Assembly: GCA_963921795.1 (NCBI GenBank) | Contig: OY997651.1 | Location: forward strand, 42,679,856-42,743,855 | Direction: 5' to 3' | Source: Nannobrachium achirus | Taxonomy: Eukaryota; Chordata; Actinopteri; Myctophiformes; Myctophidae | Length of the DNA: 64,000 nucleotides | In this document: positions 1-64,000 of the stretch, piece by piece | How the letters are laid out: the number at the start of each line of letters is the position of its first letter | How positions within the stretch are numbered: position 1 is the stretch's first letter | Notes under the pieces: generated by a model | Seen by the model: only the letters and a program-made list of their open reading frames with translations | The model's database searches: none | What the model was told of the DNA's origin: nothing | Translations under genes and position numbers: made by a program

Positions 1-651
1 TCCTGAGCCATGACTGTGCAGGCCACTCCAATGCCTCCCTTTATAAGCAGTGTGACATGCTCATTGGGGGGAGGAAGTGGGAACAGGCCAGCCACTCACA
101 GAGTCAGATCAGAAACAATGGGGTTTACAGCTAAAAAGCTCCCATAGATACCAAACTAGCTAACTCAGTACAATTGCAAACTACCTTAATCACCTGAGAG
201 TTATACAGAACTAGCTAACTCAATACAATTGCAAACTACCTGTAAGCTCTAAATCAATGAAAGCTTCTAAATGTTAAAGTAATCACCTGAGAGTTTCCAG
301 CTGTGCTCCATGTGTCCCTCCTGAGCCATGACTGTGCAGGCCACTCCAATGCCTCCCTTTATAAGCAGTGTGACATGCTCATTGGGGGGAGGAAGTGGGA
401 ACAGGCCAGCCACTCACAGAGTCAGATCAGAAACAATGGGGTTTACAGCTAAAAAGCTCCCATAGATACCAAACTAGCTAACTCAGTACAATTGCAAACT
501 ACCTTAATCACCTGAGAGTTATACAGAACTAGCTAACTCAATACAATTGCAAACTACCTGTAAGCTCTAAATCAATGAAAGCTTCTAAATGTTAAAGTAA
601 TCACCTGAGAGTTTCCAGCTGTGCTCCATGTGTCCCTCCTGAGCCATGACT
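1..651. repeat. 318-bp tandem duplication, ~2.05 copies
   Basis: Two full copies (1-318, 319-636) look identical by eye, and a third begins at 637 and stops after about 15 bases. Each unit contains two shorter related blocks (around 163-197 and 212-243) sharing ACTAGCTAACTCARTACAAT. The window starts inside the array, so it may extend to the left. No coding potential is seen. Confidence 0.95.
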
Positions 652-850
652 CATATAAGGGAGGCAGAGGGAGAGATAAAGATGGAGAGGAGAGGAGATT
701 AATGCACAGGGAGGGGAATAGACTCATAATGGAAGAGGACAGAGTGGGAGGAGGTGGATGGGAGAGTTCAGGAGAGGAGAGGAGGAACAGTTGAGGTGAG
801 GAGAGGAGAGGAGGTCAGATGATGGCAGGAGGTGGGGGAGGGGAGAGGCG
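652..850. repeat. Purine-rich GA/GAGG low-complexity tract
   Basis: Almost only G and A on the plus strand, with irregular GAGAGG/GGAGG runs. The open frames here, serine- and proline-rich on the minus strand, are compositional artefacts. Confidence 0.8.
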
Positions 851-1318
851 AGCGGTGCCACAAGCGGAAATGTGGAGAGTTTTATGTATTCATGGTTTAC
901 AGAAATGTATAATGGCAACGATTGTCTCTAAAGACAGGTTGCCGTGATTTCTTTTTCACCCTAAAGCAGGAGGATCTTTAAAAAAAAAACGTGTACAGTA
1001 ATGTGTTAAAAATGATACACCCACCAGTTCATTAAGTATGCCTGGTTTCACCTTAGCACTGCCACCACCCACCTAATCCAGTCCCTCCTCCTCCGGATAT
1101 ATGATTTTAGTGTGACACTAAATCGCTGTTTTTTGATTGTCACTTTTGACTCTCAAGGTTTCAGCCTCCGGGAAGAAACTCAAAATACAAAGGGAATACA
1201 TCATTGCACATAACCACAGCAGGAGGTCTAATGAAGTACTGCAACCTCACAGACGTGTGAAAATCAGAATAAAAAGTAGAAACGGATGGCACCACATCTT
1301 TAGCGATGATAACGAAGA

Positions 1319-1497
1319 TTTGAGGAGAGGATAATTGCAGAGAGAAGAGAAGGGCTGTGGAGAGGAGGAGGGAGAGAAGGAGGGGGGAAAGGAGAGAAGT
1401 GAAGTGAAGTGAAGAGAGTTGAGCAGAGGACGTGATAGAAGAGGGTTGGGTTGAGGGGGTGAAAGGAGAAGACGTGAGGAGAGGAGAGGAGAGAATG
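1319..1497. repeat. Second purine-rich GAGAGG tract
   Basis: About 180 bases of G/A-rich sequence, including a short GAAGT iteration near 1397-1416. Three overlapping minus-strand frames here are serine/leucine/proline shadows of the tract. Confidence 0.8.
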
Positions 1498-2213
1498 TCC
1501 CAACCCTGATTTTGTATATCAAAAACCAAAGCCTCCATAGTGCCAGTAGCTGTCATGTTCCACTTAAGGTAACACTGAACCTAAAAGCTGTGATGCACTG
1601 TAAATGAAAGCCAGCCTTCATCCATCGATGTCACCCCCACACTAGTCATCCATCAGTGTGACTGAAGTGCCACATGTCTGCTGTTCCGGTGAGGACCCGC
1701 TAAGTGGTCTCTGCTCCTCCGCGTAAAGACAGATATTAGGACTCCTAACAGCAGGTCATCAACACACCTACTGTACTGGTTCATGCTTCATCATCCAGGA
1801 CATCTTTGCATGATGGACATTGTGTCTGCAAAGCTTCCCAGGCTTAGTTATCAGAGATGGTACTAGTCAGTCACCCCAACCAGAACAATGTTGCAGAGCC
1901 AGTGGCTTCGAAGCGTGACTTGGACTTGGACGTGAGTCCAAGTCCATATGACTTGGACTTGACTTGGACTCGCTTTAGGTGGACTCAACTACAACACTAG
2001 TAGCCACAGAACCGAGGGTGATAGGCTGATAAATAGCCGCTTTTTTCTTTTCTTTCTTTTAACAAAACTCTTTTTTTGTCTAGAGAGACGGTGAGACCTT
2101 CGTATAGCAATAACTACTATCAGAATATAAAGCTATTTAACACTTATTTTAAGAAAAGAATATCACAGACACCACCTTTATATTACCACTCAAGAATGTT
2201 CTGTGCAGGTGAG
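1498..2213. other. Unassigned spacer with a short ACTTGG-type repeat
   Basis: No gene is recognised. At about 1917-1974 the words GACTTGGACTTGG and their complement GAGTCCAAGTCC alternate, forming a small degenerate repeat able to fold on itself. Confidence 0.5.
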
Positions 2214-2214
2214 A

Positions 2215-2244
<30 letters not shown>
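2215..2244. repeat. (CT)n microsatellite
   Basis: Uninterrupted CT dinucleotides of about 30 bases followed by a C-rich tail. Confidence 0.95.
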
Positions 2245-2249
<5 letters not shown>

Positions 2250-2620
2250 CCCCCACTTTGTCTCCGTTACTCTCTATCCTAACCTTTCCCTCTGTCTTTT
2301 GTACTCATTCTCCTTCTTCTTCTGGGAGTCTGTCAGGGGTGCACGCATCGCATGGTGTCTTTGCTGCCGGGGAGGGTTGATCTCATTAAGGCTCTTCACT
2401 CATGTGGGAACAGTGTGTGTGTTTGTGCACGTGCACACGTGCGCGTGATGTGCGAGACAGCAAGCCCACATGATCAGACGGCACTCAGCAAGCCGCCGCT
2501 AAAGGCAAGAACAGATTAATGCAGACTAAGATTAAAAGGCAAGGTGATGCATTAGTCATTTCCCTTCACGCTGTGGCACCCCTCCCTTCCCTCCCTCACA
2601 CGGGTAAGAGTAGCCTACAG

Positions 2621-2785
2621 CAGTGGTTCCCAAACTGTGGGTTTGAATAGGTGCGTGGTCTACCTAGGTTTTTTTTACTTGGATTACCATTTCTATGCAT
2701 TCGATGTATTCGTGTTGATGTATTGGTGTAATACCTTGTATTGATGTTGATGTATTACCTTGCTTATTGTAGGTCTGCCAGTGTT
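2621..2785. mobile_element. hAT-like terminus joined to a dispersed repeat
   Basis: Begins with CAGTGGTTCCCAAACTGTGG, a terminal sequence typical of vertebrate hAT (Charlie-type) elements. The following ~140 bases (GAATAGGTGCGTGGTCTACC through the TATTACCTTGCTTATTG motif) match the reverse complement of 12050-12192, so the two loci are copies of one dispersed repeat. The far end is not defined because the sequence runs into the GT tract. Confidence 0.55.
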
Positions 2786-2810
2786 TGCCAAATGCCTAAA
2801 TTGTAAAATT

Positions 2811-3022
<212 letters not shown>

Positions 3023-3144
3023 GTACGTGATTGTGTGCGTGAGAGCGAGACATTATGATCCACATACATCCATTCTATTGCATTTATTTACGGGTAGGTG
3101 CAGGTCCACAGGCTTGTGTGTGTGACTGTGTGTAAATGGTCTGC

Positions 3145-3270
3145 ATTTTATATATGGCTTTTTTCTAAAGCGCTTTACATTATAATGTCCTTCACATTCA
3201 CCCATTCACACACCGATGGCGGAGGAAACCATGCAAGGCACCAACCACCAATTAACACAAATCGTGGCAG
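3145..3270 (-). mobile_element. Teleost SINE-like repeat, tail portion
   Basis: Contains AAGCGCTTTACAT and TTCACCCATTCACACAC, the complement of a tail common in fish repeats (GTGTGTGAATGGGTGAA...AAAGCGCTTT). The tRNA-related head with the same polarity lies at 3705-3805, so the repeat appears split by about 430 bases of other sequence. Confidence 0.5.
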
Positions 3271-3704
3271 CTATTAATTAATTAATCCTGTAGCTTCTGC
3301 CAGCGTTTTCAGTGTTTTTACCGTATTAGGGCGATAGGGCGATCGCAAGCACGAGTGTCTGTGTGGACACGATCCTCAATGTGGTGGAATAGAAAGAGAG
3401 GAAAAAAATGTCCATCCTGTTGTTGTAGCTCTGTTCAGTCTCCACTAAACAGCATGTGTGAATGGACATGGGGCGCTGTGAAACCAGAGGAAAGCTTTTT
3501 TTCTGCAGAAGAAGAGTTCAACCCTGTGGAGAAGTGCTTTTCATTTCCGGGTTATCTTTGTATGCTTTCGTCTCCTAGCAACCGAGTATCGATCTTGCTA
3601 GTAGAGAACGGCGATATTAATAAGCTCAAATTAAAAAGACCAATAAACCAGTTGGCAGGCAACCGCAAATGTTGAAAAAACAAGAGATCTCCGTTGGCAC
3701 GACA

Positions 3705-3805
3705 TCAATCAAGGACACTTCGACACTTGGCCAGGATGATCCGGGAATCGAACCTGGAACCTTTGGCTTGCAAGACAACCACCCTCCTGAGCCACTGCTG
3801 CCGTG
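3705..3805 (-). mobile_element. tRNA-related head of a split SINE-like repeat
   Basis: The minus strand carries a pol III B-box-like word (GGTTCGATTCC) and the head sequence GGCAGCAGTGGCTCAGGAGG; CGAAGTGTCC follows downstream on that strand. The same order is seen in the uninterrupted copy at 18323-18535. Only a tRNA-like remnant is present, not a functional tRNA. Confidence 0.5.
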
Positions 3806-3836
3806 TGCAAGTGTGTGCGTGTGCGAGTGTGAGAAA

Positions 3837-3898
3837 GTGAGTGAGTGAGTGAGTGAGACTGATGAGTGAGTGAGTGAGTGAGTGAGAGAGAGAGAGAG
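3837..3898. repeat. (GTGA)n/(GA)n microsatellite
   Basis: GTGA tetranucleotide runs interrupted once (GACTGAT), then GA dinucleotides. Confidence 0.95.
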
Positions 3899-3922
3899 CT
3901 CTAGAGACACATGTGATATAAT

Positions 3923-3940
3923 CGATCTACAAGCTCACAG
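3923..3940. repeat. Orphan half of the ATCTACAAGCTC palindromic cassette
   Basis: CGATCTACAAGCTCACAG matches the left arm of the cassette found throughout the window; the complementary right arm is missing. Confidence 0.5.
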
Positions 3941-4436
3941 CACGTTGGCTGGTTGTTTTCCGTGCTCCCAACCGACTATTAAACGAGGCATGATGAGGAT
4001 TGTGCTTCCCGACATGTCGAGAGTGGAGTCTGACAGTTCATTAATCCACCATAAATCCCTCTAAAGTTGCTCAAGTGTGGATTCTATTTTCACATTTCCT
4101 ATTAGTTCCTCTTTGTGGATTAAAGCTGTGCGGTTCAGCAGTGAGTGGCCACAGCCGCAGCCCCGGAACAGCTGCTGTAATTGGCTTGTAAATGGATTTG
4201 AGGATGGTTTTGGCATCGGTGATGATACGTACAGTAGAGATCTGAAGCTAGAAAGATGTTTTTCATGCTTCTTTTCCTCGTGTAGCCATTAGTGGAAAGT
4301 AACTTTTACTTCCCACTGCACTTAAGTGCTGCACTTAAAGCAGCACTATGTATTTTTTTTATTAATAAAATGTAACGTTGCCCAATCTTTATGGTAGAGT
4401 TAAAGTATTTTGATAAAATAGAATTTATACAATTAA

Positions 4437-5095
4437 TGATAATGAACTTTATTTGTATAGCACCTTTCATACATACAATGTTGCCCAAAGTGCTTTACAT
4501 ACATACATAAGTAAAATACAAAAAAACTAAAAAACATTGGTGTCAAAAAATAGAAAGAAGTCATTGAGGACAAAAGGAATAACAATAAGAAATAATAAAA
4601 GATAACAATAAAAGATCATAAGAAGTAAACACAAAAAACTGATTTAAGTAAAAGCCATATTGAAAAAATTGGTTTTCAGCTTAGTTTTAAAAACACAGAG
4701 AGCTTGCCCTTTTAAGCTCCAGAGGTAGTGTGTTCCATAACTGAGGGCCATAAACCCAAAAAGCGGCCATACCTATACCTTTATGAGGACCTTTAGGGAC
4801 CTCTCTTAGAAGAGCAGTGGAGGACCTAAGCGTTCTTGCTGGAACATAAAACTCGATAGAATCGCTAATATAAGGGGGTGCTAAGTTATTTAGTGCTTTA
4901 AAAATAAATAAAAGAGCTTTAAAATCAATTCTAAAAGATACAGGTAACCAATGTAATGTAGACGGGACTGGACTAGTGTGATCCCTTCTTCTTGTGTTGG
5001 TTAAAATTCTAGCTGCTGCATTTTGGATTACCTGAAGTTTTCTTATTGATTTTTTGGTTAATCCTGTAAAAAGTGAATTGCAGTAGTCCAGCCGG
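4437..5095 (-). mobile_element. L2-clade LINE, 5'-truncated 3' end with RT C-terminal remnant
   Basis: Reading the minus strand from 5088 to 4687 gives 133 codons without an internal stop. The peptide has hallmarks of the C-terminal part of LINE-2 reverse transcriptase: [10 protein letters not shown] (residues 1-10), [20 protein letters not shown] (21-40), [16 protein letters not shown] (45-60), [10 protein letters not shown] and [13 protein letters not shown] (114-126). A TAA then interrupts, and a one-frame shift would restore the family-like [10 protein letters not shown], so the copy is frameshifted. The 3' part ends in an ACAAATAAAGTTCATT-type tail near 4437. There is no initiator ATG and everything upstream of the DYCN region is absent, so this is a dead 5'-truncated insertion. 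Confidence 0.85.
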
Positions 5096-5586
5096 CTTCA
5101 GGCCGGGTACACATTTTAGTGTATGGGAGGGGCTTACAGTACATGTACAGTATGTTGCAACATATTTGTTTTGTAGGCTTAATTCTGATTTAGGCCTAAC
5201 TATAGGTTAGGCCTAAATGGGATAAAAAAGCATGTGTAAGTACTTCTGCATCATTTTGATTTAAAAAAGGTCTTACTTTGGCCATGTTCCATGTTCCAAG
5301 TATAAAAGTTATTTTCAAACTATCCTATAATGGAAACAGATAATATCTCTCAAGTTTTTTCTCGTGACATACACTGTATCTTAGGGGGAAAGATATACAT
5401 ATTTGACACAAATGTAAGGTACTGTACAAATAATATAACAATGTAATTGTCAGGGGTGACGTGGATGAAGAAGTTATTTACAGGCGGGGTGCCGTGCCCT
5501 GAGCCAAAAAATGTGTGAGAACCTGGTAGACTGTGATACGGAGGGACAAGGTGACATGACTGGAGATGAAACATGTCAGGTGTCAC

Positions 5587-6156
5587 CGGGGGCGTCACAA
5601 GGGGTAGGAAAGTGGGACTGAGTTACTAGGGCCCAAGGTGTTGGAGGCCTGGAGGGGCCTTAATTATTTTATACTTTAGCTATTGAAAAATAGCAGATAT
5701 ACAAGCTCACAGCGCGGCACCGAGTGCCGCGCTGCGAGCTTGTAGATCTGCTATTTTTGAAAAGTCGTGAAAATGTGTGCAAATCTTTGAATATATGCAT
5801 TTTTTTAAGCGAACATTTGTAACTCAAATTTTGCTTCTGGGGGGTCCCTGGAACTAAATATTTTGAGATGGGGGTCCGTGGCCAAATACATAACATTTTG
5901 GGGGTCCTTCACATGGAAAGGTTTGAGCTCCACTGACATCGAAACGTAGATTTTTCAAAAAAAAACCTTAGAAGGATTTGAAATATTCAAAGATTTTCGT
6001 GATTTTTCAAAAATAGCAGATCTACAAGCTCGCAGCGCAGCACTCGGTGCCGCGCTGTGAGCTTGTATATCTGCTATTTCTCAATAGTTAAAGCACAGGG
6101 GCCCCACAGTGCATGAATCCTTGTACCCGGGGCCCAGAATTTGGTGTCTCTCACCG
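5587..6156. mobile_element. hAT-like miniature transposon with two internal hairpins
   Basis: Left end GGGGGCGTCACAAGGGG and right portion GGGGCCCAGAATTTGGTG correspond to the better-preserved copy at 25509-26024; the right terminus has decayed. Inside are two palindromic cassettes (5683-5760 and 6003-6089), each an inverted pair of AAATAGCAGAT...ACAAGCTC arms. Between them lie GGTCC-rich blocks and a hAT-terminus-like GGTTTGAGCTCCACTG. Confidence 0.7.
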
Positions 6157-6256
6157 TCTGAGAGCATCCATCCGCCCAGCTCTAACGGTGTCCCTCTGTC
6201 ACGCTGCCTTCTGTCTCTGGCTCTCTACAAACACAAGTCACGCACACAGTCTAGTC

Positions 6257-6770
6257 CACTGGTTCTCAACCTGTGGGTGGGTGGTGGTGGGTCCCCTGAT
6301 GTCAGTAAAGTGACAATTTAACTTTTAAGACCTTTTTAATACCTTGGCATGGTATCAAACATGGCACACATGTACAGTATATCTCCTTGTATGGGCCGCT
6401 CTGTCCGCGACATCAGCTGACTGTGGTGATGTTGGTCTCAGAGTACTTTCTATGATCTTGGTCTTGTGCGACGTTAGTCTTGTGTGACGTTAGTCTCGTG
6501 TGACGTTAGTCTCGTGCTCACGGACATGGGGACATACTGTAGGGACATAGGAACCTACACAGAAAAGCCAGGCGTTGGAGCGGTTGGCACCGCTCGGAAA
6601 TTACTTTACCCAAAGTAACCAGCAAACTATACTATAAAAACTGGTCAAACATTGGCCAAATTGTCAAATTATATAATAGGCAACAATTGCTGAGAGTAGA
6701 CGATCTACAAGCTCGTTGCGAGGCGTTGTGAGCTTGTACAGTAGAAAAAGTTGTTTTAGTTTTGACGCTC
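6257..6770. mobile_element. Degraded hAT-like element with hairpin remnant
   Basis: CACTGGTTCTCAACCTGTGG near 6257 is a hAT-like end. AAGTGACAATTTAA and TTTTTAATACC follow; these words also occur, in reverse complement, inside the complete element at 30468-30891. A cassette remnant (6697-6745) has ACGATCTACAAGCTCG paired with GAGCTTGTAC. A 16-bp tandem repeat interrupts the interior. The right end is not clear. Confidence 0.45.
6463..6518. repeat. 16-bp tandem repeat with TGACGT cores
   Basis: About 3.3 copies of TCTYGTGTGACGTTAG; the first copy has GCGACGT instead of GTGACGT. Confidence 0.85.
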
Positions 6771-7375
6771 CATGGTGCTGGAATGACACAGCCCAGTACA
6801 GGACATTAAGCCAGAGTCACTATAATCCCTTTGGGTGATTTTAAAAGTTTACTTGAGACCTTAAAAAGTGAGTTTGTATTAATGATGGTCATTTGTGTTT
6901 TGCTTTTGTGTTTTTATGTTGTGCCTGCTTGTTTGCTTTCTTAGCCAAGGGCTCCCTTGTAAAATTAATTAGGCTTGTAGGACAAAAAGAAAAGAGAGAA
7001 TCCCCACTTGACCAAGGTTGATATAAATGTCTGATACCTCTCCGATATAGCTAGGTACATCGTAAAATACTGTGAACTCATGTAGCCTTATGAAGGTCTC
7101 GCCAAAGTGAGTGTACATGTATAGGGAAGTGAAAACCTGACACTTACATTTCAAATCACAGCCTTTGATTGACTGGTGATACAAATGTGACTGACACGAG
7201 GAATTAACAATCAGACTTTACAGAGACATTTGACTGACAGAAATCAGACTGACAGAAATCAGAGAGAAAGATGGAGAGAGGTAGACAATGTGTATGAGAG
7301 AGAGAAAAAGAGAGAGAGAGACTGTGCTACTGTTTCATGGTAGAAACTCACTCACAGTGCGTCACTTTGTGCTGC

Positions 7376-7554
7376 GCAGCGATCTTGTACATCTGTTATT
7401 TTATAATTATTTGTGGAAAATGTCTCAAATGTTTGGAAAATGTTTAGTATCATTTTGCATTTTTTTTCCCGTGGCCAAATACATATCATTGTGTCATAAA
7501 AACGTTTGAATCTGTAGAATTGTACAGGATCGGCCTCAGGTCTTAATGGGTTAA
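7376..7554. mobile_element. Remnant of TTAA-flanked miniature transposon
   Basis: Contains GATCTTGTACATCTG (decayed cassette arm), CCGTGGCCAAATACATATCA and a right end AATGGG directly followed by TTAA (7551-7554). These are diagnostic words of the family complete at 62023-62562. Confidence 0.5.
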
Positions 7555-7714
7555 CAGATAAACAGGTAGACTGATAAATTTAGATCATATTCATAATCAT
7601 ATAAAACCTGTGACCTCAATCCGACTATTGCTAAATCTCACCTGACATTCTTGTTTATCCATCACACCTACAATAGTATTGTCCAATATGTAATATCTAC
7701 CTGTAAATAAAAGG

Positions 7715-7715
7715 T

Positions 7716-7754
<39 letters not shown>

Positions 7755-7786
7755 GCGTGTGCGTGTGCGTGTGCGTGTGCGTGTGC

Positions 7787-7822
<36 letters not shown>

Positions 7823-7838
7823 GCGCGCGCGCGCGCGA
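7715..7838. repeat. Compound (GT)n(GCGTGT)n(GCGT)n(GC)n microsatellite
   Basis: Ordered blocks of GT, then GCGTGT, then GCGT, then GC. This gradient suggests stepwise point mutation followed by expansion. Confidence 0.97.
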
Positions 7839-8349
7839 ACAGCGCCACTTGGTCACCAGCGGTGTTGCAGCTCATGCAACGGACATAGTAACACAGTAAC
7901 ATACAGTAGGAACGGACAAAGTGACTCTTAGGAGACGGTGTGACCACCGCTCAAAAACACATTTACATTTTGACATGTACTGGAATTGATTCTGGCGTTG
8001 GAACCAATCCAAAATGGCCCCTGGCAAAGACGTCCAGGGCCAGAGAAACCACTTGACTGTGTGATCATGCATGGCTGGCAGAAGGAGTTATTTCAGTTGG
8101 ATCAATGGATAACATGCAGAGTAGTGTTCGTTGTACACACAGCACAGGCACCATCGGTCTCCAGAGACGTCATTCTGGTCCAATTAAAACCCTTTCAGAT
8201 CATATCCATGTTCCCAGGGGTGTACACGGTAGAGCGCCGCTCCACTAGTTCAGAGCCTTTGACCACATACCAGATGTGCCATTTCAAACCTTCACACGTC
8301 CTCCTGCCATTGGCAAGACAGTCTATTTTCAGGGGATTTGCAGACCATT

Positions 8350-8372
8350 GAGCTTGTAGATCAGCTATTTTT
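8350..8372. repeat. Orphan right half of the palindromic cassette
   Basis: GAGCTTGTAGATCAGCTATT is the right arm; no left arm is seen next to it. Confidence 0.5.
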
Positions 8373-8379
8373 GCTATTT

Positions 8380-9192
8380 GTATGACCTTCTCTGACTTTG
8401 AAGTTTAATATACTACCTTTGAAGGTGGATTCTGCTTTTCAAAGGAGAATGGAGTGGTTTCTTGCCATTTGCGGGTTTCTGCAAAAATACGCTCCATTCT
8501 CCATAAAAATTAGAAAGGCAAAAAATGCATTTGAAAAAATTGTCGGGAAAAGAGCAGTAAGTACTAAAAAGTTGAAACGGCACATCTGTAGTTGTTTGAG
8601 CTCGTTGTGAGAGTGCGTCTGTCTACCTCGCATATCGATCAGAAACAACCGCTCACACATCTTGCCAACACTCACAAAAGCTGCCGAGTGTCGACAGCGT
8701 GAAGTACGTTTTGGATACTGGACTTGTACTTCGACCGACAATAGGGTATTGATACTTTTACTTTAAAAAACACACCCATTGTGAAGTGAGCAATTCTATG
8801 TATGAGTTAATTTCATTAACACACATGCCTTTGATGAAACAATGACTTAATCGCCTTAATATTTTTTGTGATAGTATTTTCTTTCACTCAGAACATCCAA
8901 TGTGTTAAGCACCCCGCAAAGCTTGGCCAATGTGACACCGGACGACCCCTTTTTCGGGACAAATGGACAAAGCCAAATGTAGGAGCGGTTGGCTCCTTAC
9001 AGGAGTAAGCCTTGCAGAGCCATGAGGCCCATACAGGAGCCTATCTCCTGTTTCTGTAGCGTGAGGCAGCTTGATGTACAAGCACAGCCCCTGGACATGA
9101 TGCTAGTATGTCGCAGTTACTTACCCCCAATCCAACCCTTGATGCTGAATGCCTAGCAGGGAGGCACTGCATCCCATTTTTCAGTCTCTTTG
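8380..9192. other. Unassigned spacer
   Basis: No gene or complete repeat is recognised. An AGGAGC...GCTCCT hairpin (8981-8997) belongs to a small dispersed group also seen at 6578, 7931, 35762 and 39518. Confidence 0.4.
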
Positions 9193-9560
9193 GTATGACC
9201 TGAACGGGGTTCGAACCGACCTCCCAGTCTCAGGGCAGACACTCTGGGCTCTATTGTATTAAGTACCAGCTCTTATGCCTTAATTTAAAGGCCCGTCCTT
9301 ACTGTCTATGACCACCGAACGCTATATCCGAGAGTTCCGACTTTCCGACGTGCAGCTTTCCGAACTCTATTTCGGGTTAATGCTTTTCAGAAGATGCGAG
9401 TGATGTCATTTTGTAGTTGAACCGGACCTTTCCGTCGCAAAGTTCGGTGGTCGGAGACAGTATGGACAGGCCTCAAAGTTAAGGCATAAGAGCTGGTACT
9501 TAAGACAATCAAAATAGAACCCTCCAAGTCTAAACACAAGGCCACTGAGCTTACAGGATC
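9193..9560 (-). mobile_element. tRNA-derived SINE remnant split by a MITE
   Basis: On the minus strand, GCTCAGTGGCCTTGTG (9541-9556) leads into AGAGTGTCTGCCCTGAGA and GGTCGGTTCGAACC (9204-9244), the A-to-B-box order of a tRNA-derived head. The 277-bp element at 9246-9522 sits between the two boxes. Confidence 0.6.
9246..9522. mobile_element. MITE with ~40-bp terminal inverted repeats
   Basis: Left GGGCTCTATT...AAGTACCAGCTCTTATGCC and right GGCATAAGAGCTGGTACTT...AATAGAACCC are complementary over about 40 bases. A second inner inverted pair (CACCGAACGC/GTTCGGTGG) shows that the interior can fold too. The target-site duplication is unclear, so the superfamily is not assigned. The element has no coding capacity. 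Confidence 0.8.
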
Positions 9561-9886
9561 CACCGCTCAAGAAAATGCAATACTTTCTTCCATCATTGCC
9601 CTCTTCTTTCCCTCTTCACCAAATGTCTCCGCCGAAAACACCCGTCAACACATATTATGACATGTCCAGAATAGGGATGCTAGTTCACACACTGGCATAA
9701 CGCCCAGCTGAAACTTAACGAGGCTGGAGGCTGCCATCCAGGCATTTCCATCACCGAGGCCGATGGGCCAGAGCCAATCATCACTTCATAACGAGCTGGT
9801 CAATTAAGGATGCTTGCTGGTGTTCATTTGGGATGTGCTCTACAGTATGTGCAATCTGTGTTCAGAAGCACTCACTGTATCAGTGC

Positions 9887-10293
9887 TAGGGATGGGACGA
9901 TACGCGATATTATCGTTTATCGTGATAAAAAAAAACACTCATGATAATCGTATCGTGGAGATTTAATTTATCGTGATATCGTCCTCCGTCATGCACTGGC
10001 ATCAATTCACCTTTTATTAGCCGAGCTGCATATCCGGTACCATTTAAACCCTCTATAATTGGTAAAAGGTACTGGATACAGTTTTCTTTTCACTCTCTAT
10101 CAAATGTATTTGCCAAAGAATAGCCGATCTACAAGCTCACAACGCGTCGCATTGTGAGCTTGTAGATCTGCAATTTTTTGGCAAATGTTCCGCCCCAAGA
10201 TAATGGATTTTGACTATTGCGATAATATCGTAAATCGCAATTTCTTTTGTCATAATAATCGTGATATGACATTTTCATATCGTCCCATCCCTA
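9887..10293. mobile_element. hAT-like MITE with 8-bp target duplication
   Basis: A perfect 16-bp terminal inverted repeat, TAGGGATGGGACGATA, is flanked by ATCAGTGC (9879-9886) and ATCAGTAC (10294-10301), an 8-bp target duplication with one mismatch. Sub-terminal ATCGTTTATCGTGATAAA words are palindromic. The centre holds a well-formed cassette (10120-10180) with AGCCGATCTACAAGCTCACA and its complement. The sequence is related to 26978-27876. Confidence 0.85.
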
Positions 10294-10372
10294 ATCAGTA
10301 CATATACTGTATGTGGCATGTGTTTGTATTGTGTATGTTATATATGCGTAGTATGTATACATGTATGCATAC

Positions 10373-10400
10373 ATACACACACACACACACACACACACAT
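10373..10400. repeat. Short (AC)n microsatellite
   Basis: About 12 AC units inside an ATAC-rich stretch. Confidence 0.85.
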
Positions 10401-10833
10401 ACATACAGTACATGCATCTCAGCTTAATATTAGATTTTTCCTTTATTATCTATACATCCATACTACTGTACATACAGTATGTATACTCTGATGTGCTTGT
10501 TAATGAATGAAGAAGATATAACAATACAACATCTTTTGCCTCCCTTTTGCCTTTATTGAAATAACAATTACCTTTTCGTCATCTCTACCAGGCGGAGATA
10601 GTGTGTGCTTGTGTGCATGGGTGTGAGTTTACCCATTTTGAGATTTCCCTTTATTATTTGTGCTGTACATTACCTACAGGACAGAGGACATACGTATATA
10701 CAGTACAGCTCCTGTGCCTCATTTGTATTTCCTGGGTGTCAAAAGGATTTCATTGATTCCCTGAGAAATGGCCGCTCTGCATCGATGTTGTTAACTCTCC
10801 ACAGAGCAACAGTGACTGCTCATGTAGATCTGT

Positions 10834-11098
10834 ATATCGTCGTTGTCGGGTGAAAACCTTGTATGTCCACAACCGCTTGTTTTGCATTTATCATTTTAAA
10901 AATGATTTAAACTAGTGAAAACAGCCTGATCTACAAGCACACAACGCCTCGCAAACGTTTTGTGCTTGTAGATCTGCTGTTTTCACTACTTTTGTTTTGT
11001 GTGACGGCCTTGTATGATGAAGCAGGGCTTTACTTTGCAAAAGAACGAACACATTTGAAACTTGGAGATGCGAGATTTCCACCCAACAACGACGATAT
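10834..11098. mobile_element. MITE family B (terminal repeat ATATCGTCGTTGTCGGG)
   Basis: Left ATATCGTCGTTGTCGGGTG and right CACCCAACAACGACGATAT are inverted. A cassette variant with GATCTACAAGCACACAACGC arms lies at about 10925-10985, between ACTAGTGAAAACAG and CTGTTTTCACTA. GATGAAGCAGGGCTTTACTT follows. Copies or parts occur at 24137, 30999, 35546, 55712 and 57106. Confidence 0.8.
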
Positions 11099-11103
11099 TC
11101 TCT

Positions 11104-11104
<1 letters not shown>

Positions 11105-11137
<33 letters not shown>

Positions 11138-11170
11138 CGTGTGCGTGTGTGTGCGTGTGCGAGTGTGTGC
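11105..11170. repeat. (GT)n/(GCGT)n microsatellite
   Basis: GT repeats passing into GCGTGT, directly outside the right end of the family B MITE. Confidence 0.95.
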
Positions 11171-11215
11171 GAGAACGTGCAAAGCATGCGCCAGTGTTCG
11201 TCTGTTCAGGAGGGC

Positions 11216-11282
11216 AAAAAGCAGATCTACAAGCTGACGGTGCGGAGCATCGTGGCACGTTTTGAGCTTGTAGATTGGCTAT
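11216..11282. repeat. Stand-alone palindromic cassette
   Basis: GCAGATCTACAAGCT and GAGCTTGTAGATTGGC form the arms of a 67-base hairpin with a GC-rich loop. No terminal repeats are seen around it. Confidence 0.65.
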
Positions 11283-11833
11283 GTTCGGCGCACGACACTG
11301 CGATACAAAAGAGTATATAAATCAGGCTTCAGCATAACCTTTTCTATTTCCTTGCCGTTATCTCATAACCGTGGAGGAGTGGAATAGATTGAAACATCTC
11401 ATAGATACTGTATATATCTATATTGTCTAGGCATCTATCCCACATCGCCAGTCACATGAGTAATCTCCATGACTGCATACAGTGATTGCCTTCCTTGGAG
11501 CTCCTTCCTTCGAGCTCCTCACTCGTTATCAAGCACCAACAATATTCAGTCCTTGCTTGAATATAGTCAGAGTTGTTTTCCGATAACGATGCCAGTATTG
11601 GAAAAGCTGACGATACTGTCTAAAAAATGCTGCTATTGGTGAGTATGACAGTCTATCTATGCCATTCTGATACCACGTCATTTATTGTCACATAATGATA
11701 TTTCATTTCACAGTCATATTTTGAATGTTTCAGTTGATGTTGCACGACTGTTTTATACTTTTACTGTACTATTTACATTATATTGTTTTACTAACGTGTA
11801 GCTGCACATTAAGAATTATTAATGCTCCTAGAT

Positions 11834-12005
11834 CTGTGGTTCTCAAACATTTTCATTTCAAGGACCCCCGTACTGAGAGTATACACATGGAACCAAATGG
11901 ACCCTTCCATTTGGTCCCATTTGTACACTCTCAGAGTTACAGACCTGTAAAGGTCCATTTGGAACACCCTCAAGGAATGGCCACACGGTCCCTGGACCCC
12001 ACTTT
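11834..12005. mobile_element. hAT-like element with GGAACCAAATGG hairpin
   Basis: Starts CTGTGGTTCTCAAAC (hAT-like end) and ends near CCTGGACCCCACTTT. The middle folds on itself (ACACATGGAACCAAATGG with CCATTTGGTCCCATTTGT). The same GGAACCAAATGGACCC word recurs near 14385 and, with changes, near 25155, 33690 and 34650. Confidence 0.5.
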
Positions 12006-12192
12006 ACAATTTACAATTTAGGCATTTAGCAGACGCTCTTAATCCAGAGCAATTAACAATAAGCAAGGTAATACAACAATACATCAATACAAGGTATTGT
12101 AATACAGTACATCATTACATCAACACATTAAATGCAAAGAAATAGTAATCTAAGAAAAAAACATTGGTAGACCAAGCACCTATTCAGTAAAA
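12006..12192. mobile_element. Common teleost dispersed repeat (GGCATTTAGCAGACGCTCTT)
   Basis: GGCATTTAGCAGACGCTCTT followed by AATCCAGAGCAATTAACAAT is a very abundant teleost repeat motif. The downstream 140 bases match 2640-2785 in reverse complement. Confidence 0.6.
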
Positions 12193-12739
12193 AAAAAAGA
12201 AAAAAAAACTTTATAAAAACAAAAAGACAAAACAGACAGAAGTTCACTTAAGATTTGTTGGAGCGACAGGCAAGTTATGAGTATCTGAATCTGTATCGGG
12301 AAGGAAAAAAAAGTCACATCTCTACTTGAATATGAATTATTAATCTCCCCGTAAGCCTAGATCAAGTGAGGCAGTGTCAAAACAGAAAAAAAGTTCACCA
12401 ACTTTAAGACCCTGCCTGCTTGTTAAAGCAAGCAAAACAAGTCTCCCACTTGTTCAGTGCAGCTCCTTTTTTGACAACGACGACTCTCTGTATGGCTGGA
12501 GTCAGCATAAATGTGCTGACCCCGTCTGGCTTCCTGCAGAGCAAAGCTTTAATGATATGTATCGTAGCTGTACGTCTCGTCCTGACCCTCTAATTATTGC
12601 ACACACTGTGATTCGGAACGGCATCCATTTAGATTCCATTAGGCTCTTGACTGGGGAAACGACAGTGCTAATGCAGTGCTTCTATAACCTGCTGCTGCTG
12701 CATGCATGGGTAAATGAAGAGAGGAGGAAGCATTGTGAT
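12193..12739. other. Unassigned spacer
   Basis: A 122-residue open frame (12374-12742, plus) has no recognisable domain or compositional signature and runs into the next transposon. I treat it as chance. Confidence 0.4.
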
Positions 12740-13247
12740 TAGGGTTGGGATCCTTTTAGGATTTGAACGATTCCGCTTCCTTAACGATTCTCTCCTAACA
12801 AGTCCGATTCCTGAACGGATCCCTTGAACGATTCCTATGTACTGTATATACCTCTCTGGTTCTTAACACAATTAGTGCTGCAGGGTATGAAGGGTTAACT
12901 TTTCTTCTCTGCCCATTAGCACACGCTCTTATTGTGAAAGGCCTGCCTGGAATGTGTGTACACACACGGACTGTTGAATGACATCAACGATTACGTCATC
13001 TAGTCACATGACATGTGTCATGTGACAGTGTGTCATGGCGGCCGCCAGGCTTGCCTTGCTATTGTTGTTTGGAGCTGTGCTTTGGGTTTAAAAGTCTTAT
13101 TTGGAGTAAATGAAGTCTCTTTATGGGCCTCTCCATTGACCTAACATGGAGGAGCTTCACTTCGCGTGCACGCCCAACGTGCGTTTTAAACAAATCGCGG
13201 ACATTACCGATGCGGCCGCGACCGGAGCTACATACTGTAAGTATTAA

Positions 13248-13743
13248 CTCATCTAGTGCCTTTCGCGTGATGTCACGCAATAAGTACTAGAGTACGTATA
13301 GTGCCGAATGCGCGATGTCGCGCGAAAAGTAATATATTACTGTAACGGCGAGTAAAAATACCTAGTACAATGGCCGACGCTCCGGAGACGAAATCCGCGC
13401 TGATTTGTCATCATCACGGCTCCACGAGCACACAATAGTCATCCCATAACATTGAGGTGGACGGCCGATCTCATCTTTAATGTCCATTATCTCAAAACAA
13501 CACTTTAGAAGCGAAGATGGAGGCAGATGCTCGCTTATAAAACACATGTATAAACGCTCCTATGCAATCCAGCATGGCACCACGTAAACAATGATCGGTT
13601 CCGTCGCAGGATCCGATGACGTCAGACCGGAAGTACTTCCGGTCTAGACTTCTGGCCTTCAAAATAAGACAATGGCCGTTAATGGGGCCGGGAGGGGGCA
13701 CTCTGGACCCCCTAATCCGTTAATGTCCTGGGCTCTGGATGAG
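13248..13743. mobile_element. TTAA-flanked MITE, CpG-rich (piggyBac/Kolobok-like target)
   Basis: Flanked by TTAA on both sides (13244-13247, 13744-13747). Terminal repeats CTCATCTAGTGCC and GGGCTCTGGATGAG are inverted with a few mismatches. The interior is CpG-rich (GCGCGATGTCGCGCG, CGGAGACG), contrasting with its AT-rich surroundings. It includes a 22-bp perfect palindrome at 13624-13645. No transposase is present. Confidence 0.75.
13624..13645. promoter_or_regulatory. Back-to-back ETS-like palindrome
   Basis: AGACCGGAAGT is directly followed by ACTTCCGGTCT, a perfect 22-bp palindrome made of two CCGGAAGT words, the core bound by ETS-family factors. Its role inside a MITE is unknown. Confidence 0.5.
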
Positions 13744-13987
13744 TTAATACATTTACTGTAAATACAGTAAGATTGACGGTGAGCGCTGTCAATGGCGTCG
13801 TGTAGTAACCGGTTTTAATGACGGTGAGGATCGTCAAGGGCAGCAGAACAGTTAACACATTAGGTGCCTTTTTTTTTAAGTGATCCCAACCCGTAGATTG
13901 CCGTGATTTCCTTCCATAGGCGGATGCTTTTATTTTGAAGAGCCAGAGTCAAAAAGTGCACGCTTCGTGCCACTTTACACTGGTTCC

Positions 13988-14013
13988 AGTCACATGACAC
14001 GTGTCATGTGACT
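13988..14013. promoter_or_regulatory. 26-bp perfect palindrome centred on an E-box
   Basis: AGTCACATGACAC joined to GTGTCATGTGACT is perfectly self-complementary, with CACGTG at its centre and flanking CATGTG words. A near-identical copy with one central mismatch is at 13003-13026. In both, a TCATGGC word follows downstream, so this is probably a shared transposon part and not an independent promoter. Confidence 0.5.
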
Positions 14014-14754
14014 CACCGTGGAGTCATGGCTGCTGAGTCCAACGAGTGTTTATCTTGCTATTTTGCAGTGAAAAAAATACGGTTCTAGGTGATCCAAACC
14101 TTTTTTGTAGCAGCTTTTTGTTATAATATATGGAGGATTTTTGCTGCGCTAAGCCATCGCCCAATGGAAAGTGATCCACGAGTCTGGCTTCATAAACGGG
14201 ACCCCCGACGGTACTGTAAGGATTAATTATATAACATTATTACATTACAATATATATATATTTTTTTTTCCCCGAATTACTTTGAGACAGATAAGTGTTA
14301 AAATGAGGTACAGGGACCCTCTGGGTTACTTGAGGGGGTTCAAATGGACCCTTAAAGATCTGTAACTCTGAGAGTGTACAAATGGAACCAAATGGACCCT
14401 TAGACCTCTTGAATCAAATGTTTTCTAGTCAGGATTCACCGGGAGCCTGGATGCCTTGCTTCCAGGCTTTATATATGCATGTGGCTCCACAAAATGGCCT
14501 CCACTGCTATTCCCTATTAATTGGAGAAAGGAGTTTCAAGTGTAACTTGGTCTCCTGTGTGCAGGTTTTTTTTCTTCGCTGGGTGATTAGCATAATGATC
14601 ATTAGTGATGGACAATTATTGGCCTACTAGATATCTCACTGAGATCTCATTAGCTCTCTGTGTCCAACGTATACGGCTGCAACTCTGGCGGCTGTGTTCT
14701 GCTCTAGATAATGATGTTCTATAGCCAGGGCTTACAGCACGTTAACAAGGCAGC
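14014..14754. other. Unassigned spacer
   Basis: Holds a fragment with AAATGGACCC and GTGTACAAATGGAACCAAAT (about 14335-14405), related to 11834-12005. Otherwise nothing is recognised. Confidence 0.4.
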
Positions 14755-14796
14755 AGATAGATAGATAGATAGATGCATAGATACATAGAAAGATAG
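14755..14796. repeat. (GATA)n microsatellite
   Basis: About six GATA units followed by degenerate GATGCATAGATACATAGAAAGATAG. Confidence 0.9.
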
Positions 14797-14885
14797 CTGA
14801 CTGATTAGCTTAATGTGCAACATTGTGTTCTCACTCAACAGTAAACAAACTTAACCAACATAGAGTATACTGTAAGTGATGTACA

Positions 14886-15075
14886 GGGTTTCTGCACATT
14901 TCTAAAGTGACAAATGACTTTTAAAGACATTTTAAAACCACATTGGCCAATTGCTCAAATTGTACGTGAAGAGGCATAGTGCATTGTGATAATAGACAAT
15001 CTGCGAGGCGTTGTGAGATCGTAGTGCGACTATTAATCTGTGGAACTGAGTCAAACTAAAAATGTAATGTCCACA
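14886..15075. mobile_element. Decayed hAT-like fragment (reverse of 30468 family)
   Basis: GTTTCTGCACATTTCTAAAG, GACTTTTAAAGACATTTTAA and GCGAGGCGTTGTGAGATCG match, in order and in reverse complement, interior words of the element at 30468-30891. The ends are lost. Confidence 0.45.
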
Positions 15076-15514
15076 ATTCCAAGATACTTGTCAGGGTGGG
15101 GGTGGGGGGATACACAGTTTAACAAGGAATATCAAAAGCAGAGACTATCCAAGCCTGGCTGTATCCACACAGTATCAATACACAGGAAGGAACAGTGTTG
15201 GATGTGAAGGTGACCCCATCAATAGACATGCATAATGTGTTTGGTGCTGCGTTGGGTTTGCTTTTCCTGTATAGCATCCATCATAAAAAAAAAAAAATCT
15301 TTTTTTTAATCATAATTGACAATGTTCTTGTATAATGAAAAATGTAATATGTATTTATTTATTACAGCTGATAAGGTTGCTGACTAATGCAGTTTTGGCT
15401 CCATGTTCAGATCAATATTAGCCGCTCACTAACAATGCCCGGAGAACACAATACCCACAATGCAATGCTGGAGGTGACTTTATCCAAGGACGTGCAGCTA
15501 TACACACATGTGCA

Positions 15515-15865
15515 GGGCCGTTAAAGTAACTAAGTATATTTACTCTTTACTTTATCCAAGGACTTGCAGCTACAGAAACACATCTGCAGAGCAGTGTGGC
15601 AGAGTCCTGCAACGGGTCGGGGGCCCCGCGGGTACCCAACCCGTGTTTGATGGGTGAAAACGTTCTGAATATATTCTATTATAAATTCACGGGGATGGGG
15701 AAACACTGGGGGCGGCGTGCGGGGGCGATCGAGTTCGATTCCATTTGGAAGCACGCGCACACAGCTGTAGGCTATTTACTTCACTTCATGAAATATATAC
15801 ATTGCAGTATTGATACTTTTACTTAAGTAAAACATGTGAGTCTTATTTCATCACTGGCCCTTTGA
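15515..15865. mobile_element. ACTTAAGTA-type teleost MITE, interrupted
   Basis: AAAGTAACTAAGTATATTTACT at the left and GATACTTTTACTTAAGTAAA at the right are words of a common fish repeat. The interior (about 15596-15740) carries the CAACGGGTCGGG...ACCCAACCCG inverted pair, probably from another insertion. Confidence 0.4.
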
Positions 15866-17490
15866 AACGTTGGAATGGAATGTCACATCTGTGCATCCTT
15901 TCTCTCCCTGGAAAGTTGGCACGCTGAAATAGAAGCCACCGTTCTGGAATGTTCTTGAAACAACAATGCAATTGTTTTGTCTTTTTTTACTTAAACAGGT
16001 GGGATTCATCATCTGATACACCTGTGATCGACACAGATCAAGGCTTTACGCAAGCCTTTGTTTTGTGGATCAAACCTGGGTCTATAATTAGTTGCAAAAC
16101 GACGCGCAAAGCTGTTGGTTTTTTGAATGAGGCTTGAAGGGATGGGACCTTTTGATTGGATGCGCTACAGTTTGGATGAATGTGCATGGGAATCAAACAG
16201 GTAGATGTAATCAAGATTAATTTATATTCGCAATGTTTTTGTTTAGAGGAAGTAATTCAGATTGGTGTTTTAGGGACTTCTGATATAAAAATACACCTTT
16301 CTTTAGTTTTTTTGGCATATATTGTTAGGTATGCCCTTATGATGTGAACCTTTTCATTTCACCAGATCTTTAATACATTTTTGCATCGTGACTTAGAGCT
16401 GTGTGGTCTCATCCTTCTCAACAGTGATCCCGGTAATCTTGAAAAGTAATATCGCCGCGAGACATTTTCCTTTGTGTCTACGCCTGCAAGTGGCATGAAG
16501 ATGACTGAAGATGAAGCCAGACTATTGTCAGACTAAAGATGAAGTCAGAATATTGAAGCCAGCTACCGTAGCGAACATCATTTGTTTTTTTTCCCAGGGT
16601 ATATAGAGCTATTATGTGAATGAATGATGGAGGCGGCCTTCATCACCCCTCACCCTGGCCTGCTTACAGCCATATATCAGCTCCAGGCTCCTTCACGCTC
16701 CCACACAGCGTGCATATTTACCCTGGTAAATGGAACCCCTTTCCTTCTCGGTAAAGACCCCTGTTTTTCATGGAAACGTCTGCATACTGTACGCAGAAAA
16801 CAGATTGTCGATCGTCTAGCCATGCATCCCATGTAATTACTTGTCGGGAGGATTTCCAGCAGCCTGCCACCCACCCAGCGGTGTAAAACAACCAGGAGTA
16901 GTTCCTTAGGAAGGATGCTTAGGAGCCCCAGGGGACCTCTCAGAAAGATTTTTCTGCTTGTGGCTTTTATTTTCTTCCCCGCTTTTTGATTACGCTGTGG
17001 TTCACCCTCATTAAGCGGCCAGCGTTGGAGATGCAAGAATCTATCGAGTCAGTTGGAATTATATCTCCAGGCCTTATTTAGTGAAAAAGCAGGAAAGGGC
17101 TTATCGTTATGGAGAGAGATGAATACAAGATGGCAGAGATAGAGAAATGTATTCACCCATTAATTAAACGAATGGTCTTATCAATCAAATGTATGTTTTT
17201 TTGCCTCTGGATTGGTCTAAATACTAATAGCAGTGAGGGAGTGATACCTGGATTGGATTGGAGAAGGGGATTTATTTCACAGTCCACTGGTGCAGTATAG
17301 AGTTTGGGGAAACAGGCTGGATGTTATTGAATGTTAATTCAGTAGATCTGTGATGCGTACCATATAGAACTAATGGAAATGGAAAGAAAAGGCCTCCTGG
17401 GCATCAAAATACATTTTTTCCCCATTCTGAAAAAAAAAGAAAGTTGTCAAATGATATTACAAATGGTATCTCCACTAATTATATGGAGAT
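15866..17490. other. Repeat-poor unassigned spacer
   Basis: About 1.6 kb without microsatellites, cassette hairpins or recognised transposon ends, which makes it the quietest stretch of the window. No open frame resembles a known protein. It could hold conserved non-coding or intronic DNA, but sequence alone does not show it. Confidence 0.45.
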
Positions 17491-17493
17491 GTG

Positions 17494-17532
17494 CACACAC
17501 ATGCACGCAAGCACACACACGCACACGCACAC
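17494..17532. repeat. (CA)n-rich microsatellite, impure
   Basis: ACACATGCACGCAAGCACACACACGC-type mixture of about 40 bases. Confidence 0.8.
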
Positions 17533-17629
17533 TCATTACACTCATTCTTATACATTCTCTCATTGGATAAACCTTCTAGCTGGTTAGATTAGCGAACCAC
17601 TTTCAACCTTGGCACCCACATTTTATGCA

Positions 17630-17769
17630 TCACAGCGCATTGTGAGCTTGTAGATCGGCTATTTTTCGCAAATGGCGCTTAAGCGGCTATATAAACAGCC
17701 CCTCATTTTAGCTCCGCCCTGTCAAGGACCCCCTGGGACGTCCCCGGACCCCACTTTGAGAACCAACTG
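17630..17769. mobile_element. Right part of a hAT-like element with cassette half
   Basis: GTGAGCTTGTAGATCGGCTA (17641-17660) is a cassette right arm. GACCCCCTGGGACGTCCC and CCCCACTTTGAGAACCAACTG resemble the right end of hAT-like elements in this window. Confidence 0.5.
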
Positions 17770-18322
17770 ATCTAGTTGGTGGTCGATGGTGTGTATCCAG
17801 TGTGAAATGTGCTCGCGGCCATACTATATGCAGGCTGTGATGGAAGATATGGGTCGATGCTAGAGCCAGCTTCTTGTCAGCACAGGCTCTGACGTTTATT
17901 AGTGCAGTGAAGTTGCTTTCTCTGGCATACAGGATAAGTCTCCACAAATCCGATTGCCTAAAACTGCCTGAAATTTAAAAAAGCTTTATCCTTTTTATTT
18001 TCTGTCAATCAAGAGTTGAAAATATACCGTATCTGGCAGAGAGTAATCTAGGCTGTCAGTCAACAAGATGCCAGATGGTTTGGTGTCACTCACAACTTTT
18101 GCTACTTTATTACGAGCTATTTTTTGGGGGGTGAAATTGGCGGTGATGTCATCTAAAGACTGTGATGTTTCTGGGGTAAGAACATTGTTTGTCGTTTATG
18201 TCTCTTCTTTAATTTGATCATGTGATTTTGCTCCCTCTTTTCCGCTGCTGTATGGGATCAAGCTAGGCTGGATAGACTAGCACTGTGTGTTTAGACCTGT
18301 TTAAACCCATTGAGACCTAAAT
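17770..18322. other. Unassigned spacer
   Basis: No gene, hairpin cassette or transposon end is recognised in this stretch. Confidence 0.4.
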
Positions 18323-18535
18323 CCAAGGCGCTTTACATAGATTGAGCATTACATTCACCCATTCACACACACATTCATACACTACCTGCTCACCGGGAGC
18401 AACTAGGTGTTCAGAATCTTGCTCAAGGACTCTTCGACACTAACTCTGGGGGAGCCCGGATTCAAACTGGGAACCCTTCGGGAACCTGTTCTAATGACGG
18501 TTTCTCTACCCCTGACCCAATACTGCCCCTGAGGC
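18323..18535 (-). mobile_element. Complete teleost SINE-like repeat
   Basis: On the minus strand: head GGGCAGTATTGGGTCAGG, a B-box-like GTTTGAATCCGGGC, then GTCGAAGAGTCCTTGAGC, GTTGCTCCCGGTGAGCAGG and the tail GTGAATGGGTGAATGTAATG...AAAGCGCC. The order equals that of the split copies at 3145-3805 and 56832-57745, so this locus is the uninterrupted reference. Confidence 0.65.
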
Positions 18536-19033
18536 GGATTCTACAAATGCCTTCTAAATCAGTAGTTCTCACACTTTCAAGATTTAGAAGAAAAACAATA
18601 GCCAACGCAAAACTCGAAAATGACACAGATCTTTTCCTGTTTTATCAAGAAAATAAGGGACCACAAAGAATCAAAGAAATTATTTGAATCATGTCCCGAG
18701 GTGGTTATATGAAATACGATTCAAATGTGATTTCTAAATATATATTATAGACGTAAAGCCTGAGCTTTACTTTACAACAGAGTATTACTCACTCTATCTA
18801 TGTTGTTACCCACAGCAACCATTGCAGATAGGCCTGACAATGCCTGACTAGACAAATCTCACCCCGATTACCTGTAAATAAATGTGCGTAAATAAAAGAC
18901 AGTCAGTCCTAAAAGAAAGTTTCAGAAAAACAAATCTGATTTGTCTGTCGTCTGTGCAAAGCCTGAGGGCTTTGGGGCTGCTAGCAGACTATTAGTTTGG
19001 ATTTTATGCAGGTGGTGTGTGCTAATCGTTTAA

Positions 19034-19285
19034 CCCATTTAGGCCTGAACACATTATGACGCAATATTTTATGCTTTAACTATTGAAAAATAGCAGATAT
19101 ATACAAGCTCACAGCGCGGCACCGAGTGCCGCGCTGCGAGCTTGTAGATCTGCTATTTTTGAAAAATCGTGAAAATTAGAATTTTGACCCGATTCTATAA
19201 GTGTCTTTTGAATCCTTCTAAGATTTTTGGAGAAAACCTATGTTTCTATGTCAGCAATCTGGCTAGCCATCGACAAAAAAAAGAG
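19034..19285. mobile_element. TTAA-type MITE family A, one end only
   Basis: TTAA (19030-19033) then CCCATTTAGGCCTGAA. The cassette at 19083-19165 has a GC-rich stem (CACAGCGCGGCACCGAGTGC). ATTTTGACCCGATTCTATAA and CAGCAATCTGG follow, then the family sequence stops near 19285. Confidence 0.7.
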
Positions 19286-19307
19286 AGCTGGACGCGTATA
19301 TAGAGTC

Positions 19308-20094
19308 TAAGGGGGGGTTTCCATAAACTTATTCGAGTTAGGGAAGCGAATTATCAGAAATGCGCTTTAAGACAAAGCGAATTTAGCCCGTTTCCATTAA
19401 ACTGGTGAAATGCGATTCTTGGGAGATCCTGCCTGGGTCCGTCTGACCGACCTGCTGTAAACACTTCCCGCGGGCTTGCACACAGTGCACATAGCTGGGA
19501 TGGGGCTGAATTTTTCAGACCGAGAGACGTGAGGGCACTGCTGTGACTCGCTGCACACGCATCCCGATTCCCGACCCAGAGCCAGTCGCGACGCACCGCC
19601 GCGGAGAAAGTGCGGCCGGCGGGAGCACAGAGCAAGCGACCCCGGCCGGGGCGCCCCGAGTCCCCGAGCCGAGGCGGCCGCCCCCCGCCTGGTTGAGTCC
19701 TCCGGGCAGACTGCATCCTGCAGCGTCGCAGATGCGAGCTTGTACGGCCACTTTTTCCACGCGCAACGCGGTGTGATGACGAAGGGTCACTCCGTGTGTA
19801 ACAACCGGTTTGTTTTGTGGGCTAACGCTATACAATGGACGTTAATTAAGCGGCGGGGGAAAGTGTTATAGGAGGACGATATGGACCAGAACGTCATATT
19901 TTATTCGCATTTATTGTCTGACCCGTTTCCATTCATTTAGTTTATTCGATTAAGCCTCAAAATCCTCCTCCTCCAAGCGGATAATTTATTTTGCGGATAA
20001 TGAAAGTTTATTCGCATTTTGAAGTGTTTCCATAAAAAGATTTTGCGAAAAAGCCGTTAATGCGCAAAAAGTAGCTTTATGGAAACGACACTTA
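19308..20094. mobile_element. Element with TTTCCATAAA inverted ends and GC-rich core
   Basis: TAAGGGGGGGTTTCCATAAA at the left and CTTTATGGAAACGACACTTA at the right are inverted. Sub-terminal words (GCGAATTATC/GCGGATAATT; CGTTTCCATTAAACT/CCGTTTCCATTCATTTAG) recur inside. The core at 19590-19745 is CpG- and GC-rich (GGCCGGCGGGAGC). Open frames here are GC-driven shadows on both strands. Confidence 0.6.
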
Positions 20095-20597
20095 TGACTG
20101 TGTTTTGCCAAGGACAGCCCATTATCTTCTTCTGAGTGGTTGAAATGAAAGAACAGGAACTGTCTGTTTCTACCAAAAAGGAGGCAGGGTCGCGTTCCAA
20201 TATGGCCCGAAACCTTACCTGCCTCTGTGGCGTGCCTCGCTAAAAGTTACAGTAGGCTTTCAGCTCCAACCTCCCAGGATTGAATCCGGCTGCCCCCACA
20301 ATTTTATTTTGGTGGCAATCACAGACTACTTTTTTAGCTTGATAAAGAATAATTTTTGTTCGCCGTGCCGAACATTGCGAAGTCCGCTTGAGCCGACACA
20401 GCGCCGTCCGAGTTAATGTCCCGATAGGGACAGAATCGTACATCATCGTTTTGGGGTGAGCGTTGGGCACAACTGGCAATCAAAGTGACTACTAGCCAAT
20501 CAAAGCATGTATTTTCCGGGACAAAACAATATCATAGAGATTGTATACGCGAGCTGGAACGAGCCTTTGAGCTGTGCCCCGACCAAGAAGCACAAAG

Positions 20598-20603
<6 letters not shown>
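20095..20603. other. Unassigned spacer
   Basis: No gene or complete repeat is recognised in this interval. Confidence 0.35.

Positions 20604-20638
<35 letters not shown>
20604..20638. repeat. (GA)n microsatellite
   Basis: GA dinucleotides followed by GGGAGGAGAGGAAGAG purine-rich sequence to about 20675. Confidence 0.95.
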
Positions 20639-20791
20639 GAGGAGAGGAAGAGAGGAAAGAGGAAGAGCGGCTGAGTGAGATCTAATGAATAGCAAATCAG
20701 TTCCTTTTTACAAAACTCCTGCCCTCACTGTTCCATCACACTTCCACCAGATTGGCAATTTTCCTCTCAAGACACAATAGAGCACAGCACA

Positions 20792-20900
20792 GGCCCATGA
20801 GAACCCTGGCCTGAGTTCTCATGGGATGGAGGGGGGGGGGGAGAGGGAGAGGGAGGGGGGGAGAGATGGAGGGTGGGAGGGAGAGAGGGGGAGAGAGAGA
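20792..20900. repeat. Inverted CCCATGAGAAC pair plus purine-rich tract
   Basis: CCCATGAGAAC and GTTCTCATGGG form an 11-bp stem around CCTGGCCTGA (20793-20824). A G-run and GAGAGGGAGGGG tract follow to about 20900. Confidence 0.75.
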
Positions 20901-21036
20901 CTTGGCAGTAGCAGCAGTAACAGTTCATACAACAGGAGGTACACTACACTGCATAGCAGTACATGTATGTTGCTCTTTGACACGTCTCTGTTTCATATTA
21001 TATTCCCTATTTCCTGTGATGTAGAAGCCTACACAC

Positions 21037-21071
21037 ATGTGTACACACACACACACACACACACACACGCA

Positions 21072-21116
<45 letters not shown>
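21037..21116. repeat. (AC)n(GCAC)n(AC)n microsatellite
   Basis: AC units with a central GCAC block. Confidence 0.97.
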
Positions 21117-22000
21117 TGTATATACAGCATCTGCACACTGGAAAAGAATAAAGTCACACACATTTACAGATCTTCTATGGTTATGAGGAGGAATGAGGAA
21201 ATGCGAGTCCCTGATATCATAACAAGTGGTTTTCCATTATGTAAAATACAGGCAATTCACCCAGTTTATTGAAATCTACCGGTATGTATCATAGCAATAA
21301 ACATGAATACTGCAATAGATGAAAATCCCCAAATGTCAAGAAGTCACAATTAGAAAATATAGATTCTGTATATAGGCTATATTAATTGAAACAAACTCTG
21401 AACCGAGGTGCTGACATTCTGATAATGATTATGATGATGACGATGGCCGTAGTTTGGTTGTCATGGTAAAGTTTACAGTGACTTTGGAAGTATTAGAAAT
21501 GTACAGTATGTGACCTTCATCAAAGTGAGGACACTGAGCTATTACCACAAATAATAATGTAATCTCTTATGTTATTATCCAATTAGCTGACCAATCCACG
21601 CAGAGGTGGAGGATTGTTTTTGTATTAGAACGGTTGATCGTTCAGCATGTCGACTGCAATTGAAATAGAAAATTGCTCATTAAATGTGTGATTGTGAGAG
21701 AAACACTAATTTGATCGCAGCCGCTTGAGCGTGCGCCTTTATTAATTTACACTGCTTCAAAGTGTGCGGTTACATAAAAGAGCAGGAGAATCCTAATTGG
21801 CTCAATAAATTGTGATGAAGTGGTGCACGTTAACGCACGCGCCAGCGCGCTCGCACGCACACACGCACACACCAGCATACATGAATACATTAGGGCTGCA
21901 TGTAATGGGCAATATGGACATCGATATCGATATTTGTTCGATAATAATTGTACTACAGTATAATCTTTTTCTTTTTTTAATAGACAAAATATTTTAAAAA
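21117..22000. other. Unassigned spacer with short CA-rich patch
   Basis: An impure GCACGC/ACAC patch lies at about 21832-21875. AGGGCTGCATGTAATGGGCA at 21893 starts a sequence with ATCGATATCGATATT, possibly a hAT-like left end; its partner is not seen. Confidence 0.35.
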
Positions 22001-22036
22001 AATCTTCAAGCTCACAATGCATTACAATGTGAACGG
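22001..22036. repeat. Degenerate palindromic cassette
   Basis: AATCTTCAAGCTCACAATGC faces ATTACAATGTGAAC, so the arms are partly complementary but mutated. Confidence 0.4.
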
Positions 22037-22541
22037 TTTCTTAGCTTTTGACCACAGTTTCTCTTTTTTTCGTAGACGTGTTTTTGTCGATCCACGCATG
22101 TCATGAATGCTATTTAGATATTGTTTAGATGGATACTAATCATTGTTTATCTGGTGTCCTGGTTTCTTTGAGGCACTGCGTCGATGTGTCTTCACTCTAC
22201 TTACACCATGTGATTATATTTACTGTACCTTGTTGTTTATTGACTGAAGAGTTCACGCTGGCTCTGCTTATTCCGATCTCGCTCTTATACGTCTCCCTGG
22301 GCAAGAGCATATCCGCTAAATGCATGAATAGCAATCATCCACACACTGTGAACACAATCTCACCTCCATAAAGTGCCATTCTCACTGGGCAATATAACTA
22401 TAAAGATAACTACATATTAACTATATTGTTCACCATTGTATCGTTTTTTTTTATCGTTGTGAACATCCACTTGACTTGGAACGAAACTACACTTTTATAG
22501 TTATAGTTATTATAGTGCTCAGTGTCAATGGCCCTTTAAGC

Positions 22542-22975
22542 CAGTGGTTCCCAAACCTTTTAGCCTGTGACCCAAAAATGTAGACATTCGCCCGGGACCC
22601 AAACTAGTGAAAATAGCTGATCTGCAAGCTCACAACGTGTCGCTTCAAGACACTTTGGGAGCTTGTAGATTGGCTATTTTCACTACTTCTTAACTATTAG
22701 TCATGGGATTTCTTAGATGTGTTTGTGAGGATTATGTAATTATGTATTTCAAAAGATTTTCTATATTTTTAAATCTACATTATAGTTCTTGTAGTAAAAG
22801 AATATTGGATTATTACTTGAACCGTGACCCATACAAATGGGTCCGTGACCTACAAATGGATCTCGACCTAGTGTTTAGTTTTTTATTTTGACACTTGCTT
22901 TGGCAATGTAAACATATATTTTCTCATGCCAATAAAGCTACCGGTATTTTTAAATGAATTGTTTGGGAAACAGTG
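22542..22975. mobile_element. hAT-like MITE with cassette and probable 8-bp duplication
   Basis: CAGTGGTTCCCAAAC at the left and GTTTGGGAAACAGTG at the right are inverted with small changes. Flanks CTTTAAGC (22534-22541) and GGTTAAGC (22976-22983) agree at six of eight bases. The cassette (22607-22682) sits between ACTAGTGAAAATAG and CTATTTTCACTA. The right part also contains GGCAATGTAAACATATATTT and CATGCCAATAAAGCT, shared with 63734-63783. Confidence 0.7.
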
Positions 22976-23003
22976 GGTTAAGCCATCCTTTCACATGCAT
23001 GTT

Positions 23004-23074
23004 ATGACATGACATGACATGACATGACATGACATGACATGACATGACATGACATGACATGACATGACATGACA
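23004..23074. repeat. (ACATG)n pentanucleotide microsatellite
   Basis: About 14 perfect ACATG units ending in GACAGCC. It directly follows the hAT-like element at 22542. Confidence 0.97.
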
Positions 23075-24130
23075 GCCAGTGTGTGGAAGTGTTGGGAGCA
23101 GCTCTCAGAAGAAAGAGGTCATTATAGTGCACAGTGTGCATGGTGGACAGTTTGGGTCCAGATGGCCTTGGCAGAGAGATGCTCCACACCAACCTGCTGT
23201 GAGAGTGTAGACAGCTCACAACCTCACTGCAGTCTCTCACAGCATCAAAGCAACCTCAGCACCACAGCACAGCAGCGCTAAAGCTTATATTTCATACTCA
23301 TTTATTTTTTACTTCTCAAACTTCTTTCGTGCTAAGGACCACCGAAATTTTTTCTATTTGTTCAGATTTGTTTTTTCTGAAGCAAGTTAAGATTTTGTTC
23401 AACATGTTTTGTTTTAACTCACTCACTGCCAAGTATATTTAAAGATGAGGTGCCATGATTCATACGGCCAGCTCACGTATTAGCAGGGTGGTACCAGTCA
23501 CCAGAAAAAAATAACGGGTGTTTTTAATGAATCTATCATGGTTAAAATGGTGCTTGAAGATACAATGGGTGTGTATGGGGAGGGGTCCTGGGGGAGGAGG
23601 GCCTGGTAACATTTACATAAAATTTCTAAATATTGAATATTGAAAATATGAACGATTTTGTGAAATCGTGAAATATCCCTTTAAATACAGTAGCCTACTT
23701 GAGTAAAAGTTCTTAGTTACTTTCCCGTAGCCCCCCACTGTGAATCCTCTGTCGGGGTGCAGCGCAGTCTGCGCTGCAGGTGGTAATCAAAGTGCACCAT
23801 ACTGATAATGCACACGGGTGTCATCCCTTAGTGGTAGAATCCTGTGTTGGCCTTGAAACCTAAGAATAACGCGTTCCTTCACATTGCAATGACAAGAGAA
23901 AGAAAATTAATAAAACAACGAGAAAGAAAGAAAGAGAGGAGATGGGGAAACTGTGGGCGGTATTCTCTCCTGTGAGAGCGCGCAGCGACAGCAGGCCGGC
24001 ATCTGGCTTGTCCTGTCGGCTCGCAGGTTCATAAATATTGTAAATGAGTTTATAATTTAGTTAATTTGTAGCACAGGGGTTTGTGCACGGGGTCCATGGT
24101 GATGTGCATGTGGTTATACTGTAGCGTAGT
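23075..24130. other. Unassigned spacer with decayed transposon words
   Basis: CTTCTCAAACTTCTTTCGTG at 23312 and TTAACTCACTCACTGCC at 23414 look like decayed transposon ends. No gene is recognised. Confidence 0.35.
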
Positions 24131-24136
24131 ATTGCA

Positions 24137-24981
24137 AGTCGTCGCTGTCGGGCAGGAACCTTGTATCTCCTGGTTTCAAATTTGTACCTTTTTTCGTAAA
24201 GTAAAGCCCTGCTTCACCATACAAGACTTTCACACAAAACTAGTGAAAATGTGCCGATCTACAAGCACACAACGCCTCGCATTGTGTGCTTGATCGCATT
24301 GATTTCCCGCTGTACCACGCTGCGATGCCCGTAGATCCCGGAAATCTAATTAGCTTTAATCATTATGAAACAATTAAAAGTATGATCGCTGTATATAGCC
24401 GTTTCGGAGTCTTATGCCCGCCTCCTAACTGTATCCTGCCGTATTTCCGGTTCTGACCGGATCTAGGTTTCCGTATCCTGTCCAAGGCCCAATCGTAGCT
24501 TCTGTCCCATCTGTTTACATTGTAAACAGAGGAAGGAGCAGCACGGTCATTTCATTGTCTTTTTTCACGCGTTTTTTTATTTATTTGATAGCTGTTTGAT
24601 TCTTGTGCCCGCCTGGCATATGATCCGCACACATATCGTCTGCTATGTGCGCGAACGTGTCCACGTGTTACCATAGCGCACAGCTGGCCGTTTTCCAATG
24701 TTTGTAACACTGGCGGATACAGCAGGGGTAACAGCCTGGCAACGGATTTGTCAATTCCAATGGATTTTTTTTATTCGAAAGCTGTCATCTTGTCTACCGG
24801 TCTACTACATGAGTCGCGCACAGATCATGCACTATGCGTGCACGTGCCCACGTTAAAAGGTAAGGACAATTTGGCAGCTGCTTACTACAGCTATGTTTAA
24901 AATGGCAGCAAAATTGTTAAGTGATAAATACAAAATGAACGGTTTTGGACATACAAGATTTCCACCCGACACTGCCGAAAT
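24137..24981. mobile_element. MITE family B copy interrupted by ~600 bp
   Basis: Left GTCGTCGCTGTCGGGCAGG with TTGTATCTCC, the cassette arm GATCTACAAGCACACAACGC and CATTGTGTGCTTG (24255-24293) are followed at once by foreign CpG-rich sequence. The expected right part (GATAAATACAAAATGAACGG, TACAAGATTTCCACCCGACA) resumes at 24921. The inserted segment is unassigned. Confidence 0.6.
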
Positions 24982-25401
24982 ACTGTACGTAATGTGTATG
25001 TGGTTATGCTGCAGGCTTATATCTGTATATACCGTTCACTGTGTTCATTTGTAGCACCGTGGGCTGCATGCGACCCATGGTGTTGTGTACAGTATGTAGT
25101 TGGAACACTGGTGATAGCGTTGGGATTCAGGGACCGTGCAGAGTGTACACAACATGGAACCAAATGGAACCCTTATGGGTCTGTCTGTAACTCTCTGAGA
25201 GCATACGAACGCAATCAGACGGCACCTCTCTGAGGCTGGTTCCGTGCGTACGCACTCAGAGTTAAATATACACTGAGGATTTGACGGTGCCGGATTGGCA
25301 CGGTCCGAATGATAAAACAACCTATCAGACCGGGGGACTGTGGCCTAATGCATCAAACTGGTGGTCCGTGAAATGAGAATCACATTTCTGCTCTTCACCT
25401 C

Positions 25402-25403
<2 letters not shown>

Positions 25404-25484
<81 letters not shown>

Positions 25485-25493
25485 TTCTCCCCC
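25404..25493. repeat. (CT)n microsatellite
   Basis: Perfect CT for about 65 bases, then CTTT-interrupted CT. Confidence 0.97.
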
Positions 25494-25508
25494 CATGTTT
25501 GTGTGAGG

Positions 25509-26024
25509 CAGGGGTGTCACAAGGGGGGGAAAGTGGGACTGAGTTACTAGGGCCCAAGGTGGAGGGGCCTTAAAATACTTTAGCTATTGAAAAATAGCAG
25601 ATATACATGCTCACAGCGAGCTTGTAGATCTGCTATTTTTGAAAAGAAATTGTGAAAATGTGTGCAAAACTTGTAACTCAACTACATTTGTAACTCAAAT
25701 TATGCTTCTGGGGGTCCCTGGAACTAAATATTTTGAGATGGGGGTCCGTGGCCAAATACATATAATTTTGGGGGTCCTTCACATGAAAAAGTTTGAGCAC
25801 CACTGACATAGAAACATAAAAAAACCCTGCACAAATTTTCACGAATTTTCAAAAAATTGCAGATCTGCAAGCTCGCAGCGTGGCACTGTGAGCTTGTATA
25901 TCTGCTATTTTTCAATAGTTAAAGTAAAGCAAACCTCCTCGGCCCTCCTCCTATGAAGAACATTCATGGGGGGCCCGCAGTGAATCCTTCCGCCCAGGGC
26001 CCAGAATTTGGTGCGACGCCCCTG
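25509..26024. mobile_element. hAT-like MITE with 8-bp duplication and two cassettes
   Basis: CAGGGGTGTCACAAGGGG at the left is inverted to GGTGCGACGCCCCTG at the right. Flanks GTGTGAGG (25501-25508) and GTGTGAAG (26025-26032) match at seven of eight bases, the length expected for hAT. Two cassettes lie at 25585-25645 and 25850-25920. Between them is the GGTCC-rich stretch and a GTTTGAGCACCACTG word shared with the TTAA-flanked family A, although the outer ends differ. Confidence 0.85.
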
Positions 26025-26314
26025 GTGTGAAGTGCCTGCTCATTGATGTGTTGACCACATGTTTTGGACACATGCAGTTGGCTCCCTTTGCTTCTCTCCG
26101 TGGAGGCTCCGTACGTATACGCAGACAGATGGACCCGGTGGGAGTTGGCACATCAACCCTTCTACATCCCATCAGCCCTGGCTGTCGCACAGTGGCAGCG
26201 CATCACACGGTCACATCGTGACACTGTGCTCTTCATCCGCTATAGCAGTGACATTATGCTAATTCGCCACGGCCTCGTGTTTGCATTGGACATGCATTTT
26301 TCATGCATCGTTAT

Positions 26315-26554
26315 CAGTGGTGTAAAGTACATTTACTCAAGTACAGTACTGAAGTACAATGTTGAGGGTTGTCTTTTTCTTTACTTTACTGGAGTATTTC
26401 CAAATTTAGTACTCTTAATTCTACTCCACTTCAAGCAAATATTATAGTTTTGCGCGACTACAGTTATTTGAAATCTTTATAGGTTACTAGTTACTTTGCA
26501 GTTTGTATTATTACAAAACATACATTAACTATTTGAGTACATTTACCACCACTG
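26315..26554. mobile_element. MITE with CAGTGGTGTAAAGTACATTT ends
   Basis: CAGTGGTGTAAAGTACATTT and AGTACATTTACCACCACTG are inverted. The interior is rich in ACTCAAGTAC/AAGTAC words, a common teleost class. Related fragments lie at 15515-15865, 37619-37760 and 42606-42706. Confidence 0.7.
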
Positions 26555-26977
26555 CATATTATGCAATTGAATTAAACATCAACAATTGATGATGGCCTTC
26601 ATATAAAATCACTGTGAGTTTCAGAGATAAACACTCAACCTGCCAGTTGCCCCATGCCTTGTTTGTCAGCTAGGGTTACATTATTCAAGCAATGTATCAA
26701 TTTTGCAAACATGTGCCTGAAACAAGGATTTTCCAATGAGGTTTGCGCAGTGAATTATTAAGCTCTCAAGCTTTTTATATAATGCTGAAGGAGAAGTTAA
26801 AGATTAAAAAGATACAGCTGATGAACAGCAGGAAACATATTGAACTGTGTGGTAAAAGAAATCAACCAAGGGATCCAATTTCATCTCTGAAGATCAATGT
26901 TGCAAATGAATGCACTGTACAAATCTGGGTGAAAAGATCAGGCAATAGACTGATATACTGTTATATAATATACGCAT

Positions 26978-27876
26978 TAGGGATTGGACAATAATTGTTA
27001 TTATCGTTTATCGTGATAAAAAAATGCTCACAACGGCGGTTGTATCAAATATATCGCTCTATGTCGCGCTATGGAAGAGTGCCTTCTGGCGTGAACACGT
27101 TCCCATAGCGACACATCTCGCTCATGTTATCACGAACCCGGGGTTACGTTCGTGACCTATAGGTTTTAATTAATCGGTTTGTGAAATTGTCCTCCGTTGT
27201 GCACTAGGATGAATTAGCTTTTGTTGAGATTCAGCACAACTTAAACCCCTCTATATTTGATAAAACAGACCTTTAAAGACTTAAGAGCACATTATTACAC
27301 TAAAATAGCATGCTCACAAGCAAGCTCACAACGCAAACAAGTTGTGAACTTGTAGATCGCCTATTTTTGGCAAGCGTTCCTACCAAAATAGGGATGCTGG
27401 GAGTTCAAGTGCTTAAGGAAAATGCCATTTTATGTTTTAAACATATTTTGAGGATCGTGATAACATTGTTACTTGCAAAGTAGTCTCGCATAGCCAGACA
27501 ACTATTCCACAATCTCCGAATGCTATATAGAGTCTGGAACTAGACCTCCTGAACGGTGAGTAATGGAAGCTGGCATCTATGTTCATGAAAATATATTTTA
27601 AAATGTCATTTCTGCTAAGCAGCAAGCTAAAAATGCTTGGATGTTTTTATTTATATTAGGATAAATGTGCACGATGTTAAAAATGAAATGGAAGTGGGGA
27701 GGAGGCTTCACTTCCGCTTTAAACGGGCACTCATCATAAGAACTTCCGTCCGCCAGACTGTATGATGGGAGCATTTGCAGATCGCGGAGTCAACAGTATG
27801 GCCTCGTGAGACTACTTGCAAAGATTTTTGCCACAATAATCGTGACATGTAATTTCCATAATATCGTCCCATCCTG
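26978..27876. mobile_element. hAT-like MITE related to 9887-10293, with insertion
   Basis: TAGGGATTGGACAATA at the left and TATCGTCCCATCC at the right match the ends of 9887-10293, as do TTATCGTTTATCGTGATAAA and GTCCTCCGTTGTGCACTAGG. The cassette at 27305-27367 is decayed. A 334-bp element (27481-27814) has inserted in its right half. Confidence 0.7.
27481..27814. mobile_element. Nested MITE with TAGTCTC ends and target duplication
   Basis: TAGTCTCGCATAGCC at the left and GGCCTCGTGAGACTA at the right are imperfect inverted repeats. The host words CTTGCAAAG (27472-27480) and CTTGCAAAG (27815-27823) form a 9-bp direct repeat on the two sides (8-10 bp depending on the boundary). It is clearly younger than the element around it. 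Confidence 0.75.
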
Positions 27877-27884
27877 GAGCTTAA

Positions 27885-28331
27885 CCCATTTAGAACGGGT
27901 ACACATTATATTTTTGAAAAATCGTGAAAATTCAATTTTGACCCGATTCTATAAGTGTCTTTTGAATCCTTCTAAGGTTTTTTGAAAAACCCTATGTTTC
28001 TATGTCAGCAATCTGGCCAGCCATCGTCAAAGAAAAGGTCCTTTTCACTTAACTGGAGCTCAGTTGGTCTGTTCTTGAGAGACTACTATGTCAGTGGTTC
28101 TCAAACTTTTTCATGTGAAGGACCCCCAAAATTATATTTATTTAGCCACGGACACCCATCTCAAAATATCTTGTTCCGGGGACCACCCAGAAGCAAAATT
28201 TGAGTTACAAACGTTCGGTTTGAAAGATATTCAAAGATTTGCACACATTTTTACGACTTTTTCAAAAATAGCAGATCTACATATCTGCTATTTTTCAATA
28301 GCTAAAGCATTCAATAATTCTAGGCCTAAAT
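27885..28331. mobile_element. TTAA-type MITE family A, full length, inverted
   Basis: TTAA (27881-27884) CCCATTTAG at one end and CTAGGCCTAAAT then TTAA (28332-28335) at the other. Contains GACCCGATTCTATAAGTGTC, CAGCAATCTGGCCAGCCATC and an internal CAGTGGTTCTCAAAC (from 28092). The distal cassette (28262-28306) has lost its loop and reads AGCAGATCTAC-ATATCTGCT. Confidence 0.75.
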
Positions 28332-28335
28332 TTAA

Positions 28336-28920
28336 TACGCATAGTATAGAGATACTGGCAGGGTGCACAAGAAACGTGCTGTTGATCGGTCAAGCGGTTT
28401 TGCGGGATTAGCTCCAGACACACACAGACAGACATCCGATCCTCTTATGATGTTTGCCTCCTCCAAAGCCACAACGTAAAAATGTGCCGCACAAAATGTG
28501 TCAGTGATTGTTGACGGATGAAGGGACGCTGTAATGACCTTTAGATTCAAGGTTCGATCAGGGTGATGAGGAGCTACCTGCAGTACAGACAGGATCATTA
28601 ACATCAATGTCCTTGTAAAGCTTTAGTTCTTTACTAAAACATTTGAGTAATTTATATATTCATTGCTTAAGTCACTCGTGAAAATGTGAAATCCTTGGCA
28701 TTAGAATTTTCATATGAAGGTTATATTTCATAATAGTACAATTCAAGTACAATTATAAGACAGATTAATTTGAGCTATATACAACTTAATAAACATGGAT
28801 TACTAAACCAAAAAAACTAACCTAAAACAGAAGTTTGACACATTCCGATGAACAGAATAACTTTAAGGTATGGGATTTATCGCCCATGGATCCTCAAGCA
28901 TGCCTCTAAGAATATCATTA
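28336..28920. other. Unassigned spacer
   Basis: AT-rich sequence without recognised elements or genes. Confidence 0.35.
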
Positions 28921-28941
28921 CAGTTCACGAACCGTGAACTG
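28921..28941. promoter_or_regulatory. 21-bp hairpin CAGTTCACG-AAC-CGTGAACTG
   Basis: A perfect 9-bp inverted repeat around three bases. AGTTCA half-sites resemble nuclear-receptor half-sites, but the spacing fits no standard element, so a regulatory role is speculative. Confidence 0.3.
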
Positions 28942-29110
28942 AAGCCAAACACCGCGTCCAGGTGAGTTTTAGGGCTTTCCCAGATATCAATCTATTATCC
29001 AAGCCTCCAGTGAACCTCTCACTGTTTGCAGAGGAATGATGAGTCACTTTTGAGGTTCGCTGAGCACAGATGGGACTTTTTCCAGCAATGCTCTGCTCCA
29101 CAATCACACA

Positions 29111-29467
29111 TTAAATGTCATTCTTTTTTATTTTAAGGCTTTTTTCATGATTCCTGACCTCAATTACACCAAAAAGACTGAACTTTCAACATTCTGTGTT
29201 TTTTCAGTAATCTGTAGTTTTTTTTAAATTACTACGCTCAGAAAAGTGAGTTAGTTCTTTTGCCTCTGGACGTACGCATCATCATCCAGGGGAGGGTGTG
29301 GCTGTACGGGAGGGTGAACGAAACAACCAAAGTGCTGAATGGTAAATGGTGCATTGGACCGATGCAAACATGTAAAGTAACAGCAAAGGTGATACACCGT
29401 GACCCTCCCCCACAACCACACCCTCCCCTGGATAATGATGCGTACGTCCAGAGAAGAATGAACTGTT
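29111..29467. mobile_element. Truncated TTAA foldback MITE (copy 1)
   Basis: Begins at TTAAATGTCATTC. TTTTCATGATTCCTGACCTC, CAGTAATCTGTAG and CTCAGAAAAGTGAG follow. The centre folds (CCTCTGGACGTACGC...GCGTACGTCCAGAG, with CCAGGGGAGGGTGTGG facing CCACACCCTCCCCTGG). The right third of the full element at 36524-36997 is missing. Confidence 0.7.
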
Positions 29468-29599
29468 TAGTGTTTAGTTTTTGTATAGATGAGCTTCTTT
29501 CTCTGAAAGGCACTCCACACGTCCTAGACTCATCTCCCTCCCAAAATATGGGATAAACTCCCCATTGCATTCGGAACTGCAGGCTCACCCCCAATCTTT

Positions 29600-29683
29600 C
29601 TGAACTCTTAGGTCGTGTGTGTGCTAACACTGTCCATGGTCCTGAACTCTTAGGTCGTGTGTGTGCTAACACTGTCCATGGTG
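29600..29683. repeat. 42-bp tandem duplication
   Basis: Two near-identical units from CTGAACTCTTAGGTCG to CTGTCCATGG. Confidence 0.9.
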
Positions 29684-30467
29684 CTGCACTGGTAAGGGCC
29701 GTTCACACTGAGCACTATAAATATAACTGTAGAAGTATACGGTAGTTTTAAAATTTCGAAAAATACAATGGTGAGCAATATAGTTATAGTTATAGTTATC
29801 GTGTCCGGTGGGAATGGTGCCTTAGGTTTGTATGTGCTTGTGCTGTCCAGGCGCGCATTGTAAGGCTAGGGCTCCACCAAAATGACGGCAGCGTGCCGGC
29901 GTCGGACAGCGTAAAAAAACGCTGACGTTGATGTCGGCAGTGGAGCACCCTTCATTAATTAAAACGGGGAGCGTTACCAGCGTTGACGTTGACGCGACGC
30001 TAGCATTACAGTATATTGTTTCCCTTTGTTTGTCCGTTTTAACTAATCAAACTACATTAAATTAGAAGAGTAATTCACAAGTTATTATCTTGTTTATCTG
30101 CTATTTTTTTATGGTTAAACTGGTTAAAATATTGCTAAAATCTTAATTGGCACAGACACTTTCCTAGTTGTAATGGGTTAAAAAACCATTTACACACAGA
30201 CTCACCGGCATTCAGAACAACAGCCCTAATTGTGGCCATGATTGGATCGACCGTGCATTGATGGCATCGATTTGGACTGAATGTGAGGTGAACGTAGCGG
30301 AGCGTCTGCCCAGAACAAAGGGCCCTACGGAACTCATTACACTCATCACACTGAACATGAAAACGACCAGATTGAGTTTTATACTGCATGTCTGGTGTGG
30401 ACAAGCTGGGCACATAATGAGGAGCTGCACTATGTCAGAGGAGAACAATGTTTCTGGTGGATTAAAA

Positions 30468-30891
30468 CAGTGGTTCTCAACCTTTTCAGGCCACGACCCA
30501 CAAAATAATCTTATTTTTAACTGGGACCCCCTCCACCCTGACGAGCACTAAGAGTTGAGGCGTTACATTTTGTTCAACACAGTTCTATTTTGAAAATAGC
30601 AGATGTACCGTACATGCTCACGTTGCGAGTCGTTGTGAGCTATTGGCTATTTTCACATGTTCTGCCTCTAATATTTGACAACTTGGCCAATGTTTAATTT
30701 GTCATTTTAGAGGTATTAAAAGGTCCTTAAATTGTCACTTTAGAAATGTGCAGATACCCTCTACACTTATGTTGGTTTCTTTGCTGTTGAGTGAGAAAAC
30801 AATGTTGCACTTTAAGTTAATCATCTGGGGACCCCCCAAAATAATTTGTGGACCGCCCTGTGGGTCCTGACCAACAGGTTGAGAACCACTG
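30468..30891. mobile_element. hAT-like MITE with 8-bp target duplication
   Basis: CAGTGGTTCTCAACC at the left and GGTTGAGAACCACTG at the right are perfectly inverted over 15 bases. Flanks GATTAAAA (30460-30467) and GATAAAAA (30892-30899) match at seven of eight. Sub-terminal GACCCAC/GTGGACCGCCC words pair. The cassette at 30590-30655 is partly decayed. Confidence 0.9.
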
Positions 30892-30998
30892 GATAAAAAA
30901 GGCAGAAATTAGAATGAACTGGAACTGGTTGGAAGTGTTTATTGTAATTCTGAATGTCCATGCAGAATCACCTCTAAAATAATGACAGAATAGCTTGT

Positions 30999-31052
30999 AT
31001 ATTGTCACTGTTGGGTGGAAACCTTTTATGTCCAAAACCATTTTCAGGAAAC
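30999..31052. mobile_element. Family B MITE left-end fragment
   Basis: TATTGTCACTGTTGGGTGGA and TTTTATGTCCAAAACC correspond to the left ~50 bases of family B. The rest is absent. Confidence 0.55.
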
Positions 31053-32002
31053 GAAGGAAGAAACAACAACAACTTGTGTTCCAATGGATCCTATTTAGTC
31101 ACAAACTCTTGTTAGTACTTTTCATTGGTAATACAATATTTATTATACACCTCTTTATGCTCTACCAGGGGATCAGATTGGACTATTGAGGTGATAAATT
31201 GAGTTGATCAAAAAAACATCATTAGCCATTATTGCTTGTGCATAAACCGTTTCTCCACAAATGAAAAAATCTGATGTCTGATGTTTATTATTCACATGAC
31301 ATTAGTGTCTCATTCTTTGTTTGGTTGTTTGTTTTATAAAATTATTGTCTCGTTCTATGCTTGTATCCTATTCTAATTGGCAGTCTTTAATAAGACTTAA
31401 AAGCAACGGTGGTTTTCACTGTCTGGCATGCAAGGGGCGATCACGCCAGCCTCAGAAAACAGCCTTTTTTTAAAGAAACATGATTTCCTTTGGTGTTAAA
31501 AGCCTTTTGGCAGCCAGTTTTAAACGTCATTGATAATTGCACATTCACGGTAGCTTTGTTTGCCATACTTTAGCTTTTAGCAGGTCAAAACATGCTTTTT
31601 AAAGTGCAGTTTAATCTGCCCACCAGAGTGTGGGGACACTGGGGTTAATGGTAACTTGGGCAAAGTACAATTTGCATTTCATGAATGTTCTCTCTATAGT
31701 CACACAGGCTTGATCTGAGATCAGTGCAAAGTTGATCAGAGTTCTGATCACAATGATCAGGATCTGCCAAACATCAAGAATGTGTGTGACTTTGATGTTT
31801 AAGGTTTTTGAAGATAAGCTACTTTAAAGTATCAGTCAGGGCCAGTGTCATTTTCTGTAAGATTAAATGTGCCTAAAAAGTGTGCTGGGAACCATATGAT
31901 CATTAGCTCGCTGTGCTCTGCAGTAGGCGTGGCATATAGGCTTACGAGCTGCCATACACCCCATAGAGCTGCCTCTATGGTGTGCAATGCATTACAGTAA
32001 TA
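31053..32002. other. Unassigned spacer
   Basis: AT-rich. Around 31709-31775 several GATC words form short overlapping inverted repeats (GATCTGAGATCAG, TTCTGATCACAATGATCAGG). No gene is recognised. Confidence 0.35.
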
Positions 32003-32010
32003 ATGTAATG

Positions 32011-32429
32011 CAGTCTTCAACGTTTTCAGGCCAAGGACCCCTTAGCTGAGAGAGAGATGAAGCAGGGACCCCCACAACCTTTTCATAGATCATCGGTGTA
32101 TTTTGGATTCATGTCAGTTTGTGTTTTCAGATATTTAACCACGTCTACTTGAACCGTAAATACTTAATTAACTTGACCTTTCATTCTGTACTTAGTCTGC
32201 TCTTTTCCCCATCAACACCAAACCTCTTTGCCAAAAATAGCCTATCTACAACCTCTGTGAGCTTGTAGATCGGCTATTTTTGGCTAAAGTTCTCAGAATA
32301 TGGACACTAGAGTTCAAGTGTTTAATATAAAAAAGGGGAAAAACTTTCTATCACTAAAGTTTTGGAGGACCCCCTGTAGTAACTCTGAGGACCCCCTATG
32401 GGTCCCGGACCCTCTGTTGAAGACCCCTG
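32011..32429. mobile_element. hAT-like MITE with 8-bp target duplication
   Basis: CAGTCTTCAACGTTTTC at the left and CTGTTGAAGACCCCTG at the right are inverted, the left having lost a few bases. Flanks ATGTAATG (32003-32010) and GTGTAATG (32430-32437) match at seven of eight. A cassette (32233-32285) sits between CCAAAAATAGCC and GGCTATTTTTGG. A truncated relative lies at 53385-53545. Confidence 0.85.
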
Positions 32430-33615
32430 GTGTAATGGAGGTGCTGGTGTTATATTTACAAAAAAAGAAAATAACAATGTATTTTTCATATTAGCACTTG
32501 GGATGCCTTTATTTTGGTAATTATTTGGCTATAGAGTGACCCGGAAGCCACAATCGAGTCCATGTTGTGGAAATTCACGGCCTGTAATGGCGGCCGAGTA
32601 TGTTTATTTTCACACGGAAATGAAAAATCCTAACCGCGGCTGATCCTCACCGCCCCGTCACTGAGGAAAAAAATCGGCTCTCTGTATTTTTGGAAGAAGA
32701 TTCAGGGATAAAGCTGTTTCTTTGCATCAGCAATGAGATTAGACACTTTATGATGCTGGTGGCCGAGTTGCATCATGGGATATGTAGTGTTTTTGCTCAC
32801 CAGCGGCCGCAGCAGTGCCTGTTTACCTGGTAACCATGGTAACACTTCCCTGGACGTGATAACGGGGCCTTGGTGCCGCTGCCCCATAATTCTTATCACG
32901 CTCCTGGACGTGTTTAGCAGCGGAAGTGTCAAAACATGACCCGAATACATGACCCAAAAGTTGGATCTGTTTTGACGGCAGCCATTCTTACTGATGAAAA
33001 ACTCCTGAAAGTCCACTTATCTATCTATTCTGAACAAAGCGCACGCACAGTTAAACGGTCAGTACTGTACACTGTCACGCAGGTATGCGTGCAGGCCAGG
33101 GTAATACTTTTTTTTAAGGCTTAAGACTCTTAAAGATTATTTTCCCTGATTGGTGACAATCCTGACAGATCTTTACTATTTTCAACCTGTGTTTATCACA
33201 CGATAGTTGGTGCATTCTCTAACTCTAACCCCTCCTCTGTGCTTCATTAATAATGGGATTAATTAGTACATTTTATCTGAGAGAACATTTTCCAGATAAA
33301 TGTAGTGTTGGGAAACAATAATCACTTGTTTATTTTCCATGCTGGGGGTGGCCTGGGTGGGCGCATAGAATATTCATTAGTGTTTTGATGTATAGGTGTA
33401 CTGTGTGCGCAATTAACTCTGTTGATCTCACCAGATTTCCAGGAGATGGATGACATTTTAATCATCACTTCATTTATCCCCATAAAGCCAAGATAGAAAC
33501 AGGCTCATTTCAGCACATAACTTACAGAGCTCATCTTTCAGGAACCTTTTTGTATTATCTGTGTATAGCCAATTTTAATATAGGATTTGACGTACAAAGA
33601 AGTGTATAGAGCTTA
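32430..33615. other. Moderately CpG-containing spacer
   Basis: 32520-32960 contains GCGGCCG, CCGCGGC and CGGAAG words and two sequence-specific sites (see 32765-32843). No coding exon is recognised. Confidence 0.35.
32830..32843. promoter_or_regulatory. RFX X-box-like motif
   Basis: GTAACCATGGTAAC fits the X-box consensus GTHNYYATRRNAAC at every position and is nearly palindromic. About 55 bases upstream, ACTACATATCCCATGATGC on the minus strand (32770-32788) resembles the ZNF143 site ACTACAATTCCCATGATGC. Together they hint at a promoter or enhancer, but no transcript is recognisable next to it. Confidence 0.4.
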
Positions 33616-34905
33616 AATCAGTGGTTTTCAACCAGTGGTTCTTGAGGGGGTTCCAAGTGATCCCCAGCTGGAGATGATGGAGAGTTGGTAACCAAATGGA
33701 TCCTTACGGGTCCATGTCATTTCATTCTATGCTCTCACGTGTTCATTTATAGTTAAACAACCTGCATTACTCAATTTACGAAGAAGTCTACACAATGAGA
33801 GAATTGATCAACGTTTGCCTGTTTTATCTCCTATCTATGGTACCAACATGCTCTGTCAGACGGAGCATCTTTAGACGGTTACACCGTGTTCCTCCATGTC
33901 TCCCTGGTGGCTCCTGTAACAAGGACACTGTGCAGAACCTCACAGAGAGGGCACACCTCTGCATGTCAGGATCATTGGGAACATAATGCTGTGGGGGAAA
34001 AAGACAGAAAGACATTCATTATGCCTAACAGGGTCTCTCTCTCTCTCTCTGATAGAGGTTTATTTATAGGGTATCCATGGTACAGTATCAAGGGCCCATG
34101 CAGTATCTGGCTTGCAAGTTGAGGCGATATAGGAAGAGACTTCAAGAGAAAGTTCATATGAACGGCCGCTAGTTTCGCTGTTTCCCCAGTGCTGGTGTCA
34201 GAAAGAAGAATGCTCCAGCGGATTTGTTTTTGCCGAACTTTACACTTGATTTCATTACCTTAATAAACATTGTCATAAATACTTTATGCTTCCAGTCGCT
34301 AGTTTAAAGGTTCTTTCAATGACCATGATATGCATTTTGTTAAATTATGGTCCCATGTATTTTAAAATTTATGATAAAATCGCGTATGCCGTGGCTAGCT
34401 TGATTGACATGCTTCCAACCACTAGCATTGATTGACCCTCTGTCTCAACGAATAGAATTCTGGTGTCATTTTCATTTTCAGAACAGGATGTAGAAAGATG
34501 GAGGCATGCACACGCTTGCCAAATAGTCATTTATCGTCTGTAGAGTATATGGGCGTAACGTATTCCATAATATTTTACGGTCCATGTACAGTATGCGTTA
34601 AAAAAACCTCAGTGTTGACCGATCCATTTCTGAGATGTGTACACATGGAACCAAATGGACACTTGCGGTTCGCTTTGTTACATGTGCACGCTCTGAGTTA
34701 ACGCTCAAGGATTGTACAGTGATTACAGCTTGAATACACGGAACTCTGTCCTTGCATTAATATTAATATCGCATTAGAGCCTGCAGCAATTCTCTTTGTG
34801 AAACAGCTATTTTAATTAACTCCTCTCTCCTCTCTTACATGTGTGCTGCTCTGGTTCCGCTCCTGTATCATTCTCGTTCATCAGGTAAGAACACATCATT
34901 TCTAC
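33616..34905. other. Unassigned spacer with decayed transposon words
   Basis: AATCAGTGGTTTTCAACC (33617) and AACCAAATGGATCC (33690), and GGAACCAAATGGACAC (34648), are remnants related to 11834-12005. A short CT tract lies at 34033-34052. No gene is recognised. Confidence 0.4.
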
Positions 34906-35042
34906 TGTGTGCGTGCGTGCGTGCGTGCATGCGTGCGTGTGTGTGTGTGTGTGTGTGTGTTGTTTTTGTGTGTGCGCGCGCGCGTGTGTGTGTGTGTGTG
35001 TGCGTGCGTGTGTGTGTGTGTGTGTGCGTGCGTGCGTGCGCG
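34906..35042. repeat. (GCGT)n/(GT)n/(GC)n compound microsatellite
   Basis: Alternating GCGT and GT blocks with a central TTGTTTTTG interruption and a GCGCGCGCG run. Confidence 0.97.
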
Positions 35043-35545
35043 TCCAGGGCTACTCCCGCATACCTGCAGTATATTCCCCGTGCACGCGGCCAGTAGGCCA
35101 AGAAAGTACCTCCACACGTGTTGTAGTGTTTTTATTGACTAGATTTGAACAGATTAAAGTCGATAATCTGGAACTTTGCCCAACTATGGACTCATGCGTC
35201 ACAGCTATGTCAATGCCAAACAGAAACGTAATTTCTATCCATTATGTTCCAGTGTTCCACAACGCAATTAAATTGTTAATTGCAAATATTTGAGCGACAG
35301 TTATTTGGCTACAAAAATGTCATAATCTTGACAGCCCTGCATAAAGACACATAGACCTCGTAGGCGGAATTGCCTTCAGGAACATGCTGGGCCCCTGATT
35401 CAGCCCAGGAAAAAGAGTTGGAGAGGCCCTCATTGCGCGCTATAGAGAGAGATCTCTCTCCATAGCGCTTCTGCTACTCAAAGATTTGCCATTTCAGATC
35501 ATGACAAGTGACAAGCCAGTGGGCCAATTACATGAGTTATATTTA

Positions 35546-35760
35546 GTTGTTGTCGGGTGGAAAACTTGTATGTCCAAAACCGTTTGTTTTGTATTTATCA
35601 TTTTAAAAATGATCTAAACTAGTGAAAACAGCCGATCTACAAGCACACAACGCCTCGCACCGCGAGGCGTTGTGTGCTTGAAGATCTGCTGTTTTCACTA
35701 CTTTTGTGTGACGGCCTTGTATGATGAAGCAGGGCTTTGCTTTGCAAAAAAAAAAGTTTT
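35546..35760. mobile_element. MITE family B, right end missing
   Basis: TAGTTGTTGTCGGGTGG, ATGTCCAAAACCG and TATTTATCATTTTAAAAATG lead to an exceptionally complete cassette (35622-35700) with GATCTACAAGCACACAACGC arms and a CGCACCGCG apex. GATGAAGCAGGGCTTTGCTT follows, then an A-run. The inverted right terminus is absent. Confidence 0.75.
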
Positions 35761-35761
35761 T

Positions 35762-35780
35762 GGAGCGGTGAAAGCGCTCC
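35762..35780. repeat. GGAGCG hairpin
   Basis: GGAGCG-GTGAAAG-CGCTCC stem-loop at the break point of the family B copy. Confidence 0.5.
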
Positions 35781-35805
35781 CAATGAACAGGTATGTCCGT
35801 GGGTA

Positions 35806-35860
35806 TGTGGGTGGGTGGCTGGCTGGGTGGCTGGGTGGCTGGCTGGGTGGCTGGCTGGCC
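35806..35860. repeat. (GGCTGGGTGGCT)n minisatellite
   Basis: Mixed GGCT and GGGT tetranucleotides, about 55 bases. Confidence 0.95.
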
Positions 35861-36060
35861 ATGTCCGTAGCCTGGCAATACCTTGAGTGGCCACACACAA
35901 AACACTAGTTAAAGGAGGGGCGCTGTTTTGTGCAGGCCAGGCACACTCACCACTCACTCACAGGCACAGTTTACACTCACTCACTCACTCACATAGGGTA
36001 CAGCTGCTCAAATTCACCGCTCCACTTCGAAGGTTTGATTTTTTCCTAATGGCCGGCCTG

Positions 36061-36087
36061 GAACGGCCGGGAATGAACCGGCCGTTC
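36061..36087. repeat. GC-rich perfect stem-loop
   Basis: GAACGGCCGG and CCGGCCGTTC form a perfect 10-bp stem around GAATGAA. Confidence 0.8.
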
Positions 36088-36523
36088 GGGAGTTGTCCCG
36101 CTTTTCCCAATGGCCAGCACGTCCCTGATTGCGTTGCTAGGGAACCGCTTGGATCCAATTTGTTTCCTCGTCAGCTACTGAAATGCACAAACAGTGAAAC
36201 AGCAAATAAACTTTTAGAGCCATTTAGAATGTGTTTGTTGTGTGGAGAATGTTAATGCTGTGGAGGGTTCAGAATGTTTATGTTGTGTGGAGCATTACTA
36301 CGGTGTAGGGTGTGAAGAGGTCTGTTGAGACCATTTAATTCACACCAGGCTAAATTAAATTCCATAATTGTTGTTTGGAGGCTAGAAGCCAGGTTTTTTC
36401 TCAGGTTGTAAATGTTCCTATTCTTCACACAGCAAGACACAGTCATGTAAATTAATAGATATCCACTGGACAGAGACATGTTTATTGAGCACAATTTGCA
36501 TGTACTCAGGGATTGATTATTAA

Positions 36524-36997
36524 AGGTCATATAACATCAAATTTAATATTTTTTATTTTATTTGAGGGTTTTTTCATGTTTCTTGACCTCAATTACAGTT
36601 TTTTCTGTAATCTGTCGTTTTTTTTTTTATTACTAGGCTCAGAAAAGTGAGTTCATTTTCCTCTGGACGTACACATCATCATCCAGGGGAGGTTGTGGTT
36701 GTTGGGGAGGTTGAGCTCTACAACCAAAGTGGTGAATGCATTGGACCGATGCAAACACAATGTAAAGTAACAGCAAAGGTGATAGGCCTACACCATCCCC
36801 TACAACCACACCCACCCCCGGATGATGATGCGTACGTCCAGAGACAAATGAACTCACCTTTCTGAGCCTAATTATTCAAAAAACTACAGATTACAGAAAA
36901 ACCATTGAATGTTGAAAGGTCAGTTTTTTTTGGGGTGTAATTGTGGTCAGGAAAGGAAACATGAAAAAAAGCCTAAGACTTTGATGTCATAAGATCT
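36524..36997. mobile_element. TTAA-flanked foldback MITE (complete copy)
   Basis: TTAA at 36520-36523 and 36998-37001. Inverted ends AGGTCATATAACATCAAA and TTTGATGTCATAAGATCT extend inward through TTTTTTCATGTTTC/GAAACATGAAAAAA, CTGTAATCTG/AGATTACAG, GGCTCAGAAAAGTGAG/CTCACCTTTCTGAGCC and CCTCTGGACGTAC/GTACGTCCAGAG to the centre. Nearly the whole 474 bp is self-complementary. A shorter copy is at 29111-29467. Confidence 0.85.
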
Positions 36998-37001
36998 TTA
37001 A

Positions 37002-37618
37002 ACAGCAAATGGCAAAGTCTTTTTAATTCAATAAATATCTACTGCTTAGTTGACAGAGCGACTTTTATAAAGCACATCATCGGCTATGTTTAGGAGCAAT
37101 TTGCTCTGACATTTACATGCAATCAAAGAGTTAGCGGCCTGTCTCCTCAACTGCCTCCTCAAACTGTAATGGCAGACATAACAGTGGCACCATCCAGCAT
37201 TTACCCTGTGCAGTAACAAGGAAAATGTGCATAATATTTGCATAAATGTTTACTTAAAAACCCTTCTGTTTGCACTTTCCCCCCAGTGAATGTTGGCCTA
37301 TATATTCCCCTACTGATTGCAATCTCTGCAATCTGGTGCGTTTAGACTGTGGCATATATAGGCTTCCGGTGAGATAGCAGAAGATGATTTCATTGTCAAT
37401 GTACACAAGGAAATTGGAATGTGTGTTTTAGCATATCTCTCCTTAGTTACAGGTACGCACACATATTTAATCAGAGAGGTCAGAGTGCAGAGTTGCCCCT
37501 TGGAGCTTTTTCGTGGGTTGCGTGCGTTGTTCAAGGGCACTTAGGCAGGGATGGTGGGCATGCAAAACCAGCCGCTTCACCAGTAGGGACGGGACGATAA
37601 TCGTACTAGTAACTAATG
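37002..37618. other. Unassigned spacer
   Basis: No gene seen. GTAGGGACGGGACGATAATC at 37583 resembles the left end of the 9887 family, truncated. Confidence 0.35.
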
Positions 37619-37760
37619 TTTTCATATTTAATGGATTAAAAGTACAATATTTGCATCTGAGATGTAGTGGAGTAGAAGTAAAAAGTATTTGAAATTGGAA
37701 ATACTCCAGTAAATTACAAATTCCTTAAGTAAATATACTTAGTTACTTTACACAACTGGG
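37619..37760. mobile_element. AAGTATTT/ACTTAG-type teleost MITE fragment
   Basis: GTAGTGGAGTAGAAGTAAAA, GGAAATACTCCAGTAAATTA and ATATACTTAGTTACTTTACA are words of the common teleost repeat complete at 26315-26554. Confidence 0.55.
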
Positions 37761-38686
37761 TTTTAAAAGCTATATGTTCCACAAGGATGAAGGACTGACA
37801 AAGTTTTATTTAAAAATCTAAAAGTTGAGCAGAGTCCCAGCATTACAGATCATGAGGAACAGGCCTCCTGGCCTCTCCTCACAGCCCTCTCGGGGCACGG
37901 ACAGTTCTTATACTCCATTCTATCAGAGATGCTATTCTAACATGGTCTTATAAGGGCATGTACTAAAGATAAGGGCAACATCCAAACAGTTACATAAATA
38001 CAGGTTCGCTGAAAAAGTGAAGTAAGCATGGGGGAAACAGTTCAGCTGTTAGATTGGCGGCTGTAGTCGAGACCACAGTGGTTAATTGAGTTGCGACTTG
38101 ATATTTGAATACTAGCATTCATATGTTAGCATGTTCTCTAACCCTATTAGCACATTGTTTGGCAGTATTACAATCACTAAACCACTTAAGGTCATAACAA
38201 TGATAATAATAATACCTGGAATGTATACAGCGCTCACAAGGACACATTGTTATCACCATACAGCACAGTACATAGATATAGCTTGGTGGATCCGACTGCG
38301 ATTAGAATTGATTTGTTATCGTCATACAGAGTCATATCGATCAACATTCCAGTTGTTATACTGTAAGTGGACCAAACATCTCTCTCTCATAAGACACACA
38401 GGGTGTCTTTGTCTTTGCGTTAAGCATTGATTTTTTTTTAGATCTAAGACAAATTATGTCTCTGTGTGGTATTGATTTAGATGTAACATCGTTGATCACT
38501 TCAAAGACTTCATTCTCCTCCTGTAGCTGCTGTCAGTCAGCTCATGGGCTCCTTTACATCAATATGTAATGCACACAACAGTATCTCATGAGCTATGTAT
38601 TTAACCAGTACAGGAAAAACAAAACAAAAAATCACACCCAATGTGAAGTGAGCTGTGGTCGTGCTTGCAAAACGTCTTCAATTGGT
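37761..38686. other. Unassigned spacer
   Basis: No recognisable gene, microsatellite or transposon boundary. Confidence 0.35.
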
Positions 38687-39036
38687 AATTCACCCTTTGT
38701 TAGCCTCCAGGTTGGTCCCTGACTGACCAACCAGCAGGCTCTATCTGCCTTGTCCCGCCCTGGTTCCGCCTTTTTTATGTTGAATTAGCTAAAACATAAT
38801 TTTTGGAGAAACAAAAACATTTAAAAACATGCTGATTCACTATGCTGCCACTGAGCAGCTCCAATTGACTGAAACAAAGTTTGAAATTAGAATTGAGCAC
38901 ACAGAATAACAATATGAAGCAACTGAATTAACATGGCAGTGGATGGAATGTCCCACTGAATGTCCCTCCAAGTCAAAGCAACCAATGGGTGTGGAGAGGG
39001 GCAGGACAATGGGCGGGACTTGACAAAGGGTGAATT
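38687..39036. mobile_element. MITE with AATTCACCCTTTGT inverted ends
   Basis: AATTCACCCTTTGT (38687-38700) and ACAAAGGGTGAATT (39023-39036) are perfectly inverted. TTGTCCCGCCCTGG and CAGGACAATGGGCGGGACTT are inner partners. The right end is fused to the minisatellite that follows. Confidence 0.65.
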
Positions 39037-39178
39037 GGTGATGTAATATGGCTACACACACACACATATTGCTATGGCAAAACGCTGAGGAAAACACATT
39101 GCTATGGCAAGACGCTGAGGAAAAGTGGCTACAGATAGTGGCTACAGATAATTGGTGATGTAATATGATGTAATATGG

Positions 39179-39220
<42 letters not shown>

Positions 39221-39498
39221 TTCTATGGCAAAACGCTGAGGAAAACACATTGCTATGGCAAAACGCTGAGGAGAAGTGACTACAGATAGTGGCTACAGAT
39301 AATTGGTGATGTAATATGATGTAATATGGCTACACACACACACACACACACATATTGCTATGGCAAAACGCTGAGGAGAAGTGACTACAGATAGTGGCTA
39401 CAGATAGTTGGTGATGTAATATGATGTAATATGGCTACACACACACACACACACACATATTGCTATGGCAAAACGCTGAGGAAAAGTGGCTACAGACA
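39037..39498. repeat. Minisatellite, ~105-150-bp units containing CA tracts
   Basis: Units start at GGTGATGTAATATG (about 39036, 39153, 39303, 39409) and contain TGGCTACACACAC(AC)n, TTGCTATGGCAAAACGCTGA and GTGGCTACAGATAG. Unit length varies mainly with the CA tract (about 5 to 18 AC). Confidence 0.9.
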
Positions 39499-39517
39499 CA
39501 CGCACAGCCACTCTTAG

Positions 39518-39536
39518 GAGCGGTTTACCACCGCTC
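39518..39536. repeat. GAGCGG hairpin
   Basis: GAGCGG-TTTACCA-CCGCTC, preceded by ACTCTTAG and followed by an A-run; the same arrangement is at 7925-7955. Confidence 0.55.
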
Positions 39537-39839
39537 AAAAAAAACATTGAGACTTTTACGAGTGTGCACTGGCCAAGAGAAGAGGCAAACTAGAAACAAG
39601 CAATTGGAAATTGCAAGTGTGGTTGCCTTGAGGCAAGTCACACTTATATCTCTGTATCCGTCAGTCCTTTTATGCCTATAGAGATCCATGAAGTCATCCA
39701 TTTTAAGCCCTTATCTTGGATAATTGCAAAGTTTACTATTGCAGTTTACTATCAGAACCGTCACATCTTGACCGTATCTGTCTGTCTGGGTAACACTTGT
39801 CTTTCGTGTTGATTGACTCTCACGCTCTGACATCACTGT

Positions 39840-40023
39840 GATGTCAGGGGAAGAAATCCTTTTTATGCCCATATATGGAGATCCCTGTGATGCCAGGGGA
39901 ACCAAATCCCTTTTATGCCCATATACCTGTATGGAGATCCCTGTGATGCCAGGGGAACCAAATCCCTTTTATGCCCATATACCTGTATGGAGATCCCTGT
40001 GATGCCAGGGGAACCAAATCCCT
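39840..40023. repeat. 56-bp tandem repeat upstream of the zinc-finger exon
   Basis: Copies of GATGCCAGGGGAACCAAATC plus TTTTATGCCCATATA and GGAGATCCCTGT at 39840 (49 bp, diverged), 39889, 39945 and a partial one at 40001. The TTTTATGCCCATATATGGAG word also occurs at 54713-54731. Confidence 0.9.
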
Positions 40024-40188
40024 GGTGGTGATGTCATATTGATGACGTCACTCTTGCCCAAACATGGAGGGGTGTCAGCCTGCGCACATCGGTGTTGTCA
40101 GACATGCACGGCAACCGGTTGCGTTGTGAGTGAGGTCAGACCAGAGCTCTGCTAAGCATGTATAAGATTTGAAAATATATGTTTTTAA

Positions 40189-40206
40189 TTCCACTTCATT
40201 CCACAG
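40189..40206 (+). promoter_or_regulatory. Possible 3' splice site before the zinc-finger exon
   Basis: A pyrimidine-leaning stretch ending CTTCATTCCACAG precedes AGAGTATTTGGTG. If used, the zinc-finger exon would start at 40207, but the frame of the open region has an upstream stop (40322-40324), so coding upstream of the ATG in this exon is excluded. Confidence 0.3.
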
Positions 40207-40330
40207 AGAGTATTTGGTGTCCTACCCAGAATTGTAAGAGAAGGAGAAAGACAGCCTAGTGATTCAGAAAGAGGATAAATAAATTGTCCGTTACCCAACA
40301 GAACCCAAAACTCTGTCCCTATAACAGTCC

Positions 40331-41305
40331 ATGTATAGATGCAGATGTCATGATAAACCGCCACTTCAGGAAGGAGTGTGCTCTCTATCTTCCCAGACTA
40401 AGATCTGTACATACTTCACATCTCAATTGAGTCATGATGACCTATACTGCCAAATGCCCATAAATGGACAGATCCCCTCAGAATCCTTACAGCAAATCAC
40501 CAGACTTGTAACCGGCCAGGAACAAGGAGACACAGACGGAACAAGATCTTACAGTCATCAAAAGTTCATTAAGACTTTAACTCAACCAGGAGAAGTGAAG
40601 ACACGTCAGCTGACTTATGCAGGGAAGAAAACTCACATCTGTAAACAGTGTGACAAGAGTTTCAGTACGTCAAGTCACCTGGAGAGTCACCAGCGTATCC
40701 ACACAGGAGAAAAACCTTTTCTCTGTAAAGAGTGTGACAAGAGGTTCAGTCAATTATGTAACCTGAAGATTCACCAGCGTATCCACACCGGAGAAAAACC
40801 TTTCTATTGTCAACAGTGTGACAAGGCTTTTAGTCGGTTAGAACAACTGAAGAATCACCAGCGTATCCACACCGGAGAAAAACCTTTTCTCTGTAAAGAG
40901 TGTGACAAGAGTTTCAGTCTGTTAAGTATCCTGAAGATTCACCAGCGTATCCACACCGGAGAAAAACCTTTTCTCTGTAAAGAGTGTGACAAGAGTTTCA
41001 GTCACTTATGTAACTTGAAGAGTCACCAGCTTTTACACACTGGGGAAAAAGCTTTCTATTGTCAGCAGTGTGGCAAGGCTTTTAGTTGTTTAGGTTACCT
41101 GAACAAACACCAGCTTATCCACACAGAAGAAAAAGCTTTCTATTGTCAACAGTGTGACAAGGCTTTTACTTGTTTAGGTTACCTGAGCAAACACCGGCGT
41201 ATCCACACAGGAGAAAAACCTTTCTATTGTAAACAGTGTGGCAAGGCTTTTAGTCGGTCAGATGAACTGAAGATTCACCAGCATATCCACACAGGAGGTG
41301 GTTAA
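40331..41305 (+). CDS. Eight-finger C2H2 zinc-finger protein
   Basis: This 324-residue frame is the one convincing protein-coding exon in the window. Residues 1-101 have no recognisable KRAB, SCAN or BTB domain. Residues 102-321 form eight contiguous 28-residue C2H2 fingers (CxxC...HxxxH) with TGEKP(F)-type linkers, typical of sequence-specific DNA-binding nuclear proteins. Predicted contact residues (-1,2,3,6) are T-S-H-S, Q-C-N-I, R-E-Q-N, L-S-I-I, H-C-N-S, C-G-Y-K, C-G-Y-K and R-D-E-I. Fingers 6 and 7 are near duplicates; the 6-to-7 linker is HTEEKA. The start is the first ATG after an in-frame TAA at 40322, with a weak context (T at -3, T at +4). The frame ends HTGGG-stop, cut mid-linker where a tRNA-like SINE head begins. 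It may be the last exon of a gene whose upstream exons I cannot see, or a truncated paralogue. The target is unknown. Confidence 0.85.
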   Translation: MYRCRCHDKPPLQEGVCSLSSQTKICTYFTSQLSHDDLYCQMPINGQIPSESLQQITRLVTGQEQGDTDGTRSYSHQKFIKTLTQPGEVKTRQLTYAGKKTHICKQCDKSFSTSSHLESHQRIHTGEKPFLCKECDKRFSQLCNLKIHQRIHTGEKPFYCQQCDKAFSRLEQLKNHQRIHTGEKPFLCKECDKSFSLLSILKIHQRIHTGEKPFLCKECDKSFSHLCNLKSHQLLHTGEKAFYCQQCGKAFSCLGYLNKHQLIHTEEKAFYCQQCDKAFTCLGYLSKHRRIHTGEKPFYCKQCGKAFSRSDELKIHQHIHTGGG

Positions 41306-41484
41306 GACGTTAGACTTTCATGTGGGAGACCCGGGTACGAATCCTGGGCGTTAGTGCCGTGACCCGGATCAGGTTTCCCCGTGGGAGGACGTCTAATGGT
41401 GGCAGAGTGTAGCAGAGTGACTCACTGCCTCAGCCTGATGGCCTCAAAAGTATAGTATCCCCCCTGGTCCATAGGGATGTCCCT
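41296..41484 (+). mobile_element. tRNA-derived SINE fused to the zinc-finger exon
   Basis: AGGTGGTTAAGA (41296-41307) matches an A-box region and GGGTACGAATCC (41333-41344) is a B-box with one change. Between them is TTAGACTTTCATGTGGGAGACC. The body (GTGACCCGGATCAGG...GCCTCAAAAGTATAG) continues to a second tRNA-like head at 41485. The 5' and 3' arms do not pair as a tRNA acceptor stem, so this is a SINE and not a tRNA gene. Confidence 0.7.
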
Positions 41485-41556
41485 TTGGTCTAGTGGTTAA
41501 GATATTGGACTTTAACACGGGAGACCCGGGTTCGAATCCCGGGCGTTATACATGGC
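41485..41556 (+). mobile_element. Second tRNA-like SINE head
   Basis: GGTCTAGTGGTTAAGATATT holds an A-box-like word and GGGTTCGAATCCCGGG a perfect B-box and T-arm (41528-41543). The flanks GTCCCTT and GCGTTAT cannot form an acceptor stem. It is closely similar to the copy at 41296 but less mutated. Confidence 0.7.
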
Positions 41557-41847
41557 TGCCTGTTTTGTGCATCCAGTGCAGCCCAGTGTGAAGTAAACAG
41601 TGCTTTTTATGAGTTTAATGTGGCCTTTTTTTCCTTCTTTTTTGTTCTGTTCGCACTGTATCCAACTGCATCCAATACAGTTTCTGGTTGATTGTGGACA
41701 GTCCTTACTAATGTCCTTACTAATGTCCATTATAAGATGACGAGTACAAAGCGCAATATCCCCTCAGCCCAAACAAACTCACTGCCTTAACAGCTCAGCA
41801 GTAGAAATGTTGGCACTCGTGCGGAGACGCGGGTGCAAGGTTTAGGT

Positions 41848-42345
41848 CTAGGGATGGACCGATGTGGAAATCTTTGGCCGATACTGATACCTATGTTTAA
41901 AATAACAATTGAACCGATAACCGATACTGATACTGATATTTTTTGTATTTATTTTCCCCTTTTGTGCCACGGGAACATCTTCATTATAAGAAATAACTAT
42001 TAAGAATCTACAGCTTGGTAGGCTACAGATAACAAATACACCAACATGTATGCTTATCAACAACAGATGAATATCGGCTACTGCCATCGGTTAATGTCAG
42101 CTTTATTTGACGATACCGATATTGACCGAAAACTGCAAAAAAAATCTGACTTATACCACTTAAACCCTATTTAGGACATAAATGTTACGCGAATGCAGCC
42201 GAAATTACTTTGTCGTTCAGCGACGTTGCTTATTAAAAACAGATGACTTACAAGCTCACACCATGTTGCTAGGGTCGGCTAATTCCGGCGAGCGTCCGGT
42301 CATATAAGAAAGTATAAATTTGGTTTAGGCCAATTTATCGGCCCA
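41848..42345. mobile_element. hAT-like MITE (TAGGGATGGACCGAT end)
   Basis: CTAGGGATGGACCGATGTGG starts a region with repeated CCGATACTGATAC and GATACCGATATTGACCG words, typical of a vertebrate hAT MITE class. A decayed cassette arm (TTACAAGCTCACACC) lies at 42249-42263. The right boundary is unclear. Confidence 0.5.
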
Positions 42346-42478
42346 GAATGTCTGTCTGCCAGGTAGCTGTTATGTGAAGTAGGGAGACTTTTTTTTTACC
42401 GTGTTACAGGCTTTTAATAGACGTGGCTCCAGCATTGTTAAGTGGGACATGCGAGGGACGAGTGCGCACGTCAAATGT

Positions 42479-42493
42479 CACCATTAACCTGCA
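42479..42493. repeat. 15-bp direct repeat, left of the foldback
   Basis: CACCATTAACCTGCA, identical to 53038-53052, on the outer side of the giant inverted-repeat structure. Confidence 0.8.
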
Positions 42494-42511
42494 CAGGGGC
42501 TGGTGTCAAGT

Positions 42512-42514
<3 letters not shown>

Positions 42515-42571
<57 letters not shown>

Positions 42572-42584
42572 GCGTGTGCGTGTG
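42515..42584. repeat. (GT)n microsatellite
   Basis: About 50 bases of GT then GCGTGT units. Confidence 0.97.
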
Positions 42585-42605
42585 TTAAATGGGACATAAT
42601 GAGTC

Positions 42606-42706
42606 CTTTTACTTTTGGTACTTTTAAGTACATTTTTATGCCAATACCTTTGTACTTTTTACTCAAGTACATTTTGAACACTGGACTTTTACTTACTGGA
42701 GTACTT
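42606..42706. mobile_element. ACTCAAGTAC-type MITE fragment
   Basis: TACTTTTAAGTACATTTTTA and TTTTTACTCAAGTACATTTT belong to the repeat class at 26315-26554. It abuts the foldback terminus directly. Confidence 0.5.
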
Positions 42707-42959
42707 CCCTTACCAAAAAGTAGTAAACTTCAAGTTTACTTTTCTAAGTATACTTAAGTCAACTTTGAGTATATTTCTTAAGTATACTTTAAGTACAAGT
42801 ATACTGATATTTATGTACAAGTAGTATACTAACAAATGTACTAGTTAGTGTACTAGTTAGTATACTTACAGTATACCTACCGTACTAAAAGTAATCTGAA
42901 TTGGCCCACTTTTGAGTATACTCGAGTAAACTCTAAGTTTACTTAAAGTATAAATGAAG

Positions 42960-45900
42960 TATATATGAGTATACTTAAATTATTGTATTCATACACTAGA
43001 ATTGTGCTATTCCCTTACTTAAAATAAACCATTCATATACTCAGATGTATACTTAAGTGCACTACTTATTTACTTGAATTGCACTTCTCTTATACGAGAG
43101 GTATACTATGGTCATACTTGAACTGCACTACATTTAAATTTGAAGTATACCATTTATATACCTAAAACATACTATGCGTGAACTTAATGTACACTACTCT
43201 TTTACCTGCAGTGTACTTGAATAGCACTTTTATTGTACTTGAGGTATACTAAGGTCATATGAACTGCACTACTTGTAACCTTGAAGTATACCATTTATAT
43301 ACTCAAACTATACTATGCATGAACTTAATGTGCACTACTCTTTTACCTCTAGTGTACTTGAATTGCACTTTTCTTATACATGAGGTATACTACGTTTATA
43401 TTTGAACAGCACTTTTTTCATACTTGACGTATACCATTTATATAGTCGGAACATACTATGCATGAACTTAATGTACACTACTCTTTTACCTGCAGTGTAC
43501 TTGAATTGTACTACGTTTACATTTGAACAGTACTATTTCATACTTGAAGTATAACGGTTATATACTCAAAACATACTATGCGTGGACTTAATGGACACTA
43601 CTCTTTTACTTGAATTGCACTATTCTTATACTTGACGTATACTACGTTTATATTTGAATTGCATTAATTTTAAACTTGAAGTATACCATTTATATACTCA
43701 AAACATACTTGATGTACACTACTCTTTTACTTGCAGTGCACTTGAATTGCACTTTTCATTTACTTGAGGAAGACTTTGGTCATACTTGAATGGGACTTTT
43801 CTTTTACTTGAGGTATACTATGGTCATAATTGAACTGCACTACTTTTAAACTTGAAGTACACCATTTATATACTCAAAACATACTGTGCGTGAACTTAGT
43901 GTACACTACTCTGTTACTTGCAGTGCACTTGAATTGCAATTTTCATTTACTTGAGGTATACTATGGTCATACTTGAACTGCACTACTTTTAAACTTGAAC
44001 CATACCAGTTATATACTCAAAACATACTATGCGTGAACTTAATGTACACTACTCTTTTACTTGCAGTGCACTTGTCTTATACTTGACGTAAACTACGTTT
44101 ACATTTGAACTGCACTATTTTCATACTCGAGGTATGCCATTTATATACTCAAAACATACTATGCGTGATTTTAATGTACACTACTCTTTTACCTGCAGTG
44201 CACTTGAATTGCACTCTTCTTTTACTTGAGGTATACTATGGTCATACTTGAACTGCACTACTTTTGAACTTGAACCATACCAGTTATATACTCAAAACAT
44301 ACTATGCGTGAACTTCATGGACACTACTCTTTTAATTGAATTGCATTATTCTTATACTTGAGGTATACTATGGTCATACTTGAACTGCACTACTTTTAAA
44401 CTTGAAGTATACCATTTATATACTCAACACATACTATGCGTGTACTTAATTGACACTACTCTTTTACTTGAACTGCACTTGTTTTATACTTGACGTAAAC
44501 TGTGTTTATATTTGAACTGCACTATTTCCATACTCGAGGTATACCATTTATATACTCAACACATACTGTGCATGAACTTAATGTACACTACTATTTTACC
44601 TGCAGTGTACTTGAATTGAACGTTTCTTATACTTGAAGTATACCAGTTATATACTCAAAACATACTAGGCGGGAACTTAATGGACACTACTCTTTTACTT
44701 GCATTGTACTTGAATTGCACTTAGCTTATACTTTACATATACTATGTGTATATTTGAACTGCACTATTTCTATACTCGAAGTATACCATTTATATACTCA
44801 ACACATACTGTGCGTGAACTTAATGTTCACTACTCTTTTACCTGCAGTGCACTTTAATTGCTATTTTCTTATACTTGAGGTATACTATGGTCATACTTGA
44901 ACTGCACTACTTTTAAACTTGAATCATACCATTTATATACTCAAAACATACTGTGCGTGAACTTAATGTACACTACTCTTTTACCTGCAGTGCACTTGAA
45001 TTGCACTCTTCTTTTACTTGAGGTATACTATGGTCATACTTGAACTGCACTACTTTAAAACTTGAAGTATACCATTTATATACTTAACACATACTATGCG
45101 TGTACTTAACTGACACTACTCTTTTACTTGAACTGCACTTGTTTTATATTTGACATATACTACGTTTATATTTGAACTGCACTATTTCCATACTCGAGGT
45201 ATACCATGTATATACTCAACACATACTGTGTGTGAACTTAATGTTCACTACTCTTTTACCTGCAGTGCACTTTAACTGCTCTTTTCTTATACTTGAGGTA
45301 TACTATGGTCATACTTGAACTGCACTACTTTTAACTTGAATCGTACCATTTATATACTCAAAACATACTGTGCGTGAACTTAATGTACACTACTCTTTTA
45401 CTTGCTGTGCACTTGTCTTATACTTGACGTAAACTGTGTTTATATTTGAACTGCACTATTTCCATACTCGAGGTATACCATTTATATACTCAACACATAC
45501 TGTGCATGAACTTAATGTTCACTACTCTTTTACCTGCAGTGCACTTTAATTGCTCTTTTCTTATACTTGAGGTATACTATGGTCATACTTGAACTGCACT
45601 ACTTTTAAACTTGAATCGTACCATTTATATACTCAAAACATACTGTGCGTGAACTTAATGTACACTACTCTTTTACTTGAATTGCACTATTCTTATACTT
45701 GAGGTATACTATGGTCATACTTAAACTGCACTACTTTTAAACTTGAAGTATACCAGTTATATACTCAAAACATACTAGGCGTGAACTTAATGGACACTAC
45801 TCTTTTACTTGCATTGTACTTGAATTGCACTTAGCTTATACTTGACATATACATATATTGACATATAGTTCAAATGTATATTTGAACTGCACTATTTGTA

Positions 45901-46415
45901 TACTCGAAGTATACCATTTATATACTCAACACATACTGTGCGTGAACTTAATGTTCACTACTCTTTTACCTGCAGTGCACTTTAATTGCACTTTTCTCAT
46001 ACTTGAGGTATACTATGGTCATACTTGAACTGCACTATTTTCATACTCGAAGTATACCAGTTATATACTCAAAACATACTATGCGTGAACCTAATGTACA
46101 CTTGCTGTGTACTTGAATTGCACTTTTCTTATATGTGAGGTATACTACTTTCATACTTGAAATGCACTATTTTATTACTTGAAGTATACCATTTATATAC
46201 TCAAAACATACTATGCATGAACTTAATGTACACTACTCTTTACCTTGCAGTGTACTTGAATTGCACGTTTTTTTATACTTTACGTATACTACGTTTATAC
46301 TTGAACTAGACTATTTTCATGCTTGAAGTATACCATTTATATACTCAAAACATTGAATTGCACTTTTCTTATACTTGAGGTATACTATGTTTATACTTGA
46401 ACTGCACTATTTTCA
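42960..46415. repeat. Left-arm tandem array, ~140-bp units
   Basis: About 23 diverged units spaced 100-190 bases (for example at about 43194, 43334, 43478 and 43598). Each has CATACTATGCGTGAACTTAA, TGTACACTACTCTTTTAC, CAGTGCACTTGAATTGCACT, TTATACTTGAGGTATACTA, TGGTCATACTTGAACTGCAC and AAGTATACCATTTATATACT. Units differ by deletion of whole sub-blocks, so order is conserved while length varies. Confidence 0.92.
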
Positions 46416-46993
46416 TTGTAGCGACGGGGTGCAACTAATTAATATTCGAACACAGTTCTGCATAGGTATTTTAATGGTTAAAGAAAGACAGAGTGTGAAA
46501 TATTATAGCTTTGGAAATGGAGGACTGTATATTCTGGAGTTGAGGTTATGCCGACCACAGGGCTCCAGTCAAAGAGCAGTAATCAATGATGACACTAGTT
46601 GTTTTATGTGGTTTTTATAAAGGAGGTAGTTGGTGGACACAAACATACACAATGATGAATGGTATCTGAAAATATAGAAATAATACATAAGGATAAGGAG
46701 ACAATAAACAATATGCAGTAGTAACACAAACATAGCATATTACTGAAATGCCATGCACTCATGTGCCAGCTTAGACCCAGCATGCACTCACACACAGGTT
46801 AGACTAGGGCCTGTTAGCTTAGCCACTGAAGTTTAGCTAGCAAACACAATTACAAAAACAAACTTTTTAAACCACACACAGATCAATTCTGACACAATGA
46901 ACTGTTACCACATGAACCATTATTGCTCTGCAGGACAGAACTCACTTTGTCAAGAACGCATTCTTATGTGCATATGTTTGTGTGTGGCTGCAC

Positions 46994-47080
46994 TCATGCA
47001 TGTAAACAGTTGGGGGAATGTTTGGTGTTGCTGAACTGTCTGTAGATTTCACTCTGAATGTGTAGACTTGCCGGTCCCAT
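46994..47080 (-). other. 28-residue frame, left-arm twin of 47694-47849
   Basis: It starts MGPASLHIQS like its right-arm twin and diverges after residue 20 (HSPNCLHA) through an indel, so the peptide is not conserved between arms. It could be a remnant of a former exon. No domain is recognised. Confidence 0.25.
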
Positions 47081-47277
47081 TATACACCTACAAATGAACA
47101 GATAAAGCACATTAGTTATGGGAGTCAACAGTAGTAATATACTTTGAATTGACAAGTAGAATACTCAAGATTTGTGAAGATAATGTAAAGCTGTTATTTG
47201 TAAAACCCTTACCTTTGTCTGTCTCCTCCTCCCAGGGTGGTGTTCGGGCAAAAGAGTTCCCTCCGGGAACACGCACA

Positions 47278-47286
47278 CTATTTATA
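47278..47286 (-). promoter_or_regulatory. TATA box, left arm, firing outward
   Basis: TATAAATAG on the minus strand. About 30 bases downstream on that strand come CCGGAGGGAACTCTTTTGCC and CGAACACCACCCTGGGAGG, then a consensus-like 5' splice site AAAG-GTAAGG. The same series is on the opposite arm. Confidence 0.5.
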
Positions 47287-47510
47287 GTCCTGGGAGGGTG
47301 AAGCCAAGTGGGGGGTGGATAGAGGGGAGATTGAAAATGATTCTAATGCATTTAATAATGTATGGTGGGTGTACACATTTAGTGGGCATAGTGGTAATTG
47401 GAGCATATCCATGTGCTAGTGTTTTAAGTACTTTTGTATTATTAAATGCATTAGAATCATTCTCAATCTCCCCTCTATCCACTTCCCACTTGGTTTCACC
47501 CTCCCAGGAC

Positions 47511-47519
47511 TATAAATAG
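47511..47519 (+). promoter_or_regulatory. TATA box, right arm, firing outward
   Basis: TATAAATAG followed about 30 bases on by the same GC-rich leader as on the left arm, so the two boxes form a symmetric divergent pair about 225 bases apart. Confidence 0.5.
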
Positions 47520-47539
47520 GGTGTGTGTTCCCGGAGGGA

Positions 47540-47849
47540 ACTCTTTTGCCCGAACACCACCCTGGGAGGAGGAGAACATCAGACAAAGGTATTATCATCA
47601 CACATCTTGGCATTCTACTTGTCAATTCAAAGTATATTACTACTGTTGACTCCCATAACTAATGTGCTTTATCTGTTCATTTGTAGGTGTATAATGGGAC
47701 CGGCAAGTCTACACATTCAGAGTGAAATCTACAGACAGTTCAGCAACACCAAACCCCATCACCACCTTTATTGTCCCCATTTAGAGCAACTGTTTACATG
47801 CATGAGTGCAGCCACACACAAACATATGCACATAAGAATGCGTTCTTGA
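47540..47849 (+). other. Putative two-exon non-coding or short-ORF transcript
   Basis: Possible exon 1 ends at CAGACAAAG before GTATTATC (donor at 47589). A pyrimidine-rich TTTATCTGTTCATTTGTAG precedes a possible exon 2 at 47687. An ATG at 47694 opens 51 codons (starts MGPASLHIQS, His-rich later) to a stop at 47849. No domain is recognised. The left-arm twin has a better donor (GTAAGG) but a shorter, diverged frame. Inference only. Confidence 0.3.
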
Positions 47850-48380
47850 CAAAGTGAGTTGTTTTCTGTCCTGCAGAACAATAATGGTTCATGTGGTAAC
47901 AGGTCATTGTATCAGAATTGATCTGTGTGTGGTTTAAAAAGTTTGTTTTTGTAATTGTGTTTGCTAGCTAAACTTCAGTGGCTAAGCTAACAGGCCCTAG
48001 TCTAACCTGTGTGTGAGTGCATGCTGGGTCTAGGCTGGCACATGAGTGCATGGCTCATTTCAGTAATATGCTACATTTGTGTAGGTTACTACTGCATATT
48101 GTTTATTGTCTCCTTATCCTTATGTAGTATTTCTATATTTTCAGATACCATTCATCATTGTGTATGTTTGTGTCCACCAACTACCTCCTTTATAAAAAAC
48201 ACATAAAACGCCATCAAGTGTCATCATTGATTACTGCTCTTTGACTGGAGCCCTGTGGTGGGCATAACCTCAACTCCAGAGTATACAGTCCTCCATTTCC
48301 AAAGCTATAATATTTCACACTCTGTCTTTCTTTAACCATTACAATACTTATTAATTAGTTGCACCCCGTCGCTACAATGA

Positions 48381-51300
48381 AAATAGTGCAGTTCAAGTAT
48401 AAACATAGTATACCTCAAGTATGAGAAAAGTGCAATTCAAGTATGTTTTGAGTATATAAATGGTATACTTCAAGTATGAAAATAGTGCAGTTCAAGTATA
48501 AGCGTAGTATACGTAAAGTATAAAAAACGTGCAATTCAAGTACACTGCAAGTAAAAGAGTAGTGTCCATTAAGTTGACGCATAGTATGTTTTGAGTATAT
48601 AACTGGTATGGTTCAAGTTTAAAAGTAGTGCAGTTCAAGTATGACCATAGTATACCTCAAGTAAAAGAAGAGTGCAATTCAAGTGCACTGCAAGTAAAAG
48701 AGTAGTGTACATTAAATTCACGCATAGTATGTTTTGAGTATATAAATGGTATACTTCAAGTTTAAAATTATTGCAATTCAAATATAAACGTAGTATACGT
48801 CAAGTATAAGAATAGTGCAATTCAAGTAAAAGAGTAGTGTCCATCAAGTTCATGCATAGTATGTTCCGAGCATATAAATGGTATACTTCAAGTATGAAAA
48901 AAGTGCCGCTCAAATATAAACGTAGTATACCTCATGTATAAGAAAAGTGCAATTCAAGTACACTAGAGGTAAATGAGTAGTGCACATTAAGTTCATGCAT
49001 AGTATAGTTTGAGTATATAAATGGTATACTTCAAGGTTAAAAGTAGTGCAATTCAAATATAAACGTAGTATACGTCACGTATAAGAAAAGTGCAATTCAA
49101 GTAAAAGAGTAGTGTCCATTAAGTTCACGCATAGTACGTTAAAGTATAAACATAGTATACCTCAAGTATAATAAAAGTGCAATTTAAGTACATTCAAAGT
49201 AAAAGAGTAGTGTACATTACGTTCACACATAGTATATTTTCAGTATATGAATGCTATACTTCAAGTATGAAAATAGGGCAGTTCAAGTATAAACATAGTA
49301 TACGTCAACTATAAAAAACATGCAATTCAAGTACACTGCAAGTAAGAGAGTAGTGTACATTAAGTTCACACATAGTGTGTTTTGTGTATATAAATGGTAT
49401 ACCTAAAGTATAAGAAAAGTGCAATTCAAGTACACTGCAAGTAAGAGAGTAGTGTACATTAAGTTCACACATAGTGTGTTTTGTGTATATAAATGGTATA
49501 CCTAAAGTATAAGAAAAGTGCAATTCAAGTACACTGCAAGTAAAAGAGTAGTGTACATTAAGTTCACGCATAGTATGTTTGGAGTATATAATAGTGCAGG
49601 TCAAGTATAAACATAGTATACGTCAAGTATAAGAAAAGTGCAATTCAAGTACCCTGCAAGTAAAAGAGTAGTGTACATTAAGTTCACGCACAGTATGTTT
49701 TGAGTATATAAATGGTATACTTCAAGTATAAGAAAAGTGCAATTCAAGTGCACTGCAAGTAAAAGAGTTCTGTACAGTAAGTTAACGTAGAGTATGTTAG
49801 GAGTATTTAAATGGTATACTTCAAGTAAGAAAATAGTACAGTTCAAGTATAAACGTAGTATACCTCAAGTATAAGAAAAGTGCAATTCAAGTACACTGCT
49901 AGTAAAAGACTAGTGTACATTAAGTTCATGCATAGTATGTTTGGAGTATATAAATGGTATGGTGCAAGTTTAAAGGTAGTGCAGTTGAAGTATGACCATA
50001 GTATACCTCACGTATAAGAAAAGTGTAATTCAAGTTTAAAAGTAGTGAAATTCAAGTATAAATGTAGTATACGTCAAGTATAAGAAAAGTGCAATTCAAG
50101 TACACTGCAAATAAAAGAGTAGTGTACATTAAGCTCACGCATAGTATGTTTGGAGTATATAAATGGTATACCTCAAGTCTGAAAATAGTGCAGTTCAAAT
50201 ATAAACGTAGTATACGTCAAGTATAAGAAACGTGCAATTCAAGTACAATGCAAGTAAAAGAGTAGTGTCCATTAAGTTCACGCACAGTATGGTTTGAGTA
50301 TATAACTGGTATTCTTTAAGTATAAGAAAAGTGCAATTCAAGTACACTGCAGGTAAAAGAGTAGTGTCCAGTAAGTTCACGCACAGTATGTTTAGAGTAT
50401 ATAACCGGTATGGTGAAAGTTTAAAAGTAGTGCAGTTGAAGTATGACCATAGTATACTTCAATTATAAGAAAAGTGCAATTCAAGTACACTGCAAATACA
50501 AGAGTAATGTACATTAAGTTCAAGCATAGTATTTTTGTAGTATATAAATGGTATACTTCAAGTATAAGAAAAGTGTAATTCAAGTTTAAAAGTAGTGAAA
50601 TTCAAGTATAAATGTAGTATACGTCAAGTATAAGAAAAGTGCAATTCAAGTACACTGCAAATAAAAGAGTAGTGTACATTAAGCTCACGCATAGTATGTT
50701 TGGAGTATATAAATGGTATACCTCAAGTCTGAAAATAGTGCAGTTCAAATATAAACGTAGTATACGTCAAGTATAAGAAACTTGCAATTCAAGTACAATG
50801 CAAGTACAAGAGTAGTGTCCATTAAGTTCACGCACAGTATGGTTTGAGTATATAACTGGTATTCTTTAAGTATAAGAAAAGTGCAATTCAAGTACACTGC
50901 AGGTAAAAGAGTAGTGTCCAGTAAGTTCACGCACAGTATGTTTAGAGTATATAACCGGTATGGTGAAAGTTTAAAAGTAGTGCAGTTGAAGTATGACCAT
51001 AGTATACTTCAATTATAAGAAAAGTGCAATTCAAGTACACTGCTAATACAAGAGTAGTGTACATTAAGTTCAAGCATAGTATTTTTGTAGTATATAAATG
51101 GTATACCTCAAGTATGAAAATAGTGCAGTTCAAATATAAACGTAGTATACGTCAAGTATAAGAAACGTGCAATTCAAGTACAATGCAAGTAAAAGAGTAG
51201 TGTCCATTAAGTTCACGCACAGTATGGTTTGAGTATATAACTGGTATTCTTCAAGTATAAGAAAAGTGCAATTAAAGTACACTGCAGGTAAAAGAGTAGT

Positions 51301-52665
51301 GTCCATTAAGTTCACGCACAGTATGTTTAGAGTATATAACGGGTATGTTTCAAGTTTAAAAGTAGTGCAGTTGAAGTATGACCATAGTATACCTCACGTA
51401 TAAGAAAAGTGCAATTCAAGTACACTGCAAATACAAGAGTAGTGTACATTAAGTTCAAGCATAGTATGTTTGTAGTATATAAATGGTATACCTCAAGTAT
51501 GAAAATAGTGCAGTTCAAATATAAACGTAGTATACGTCAAGTATAAGAAACGTGCAATTCAAGTACAATGCAAGTAAAAGAGTAGTGTCCATTAAGTTCA
51601 CGCACAGTATGGTTTGAGTATATAACTGGTATTCTTCAAGTATAAGAAAAGTGCAATTCAAGTACACTGCAGGTAAAAGAGTAGTGTCCATTAAGTTCAC
51701 GCACAGTATGTTTAGTGTATATAACTGGTATGTTGCAAGTTTAAAAGTAGTGCAGTTGAAGTATGACCATAGTATACCTCATGTACAAGAAAAGTGCAAT
51801 TCAAGTTTAAAAGTAGTGAAATTCAAGTATAAATGTAGTATACGTGAAGTATAAGAAAAGTGCAATTTAAGTACCCTGTAAGTAAAAGAGTAGTGTACAT
51901 TAAGTTCACACATAATATGTTTTGTGTATAAATGGTATACCTCTAGTATAATAAAAGTGCAATTCAATTACACTGCAAGTGTACATTAAGTTCACGCATA
52001 GTATGTTTGGAGTATATAATAGTTCATTTCAAGTACAATCGTAGTATACGTCATGCATATTTAAAGTGCAATTCAAGTACCCTGCAAGTAAAAGAGTAGT
52101 GTACATTACGTTCACACATAGTATGTTTTGTGAAAATAAATGGCACACCTCAAGTATAAGAAAAGTGCAATTCAAGTACACTGCAAGTAAAAGAGTAGTG
52201 TCCATTAAGTTCACGCACAGTATGGTTTGTGTATATAACTGGTATTCTTCAAGTATAAGAAAAGTGCAATTCAAGTACACTGCAGGTAAAAGAGTAGTGT
52301 CCATTAAGTTCACGCACAGTATGTTTAGAGTATATAACCGGTATGGTGCAAGTTTAAAAGTAGTGCAGTTGAAGTATGACCATAGTATACCTCAAGTATA
52401 AGAAAAGTGCAATTCAAGTACACTGCAAATAAAAGAGTAGTGTACATTAAGTTCACGCATAGTATGTTTGTAGTATATACATTTTGTGTAAATAAATATG
52501 GTACCCCTCAAGTATAAGAAAAGTGCAATTCAAGTACACTGCAAGTAAAAGAGTAGTGTACATTAAGTTCACGCATAGTGTGTTTGGAGTATATAAATGG
52601 TATACTTCATGTATGAAAATAGTGGAGTTCAAGTATAAATCTAGTATACCTCAAGTATAAGCACT
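48381..52665. repeat. Right-arm tandem array, reverse-oriented units
   Basis: The complement of the left-arm units: GTAAAAGAGTAGTGTACATT, AAGTTCACGCATAGTATGTT, GAGTATATAAATGGTATACT, AAAATAGTGCAGTTCAAGTA, GTAGTATACGTCAAGTATAA, AAAAGTGCAATTCAAGTACA. It carries more recent higher-order duplications than the left arm. Short minus-strand frames here (repeating TLLLAVYLNCTFLI-like peptides) are array translations. Confidence 0.92.
50021..51110. repeat. 550-bp higher-order duplication
   Basis: 50021-50570 and 50571-51110 are nearly identical over long stretches (AAGTGTAATTCAAGTTTAAA at both starts), with few substitutions. It sits next to a 385-bp higher-order period (landmark CAGTTCAAAT at 50741, 51126 and 51511). 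Confidence 0.9.
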
Positions 52666-53037
52666 ACAGGTGCACAGTGTAGGGCAACTACCTTAAGCAG
52701 CCAGTGTGAGAAATATACAAGTATACACCCACAAGCCAGATACTGTATAAGAACACTCCATGTTGCATGCAGGCAGGTAGAACATTTTGATATACTTGTA
52801 CTAAGTACTATAGAATATAGGCTGCACTTGAAATGAAGGAAAAGTATACTTAAACTTTTGCTGTGTACTCGTCAGTATAAACTAAGTATACTTTTGTTAA
52901 GTATATTCCTGATAGTACATTTTAAGTAAACAGAAAAGTATACTTACCAAAGTATTAGTTTAGACAAAGTATACTTAGTTCATAACAAGTATACTCAGAG
53001 TATACGTAAGTATACTACTTTTTGGTAAGGGTTGTTC

Positions 53038-53052
53038 CACCATTAACCTGCA
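53038..53052. repeat. 15-bp direct repeat, right of the foldback
   Basis: CACCATTAACCTGCA, identical to 42479-42493. Confidence 0.8.
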
Positions 53053-53216
53053 GAGTGACTGAACTGCATCACATGGAGGTCTGAAGCAGAGTCGTAACAA
53101 AAGGTCAGATGAGTCATGTTCTTCTGTCTCCTGCTGGGCTATTCTTATATCTTTGTTCTTTTACAACACTCTGTGTCCTGTAGTCCCTCCTCTTCCTTTG
53201 TACAGTAGTCATAAGC

Positions 53217-53345
53217 CCCCTTTCCACCACACGGTCGAATCAGAACTAGAACCAGAGCTTTCCAGAACCAAGAACTTTCAAGAACCTGCAAAGTTCCGGG
53301 ACCCAAGTTCTGCTTGCGTTACTTTCCATATAACCAGACCTAACC
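53217..53345. mobile_element. CCCCTTTCCACC-type repeat fragment
   Basis: CCCCCTTTCCACCACACGGT followed by AGAACTAGAACCAGAGC and TTCCAGAACCAAGAAC words resembles a common teleost repeat. Only one end is visible. Confidence 0.4.
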
Positions 53346-53384
53346 GGGGGAAGGTCCCAAAAAAGAGCAGCAGCACGCCACACA

Positions 53385-53545
53385 TTGTGAGCTTGTAGAT
53401 GTCCCCTCAGAATAGGGAATATAGGGTTAAAGTGGCTAATGTAAAAGAAACGACATCCCTATCAGACAAACATTTGGTGGCCCCCCCTAAAGTAACTGTG
53501 TGGACCCCCGAGGGCTCCCGGACCCCTTGTTGAAGACCCGGTTAC
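53385..53545. mobile_element. Truncated hAT-like element (32011 family)
   Basis: ATTGTGAGCTTGTAGATG (cassette right arm) is followed by GGACCCCCGAGGGCTCCCGG and CTTGTTGAAGACCC, matching the right end of 32011-32429. The left half is absent. Confidence 0.6.
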
Positions 53546-53610
53546 ACATCTTCTTTCAGAAACATTGCCATTCAGAAGATTGACTTCCATTATTCTAAAT
53601 GGAGGTGTCA

Positions 53611-53642
53611 CCTAAACCTAACCTTAACCCTAACCCTAACCT
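53611..53642. repeat. Telomere-like (TAACCC)n patch
   Basis: CCTAACCTTAACCCTAACCC, a short degenerate interstitial telomere-like run of about four units, with short GGGGATGTTTCT/GGGGGTGTTTCT repeats after it. Confidence 0.6.
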
Positions 53643-53752
53643 CTGTGGGGGTATTTCTGAATGGGGATGTTTCTAAGTGGGGGTGTTTCTCAATGGAGGT
53701 CTGCCTAACCCTATCCTTAAATACAGTAAGATGTAAGAGACTAATAATAACT

Positions 53753-54137
53753 AAGGCTGGGACTTTAACTGATTAATTGCGATTAATTAATTACAGAAAA
53801 TTAACGCAATTAAAAAAATTAACGCATTTTAATCGCACTTAGTTTTTGCACCACAGAACCTTCAGTTTCGGGCATACCGATCATAGCAATGCACCAACCA
53901 AGAAGAGACAACAAACGCGAAGGGAGAAGTAGCCGACCAGAGCGCTTTGCTTGGCCCAGTGGATGCGAAATTTAGATTTAAAAAACTAACTTGTTGATTC
54001 ACTCGTACAACAAAATGTGTTTTACTTGAAAAAAAAAATGCTTCTCAGATCAAATATCGATGTGCGATTAATTGCGATTAATTAATCACAGAGCCTGTAA
54101 TTAATTAGATTACAATTTTTAATCGCATCCCAGCCCT
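53753..54137. mobile_element. hAT-like MITE with GATTAATT-rich ends
   Basis: AAGGCTGGGACTTTAACTGA and ATTTTTAATCGCATCCCAGC form inverted ends with sub-terminal GCGATTAATTAAT words. AATAATAACT is repeated directly on each side (53743-53752, 54138-54147), a 10-bp match that would contain the expected 8-bp duplication. No coding content. Confidence 0.8.
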
Positions 54138-54313
54138 AATAATAACTTAATGCAAAGTACTTCAAATGTGACCGCAGCGTTGCTAAATATGTCCGGTAAC
54201 GTTATTTACTACTTTCTTGTATTGTTTGATTGATTGGTCTCTTTATGAGACCTACCACGGCGTGTGATAAACAAAACTAGCAAAAAAATAATTTCCCGTA
54301 TGGTTGGCAGGTC

Positions 54314-54352
54314 TTGTCTGTGTGTGTGTGTGCGTGCGTGTGTGCGTGCGTG
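54314..54352. repeat. (GT)n/(GCGT)n microsatellite
   Basis: A short run of GT and GCGT units. Confidence 0.85.
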
Positions 54353-54712
54353 TCCCCGATTCAGTTAGTTTCAAAAGCACAATTTATTAGGGTCGTAAAA
54401 CCTCTCATGACTGATGGCTTGCATTAACAGGAGCCATCGATTAACGGTGTCCTTACACAGAACAGTGTTGACTTACATCTCTGCTTGGACAGCAGGCTGT
54501 GTCCTGAAGTGACCATGGTGTCACATCACAAGATGTCAACAAATGCATCGTTGCTGTTGGGGTAGAAACCTTGTGTCTTTACTATGAAAACCTGCAGCTC
54601 ATTTGCGTCAGTCACACCTCATGTCACGCTTATGACCAAGACAGAATGCATTTTCAAGTGTGATTCGCGTCACGGCTACCACACTTGCAAATTAATTCTG
54701 TCCTTGTCCCTT

Positions 54713-54925
54713 TTATGCCCATATATGGAGATCCCTGATGTCATGAATATTAAGCCCATATCTGGGAATGCCTCATATATGGACATATTGTGCCAGTCTC
54801 ATGATAACCATGTGGTTGTGGCGACGCAAATGAATTATGTCCCTGTCCATTTTATGCCCATATTAAGTATGGAGATCCCTCAATATTAAGCCATTTTTCT
54901 GGACTACCCATATATGGACATATTG
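54713..54925. repeat. Dispersed TTTTATGCCCATAT...GGAGATCCCT repeats
   Basis: TTTTATGCCCATAT with GGAGATCCCT occurs twice (54713, 54850) with CATATATGGACATATTG between and after. It is the same word set as the tandem repeat upstream of the zinc-finger exon. Confidence 0.65.
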
Positions 54926-54954
54926 TGTCAATCTCTGTTGTTTCAGCCCTTTAG

Positions 54955-54990
54955 GGCGAGGTCGCTTCGCGCCCTTAGGGCATCTTCCTG
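54955..54990. repeat. Imperfect 36-bp palindrome GCCCTTTAGGGCG...CGCCCTTAGGGC
   Basis: GCCCTTTAGGGCGAGG faces CGCGCCCTTAGGGC around GTCGCTT, and each arm is itself palindromic (GCCCTTAGGGC-like). Confidence 0.6.
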
Positions 54991-55167
54991 GTAATTTTTT
55001 TGTAAGGTCTCTCCACCTGAAAGTGATGATATAGACTGTTTTCTCAGAGCGGCGACCATAACTGCGGTGTCAAGCGGGACCTACCGTATGTGTGTGTGTG
55101 GCTGTGCGCCGACACCACAGCTACACAGCAGCGCTCTGGAAATTAAGGTCTATACCGTATATATCAG

Positions 55168-55330
55168 TGCATGTTCCCAAATCTTTTAGCTTGAGACCCA
55201 AAAGAGAGATTAGACGTTTGCCCGGGACCAAAACTAGTGAAAATAGACAACTACAAGCTCGCGTTGCGTCGTTTCGCGTTGTGTCGCGTCACTTTGTGAA
55301 TTTGTAGATCGGCTATTTTCACTACTCAAG
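55168..55330. mobile_element. Truncated hAT-like element (22542 family)
   Basis: GTTCCCAAATCTTTTAGC, TTAGACGTTTGCCCGGGACC and AACTAGTGAAAATAG match 22542-22975 in order. The cassette (55240-55325) has a longer loop with GCGTTGCGTCG/GCGTTGTGTCG iterations. The right half is missing. Confidence 0.65.
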
Positions 55331-55711
55331 CTTCGCTTAATGAAATTAACTCATCACGTAAATAGCACCGCTCATTTTTCCTTCACACCTTGACTTTCTG
55401 TCGTTCACATAAATCACTTCCTTCATTTTTTGGAAGTGTTACAGAGAAGGAAGTAGACACCATGCATGACTCACACACACTGGGGAGGCGTTGTTTCTTT
55501 AAAAAAAAAGTTACATATGCAGCGGTGGAAAAAAAGTTTTTTTTTAAGCTTTCCCAAAACAGTATTTTGATATTCATGCTAAAAAGAGACACTTTGAGGA
55601 CGACACACTGAAACGAGCATGGTTGACAGAATGCACCATTATTAGGGAGAGAAATGGAGGGAAAGACAGAGGGAATGAGAGAGAGAGAGGGCGAGAGTGA
55701 GTTAGAGTTAG

Positions 55712-55940
55712 TTTTAGAGTTGTTGTCGGGTGGAAACCTTGTATTCCAAAACCATTCGTTTTGTATTTATCATTTAAACTAGTGAAAACAGCCGATTTAC
55801 AGTGTGCTTGTAGATATGCTATTTTCACTTCTTTCGTGCAACTGTCTCGTATGATGAAGCAGGGCTTTACTTTATGAAAAAACGTACAAATTTGAAACTT
55901 GGAGATACGAGGTCTCTGCCCGACTGCGACGTTACGCTCT
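55712..55940. mobile_element. MITE family B copy with shortened cassette
   Basis: AGTTGTTGTCGGGTGGAAAC at the left and TCTGCCCGACTGCGACGT at the right are inverted ends of family B. The cassette (55785-55835) has lost most of its left arm. GATGAAGCAGGGCTTTACTT is present. Confidence 0.7.
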
Positions 55941-55959
55941 ATGCTCGCTGTAAACCAAA

Positions 55960-55984
55960 AAATAGCCGATCTACAAGCTCACAG
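55960..55984. repeat. Orphan left half of the palindromic cassette
   Basis: ATAGCCGATCTACAAGCTCA without the opposite arm, next to the family B copy. Confidence 0.5.
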
Positions 55985-56357
55985 CCTGTCATAGAGATCA
56001 AAATCTCTGAAAAAAAAAAAGTTTTTTTTTTCAGCCGGTGACACTGCAGTACATGGCGAAGTCTAAACGAGTTTTTACAGTAGAAGGTGGAGGGAGAGAT
56101 TTGTGGCGACGGAGTCACAGAAGAAGACCATGATTCACTGCAGAGCTGGATGAGAGGAGACGCGGGAGAGACAGGAGTATATGGGCTGAGATTTAGAGAG
56201 AGTGGATGGAAGAGCGGGCGAGAGAGCAGTGGTTTGAATGGTGAAAGGAGAGAGAGTGTTAAGGAGGTATAGACAGGGAGGATAGAAGAGAAGTCAACGT
56301 CAAGGATGTCTCAGTGAGACGCCATAAAACACTGTCTCATTCTGCTGCTGTCACCAC

Positions 56358-56432
56358 GCGCACGCACGCACCCACACACGCACACACACACACATACACA
56401 CGCACGCACGCACATACACACACATACACACA
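56358..56432. repeat. (CA)n/(GCAC)n microsatellite
   Basis: Impure CACACG/GCACGC/ATACAC mixture. Confidence 0.9.
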
Positions 56433-56541
56433 GGGCAAGGCACGCACTGCAGTCGATTCCTGACTTGGTTTAATAATCTCTGACAGGGCATTTTCTCTTG
56501 CTCTCTTCATTTAAAAAAGATACCCTCTGGCAGTTGTTACA

Positions 56542-56562
56542 CATGCCACACGCACGCACACG

Positions 56563-56634
<72 letters not shown>
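56542..56634. repeat. (CA)n microsatellite
   Basis: GCACGCACACGCACG start, then about 68 bases of pure CA. Confidence 0.97.
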
Positions 56635-56635
<1 letters not shown>

Positions 56636-57105
56636 CAACAGCTTTCCTAAATCTAGTGTGAGTCGGGGTTTGTATTGCACCCAGGGAAGGCAACAAATCT
56701 AAATGTAAAACTCCATTGCAGACATCCCACAACTGCAGCTCAAACTGCATCAAACCTTCCACATTTCTCTCTCAATATTGTTTTCTTCTTCTTGAACGGT
56801 TTATCTATTTTCTTCCTCACTCGTCCTTAAACCTCATGAGGAGGTAGAGCGGCTGCTTGGGAACCGCAAAGGTTCCCAGTTCGATCCCGGGCTCCCCCAG
56901 AGCAGGGGTTTTCAAAGTGGGTGACGGGGCACCCTGGGGTGCCGCGACGGCAGTCCAGGGGTGCCGCAAGATAATTTGATAATTTTGGAATTTATTTGGA
57001 CACTTGGAAAAACATTTTAAACTTAGTACAAAGTTATTTTCAGTCAATTCTAACCAAAATGGCTACGTATTATCTCAACGTTTTCCTCACAACATAATCA
57101 CAAAA

Positions 57106-57500
57106 ATATTGTCACTGTCGGGCAGAAACCTTGTATCTCCAAGTTTCAAATGTGTACGTCTTTTGGTAAAGCAAAGCCCTGCTTCAACATACAAGACTGT
57201 CGCACAAAACTAGTGAAAACAGCCGATCTACAACCACACAACGCCTCACGATGTGAGGCGTTGTGTGCTTGTAGATCTGCTGTTTTCACTACATTAGTAC
57301 ATTTTATAGATGATAAATACCATTTCAAACATGCACAAGAAGTACATAGGGCCCGCACACCATCTTCAACTTGCCAAAAAAAACTCTTTTTATTTAATGC
57401 AACGTTTCGGTCAAAGACCTTCTTCAGGCATCTCAATAGATGATAAATACAAAACGAACGGTTTTGGACATACAAGGTTTCCACCCGACAACGACAATAT
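57106..57500. mobile_element. MITE family B, complete, nested in the hAT-like element
   Basis: ATATTGTCACTGTCGGGCAG at the left and CCACCCGACAACGACAATAT at the right are inverted over about 30 bases with few mismatches. The cassette (57217-57297) has GATCTACAACCACACAACGC arms. The copy is split by a ~115-base insertion. Confidence 0.88.
57321..57435. mobile_element. Short retro-type insertion with 15-bp duplication
   Basis: ATAGATGATAAATAC occurs at 57306-57320 and 57436-57450; a family B relative has the TGATAAATAC core of this word once (24920). The insert contains TGCAACGTTTCGGTCAAAGA and CCTTCTTCAGGCAT, a motif common in vertebrate repeats. The duplication length suggests target-primed (LINE-machinery) integration. 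Confidence 0.7.
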
Positions 57501-57745
57501 GCTATAAATATAAGGTGCTGGGAGTGAAAATTATTATGTAGGGGTGCCTCGGATAAAAACAATATTTATTGGGTGCCCTGAGACAAAAAAGTTTGGGAAC
57601 CCCTGCCCCAGAGTTAGTGTCGAAGTGTCCTTGAGCGAGGCTCTGAACCCCTAATTGCTCCCGATGAGCAGGTTGGTGGTGCCTTGCATGGTTTCCTCCT
57701 CCCTCGGTGCATGAATGTGTGTGTGAATGGGTGAATGTAATGCAC

Positions 57746-58061
57746 GATCATTTTTTTTTTTCCCACAAATGCCTCCACAAGTGAGCAAAAAATCCAACAA
57801 CTGAAAAAAATTACTAAACAAAGTTAATGGGGGGCCAAGTTCAACAGCTAAACGATATTTAAATCAGTTTATAAACTCTCACACTATTCGTACAGTATGA
57901 TCTAGGTGTCACGTATCCACAGCCGTGAGAGTTTCAACGAGCGGTGAGTTCAAACGCACTCAGTCACCCACGATCGCTCCTCGCTCATGCGTGAAAGTGT
58001 TTATCCGGAAATGTTTTAAATAGTAAAAAAGAAAAAAAAAACATTTTCCCATGGGTTGGCA
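57746..58061. other. Unassigned spacer
   Basis: No gene or complete repeat recognised. Confidence 0.35.
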
Positions 58062-58204
<143 letters not shown>

Positions 58205-58379
58205 CGTAGCCATGTTACCCACCCCTGGAACCCTCTCCTTGAGGTTTATTTTATTAAGATGAACAGTACTTAGAACTCTATTGTAATGAGTGTTTTATAG
58301 GCTTAACAACAGCACAGTCAAATAGTCAGTCCACAGGCTCAGCACTCTGTCTTTGCTGATGTTACAGCTTTTGAGTAGC

Positions 58380-58384
58380 GAGCA

Positions 58385-58416
<32 letters not shown>

Positions 58417-58441
58417 CACACGCACACACGCACACACACAC
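58380..58441. repeat. (GCAC)n(CA)n microsatellite
   Basis: GCAC block then CA with GCAC interruptions. Confidence 0.95.
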
Positions 58442-59138
58442 CAGCCTACATTGATTCTCATTAGAGAGAATAAATAGACAACAGCAAAACAAAGAACATT
58501 CCTCTCCCGTTCAGACACTTCTGCCATTGTGCTACGGCAGTCAATGTGAAGTGTCACTTGTCATGTTACGGTAGCTGCTTAAAGAGGTGGTGCCATAGTA
58601 TTGTACGTTTTTCTGTTTTGTATGTGTCTATTGAGTTAACATTACTCTAATAGACCCCCAGGTGTGGTTATAACATAAATCTGCTCTTATGGGGGGCCCT
58701 GCCATATACTTTCAAATGGGGGTCCGTGAGCTAATAAGTGTCAATTTGAAGGTATCCTTGACATGAAAAGGTTTGAGAGCTAGAATACATCTGTAGCTAC
58801 AAACTGCCGAGAGGCCGTCTCACATCTGAGACGTTCACGCTCTCGTCCTCATCCCATGCAAGGCGTTCCAAGTTAAGGCCAAAAATGGCCCCCCGGGCAC
58901 TTCAGATCCCGTCCTCTCTGAACCGTCCAGACGCAGAGTTATTTGAAGTCCTCGACTACCTCGAGCGCCGTCCCACTGGCAGTAGCAATTATTCCCGCAA
59001 TCTGTTCCGCGACGCACCATGGAAGCTTTTGAAGAAAATGTTTGTTTTGATGAGGTTATAGGAGATACAATACGTCTATAATGCCTCTCTGAGGGAACTA
59101 AAAACACAACCAGATGGTAATTCATTCAGGGAGAGAAA
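58442..59138. other. Spacer with decayed hAT-like words
   Basis: AATGGGGGTCCGTGAGCTAA (58717) and CATGAAAAGGTTTGAGAGC (58761) are remnants of the family A interior. Nothing else is recognised. Confidence 0.4.

Positions 59139-59229
<91 letters not shown>
59139..59229. repeat. (CA)n microsatellite, ~90 bp
   Basis: Uninterrupted CA. Confidence 0.98.
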
Positions 59230-59234
<5 letters not shown>

Positions 59235-59357
59235 TGTCCACCGTGTCTGTCTGTCGCCATAAATTGGGGAAATCTCGGAGGAGAATGATGTGAAAGCGAA
59301 TTAGAGATTGATGACAGACAAAAGGGTGGCGACAGAAACGCCATCACAAACGCGCCG

Positions 59358-59388
59358 TGATGCTTGTAGAGGCTATCTTTGCTATTTG
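59358..59388. repeat. Decayed cassette right half
   Basis: GATGCTTGTAGAGGCTATC is similar to GAGCTTGTAGATCGGCTAT but mutated. Confidence 0.3.
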
Positions 59389-59404
59389 ACGTATAAAGTA
59401 TATC

Positions 59405-60285
59405 ATGACTGTGGCTCAGGGGTTAGAGCAGGTTGGCCAATGATCCCGGCTCCTCCTGTCCGCACATGTCGAAGTGTCCTTGGGCAAGACACTAGGCAGT
59501 TTAAGCAGCCCGTTTCTACAACCGTGACGCAAGGCGGGACTACGTCTGCTATGACGTAATCGCCATAGCAGTCAAAATCGTTAAGCAAACAGCCGTCGGC
59601 GACGGAGTCCCACCCCTTGTTACTGAACTCTTTGGTTCCCATGGCGACGACGCGTATTTGCAGCAGACGTTCCAGCCACTAAGTGGGAAGGGAGCCTCTG
59701 GCGTTGTAGACAAGCCCCCAGAACCTTGGGTGAGCTCTGAAGCGCCATGGACATGGTGGCCGTTTTTGAGGTACTGCAGTTGGGGCCAGAAACATGAACG
59801 CACATCTAGGCTTCTTTGTATTGACGCGCGTTCATGAATTGGGGCCCCAACGCGTCCATAAACACAAACTATGACGCAAAATGCGTCACATAGGCCCCAC
59901 TACGTCACGGCTTTACTACCCGGAAGAAGGGGTGAAAACGCCTCATGCGCTGGGTGAGCAACTCAATGCAAGTGGACGGGCGGGGATATCTGGTGTCCTC
60001 TCTATTCTTCTTATAACTCTATGGTTGTAGAGATGACGGCGGCAGGTTTATCTATCGATCGCTGATCATTTCCGGTTGCCGTTGTCGTCTGCCGTCAAAA
60101 GCTTAAAGTCGCGATTGAAACCCACATTGCCTCCAATGAGTTGGAGGGTGCTAGCCTGCCACCATTGGTGTGTGAATGTGGGAAGTGAGGACGCTGGCGT
60201 CGAATGTTGGCCGCTTCACTTCCCAATGTATGAATGAATGGACCATCGTAAAGCGCTTTGAGCACTTGGAAAAGCAAGTGCGTGT
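59405..60285 (+). mobile_element. SINE-like repeat split by a ~600-bp CpG-rich segment
   Basis: Head ACTGTGGCTCAGGGGTTAGA and GTCGAAGTGTCCTTGGGCAA (59405-59500) and tail AATGAATGGACCATCGTAAAGCGCTTTG (60232-60260) belong to the same repeat class as 18323-18535. The sequence between (59507-60115) contains CGTGACGCAAGGCGGG and ATGCGTCACATAGGCCCC words and looks inserted, but its ends are not defined. Confidence 0.5.
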
Positions 60286-60494
60286 GCACTAGGACATTCA
60301 CCAAATATTCGAATATTCGAATATCAAAGTCACTATTAGGCGTTGTTCACCGAAGTCGAATATTCGCTTCTTTTTTTATTTTATTTTTATTTTTTTGTTT
60401 TCTCTTTAAAAAAATATATAGTTTATGAAGCTTGGCTAGATAGGAAGTCATAAGAATGAGTTGTCAATGCCCCTGGAGGATGAATTTGTTAATT

Positions 60495-61287
60495 GCGACC
60501 GTCAGGTCGCACTTACTACCAAAACCTCCACCGGCTGTCTGTCTGTCCGTCTGTCCGTCTGTCCGTCCCTCCGTCACACGTCACACGTCACACTTTTGCC
60601 CTGCTCATATCTCCGCAACCGTTGCCCCGATCCATGCCAAATTTTGCACACATACTCCTTGCCTGCCATCAATTCTCACATGGCCCTCTTCTAGCGCCAC
60701 CATGAGGCCGATTCTTGAAAAACACATTTTTGGACACTGCTCCTACAATTTTTGCCCTAAAATCACGCAAATTACAATCATCTCATCAACATGGATATGT
60801 CCCATTTAGCGCCACCTTCAGGCCGATTTTTTAAAAACATTTTTGGACACTGCTCCTACAAATTTTGCCCTAAAATCACGCAAATCGGTACACACTTGCT
60901 CTACACTGATGTCATCAACATGGATCTGTCCCATTTAGCGCCACCTTCAGGCCGATTTTTAAAACACATTTTTGGACACTACTCCTACAGATTTTGCCCT
61001 AAAATCACGCAAATCGCTACACAGCATGTCTACACTCATGTCATCAAAATGGATCTGTCCCATATAGCACCACCATCAGGCAGATTTTTTCAAACACATT
61101 TTTGGACACTGCTCCTACAGATTTTGCCCTAAAATCACGCAAATCGGTACACAGTATGGCTACACTCATCTCATCAACATGCATCTGTCCCATATAGCGC
61201 CACCATCAGGCCGATTTTTACATACACATTTTTCCACACTTCTACACATTTTCGCCTAAAATCACGCTGTGACCTGACGGTCGCTTA
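60495..61287. mobile_element. MITE with GCGACCGTCAGGTC ends carrying a minisatellite
   Basis: GCGACCGTCAGGTCGC at 60495 and GACCTGACGGTCGC ending at about 61284 are inverted. Next to the left end lies a (CTGTCCGT)n run and an (ACACGTC)n run (60535-60594). Confidence 0.7.
60694..61265. repeat. ~129-bp minisatellite, about 4.5 units
   Basis: Units start at GCGCCACC (60694, 60809, 60938, 61067, 61197; spacing 115, 129, 129, 130). Each holds AGGCCGATTTTT, ACACATTTTTGGACACTGCT, TTTTGCCCTAAAATCACGCA and CATCAACATGGATCTGTCCC. Confidence 0.93.
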
Positions 61288-61322
61288 TCTCCCGATTAGG
61301 GAGTCTTACTGGTGCTCTATAC

Positions 61323-61542
61323 CAGGGGTTCTCAAACATTTTTAGGCCGTGACCCCCAAAATAAACACATATGAATTGGGGACCCCCACCCTGACAAGCA
61401 CTTGGAAGTGTAGGTATTACATTTAATGTGACTCAGTTCCGCAGATATTTTGAAAATAGCCGATCTACATGCTCACAACGCCTCGCAACACAACCTCTAG
61501 CTTACTTAATATTTGACAATTTTGCCAGTTTGGCCAGTCCTG
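61323..61542. mobile_element. hAT-like fragment (30468 family)
   Basis: CAGGGGTTCTCAAACATTTT, GTGACCCCCAAAATAA and ACCCTGACAAGCACTTGG match the left half of 30468-30891. The cassette left arm (GCCGATCTACATGCTCACAA) is present; the right arm is decayed and the right end is missing. Confidence 0.65.
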
Positions 61543-61615
61543 TCGAATATTCGACTATTCGAATACTTTGAGGTCGAATAATTCGAATACTAAAAATCAC
61601 TATTCGTGAATGTGC

Positions 61616-62018
61616 ACGCATGCTTTCCGTGCGTGTGCGTGTGCATGTGTGTTGTCCACTCTCACATGCTGGACAGCATGACAGCAGGGAGCAGGTCAGA
61701 ATTGGTGGGTTTGAATCGCCGCTGACCCAAAAAGCCATTTGTCTGATTGATGTTTGAGGAGGGTAGTGGGACGTACCCAGCGGAGGTGAAACTGTAAATG
61801 AGTTTTTTTTCTTTCTCTCTACTTTCTGTCTGTCGCCCAGCTTCACCCTCCATCTGTCTTCCTCTTCACCCGCTTTGCCCGCCAAACATTTAGTAAACTA
61901 ATTAGTTTGGAACGCCGCCATTGTGTGTGAACTCTCGTGACGGCTGAGCGAGTGCGGGGCGAACTGGAGGAAGCAGCTGGGCGTGATGGAGAAATGGGAA
62001 AAAACGAGAAATGAGAGC
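61616..62018. other. Unassigned spacer
   Basis: A short GCGTGTGCGTGTGCATGTG run at its start; no gene is recognised. Confidence 0.35.
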
Positions 62019-62022
62019 TTAA

Positions 62023-62562
62023 CCCATTTAGGCCTAGAATTATTGAATGCTTTAACCAGTGAAAAATAGCAGATATACAAGCTCACAGCGCGGCACCGAG
62101 TGCCGCGCTGTGAGCTTGTAGATCTGCTATTTTTGAAAAAGTTGTGAAAATGTGTGCAAATCTTTGAATATACCGGTATGTATTTTCAAAGCGAACGTTT
62201 GTAACTCAAATTTTGCTTCTGGGTGGTCCCTGGAACTAAATATTTGCGGGTCCAAAATATCATTTTGGGGGTCCTTCACATGAAAAGGTTTGAGAACCAC
62301 TGACATAGTAGTCTCTCAAGAACAGACTAACTGAGCTCCATTTAAGTGAAGAGGACCTTTTCTTTGACGATGGCTATAGCCAGATTGCTGACATAGAAAC
62401 ATTTTCAAAAAATCTTAGAAGGATCTAAAAGACTTATAGAATCGGGTCAAAATTCTAATTTTCACGATTTTTCAAAAATAGCAGATCTACAAGCTCGCTC
62501 ATGCTTGTATATCTGCTATTTTTCACTGGTTAAAGCATTCAATACTTCTAGGCCTAAATGGG
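62023..62562. mobile_element. TTAA-type MITE family A, reference copy with two cassettes
   Basis: TTAA (62019-62022) CCCATTTAGGCCTAGAA ... TTCTAGGCCTAAATGGG then TTTTAA. Cassettes at 62060-62140 and 62470-62530 flank an interior with CCTTCACATGAAAAGG, GGTTTGAGAACCACTG, GACTAACTGAGCTCC, CGATGGCTATAGCCAGATTG and AGAATCGGGTCAAAATTC. The TTAA target and CCC start fit piggyBac-like (or Kolobok-like) cut-and-paste elements. No transposase. Confidence 0.85.
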
Positions 62563-62722
62563 TTTTAAACAAGGGGAGGGGCTGTTCCGTTAGCGGCGGC
62601 GAGTGAGTGATGGACCATTGAAGCGGTGGAGGAAACGGTGTGGAAGAGAACGCCTCGTCAGACATCCGTCCCATTTTGTGCCGTCTCCTGATTTGACCAT
62701 GTCTATGAGAAACTCACTTTAA

Positions 62723-63215
62723 CCCATTTAGGCCTAGAATTGTTGAATGCTTTAACCAGTGAAAAATAGCAGATCTACAAGCTCACAGCGCGACACCGAG
62801 TGCCGTGCTGCAAGCTTGTAGATCTCTATTTTTGAAACGGTCGTGAAAATGTGTGCAAATCTTTGAATATATGTATTTTCGAAACAAATGTTTGTAACTC
62901 AAATTTTGCTTCTGGTGGGTCCCTGGAACTAAATATTTTGAGATGTGGGTCCGTGGCCAAATACATATCATTTTGGGTTAGGGTTATGAAAACGTTTGAG
63001 AACCACTCACATAGCAGTCTCTCGAGAACAGACTAACTCGAGCTCCAGTTAAGTGAAAAGGACCTTTTCTTTGACGATGGCTGGCCAGATTGCTGACGTA
63101 GAAACATGAAGGATTCAAAAGACGCAGAATCGGGTCAAAATTCTAATTTTCACGATTTTTCAATAGTTAAAGCATAAAATAATGATACACAATAATGTGT
63201 ACCGTTCTGAATGGG
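62723..63215. mobile_element. TTAA-type MITE family A, second tandem copy
   Basis: TTAA (62719-62722) CCCATTTAGGCCTAGAATTG, cassette at 62760-62835, then the same interior order as 62023-62562. The second cassette is deleted (CACGATTTTTCAATAGTTAA) and the right end GAATGGG is decayed. It has the same orientation as its neighbour, 160 bases away. Confidence 0.8.
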
Positions 63216-63720
63216 TAAACCTCTGTGAACATTTAAACCACTTAATCCATTTTTCAAATCATGCCTTCTAAAGCAGAGGATCTCACACTTCCGAGATTCA
63301 TCCATTGTTCTGGATGGAACAGGGATGGTGTCATTTCCGGATGCATCATGGGAATTGAAGAAGGGTTGTTCCCAGCTAATTAGCTAATTTAGTTTCACTG
63401 ACGTGTACACAACATTTTTTAAAACAAATATTTGAATTATCTGAAAATGTATTCAGTAATTAATTTATTGAAATGAACACCCAGAAAATAGTCAAAACTG
63501 AGCACATTTCGATCTATAAGGCCTCGTTTGGAAAAATATTAAGAGTATTAAAATGTTTATACTATTGGAATCTTGCTCCAAAATCTTGCTCCAAAATAAT
63601 TAATTACAGCATGCCTGTGTGTATATATATAAAATGTCACAATGCGACATAGTTCTGTTTACACAATGCTGTACCCCCTCCAACTGTATATACAGTATGT
63701 TCCCCATTTTCAACTGTTTT
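63216..63720. other. Unassigned spacer
   Basis: AT-rich. No gene or complete element is recognised. Confidence 0.35.
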
Positions 63721-63805
63721 TATTGTATTTGTGATACTTGCTTTGGCAATATAAACGTATGTTTTCTCATGCCAATAAAGCTCCTTTGAATCGAAATTGA
63801 ATTCA
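63721..63805 (+). mobile_element. Retroelement 3' tail
   Basis: TGATACTTGCTTTGGCAATA, TAAACGTATGTTTTCTCATG and CCAATAAAGCTCCTTTGAAT, then an ATTGAATTC-like tail, resemble a common teleost LINE/SINE 3' end with its own AATAAA signal. The same ~50 bases lie inside 22895-22943. Confidence 0.5.
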
Positions 63806-64000
63806 AAGACGCAAATCTAGGTCAAAGCAATTAACTCCAGCACAGCTGGTCTGACTCTGGGCTCTGAAGCACGCTAGTACTAACTGACCAGCTCAGCTCT
63901 CCTCAAAGTTACTTTAAACCATATTTTATGGTACCGCATTCTCAGCCAATTTATGTACCATTGCATTGTATACATCCTGCTGCAGAAACATGGATATATC

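Follow-up and report, generated by a model that had tools for sequence, protein, structure and literature searches.

A dispersed family of giant palindromic DNA transposons, apparently non-autonomous, in the fish Nannobrachium achirus

In a 64,000-nucleotide stretch of the Nannobrachium achirus genome (assembly GCA_963921795.1, contig OY997651.1, positions 42,679,856 to 42,743,855; hereafter the window), tandem repeats run in opposite orientations on either side of an inverted core, forming a palindrome of about 10 kb. Is such a structure mobile DNA and, if so, what kind of transposon is it? As a rule, a non-autonomous DNA transposon is a MITE or a small deletion derivative. A preliminary description, made from the sequence alone, had proposed a giant foldback element with the architecture of Drosophila foldback/Galileo elements, moved by an outside enzyme. 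Window positions 42707–53031 turn out to be a single copy of a dispersed DNA transposon family, and the element is very probably (probability of roughly 0.85) a non-autonomous cut-and-paste transposon.

Architecture of the window copy

The layout of the element is given in Table 1. As first described, perfect 19-bp inverted termini bound the element; they are of the CCCTTACC type and give the element its CCC..GGG ends. Beyond the terminus the A- and B-ends are dissimilar for ~345–350 bp, with only the outer 19–20 bp inverted, and the long inverted repeat is therefore internal. Each end is a distinct segment of ~365 bp that is rich in the palindromic decamer AAGTATACTT. Allowing ≤1 mismatch, the A-end contains eight such decamers and the B-end six, where a Markov model gives means of 0.17 and 0.16, respectively. 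Outside the element, the left member of a 15-bp repeat lies at 42479–42493.

Table 1. Features of the element and its immediate flanks, in window coordinates
Feature	Position	Strand	Remark
Target site duplication, left copy (TT)	42705..42706	+	flank read
19-bp terminal inverted repeat, A side	42707..42725	+	perfect; 141 exact genome copies
A-end: terminus and subterminal segment with 8 AAGTATACTT-like decamers (≤1 mismatch)	42707..43070	+	
Left array: 11-bp monomers, with higher-order units of 143, 132 and 275 bp	43071..46417	+	
Left core arm, 943 bp, in opposite orientation to right core arm	46418..47360	+	
Splice-donor-like CAGACAAAG/GTA, left arm	47210..47221	-	putative role
TATA-like box CTATAAATAG, facing outward (left)	47278..47287	-	putative promoter
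Central spacer, 79 bp	47361..47439	+	
Right core arm, 938 bp	47440..48377	+	
TATA-like box CTATAAATAG, facing outward (right)	47510..47519	+	putative promoter
Splice-donor-like CAGACAAAG/GTA, right arm	47580..47591	+	putative role
Right array: 11-bp monomers, with higher-order units of 143, 99, 242 and 385 bp; in opposite orientation to left array	48378..52661	-	
B-end: terminus and subterminal segment (6 AAGTATACTT-like decamers); unlike A-end	52662..53031	+	
19-bp terminal inverted repeat, B side	53013..53031	-	perfect
Target site duplication, right copy (TT)	53032..53033	+	flank read

The inverted arms of tandem units reported earlier do exist as two inverted arrays, but these long arms stop short of the ends of the element. 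Similarly, a repeat of 143 bp is present, close to the ~140 bp proposed, but it is a higher-order repeat of a much shorter monomer. The fraction of matching bases is 0.43 in the left array and 0.46 in the right array at lags that are multiples of 11, versus 0.27 at other lags, and the 143-bp unit is therefore 13 × 11. The 11-bp monomer contains the half-sites TACTT and AAGTA, as do the subterminal decamers. In the arrays the decamer AAGTATACTT itself is not enriched (0 and 2 matches versus 0.64 and 0.87 expected); enrichment is confined to the related TACTTNAAGTA pattern (78 and 117 matches versus 7.9 and 11.1). This makes the idea of transposase-binding sites weaker for the arrays than for the ends. 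The arrays change length mostly in 11-bp steps: gaps of ≥10 bp between copies are exact multiples of 11 in 53 of 78 instances, with the window copy taking part in every comparison, so that the gaps are not independent of one another.

Between the arrays lies a core with sharp ends (TGTAGCGAC..GTCGCTACA), consisting of an inverted pair of arms around a short spacer. The core was originally called unique; its inverted structure is as described, but it is unique within the window only.

In all, 81 frames of ≥45 codons overlap 42600–53100; the longest two, of 120 and 118 codons, are inside the right array. Pfam was searched with 12 of the element's frames (10 touching the core, two from the array), and the remaining frames were judged by eye. 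Eleven of the twelve lacked any match, and the single hit, to an array frame with an E value of 0.095, was read as chance because it fell below the family's cut-off. The claim that no transposase frame is visible thus holds for these 12 frames of the window copy. No protein homologues came up for either of the two frames searched, one from the array and one from the core, and Rfam gave no matches.

A dispersed family with a 2-bp target duplication

A genome search for the terminus and core had been suggested in the preliminary description. In the same 1.66-Gb assembly, the 19-bp terminus has 141 exact copies, a 32-mer of the spacer occurs at 76 places (≤1 mismatch), and an array word occurs at 549, while the reversed-pattern control of each search gave 0. 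Among the 100 termini listed (of 141), 80 form 40 inward-facing pairs with spacings of 6.9–18.8 kb, and 37 of these 40 pairs enclose the spacer. All 100 array matches listed (of 549) fall inside elements, and at least 52 of the 76 spacers are tied to a located A- or B-end among the best 40 matches listed per end. For the A-end, the best 40 matches scored (of 102 candidates) all have 99–100% identity. The order A-end, array, core arm, spacer, core arm, array, B-end is identical in the window and in nine more full copies, and the core sits between two arrays at all 11 loci read. The family numbers ~70–75 copies, which measure ~7–14 kb where they are free of nested insertions. Inside the three longest pairs (C3, C6 and C15), 250-bp samples lack any match to the element and have the appearance of nested insertions; the one from C15 had no Pfam match.

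Outside the arrays, seven copies differ by only 2–10 substitutions over 2,671–2,694 aligned sites, and the family has therefore moved recently. The two core arms within each of eight copies are separated by 25–28 substitutions in 903–918 sites plus 16–19 gaps, and these 25–28 substitutions are common to all eight, which speaks against a fold introduced by assembly.

Twenty-five insertions were read, at unlike sites but with common exact ends, and 49 of their 50 termini are perfect. Twenty of the 25 lie between exact 2-bp target duplications, which vary in sequence (a match expected by chance at about 1 in 16 each), no insertion has a 3-bp match in its flanks, and five are without matching 2-bp flanks. 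The duplication is TG in six of the matching insertions and TA in one of the 20. Dispersed copies with exact ends and a duplication of fixed length are what a non-autonomous TIR-type DNA transposon should show. The earlier view, of an element that is mobile, seemingly non-autonomous and foldback-like in its arms, is supported. A palindromic target-site consensus, hinted at by column counts, was dropped, as complementary pairs counted per site (39 of 160) did not exceed the shuffle mean of 44.8.

A joined-flank search of the genome for an empty site of the window copy gave 2,484 first-look candidates, and the 40 that were scored included no base-accurate empty site. Besides the window's own two pieces, the other 38 cover the left half only, one of them reaching 3 bases past the junction. 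This left half of the flank is a high-copy repeat that, in six small stretches, continues differently past the insertion point.

No transposase or autonomous partner was found in the genome among the candidates read. At ≤2 mismatches the terminus occurs at 182 places versus 15 for the control, leaving ~26 near-terminus sites above control beyond the 141 exact ones, and a terminus with a changed 16th base occurs at one place, versus one for its control. Of the three terminus pairs without a detected spacer, the pair at C1:55.4 Mb is an ordinary member of the family over the 1.8 kb of it that was read, and those at C2:7.04 Mb and C13:61.6 Mb contain core matches. Four lone exact termini among those listed have no listed spacer nearby (C7:71653130, C9:15450370, C9:22265360 and C10:19800253). 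Elsewhere, viral contigs gave no match for two patterns, and bacterial genomes gave one exact 19-mer, in a Chloroflexi record, which is probably a chance match.

Rival readings and placement among transposons

Inverted arrays can be mis-joined, and tandem repeat makes up most of the sequence here, such that the structure might be taken for a satellite with a palindromic layout, or for one array folded back in the assembly, with no transposon at all. Copies genome-wide exclude chance or artefact, however, and this reading is extremely improbable in view of 25 located insertions with shared ends. The possibility of a mere assembly join, raised at the outset, is contradicted indirectly by the arm differences fixed over eight copies; that of a core and arrays occurring as separate repeats is contradicted by the spacers inside terminus pairs and the array matches inside elements. 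The sharp ends of the core could also mark a separate transposon that landed in a palindromic array. This, too, is very doubtful, since a nested insertion would give direct rather than inverted flanks, and the inverted-repeat array runs on across both edges of a core that lies between arrays at every locus read.

If the element is a DNA transposon, to which superfamily does it belong? The P element duplicates 8 bp of its target and piggyBac duplicates TTAA. With only 2 bp duplicated, the element cannot belong to P/Galileo, Mutator, piggyBac, or TA-targeting Tc1/mariner. In the papers compared here, duplications are 7 bp for Galileo (PMC3573991) and 4–10 bp for MuDR/IS256 (Mutator) (PMC10045372), and piggyBac, which resembles the element in its CC..GG termini, makes duplications of 4 bp rather than 2 bp of varied sequence (PMC10045372). 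Teratorn of medaka, at 41–182 kb, is reported to carry a piggyBac transposase and herpesvirus genes, whereas the present element is ~10 kb with no recognised gene.

The Drosophila foldback elements come closer in form. Galileo shares long inverted arms with tandem repeats whose length varies between copies, and some of its copies have non-matching target flanks, there read as chimeras (PMC3573991); extra transposase sites have been proposed in its repeats (PMC3688188). Yet its repeat-bearing arms are the terminal inverted repeats themselves (18–1,250 bp in D. mojavensis; PMC3573991) and its transposase is known, whereas the fish element has internal arms with several kilobases of array per side, dissimilar ends outside them and no transposase found. 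Tetris of Drosophila virilis is likewise described as non-autonomous, with tandem repeats in its arms, a non-coding middle and an autonomous partner that was not found, but it has 8–10 bp duplications, ~220-bp repeats and three structurally complete copies (PMC4079207), versus dozens of copies and an 11-bp monomer here. The proposed foldback/Galileo architecture thus fails in detail. Despite the long arms and small non-coding middle, a member of that kind (P superfamily), or a foldback Mutator element, is most unlikely. The element works like a foldback element, yet it is not an FB/Galileo element.

Clustered subterminal repeats, as found at both ends here, are typical of CACTA elements, and a non-autonomous derivative of a CACTA/EnSpm-like (CMCT) or PIF/Harbinger-ISL2EU (PHIS) element has a little under an even chance of being the right placement. 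In the papers compared, CMCT lineages make 2–5 bp duplications (PMC12730594) and PHIS relatives 0–4 bp (PMC10045372), both of which include the observed length. Against this, most CMCT elements have CA..TG termini (PMC12730594) and not CCC..GGG, and there is no linked transposase. A more tentative alternative is that the mover belongs to an as yet undescribed transposase lineage, one that acts on CCCTTACC termini and leaves 2-bp duplications whose sequence varies. Taken together, terminus and duplication fit no superfamily compared by these published features, and the genome searches found no partner whose terminus is similar; still, a missing partner in one assembly is weak evidence, and the near-terminus sites above control also count against this idea. 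The letters of the terminus returned nothing from published papers, and titles and abstract openings mentioned no vertebrate element of such a kind. The word foldback occurs in PMC5638112 only within the reference list and is absent from the main text of a review of ray-finned fish (PMC7599744).

A possible mechanism and its significance

Whatever its superfamily, the apparently non-autonomous transposon combines 19-bp inverted termini, two unlike ends and a giant internal palindrome, and it moves as a whole. A transposase supplied in trans would recognise the terminus together with the subterminal palindromic decamers, excise the element and reinsert it with a 2-bp stagger. The arrays, with their half-site-bearing monomer, might represent an internal amplification of putative binding sites that recruit or retain the transposase, much as proposed for Galileo. 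The palindrome itself may have been born once, through an inverted duplication of one array and core arm, before the present copies spread. It is even conceivable, if rather unlikely, that the arrays on both palindrome arms, kilobases long and phased at 11 bp (about one site per helical turn), are transposase-binding sites that the element has multiplied from its own, and that it thereby outcompetes its autonomous partner for the enzyme, a transposase from an undescribed lineage whose 2-bp duplications vary in sequence. Such a hyperparasite would persist and spread though no partner with its terminus was found.

Though instability would be expected of such a structure, a 7–14 kb palindrome with no recognised gene has spread recently and intact to ~70–75 sites in one genome. 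Galileo is reported to have made Drosophila inversions via ectopic recombination (PMC4168063), and closely similar dispersed copies are substrates for this process. Moreover, the element is a natural test of whether amplified putative transposase-binding sites help an element to move, of how cells tolerate dispersed 10-kb palindromes, and of how tandem arrays grow inside mobile DNA.

Architecture of the element and distribution of its parts

The element is bounded by a perfect 19-bp inverted pair, CCCTTACCAAAAAGTAGTA, inside which lie two tandem arrays of opposed orientation (3,347 and 4,284 bp) and, mid-element, two inverted core arms, 943 and 938 bp long, flanking a 79-bp spacer. This confirms in the window what the preliminary description had observed of the termini, arrays and core. 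The core arms align with 890 of 1,003 columns identical (90 columns are gaps), and the mirror image extends from the core into the arrays, 92.6% identical for the first 300 bp and 87.5–89.2% over 600–2,000 bp, with growing gaps. The left and right terminal segments (A-end, 364 bp; B-end, 370 bp) are unlike past the first ~20 bp and form no mirror image.

Features of the window, in order of position
Feature	Position	Size or composition
Tandem repeat opening the window	1-651	318-bp unit x 2.0, 100% identity
Minisatellite	39054-39496	105/151-bp units
Open frame with C2H2 zinc-finger run	40325-41305	326 codons; Pfam zf-H2C2_2, zf-C2H2; ~1.4 kb left of the element
Direct repeat CACCATTAACCTGCA, left copy	42479-42493	15 bp
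Whole element	42707-53031	10,325 bp
Direct repeat CACCATTAACCTGCA, right copy	53038-53052	15 bp
Minisatellite	60773-61267	129-bp units

A search of the 1.66-Gb assembly, in which the window lies on contig C14 (42679856-42743855), with the core returned 109 pieces, mainly inverted pairs (best 40 of 177 candidates scored). Ten further loci were read, nine ranked high in that search plus one ranked lower (C6, 0.19 Mb), and nine of them carried both ends in the order of the window copy, at lengths of 8.3–14.1 kb. The copy at 53.0 Mb on C20 lacks the outer 6 bp of its A-end and was excluded from later counts. Lists of 40 A-ends and 40 B-ends gave at least 24 A/B pairs, spanning 6.9–13.9 kb.

The exact terminus is present in 141 places in the assembly (66 on the + strand, 75 on the -), the same pattern read backwards in none. 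Among 100 termini listed, 80 face inward in 40 pairs separated by under 25 kb (6.9–18.8 kb, median 10.7 kb) and 20 are single, two of these being explained by the end of the list or a mutated partner; no short, MITE-like terminus pair was found among the 100. A 32-mer of the spacer, at up to one mismatch, occurs in 76 places (reversed control 0) and is doubled in one element (C15, 32.2 Mb). Of the three terminus pairs without it, that at C1, 55.4 Mb, is an ordinary, more diverged copy, judging from 1.8 kb read, and the other two contain core matches. An array 28-mer occurs in 549 places (reversed control 0); 97 of the 100 matches listed lie within exact terminus pairs, and the remaining three in an element at C3, 0.19 Mb, with one exact terminus and the spacer. 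Its strand is + in the left half and - in the right in all 12 elements with listed matches in both halves, a thirteenth (C4) being only partly covered by those matches. Core and arrays occurring only as separate repeats would have refuted the preliminary description; this is contradicted by the listed array matches, all of which lie in elements, and by the spacer, which 37 of the 40 pairs contain. The first 100 termini fall into 60 loci, of which 13 are at most 2% away from a contig end, against 2.4 expected, and 26 at most 10% away, against 12.0; without C3, the counts are 11 and 24 of 56. This over-representation near contig ends, which assumes that contigs are chromosomes and loci independent, is a lead.

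Insertion sites and candidate mobilizing enzymes

Both flanks were read in 25 insertions, comprising the window copy, nine full copies and 15 pairs known by their ends only (the pair at C2, 7.04 Mb, stands outside this count). The 2 bp outside the termini agree in 20 of the 25 and 3 bp in none, and 49 of the 50 termini are perfect. The duplicated dinucleotides are TG (six), TT (five), AA and AC (two each), and GA, GT, CC, AG and TA (once each). This is what a DNA transposon leaves when it inserts with a 2-bp stagger and at no fixed target dinucleotide, and the many insertions with common ends and short duplications demonstrate a mobility that had previously been a guess. Flanks are unmatched in five insertions (C12, C5:64, C15, C14:48 and C8:62). 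That at C5:64 is located in a tetranucleotide repeat, and for the other four decay or recombination may be the cause, as has been argued for Galileo copies whose flanks are unlike (PMC3573991).

The left flank of the window copy is itself a high-copy repeat; the joined flanks gave 2,484 candidates at first look, of which the best 40 were scored. The CACCATTAACCTGCA pair brackets the element together with the repeat that received it, its left copy lying outside the high-copy repeat and its right copy six bases past the element. The simplest reading is that an earlier insertion made the 15-bp duplication and was itself later hit by the giant element; the pair would then tie both flanks to one original locus. 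The joined-flank search, at the best 40 candidates scored plus small stretches read, recovered no empty site. Elsewhere in the window, self-comparison gave no match between the two minisatellites and the element, and the 318-bp repeat may have been duplicated recently or may stem from the assembly.

The CCC..GGG terminus and varied 2-bp duplication give no clean fit to any superfamily compared. As described in PMC10045372 and PMC12730594, CMCT elements have duplications of 2–5 bp, which cover the 2 bp seen here, but mostly CA..TG ends; PHIS relatives, at 0–4 bp, also cover it; piggyBac has similar CC..GG ends but a 4-bp duplication; Tc1/mariner duplicates TA rather than a varied dinucleotide, and MuDR 4–10 bp. 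Tetris duplicates 8–10 bp and Galileo 7 bp, so that the foldback/Galileo comparison made in the preliminary description holds for foldback-like behavior but not for family membership. The likeliest mover is a CMCT- or PHIS-type enzyme, which would be supplied in trans; a transposase lineage so far undescribed is a possible alternative.

No autonomous partner was found in the assembly among the near-terminus variants and terminus pairs inspected. In the three longest pairs (17–19 kb, on C3, C6 and C15), 250-bp inner samples had no match to the element and look like nested insertions; the C15 sample, which had no Pfam match, holds an open frame that by eye we take to resemble a BEL/Pao-type polyprotein. 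Of 81 frames with 45 codons or more, twelve from the element were run against Pfam, namely ten that reach into the core and the two longest in the arrays. Eleven had no match, the twelfth, an array frame, had a sub-threshold match only (E 0.095), and no transposase-like frame was found among them; a frame from the array and another from the core, searched against the protein collection, had no homologues. Each core arm carries an outward CTATAAATAG, then a donor-like AAAG/GTA and an acceptor-like TTTGTAG/G, which could represent an outward promoter and first intron, perhaps the relic of a lost gene.

Repeat units, age and history of the palindrome

The arrays advance by an 11-bp step: at lags divisible by 11 the match fraction is 0.43 (left) and 0.46 (right), elsewhere 0.27. 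The strongest lags in the left array are 22, 143, 132, 44 and 275, and in the right array 143, 99, 242, 22 and 385. The ~140-bp repeat reported earlier is therefore present, not as the basic unit but as a 13 x 11 higher-order repeat, one among several. Comparisons of the window copy with eight others (the older copy on C24 excluded), all of which thus share the window copy, showed 78 array gaps of 10 bp or more, 53 of them exact multiples of 11. The palindromic decamer AAGTATACTT, at one mismatch or fewer, is dense in the A-end (eight sites) and B-end (six; Markov means 0.17 and 0.16) and without enrichment in the arrays, which hold 78 (left) and 117 (right) sites of TACTTNAAGTA, at up to two mismatches, against 7.9 and 11.1 expected. 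In the left core arm and the flanks at 40001-42600 and 53101-56000, neither motif is clearly above expectation. Since AAGTATACTT would arise at the joints of perfect tandem TACTTNAAGTA 11-mers, ends and arrays look like products of a single ancestral motif.

Because only 2–10 substitutions in 2,671–2,694 aligned sites (A-end, core and B-end) separate seven copies, the window copy included, the spread of this group is recent. An eighth copy (C2, 6.9 Mb) lies 22–28 substitutions from the others, the copies at C24 and C20, 53.0 Mb, have more diverged cores, and that at C6, 0.19 Mb, has a different core type. Within each of the eight copies, the core arms differ by 25–28 substitutions in 903–918 sites, with 16–19 gaps, and much the same old set of differences recurs in every copy, which argues that the palindrome predates their spread and was copied whole, without ongoing homogenization. 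An assembly fold is indirectly contradicted, since this would yield identical arms. The arrays of the copies compared are 98–99.6% identical once block gains and losses are permitted, yet among ten copies one side can be as short as 2.0 kb or as long as 7.2 kb; array size thus changes faster than substitution elsewhere.

At least three core types occur, and the center is reversed relative to the ends in five of the 52 spacers tied to an end (24 of the 76 have no such tie, partly since matching used the A- and B-ends listed). The five reversed copies (on C4, C6 at 9.2 Mb, C7, C16 at 2.4 Mb and C23) share one core type, are 98.5–99.5% identical to one another over aligned pieces, and show the 2-bp duplication in all five cases. 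The simplest reading is therefore a single inversion, afterwards spread as an inversion isomer, although the reversed orientation could conceivably be the ancestral state. Overall, the element is best called a non-autonomous DNA transposon that has been active recently, is built as a giant palindrome and duplicates 2 bp of its target.
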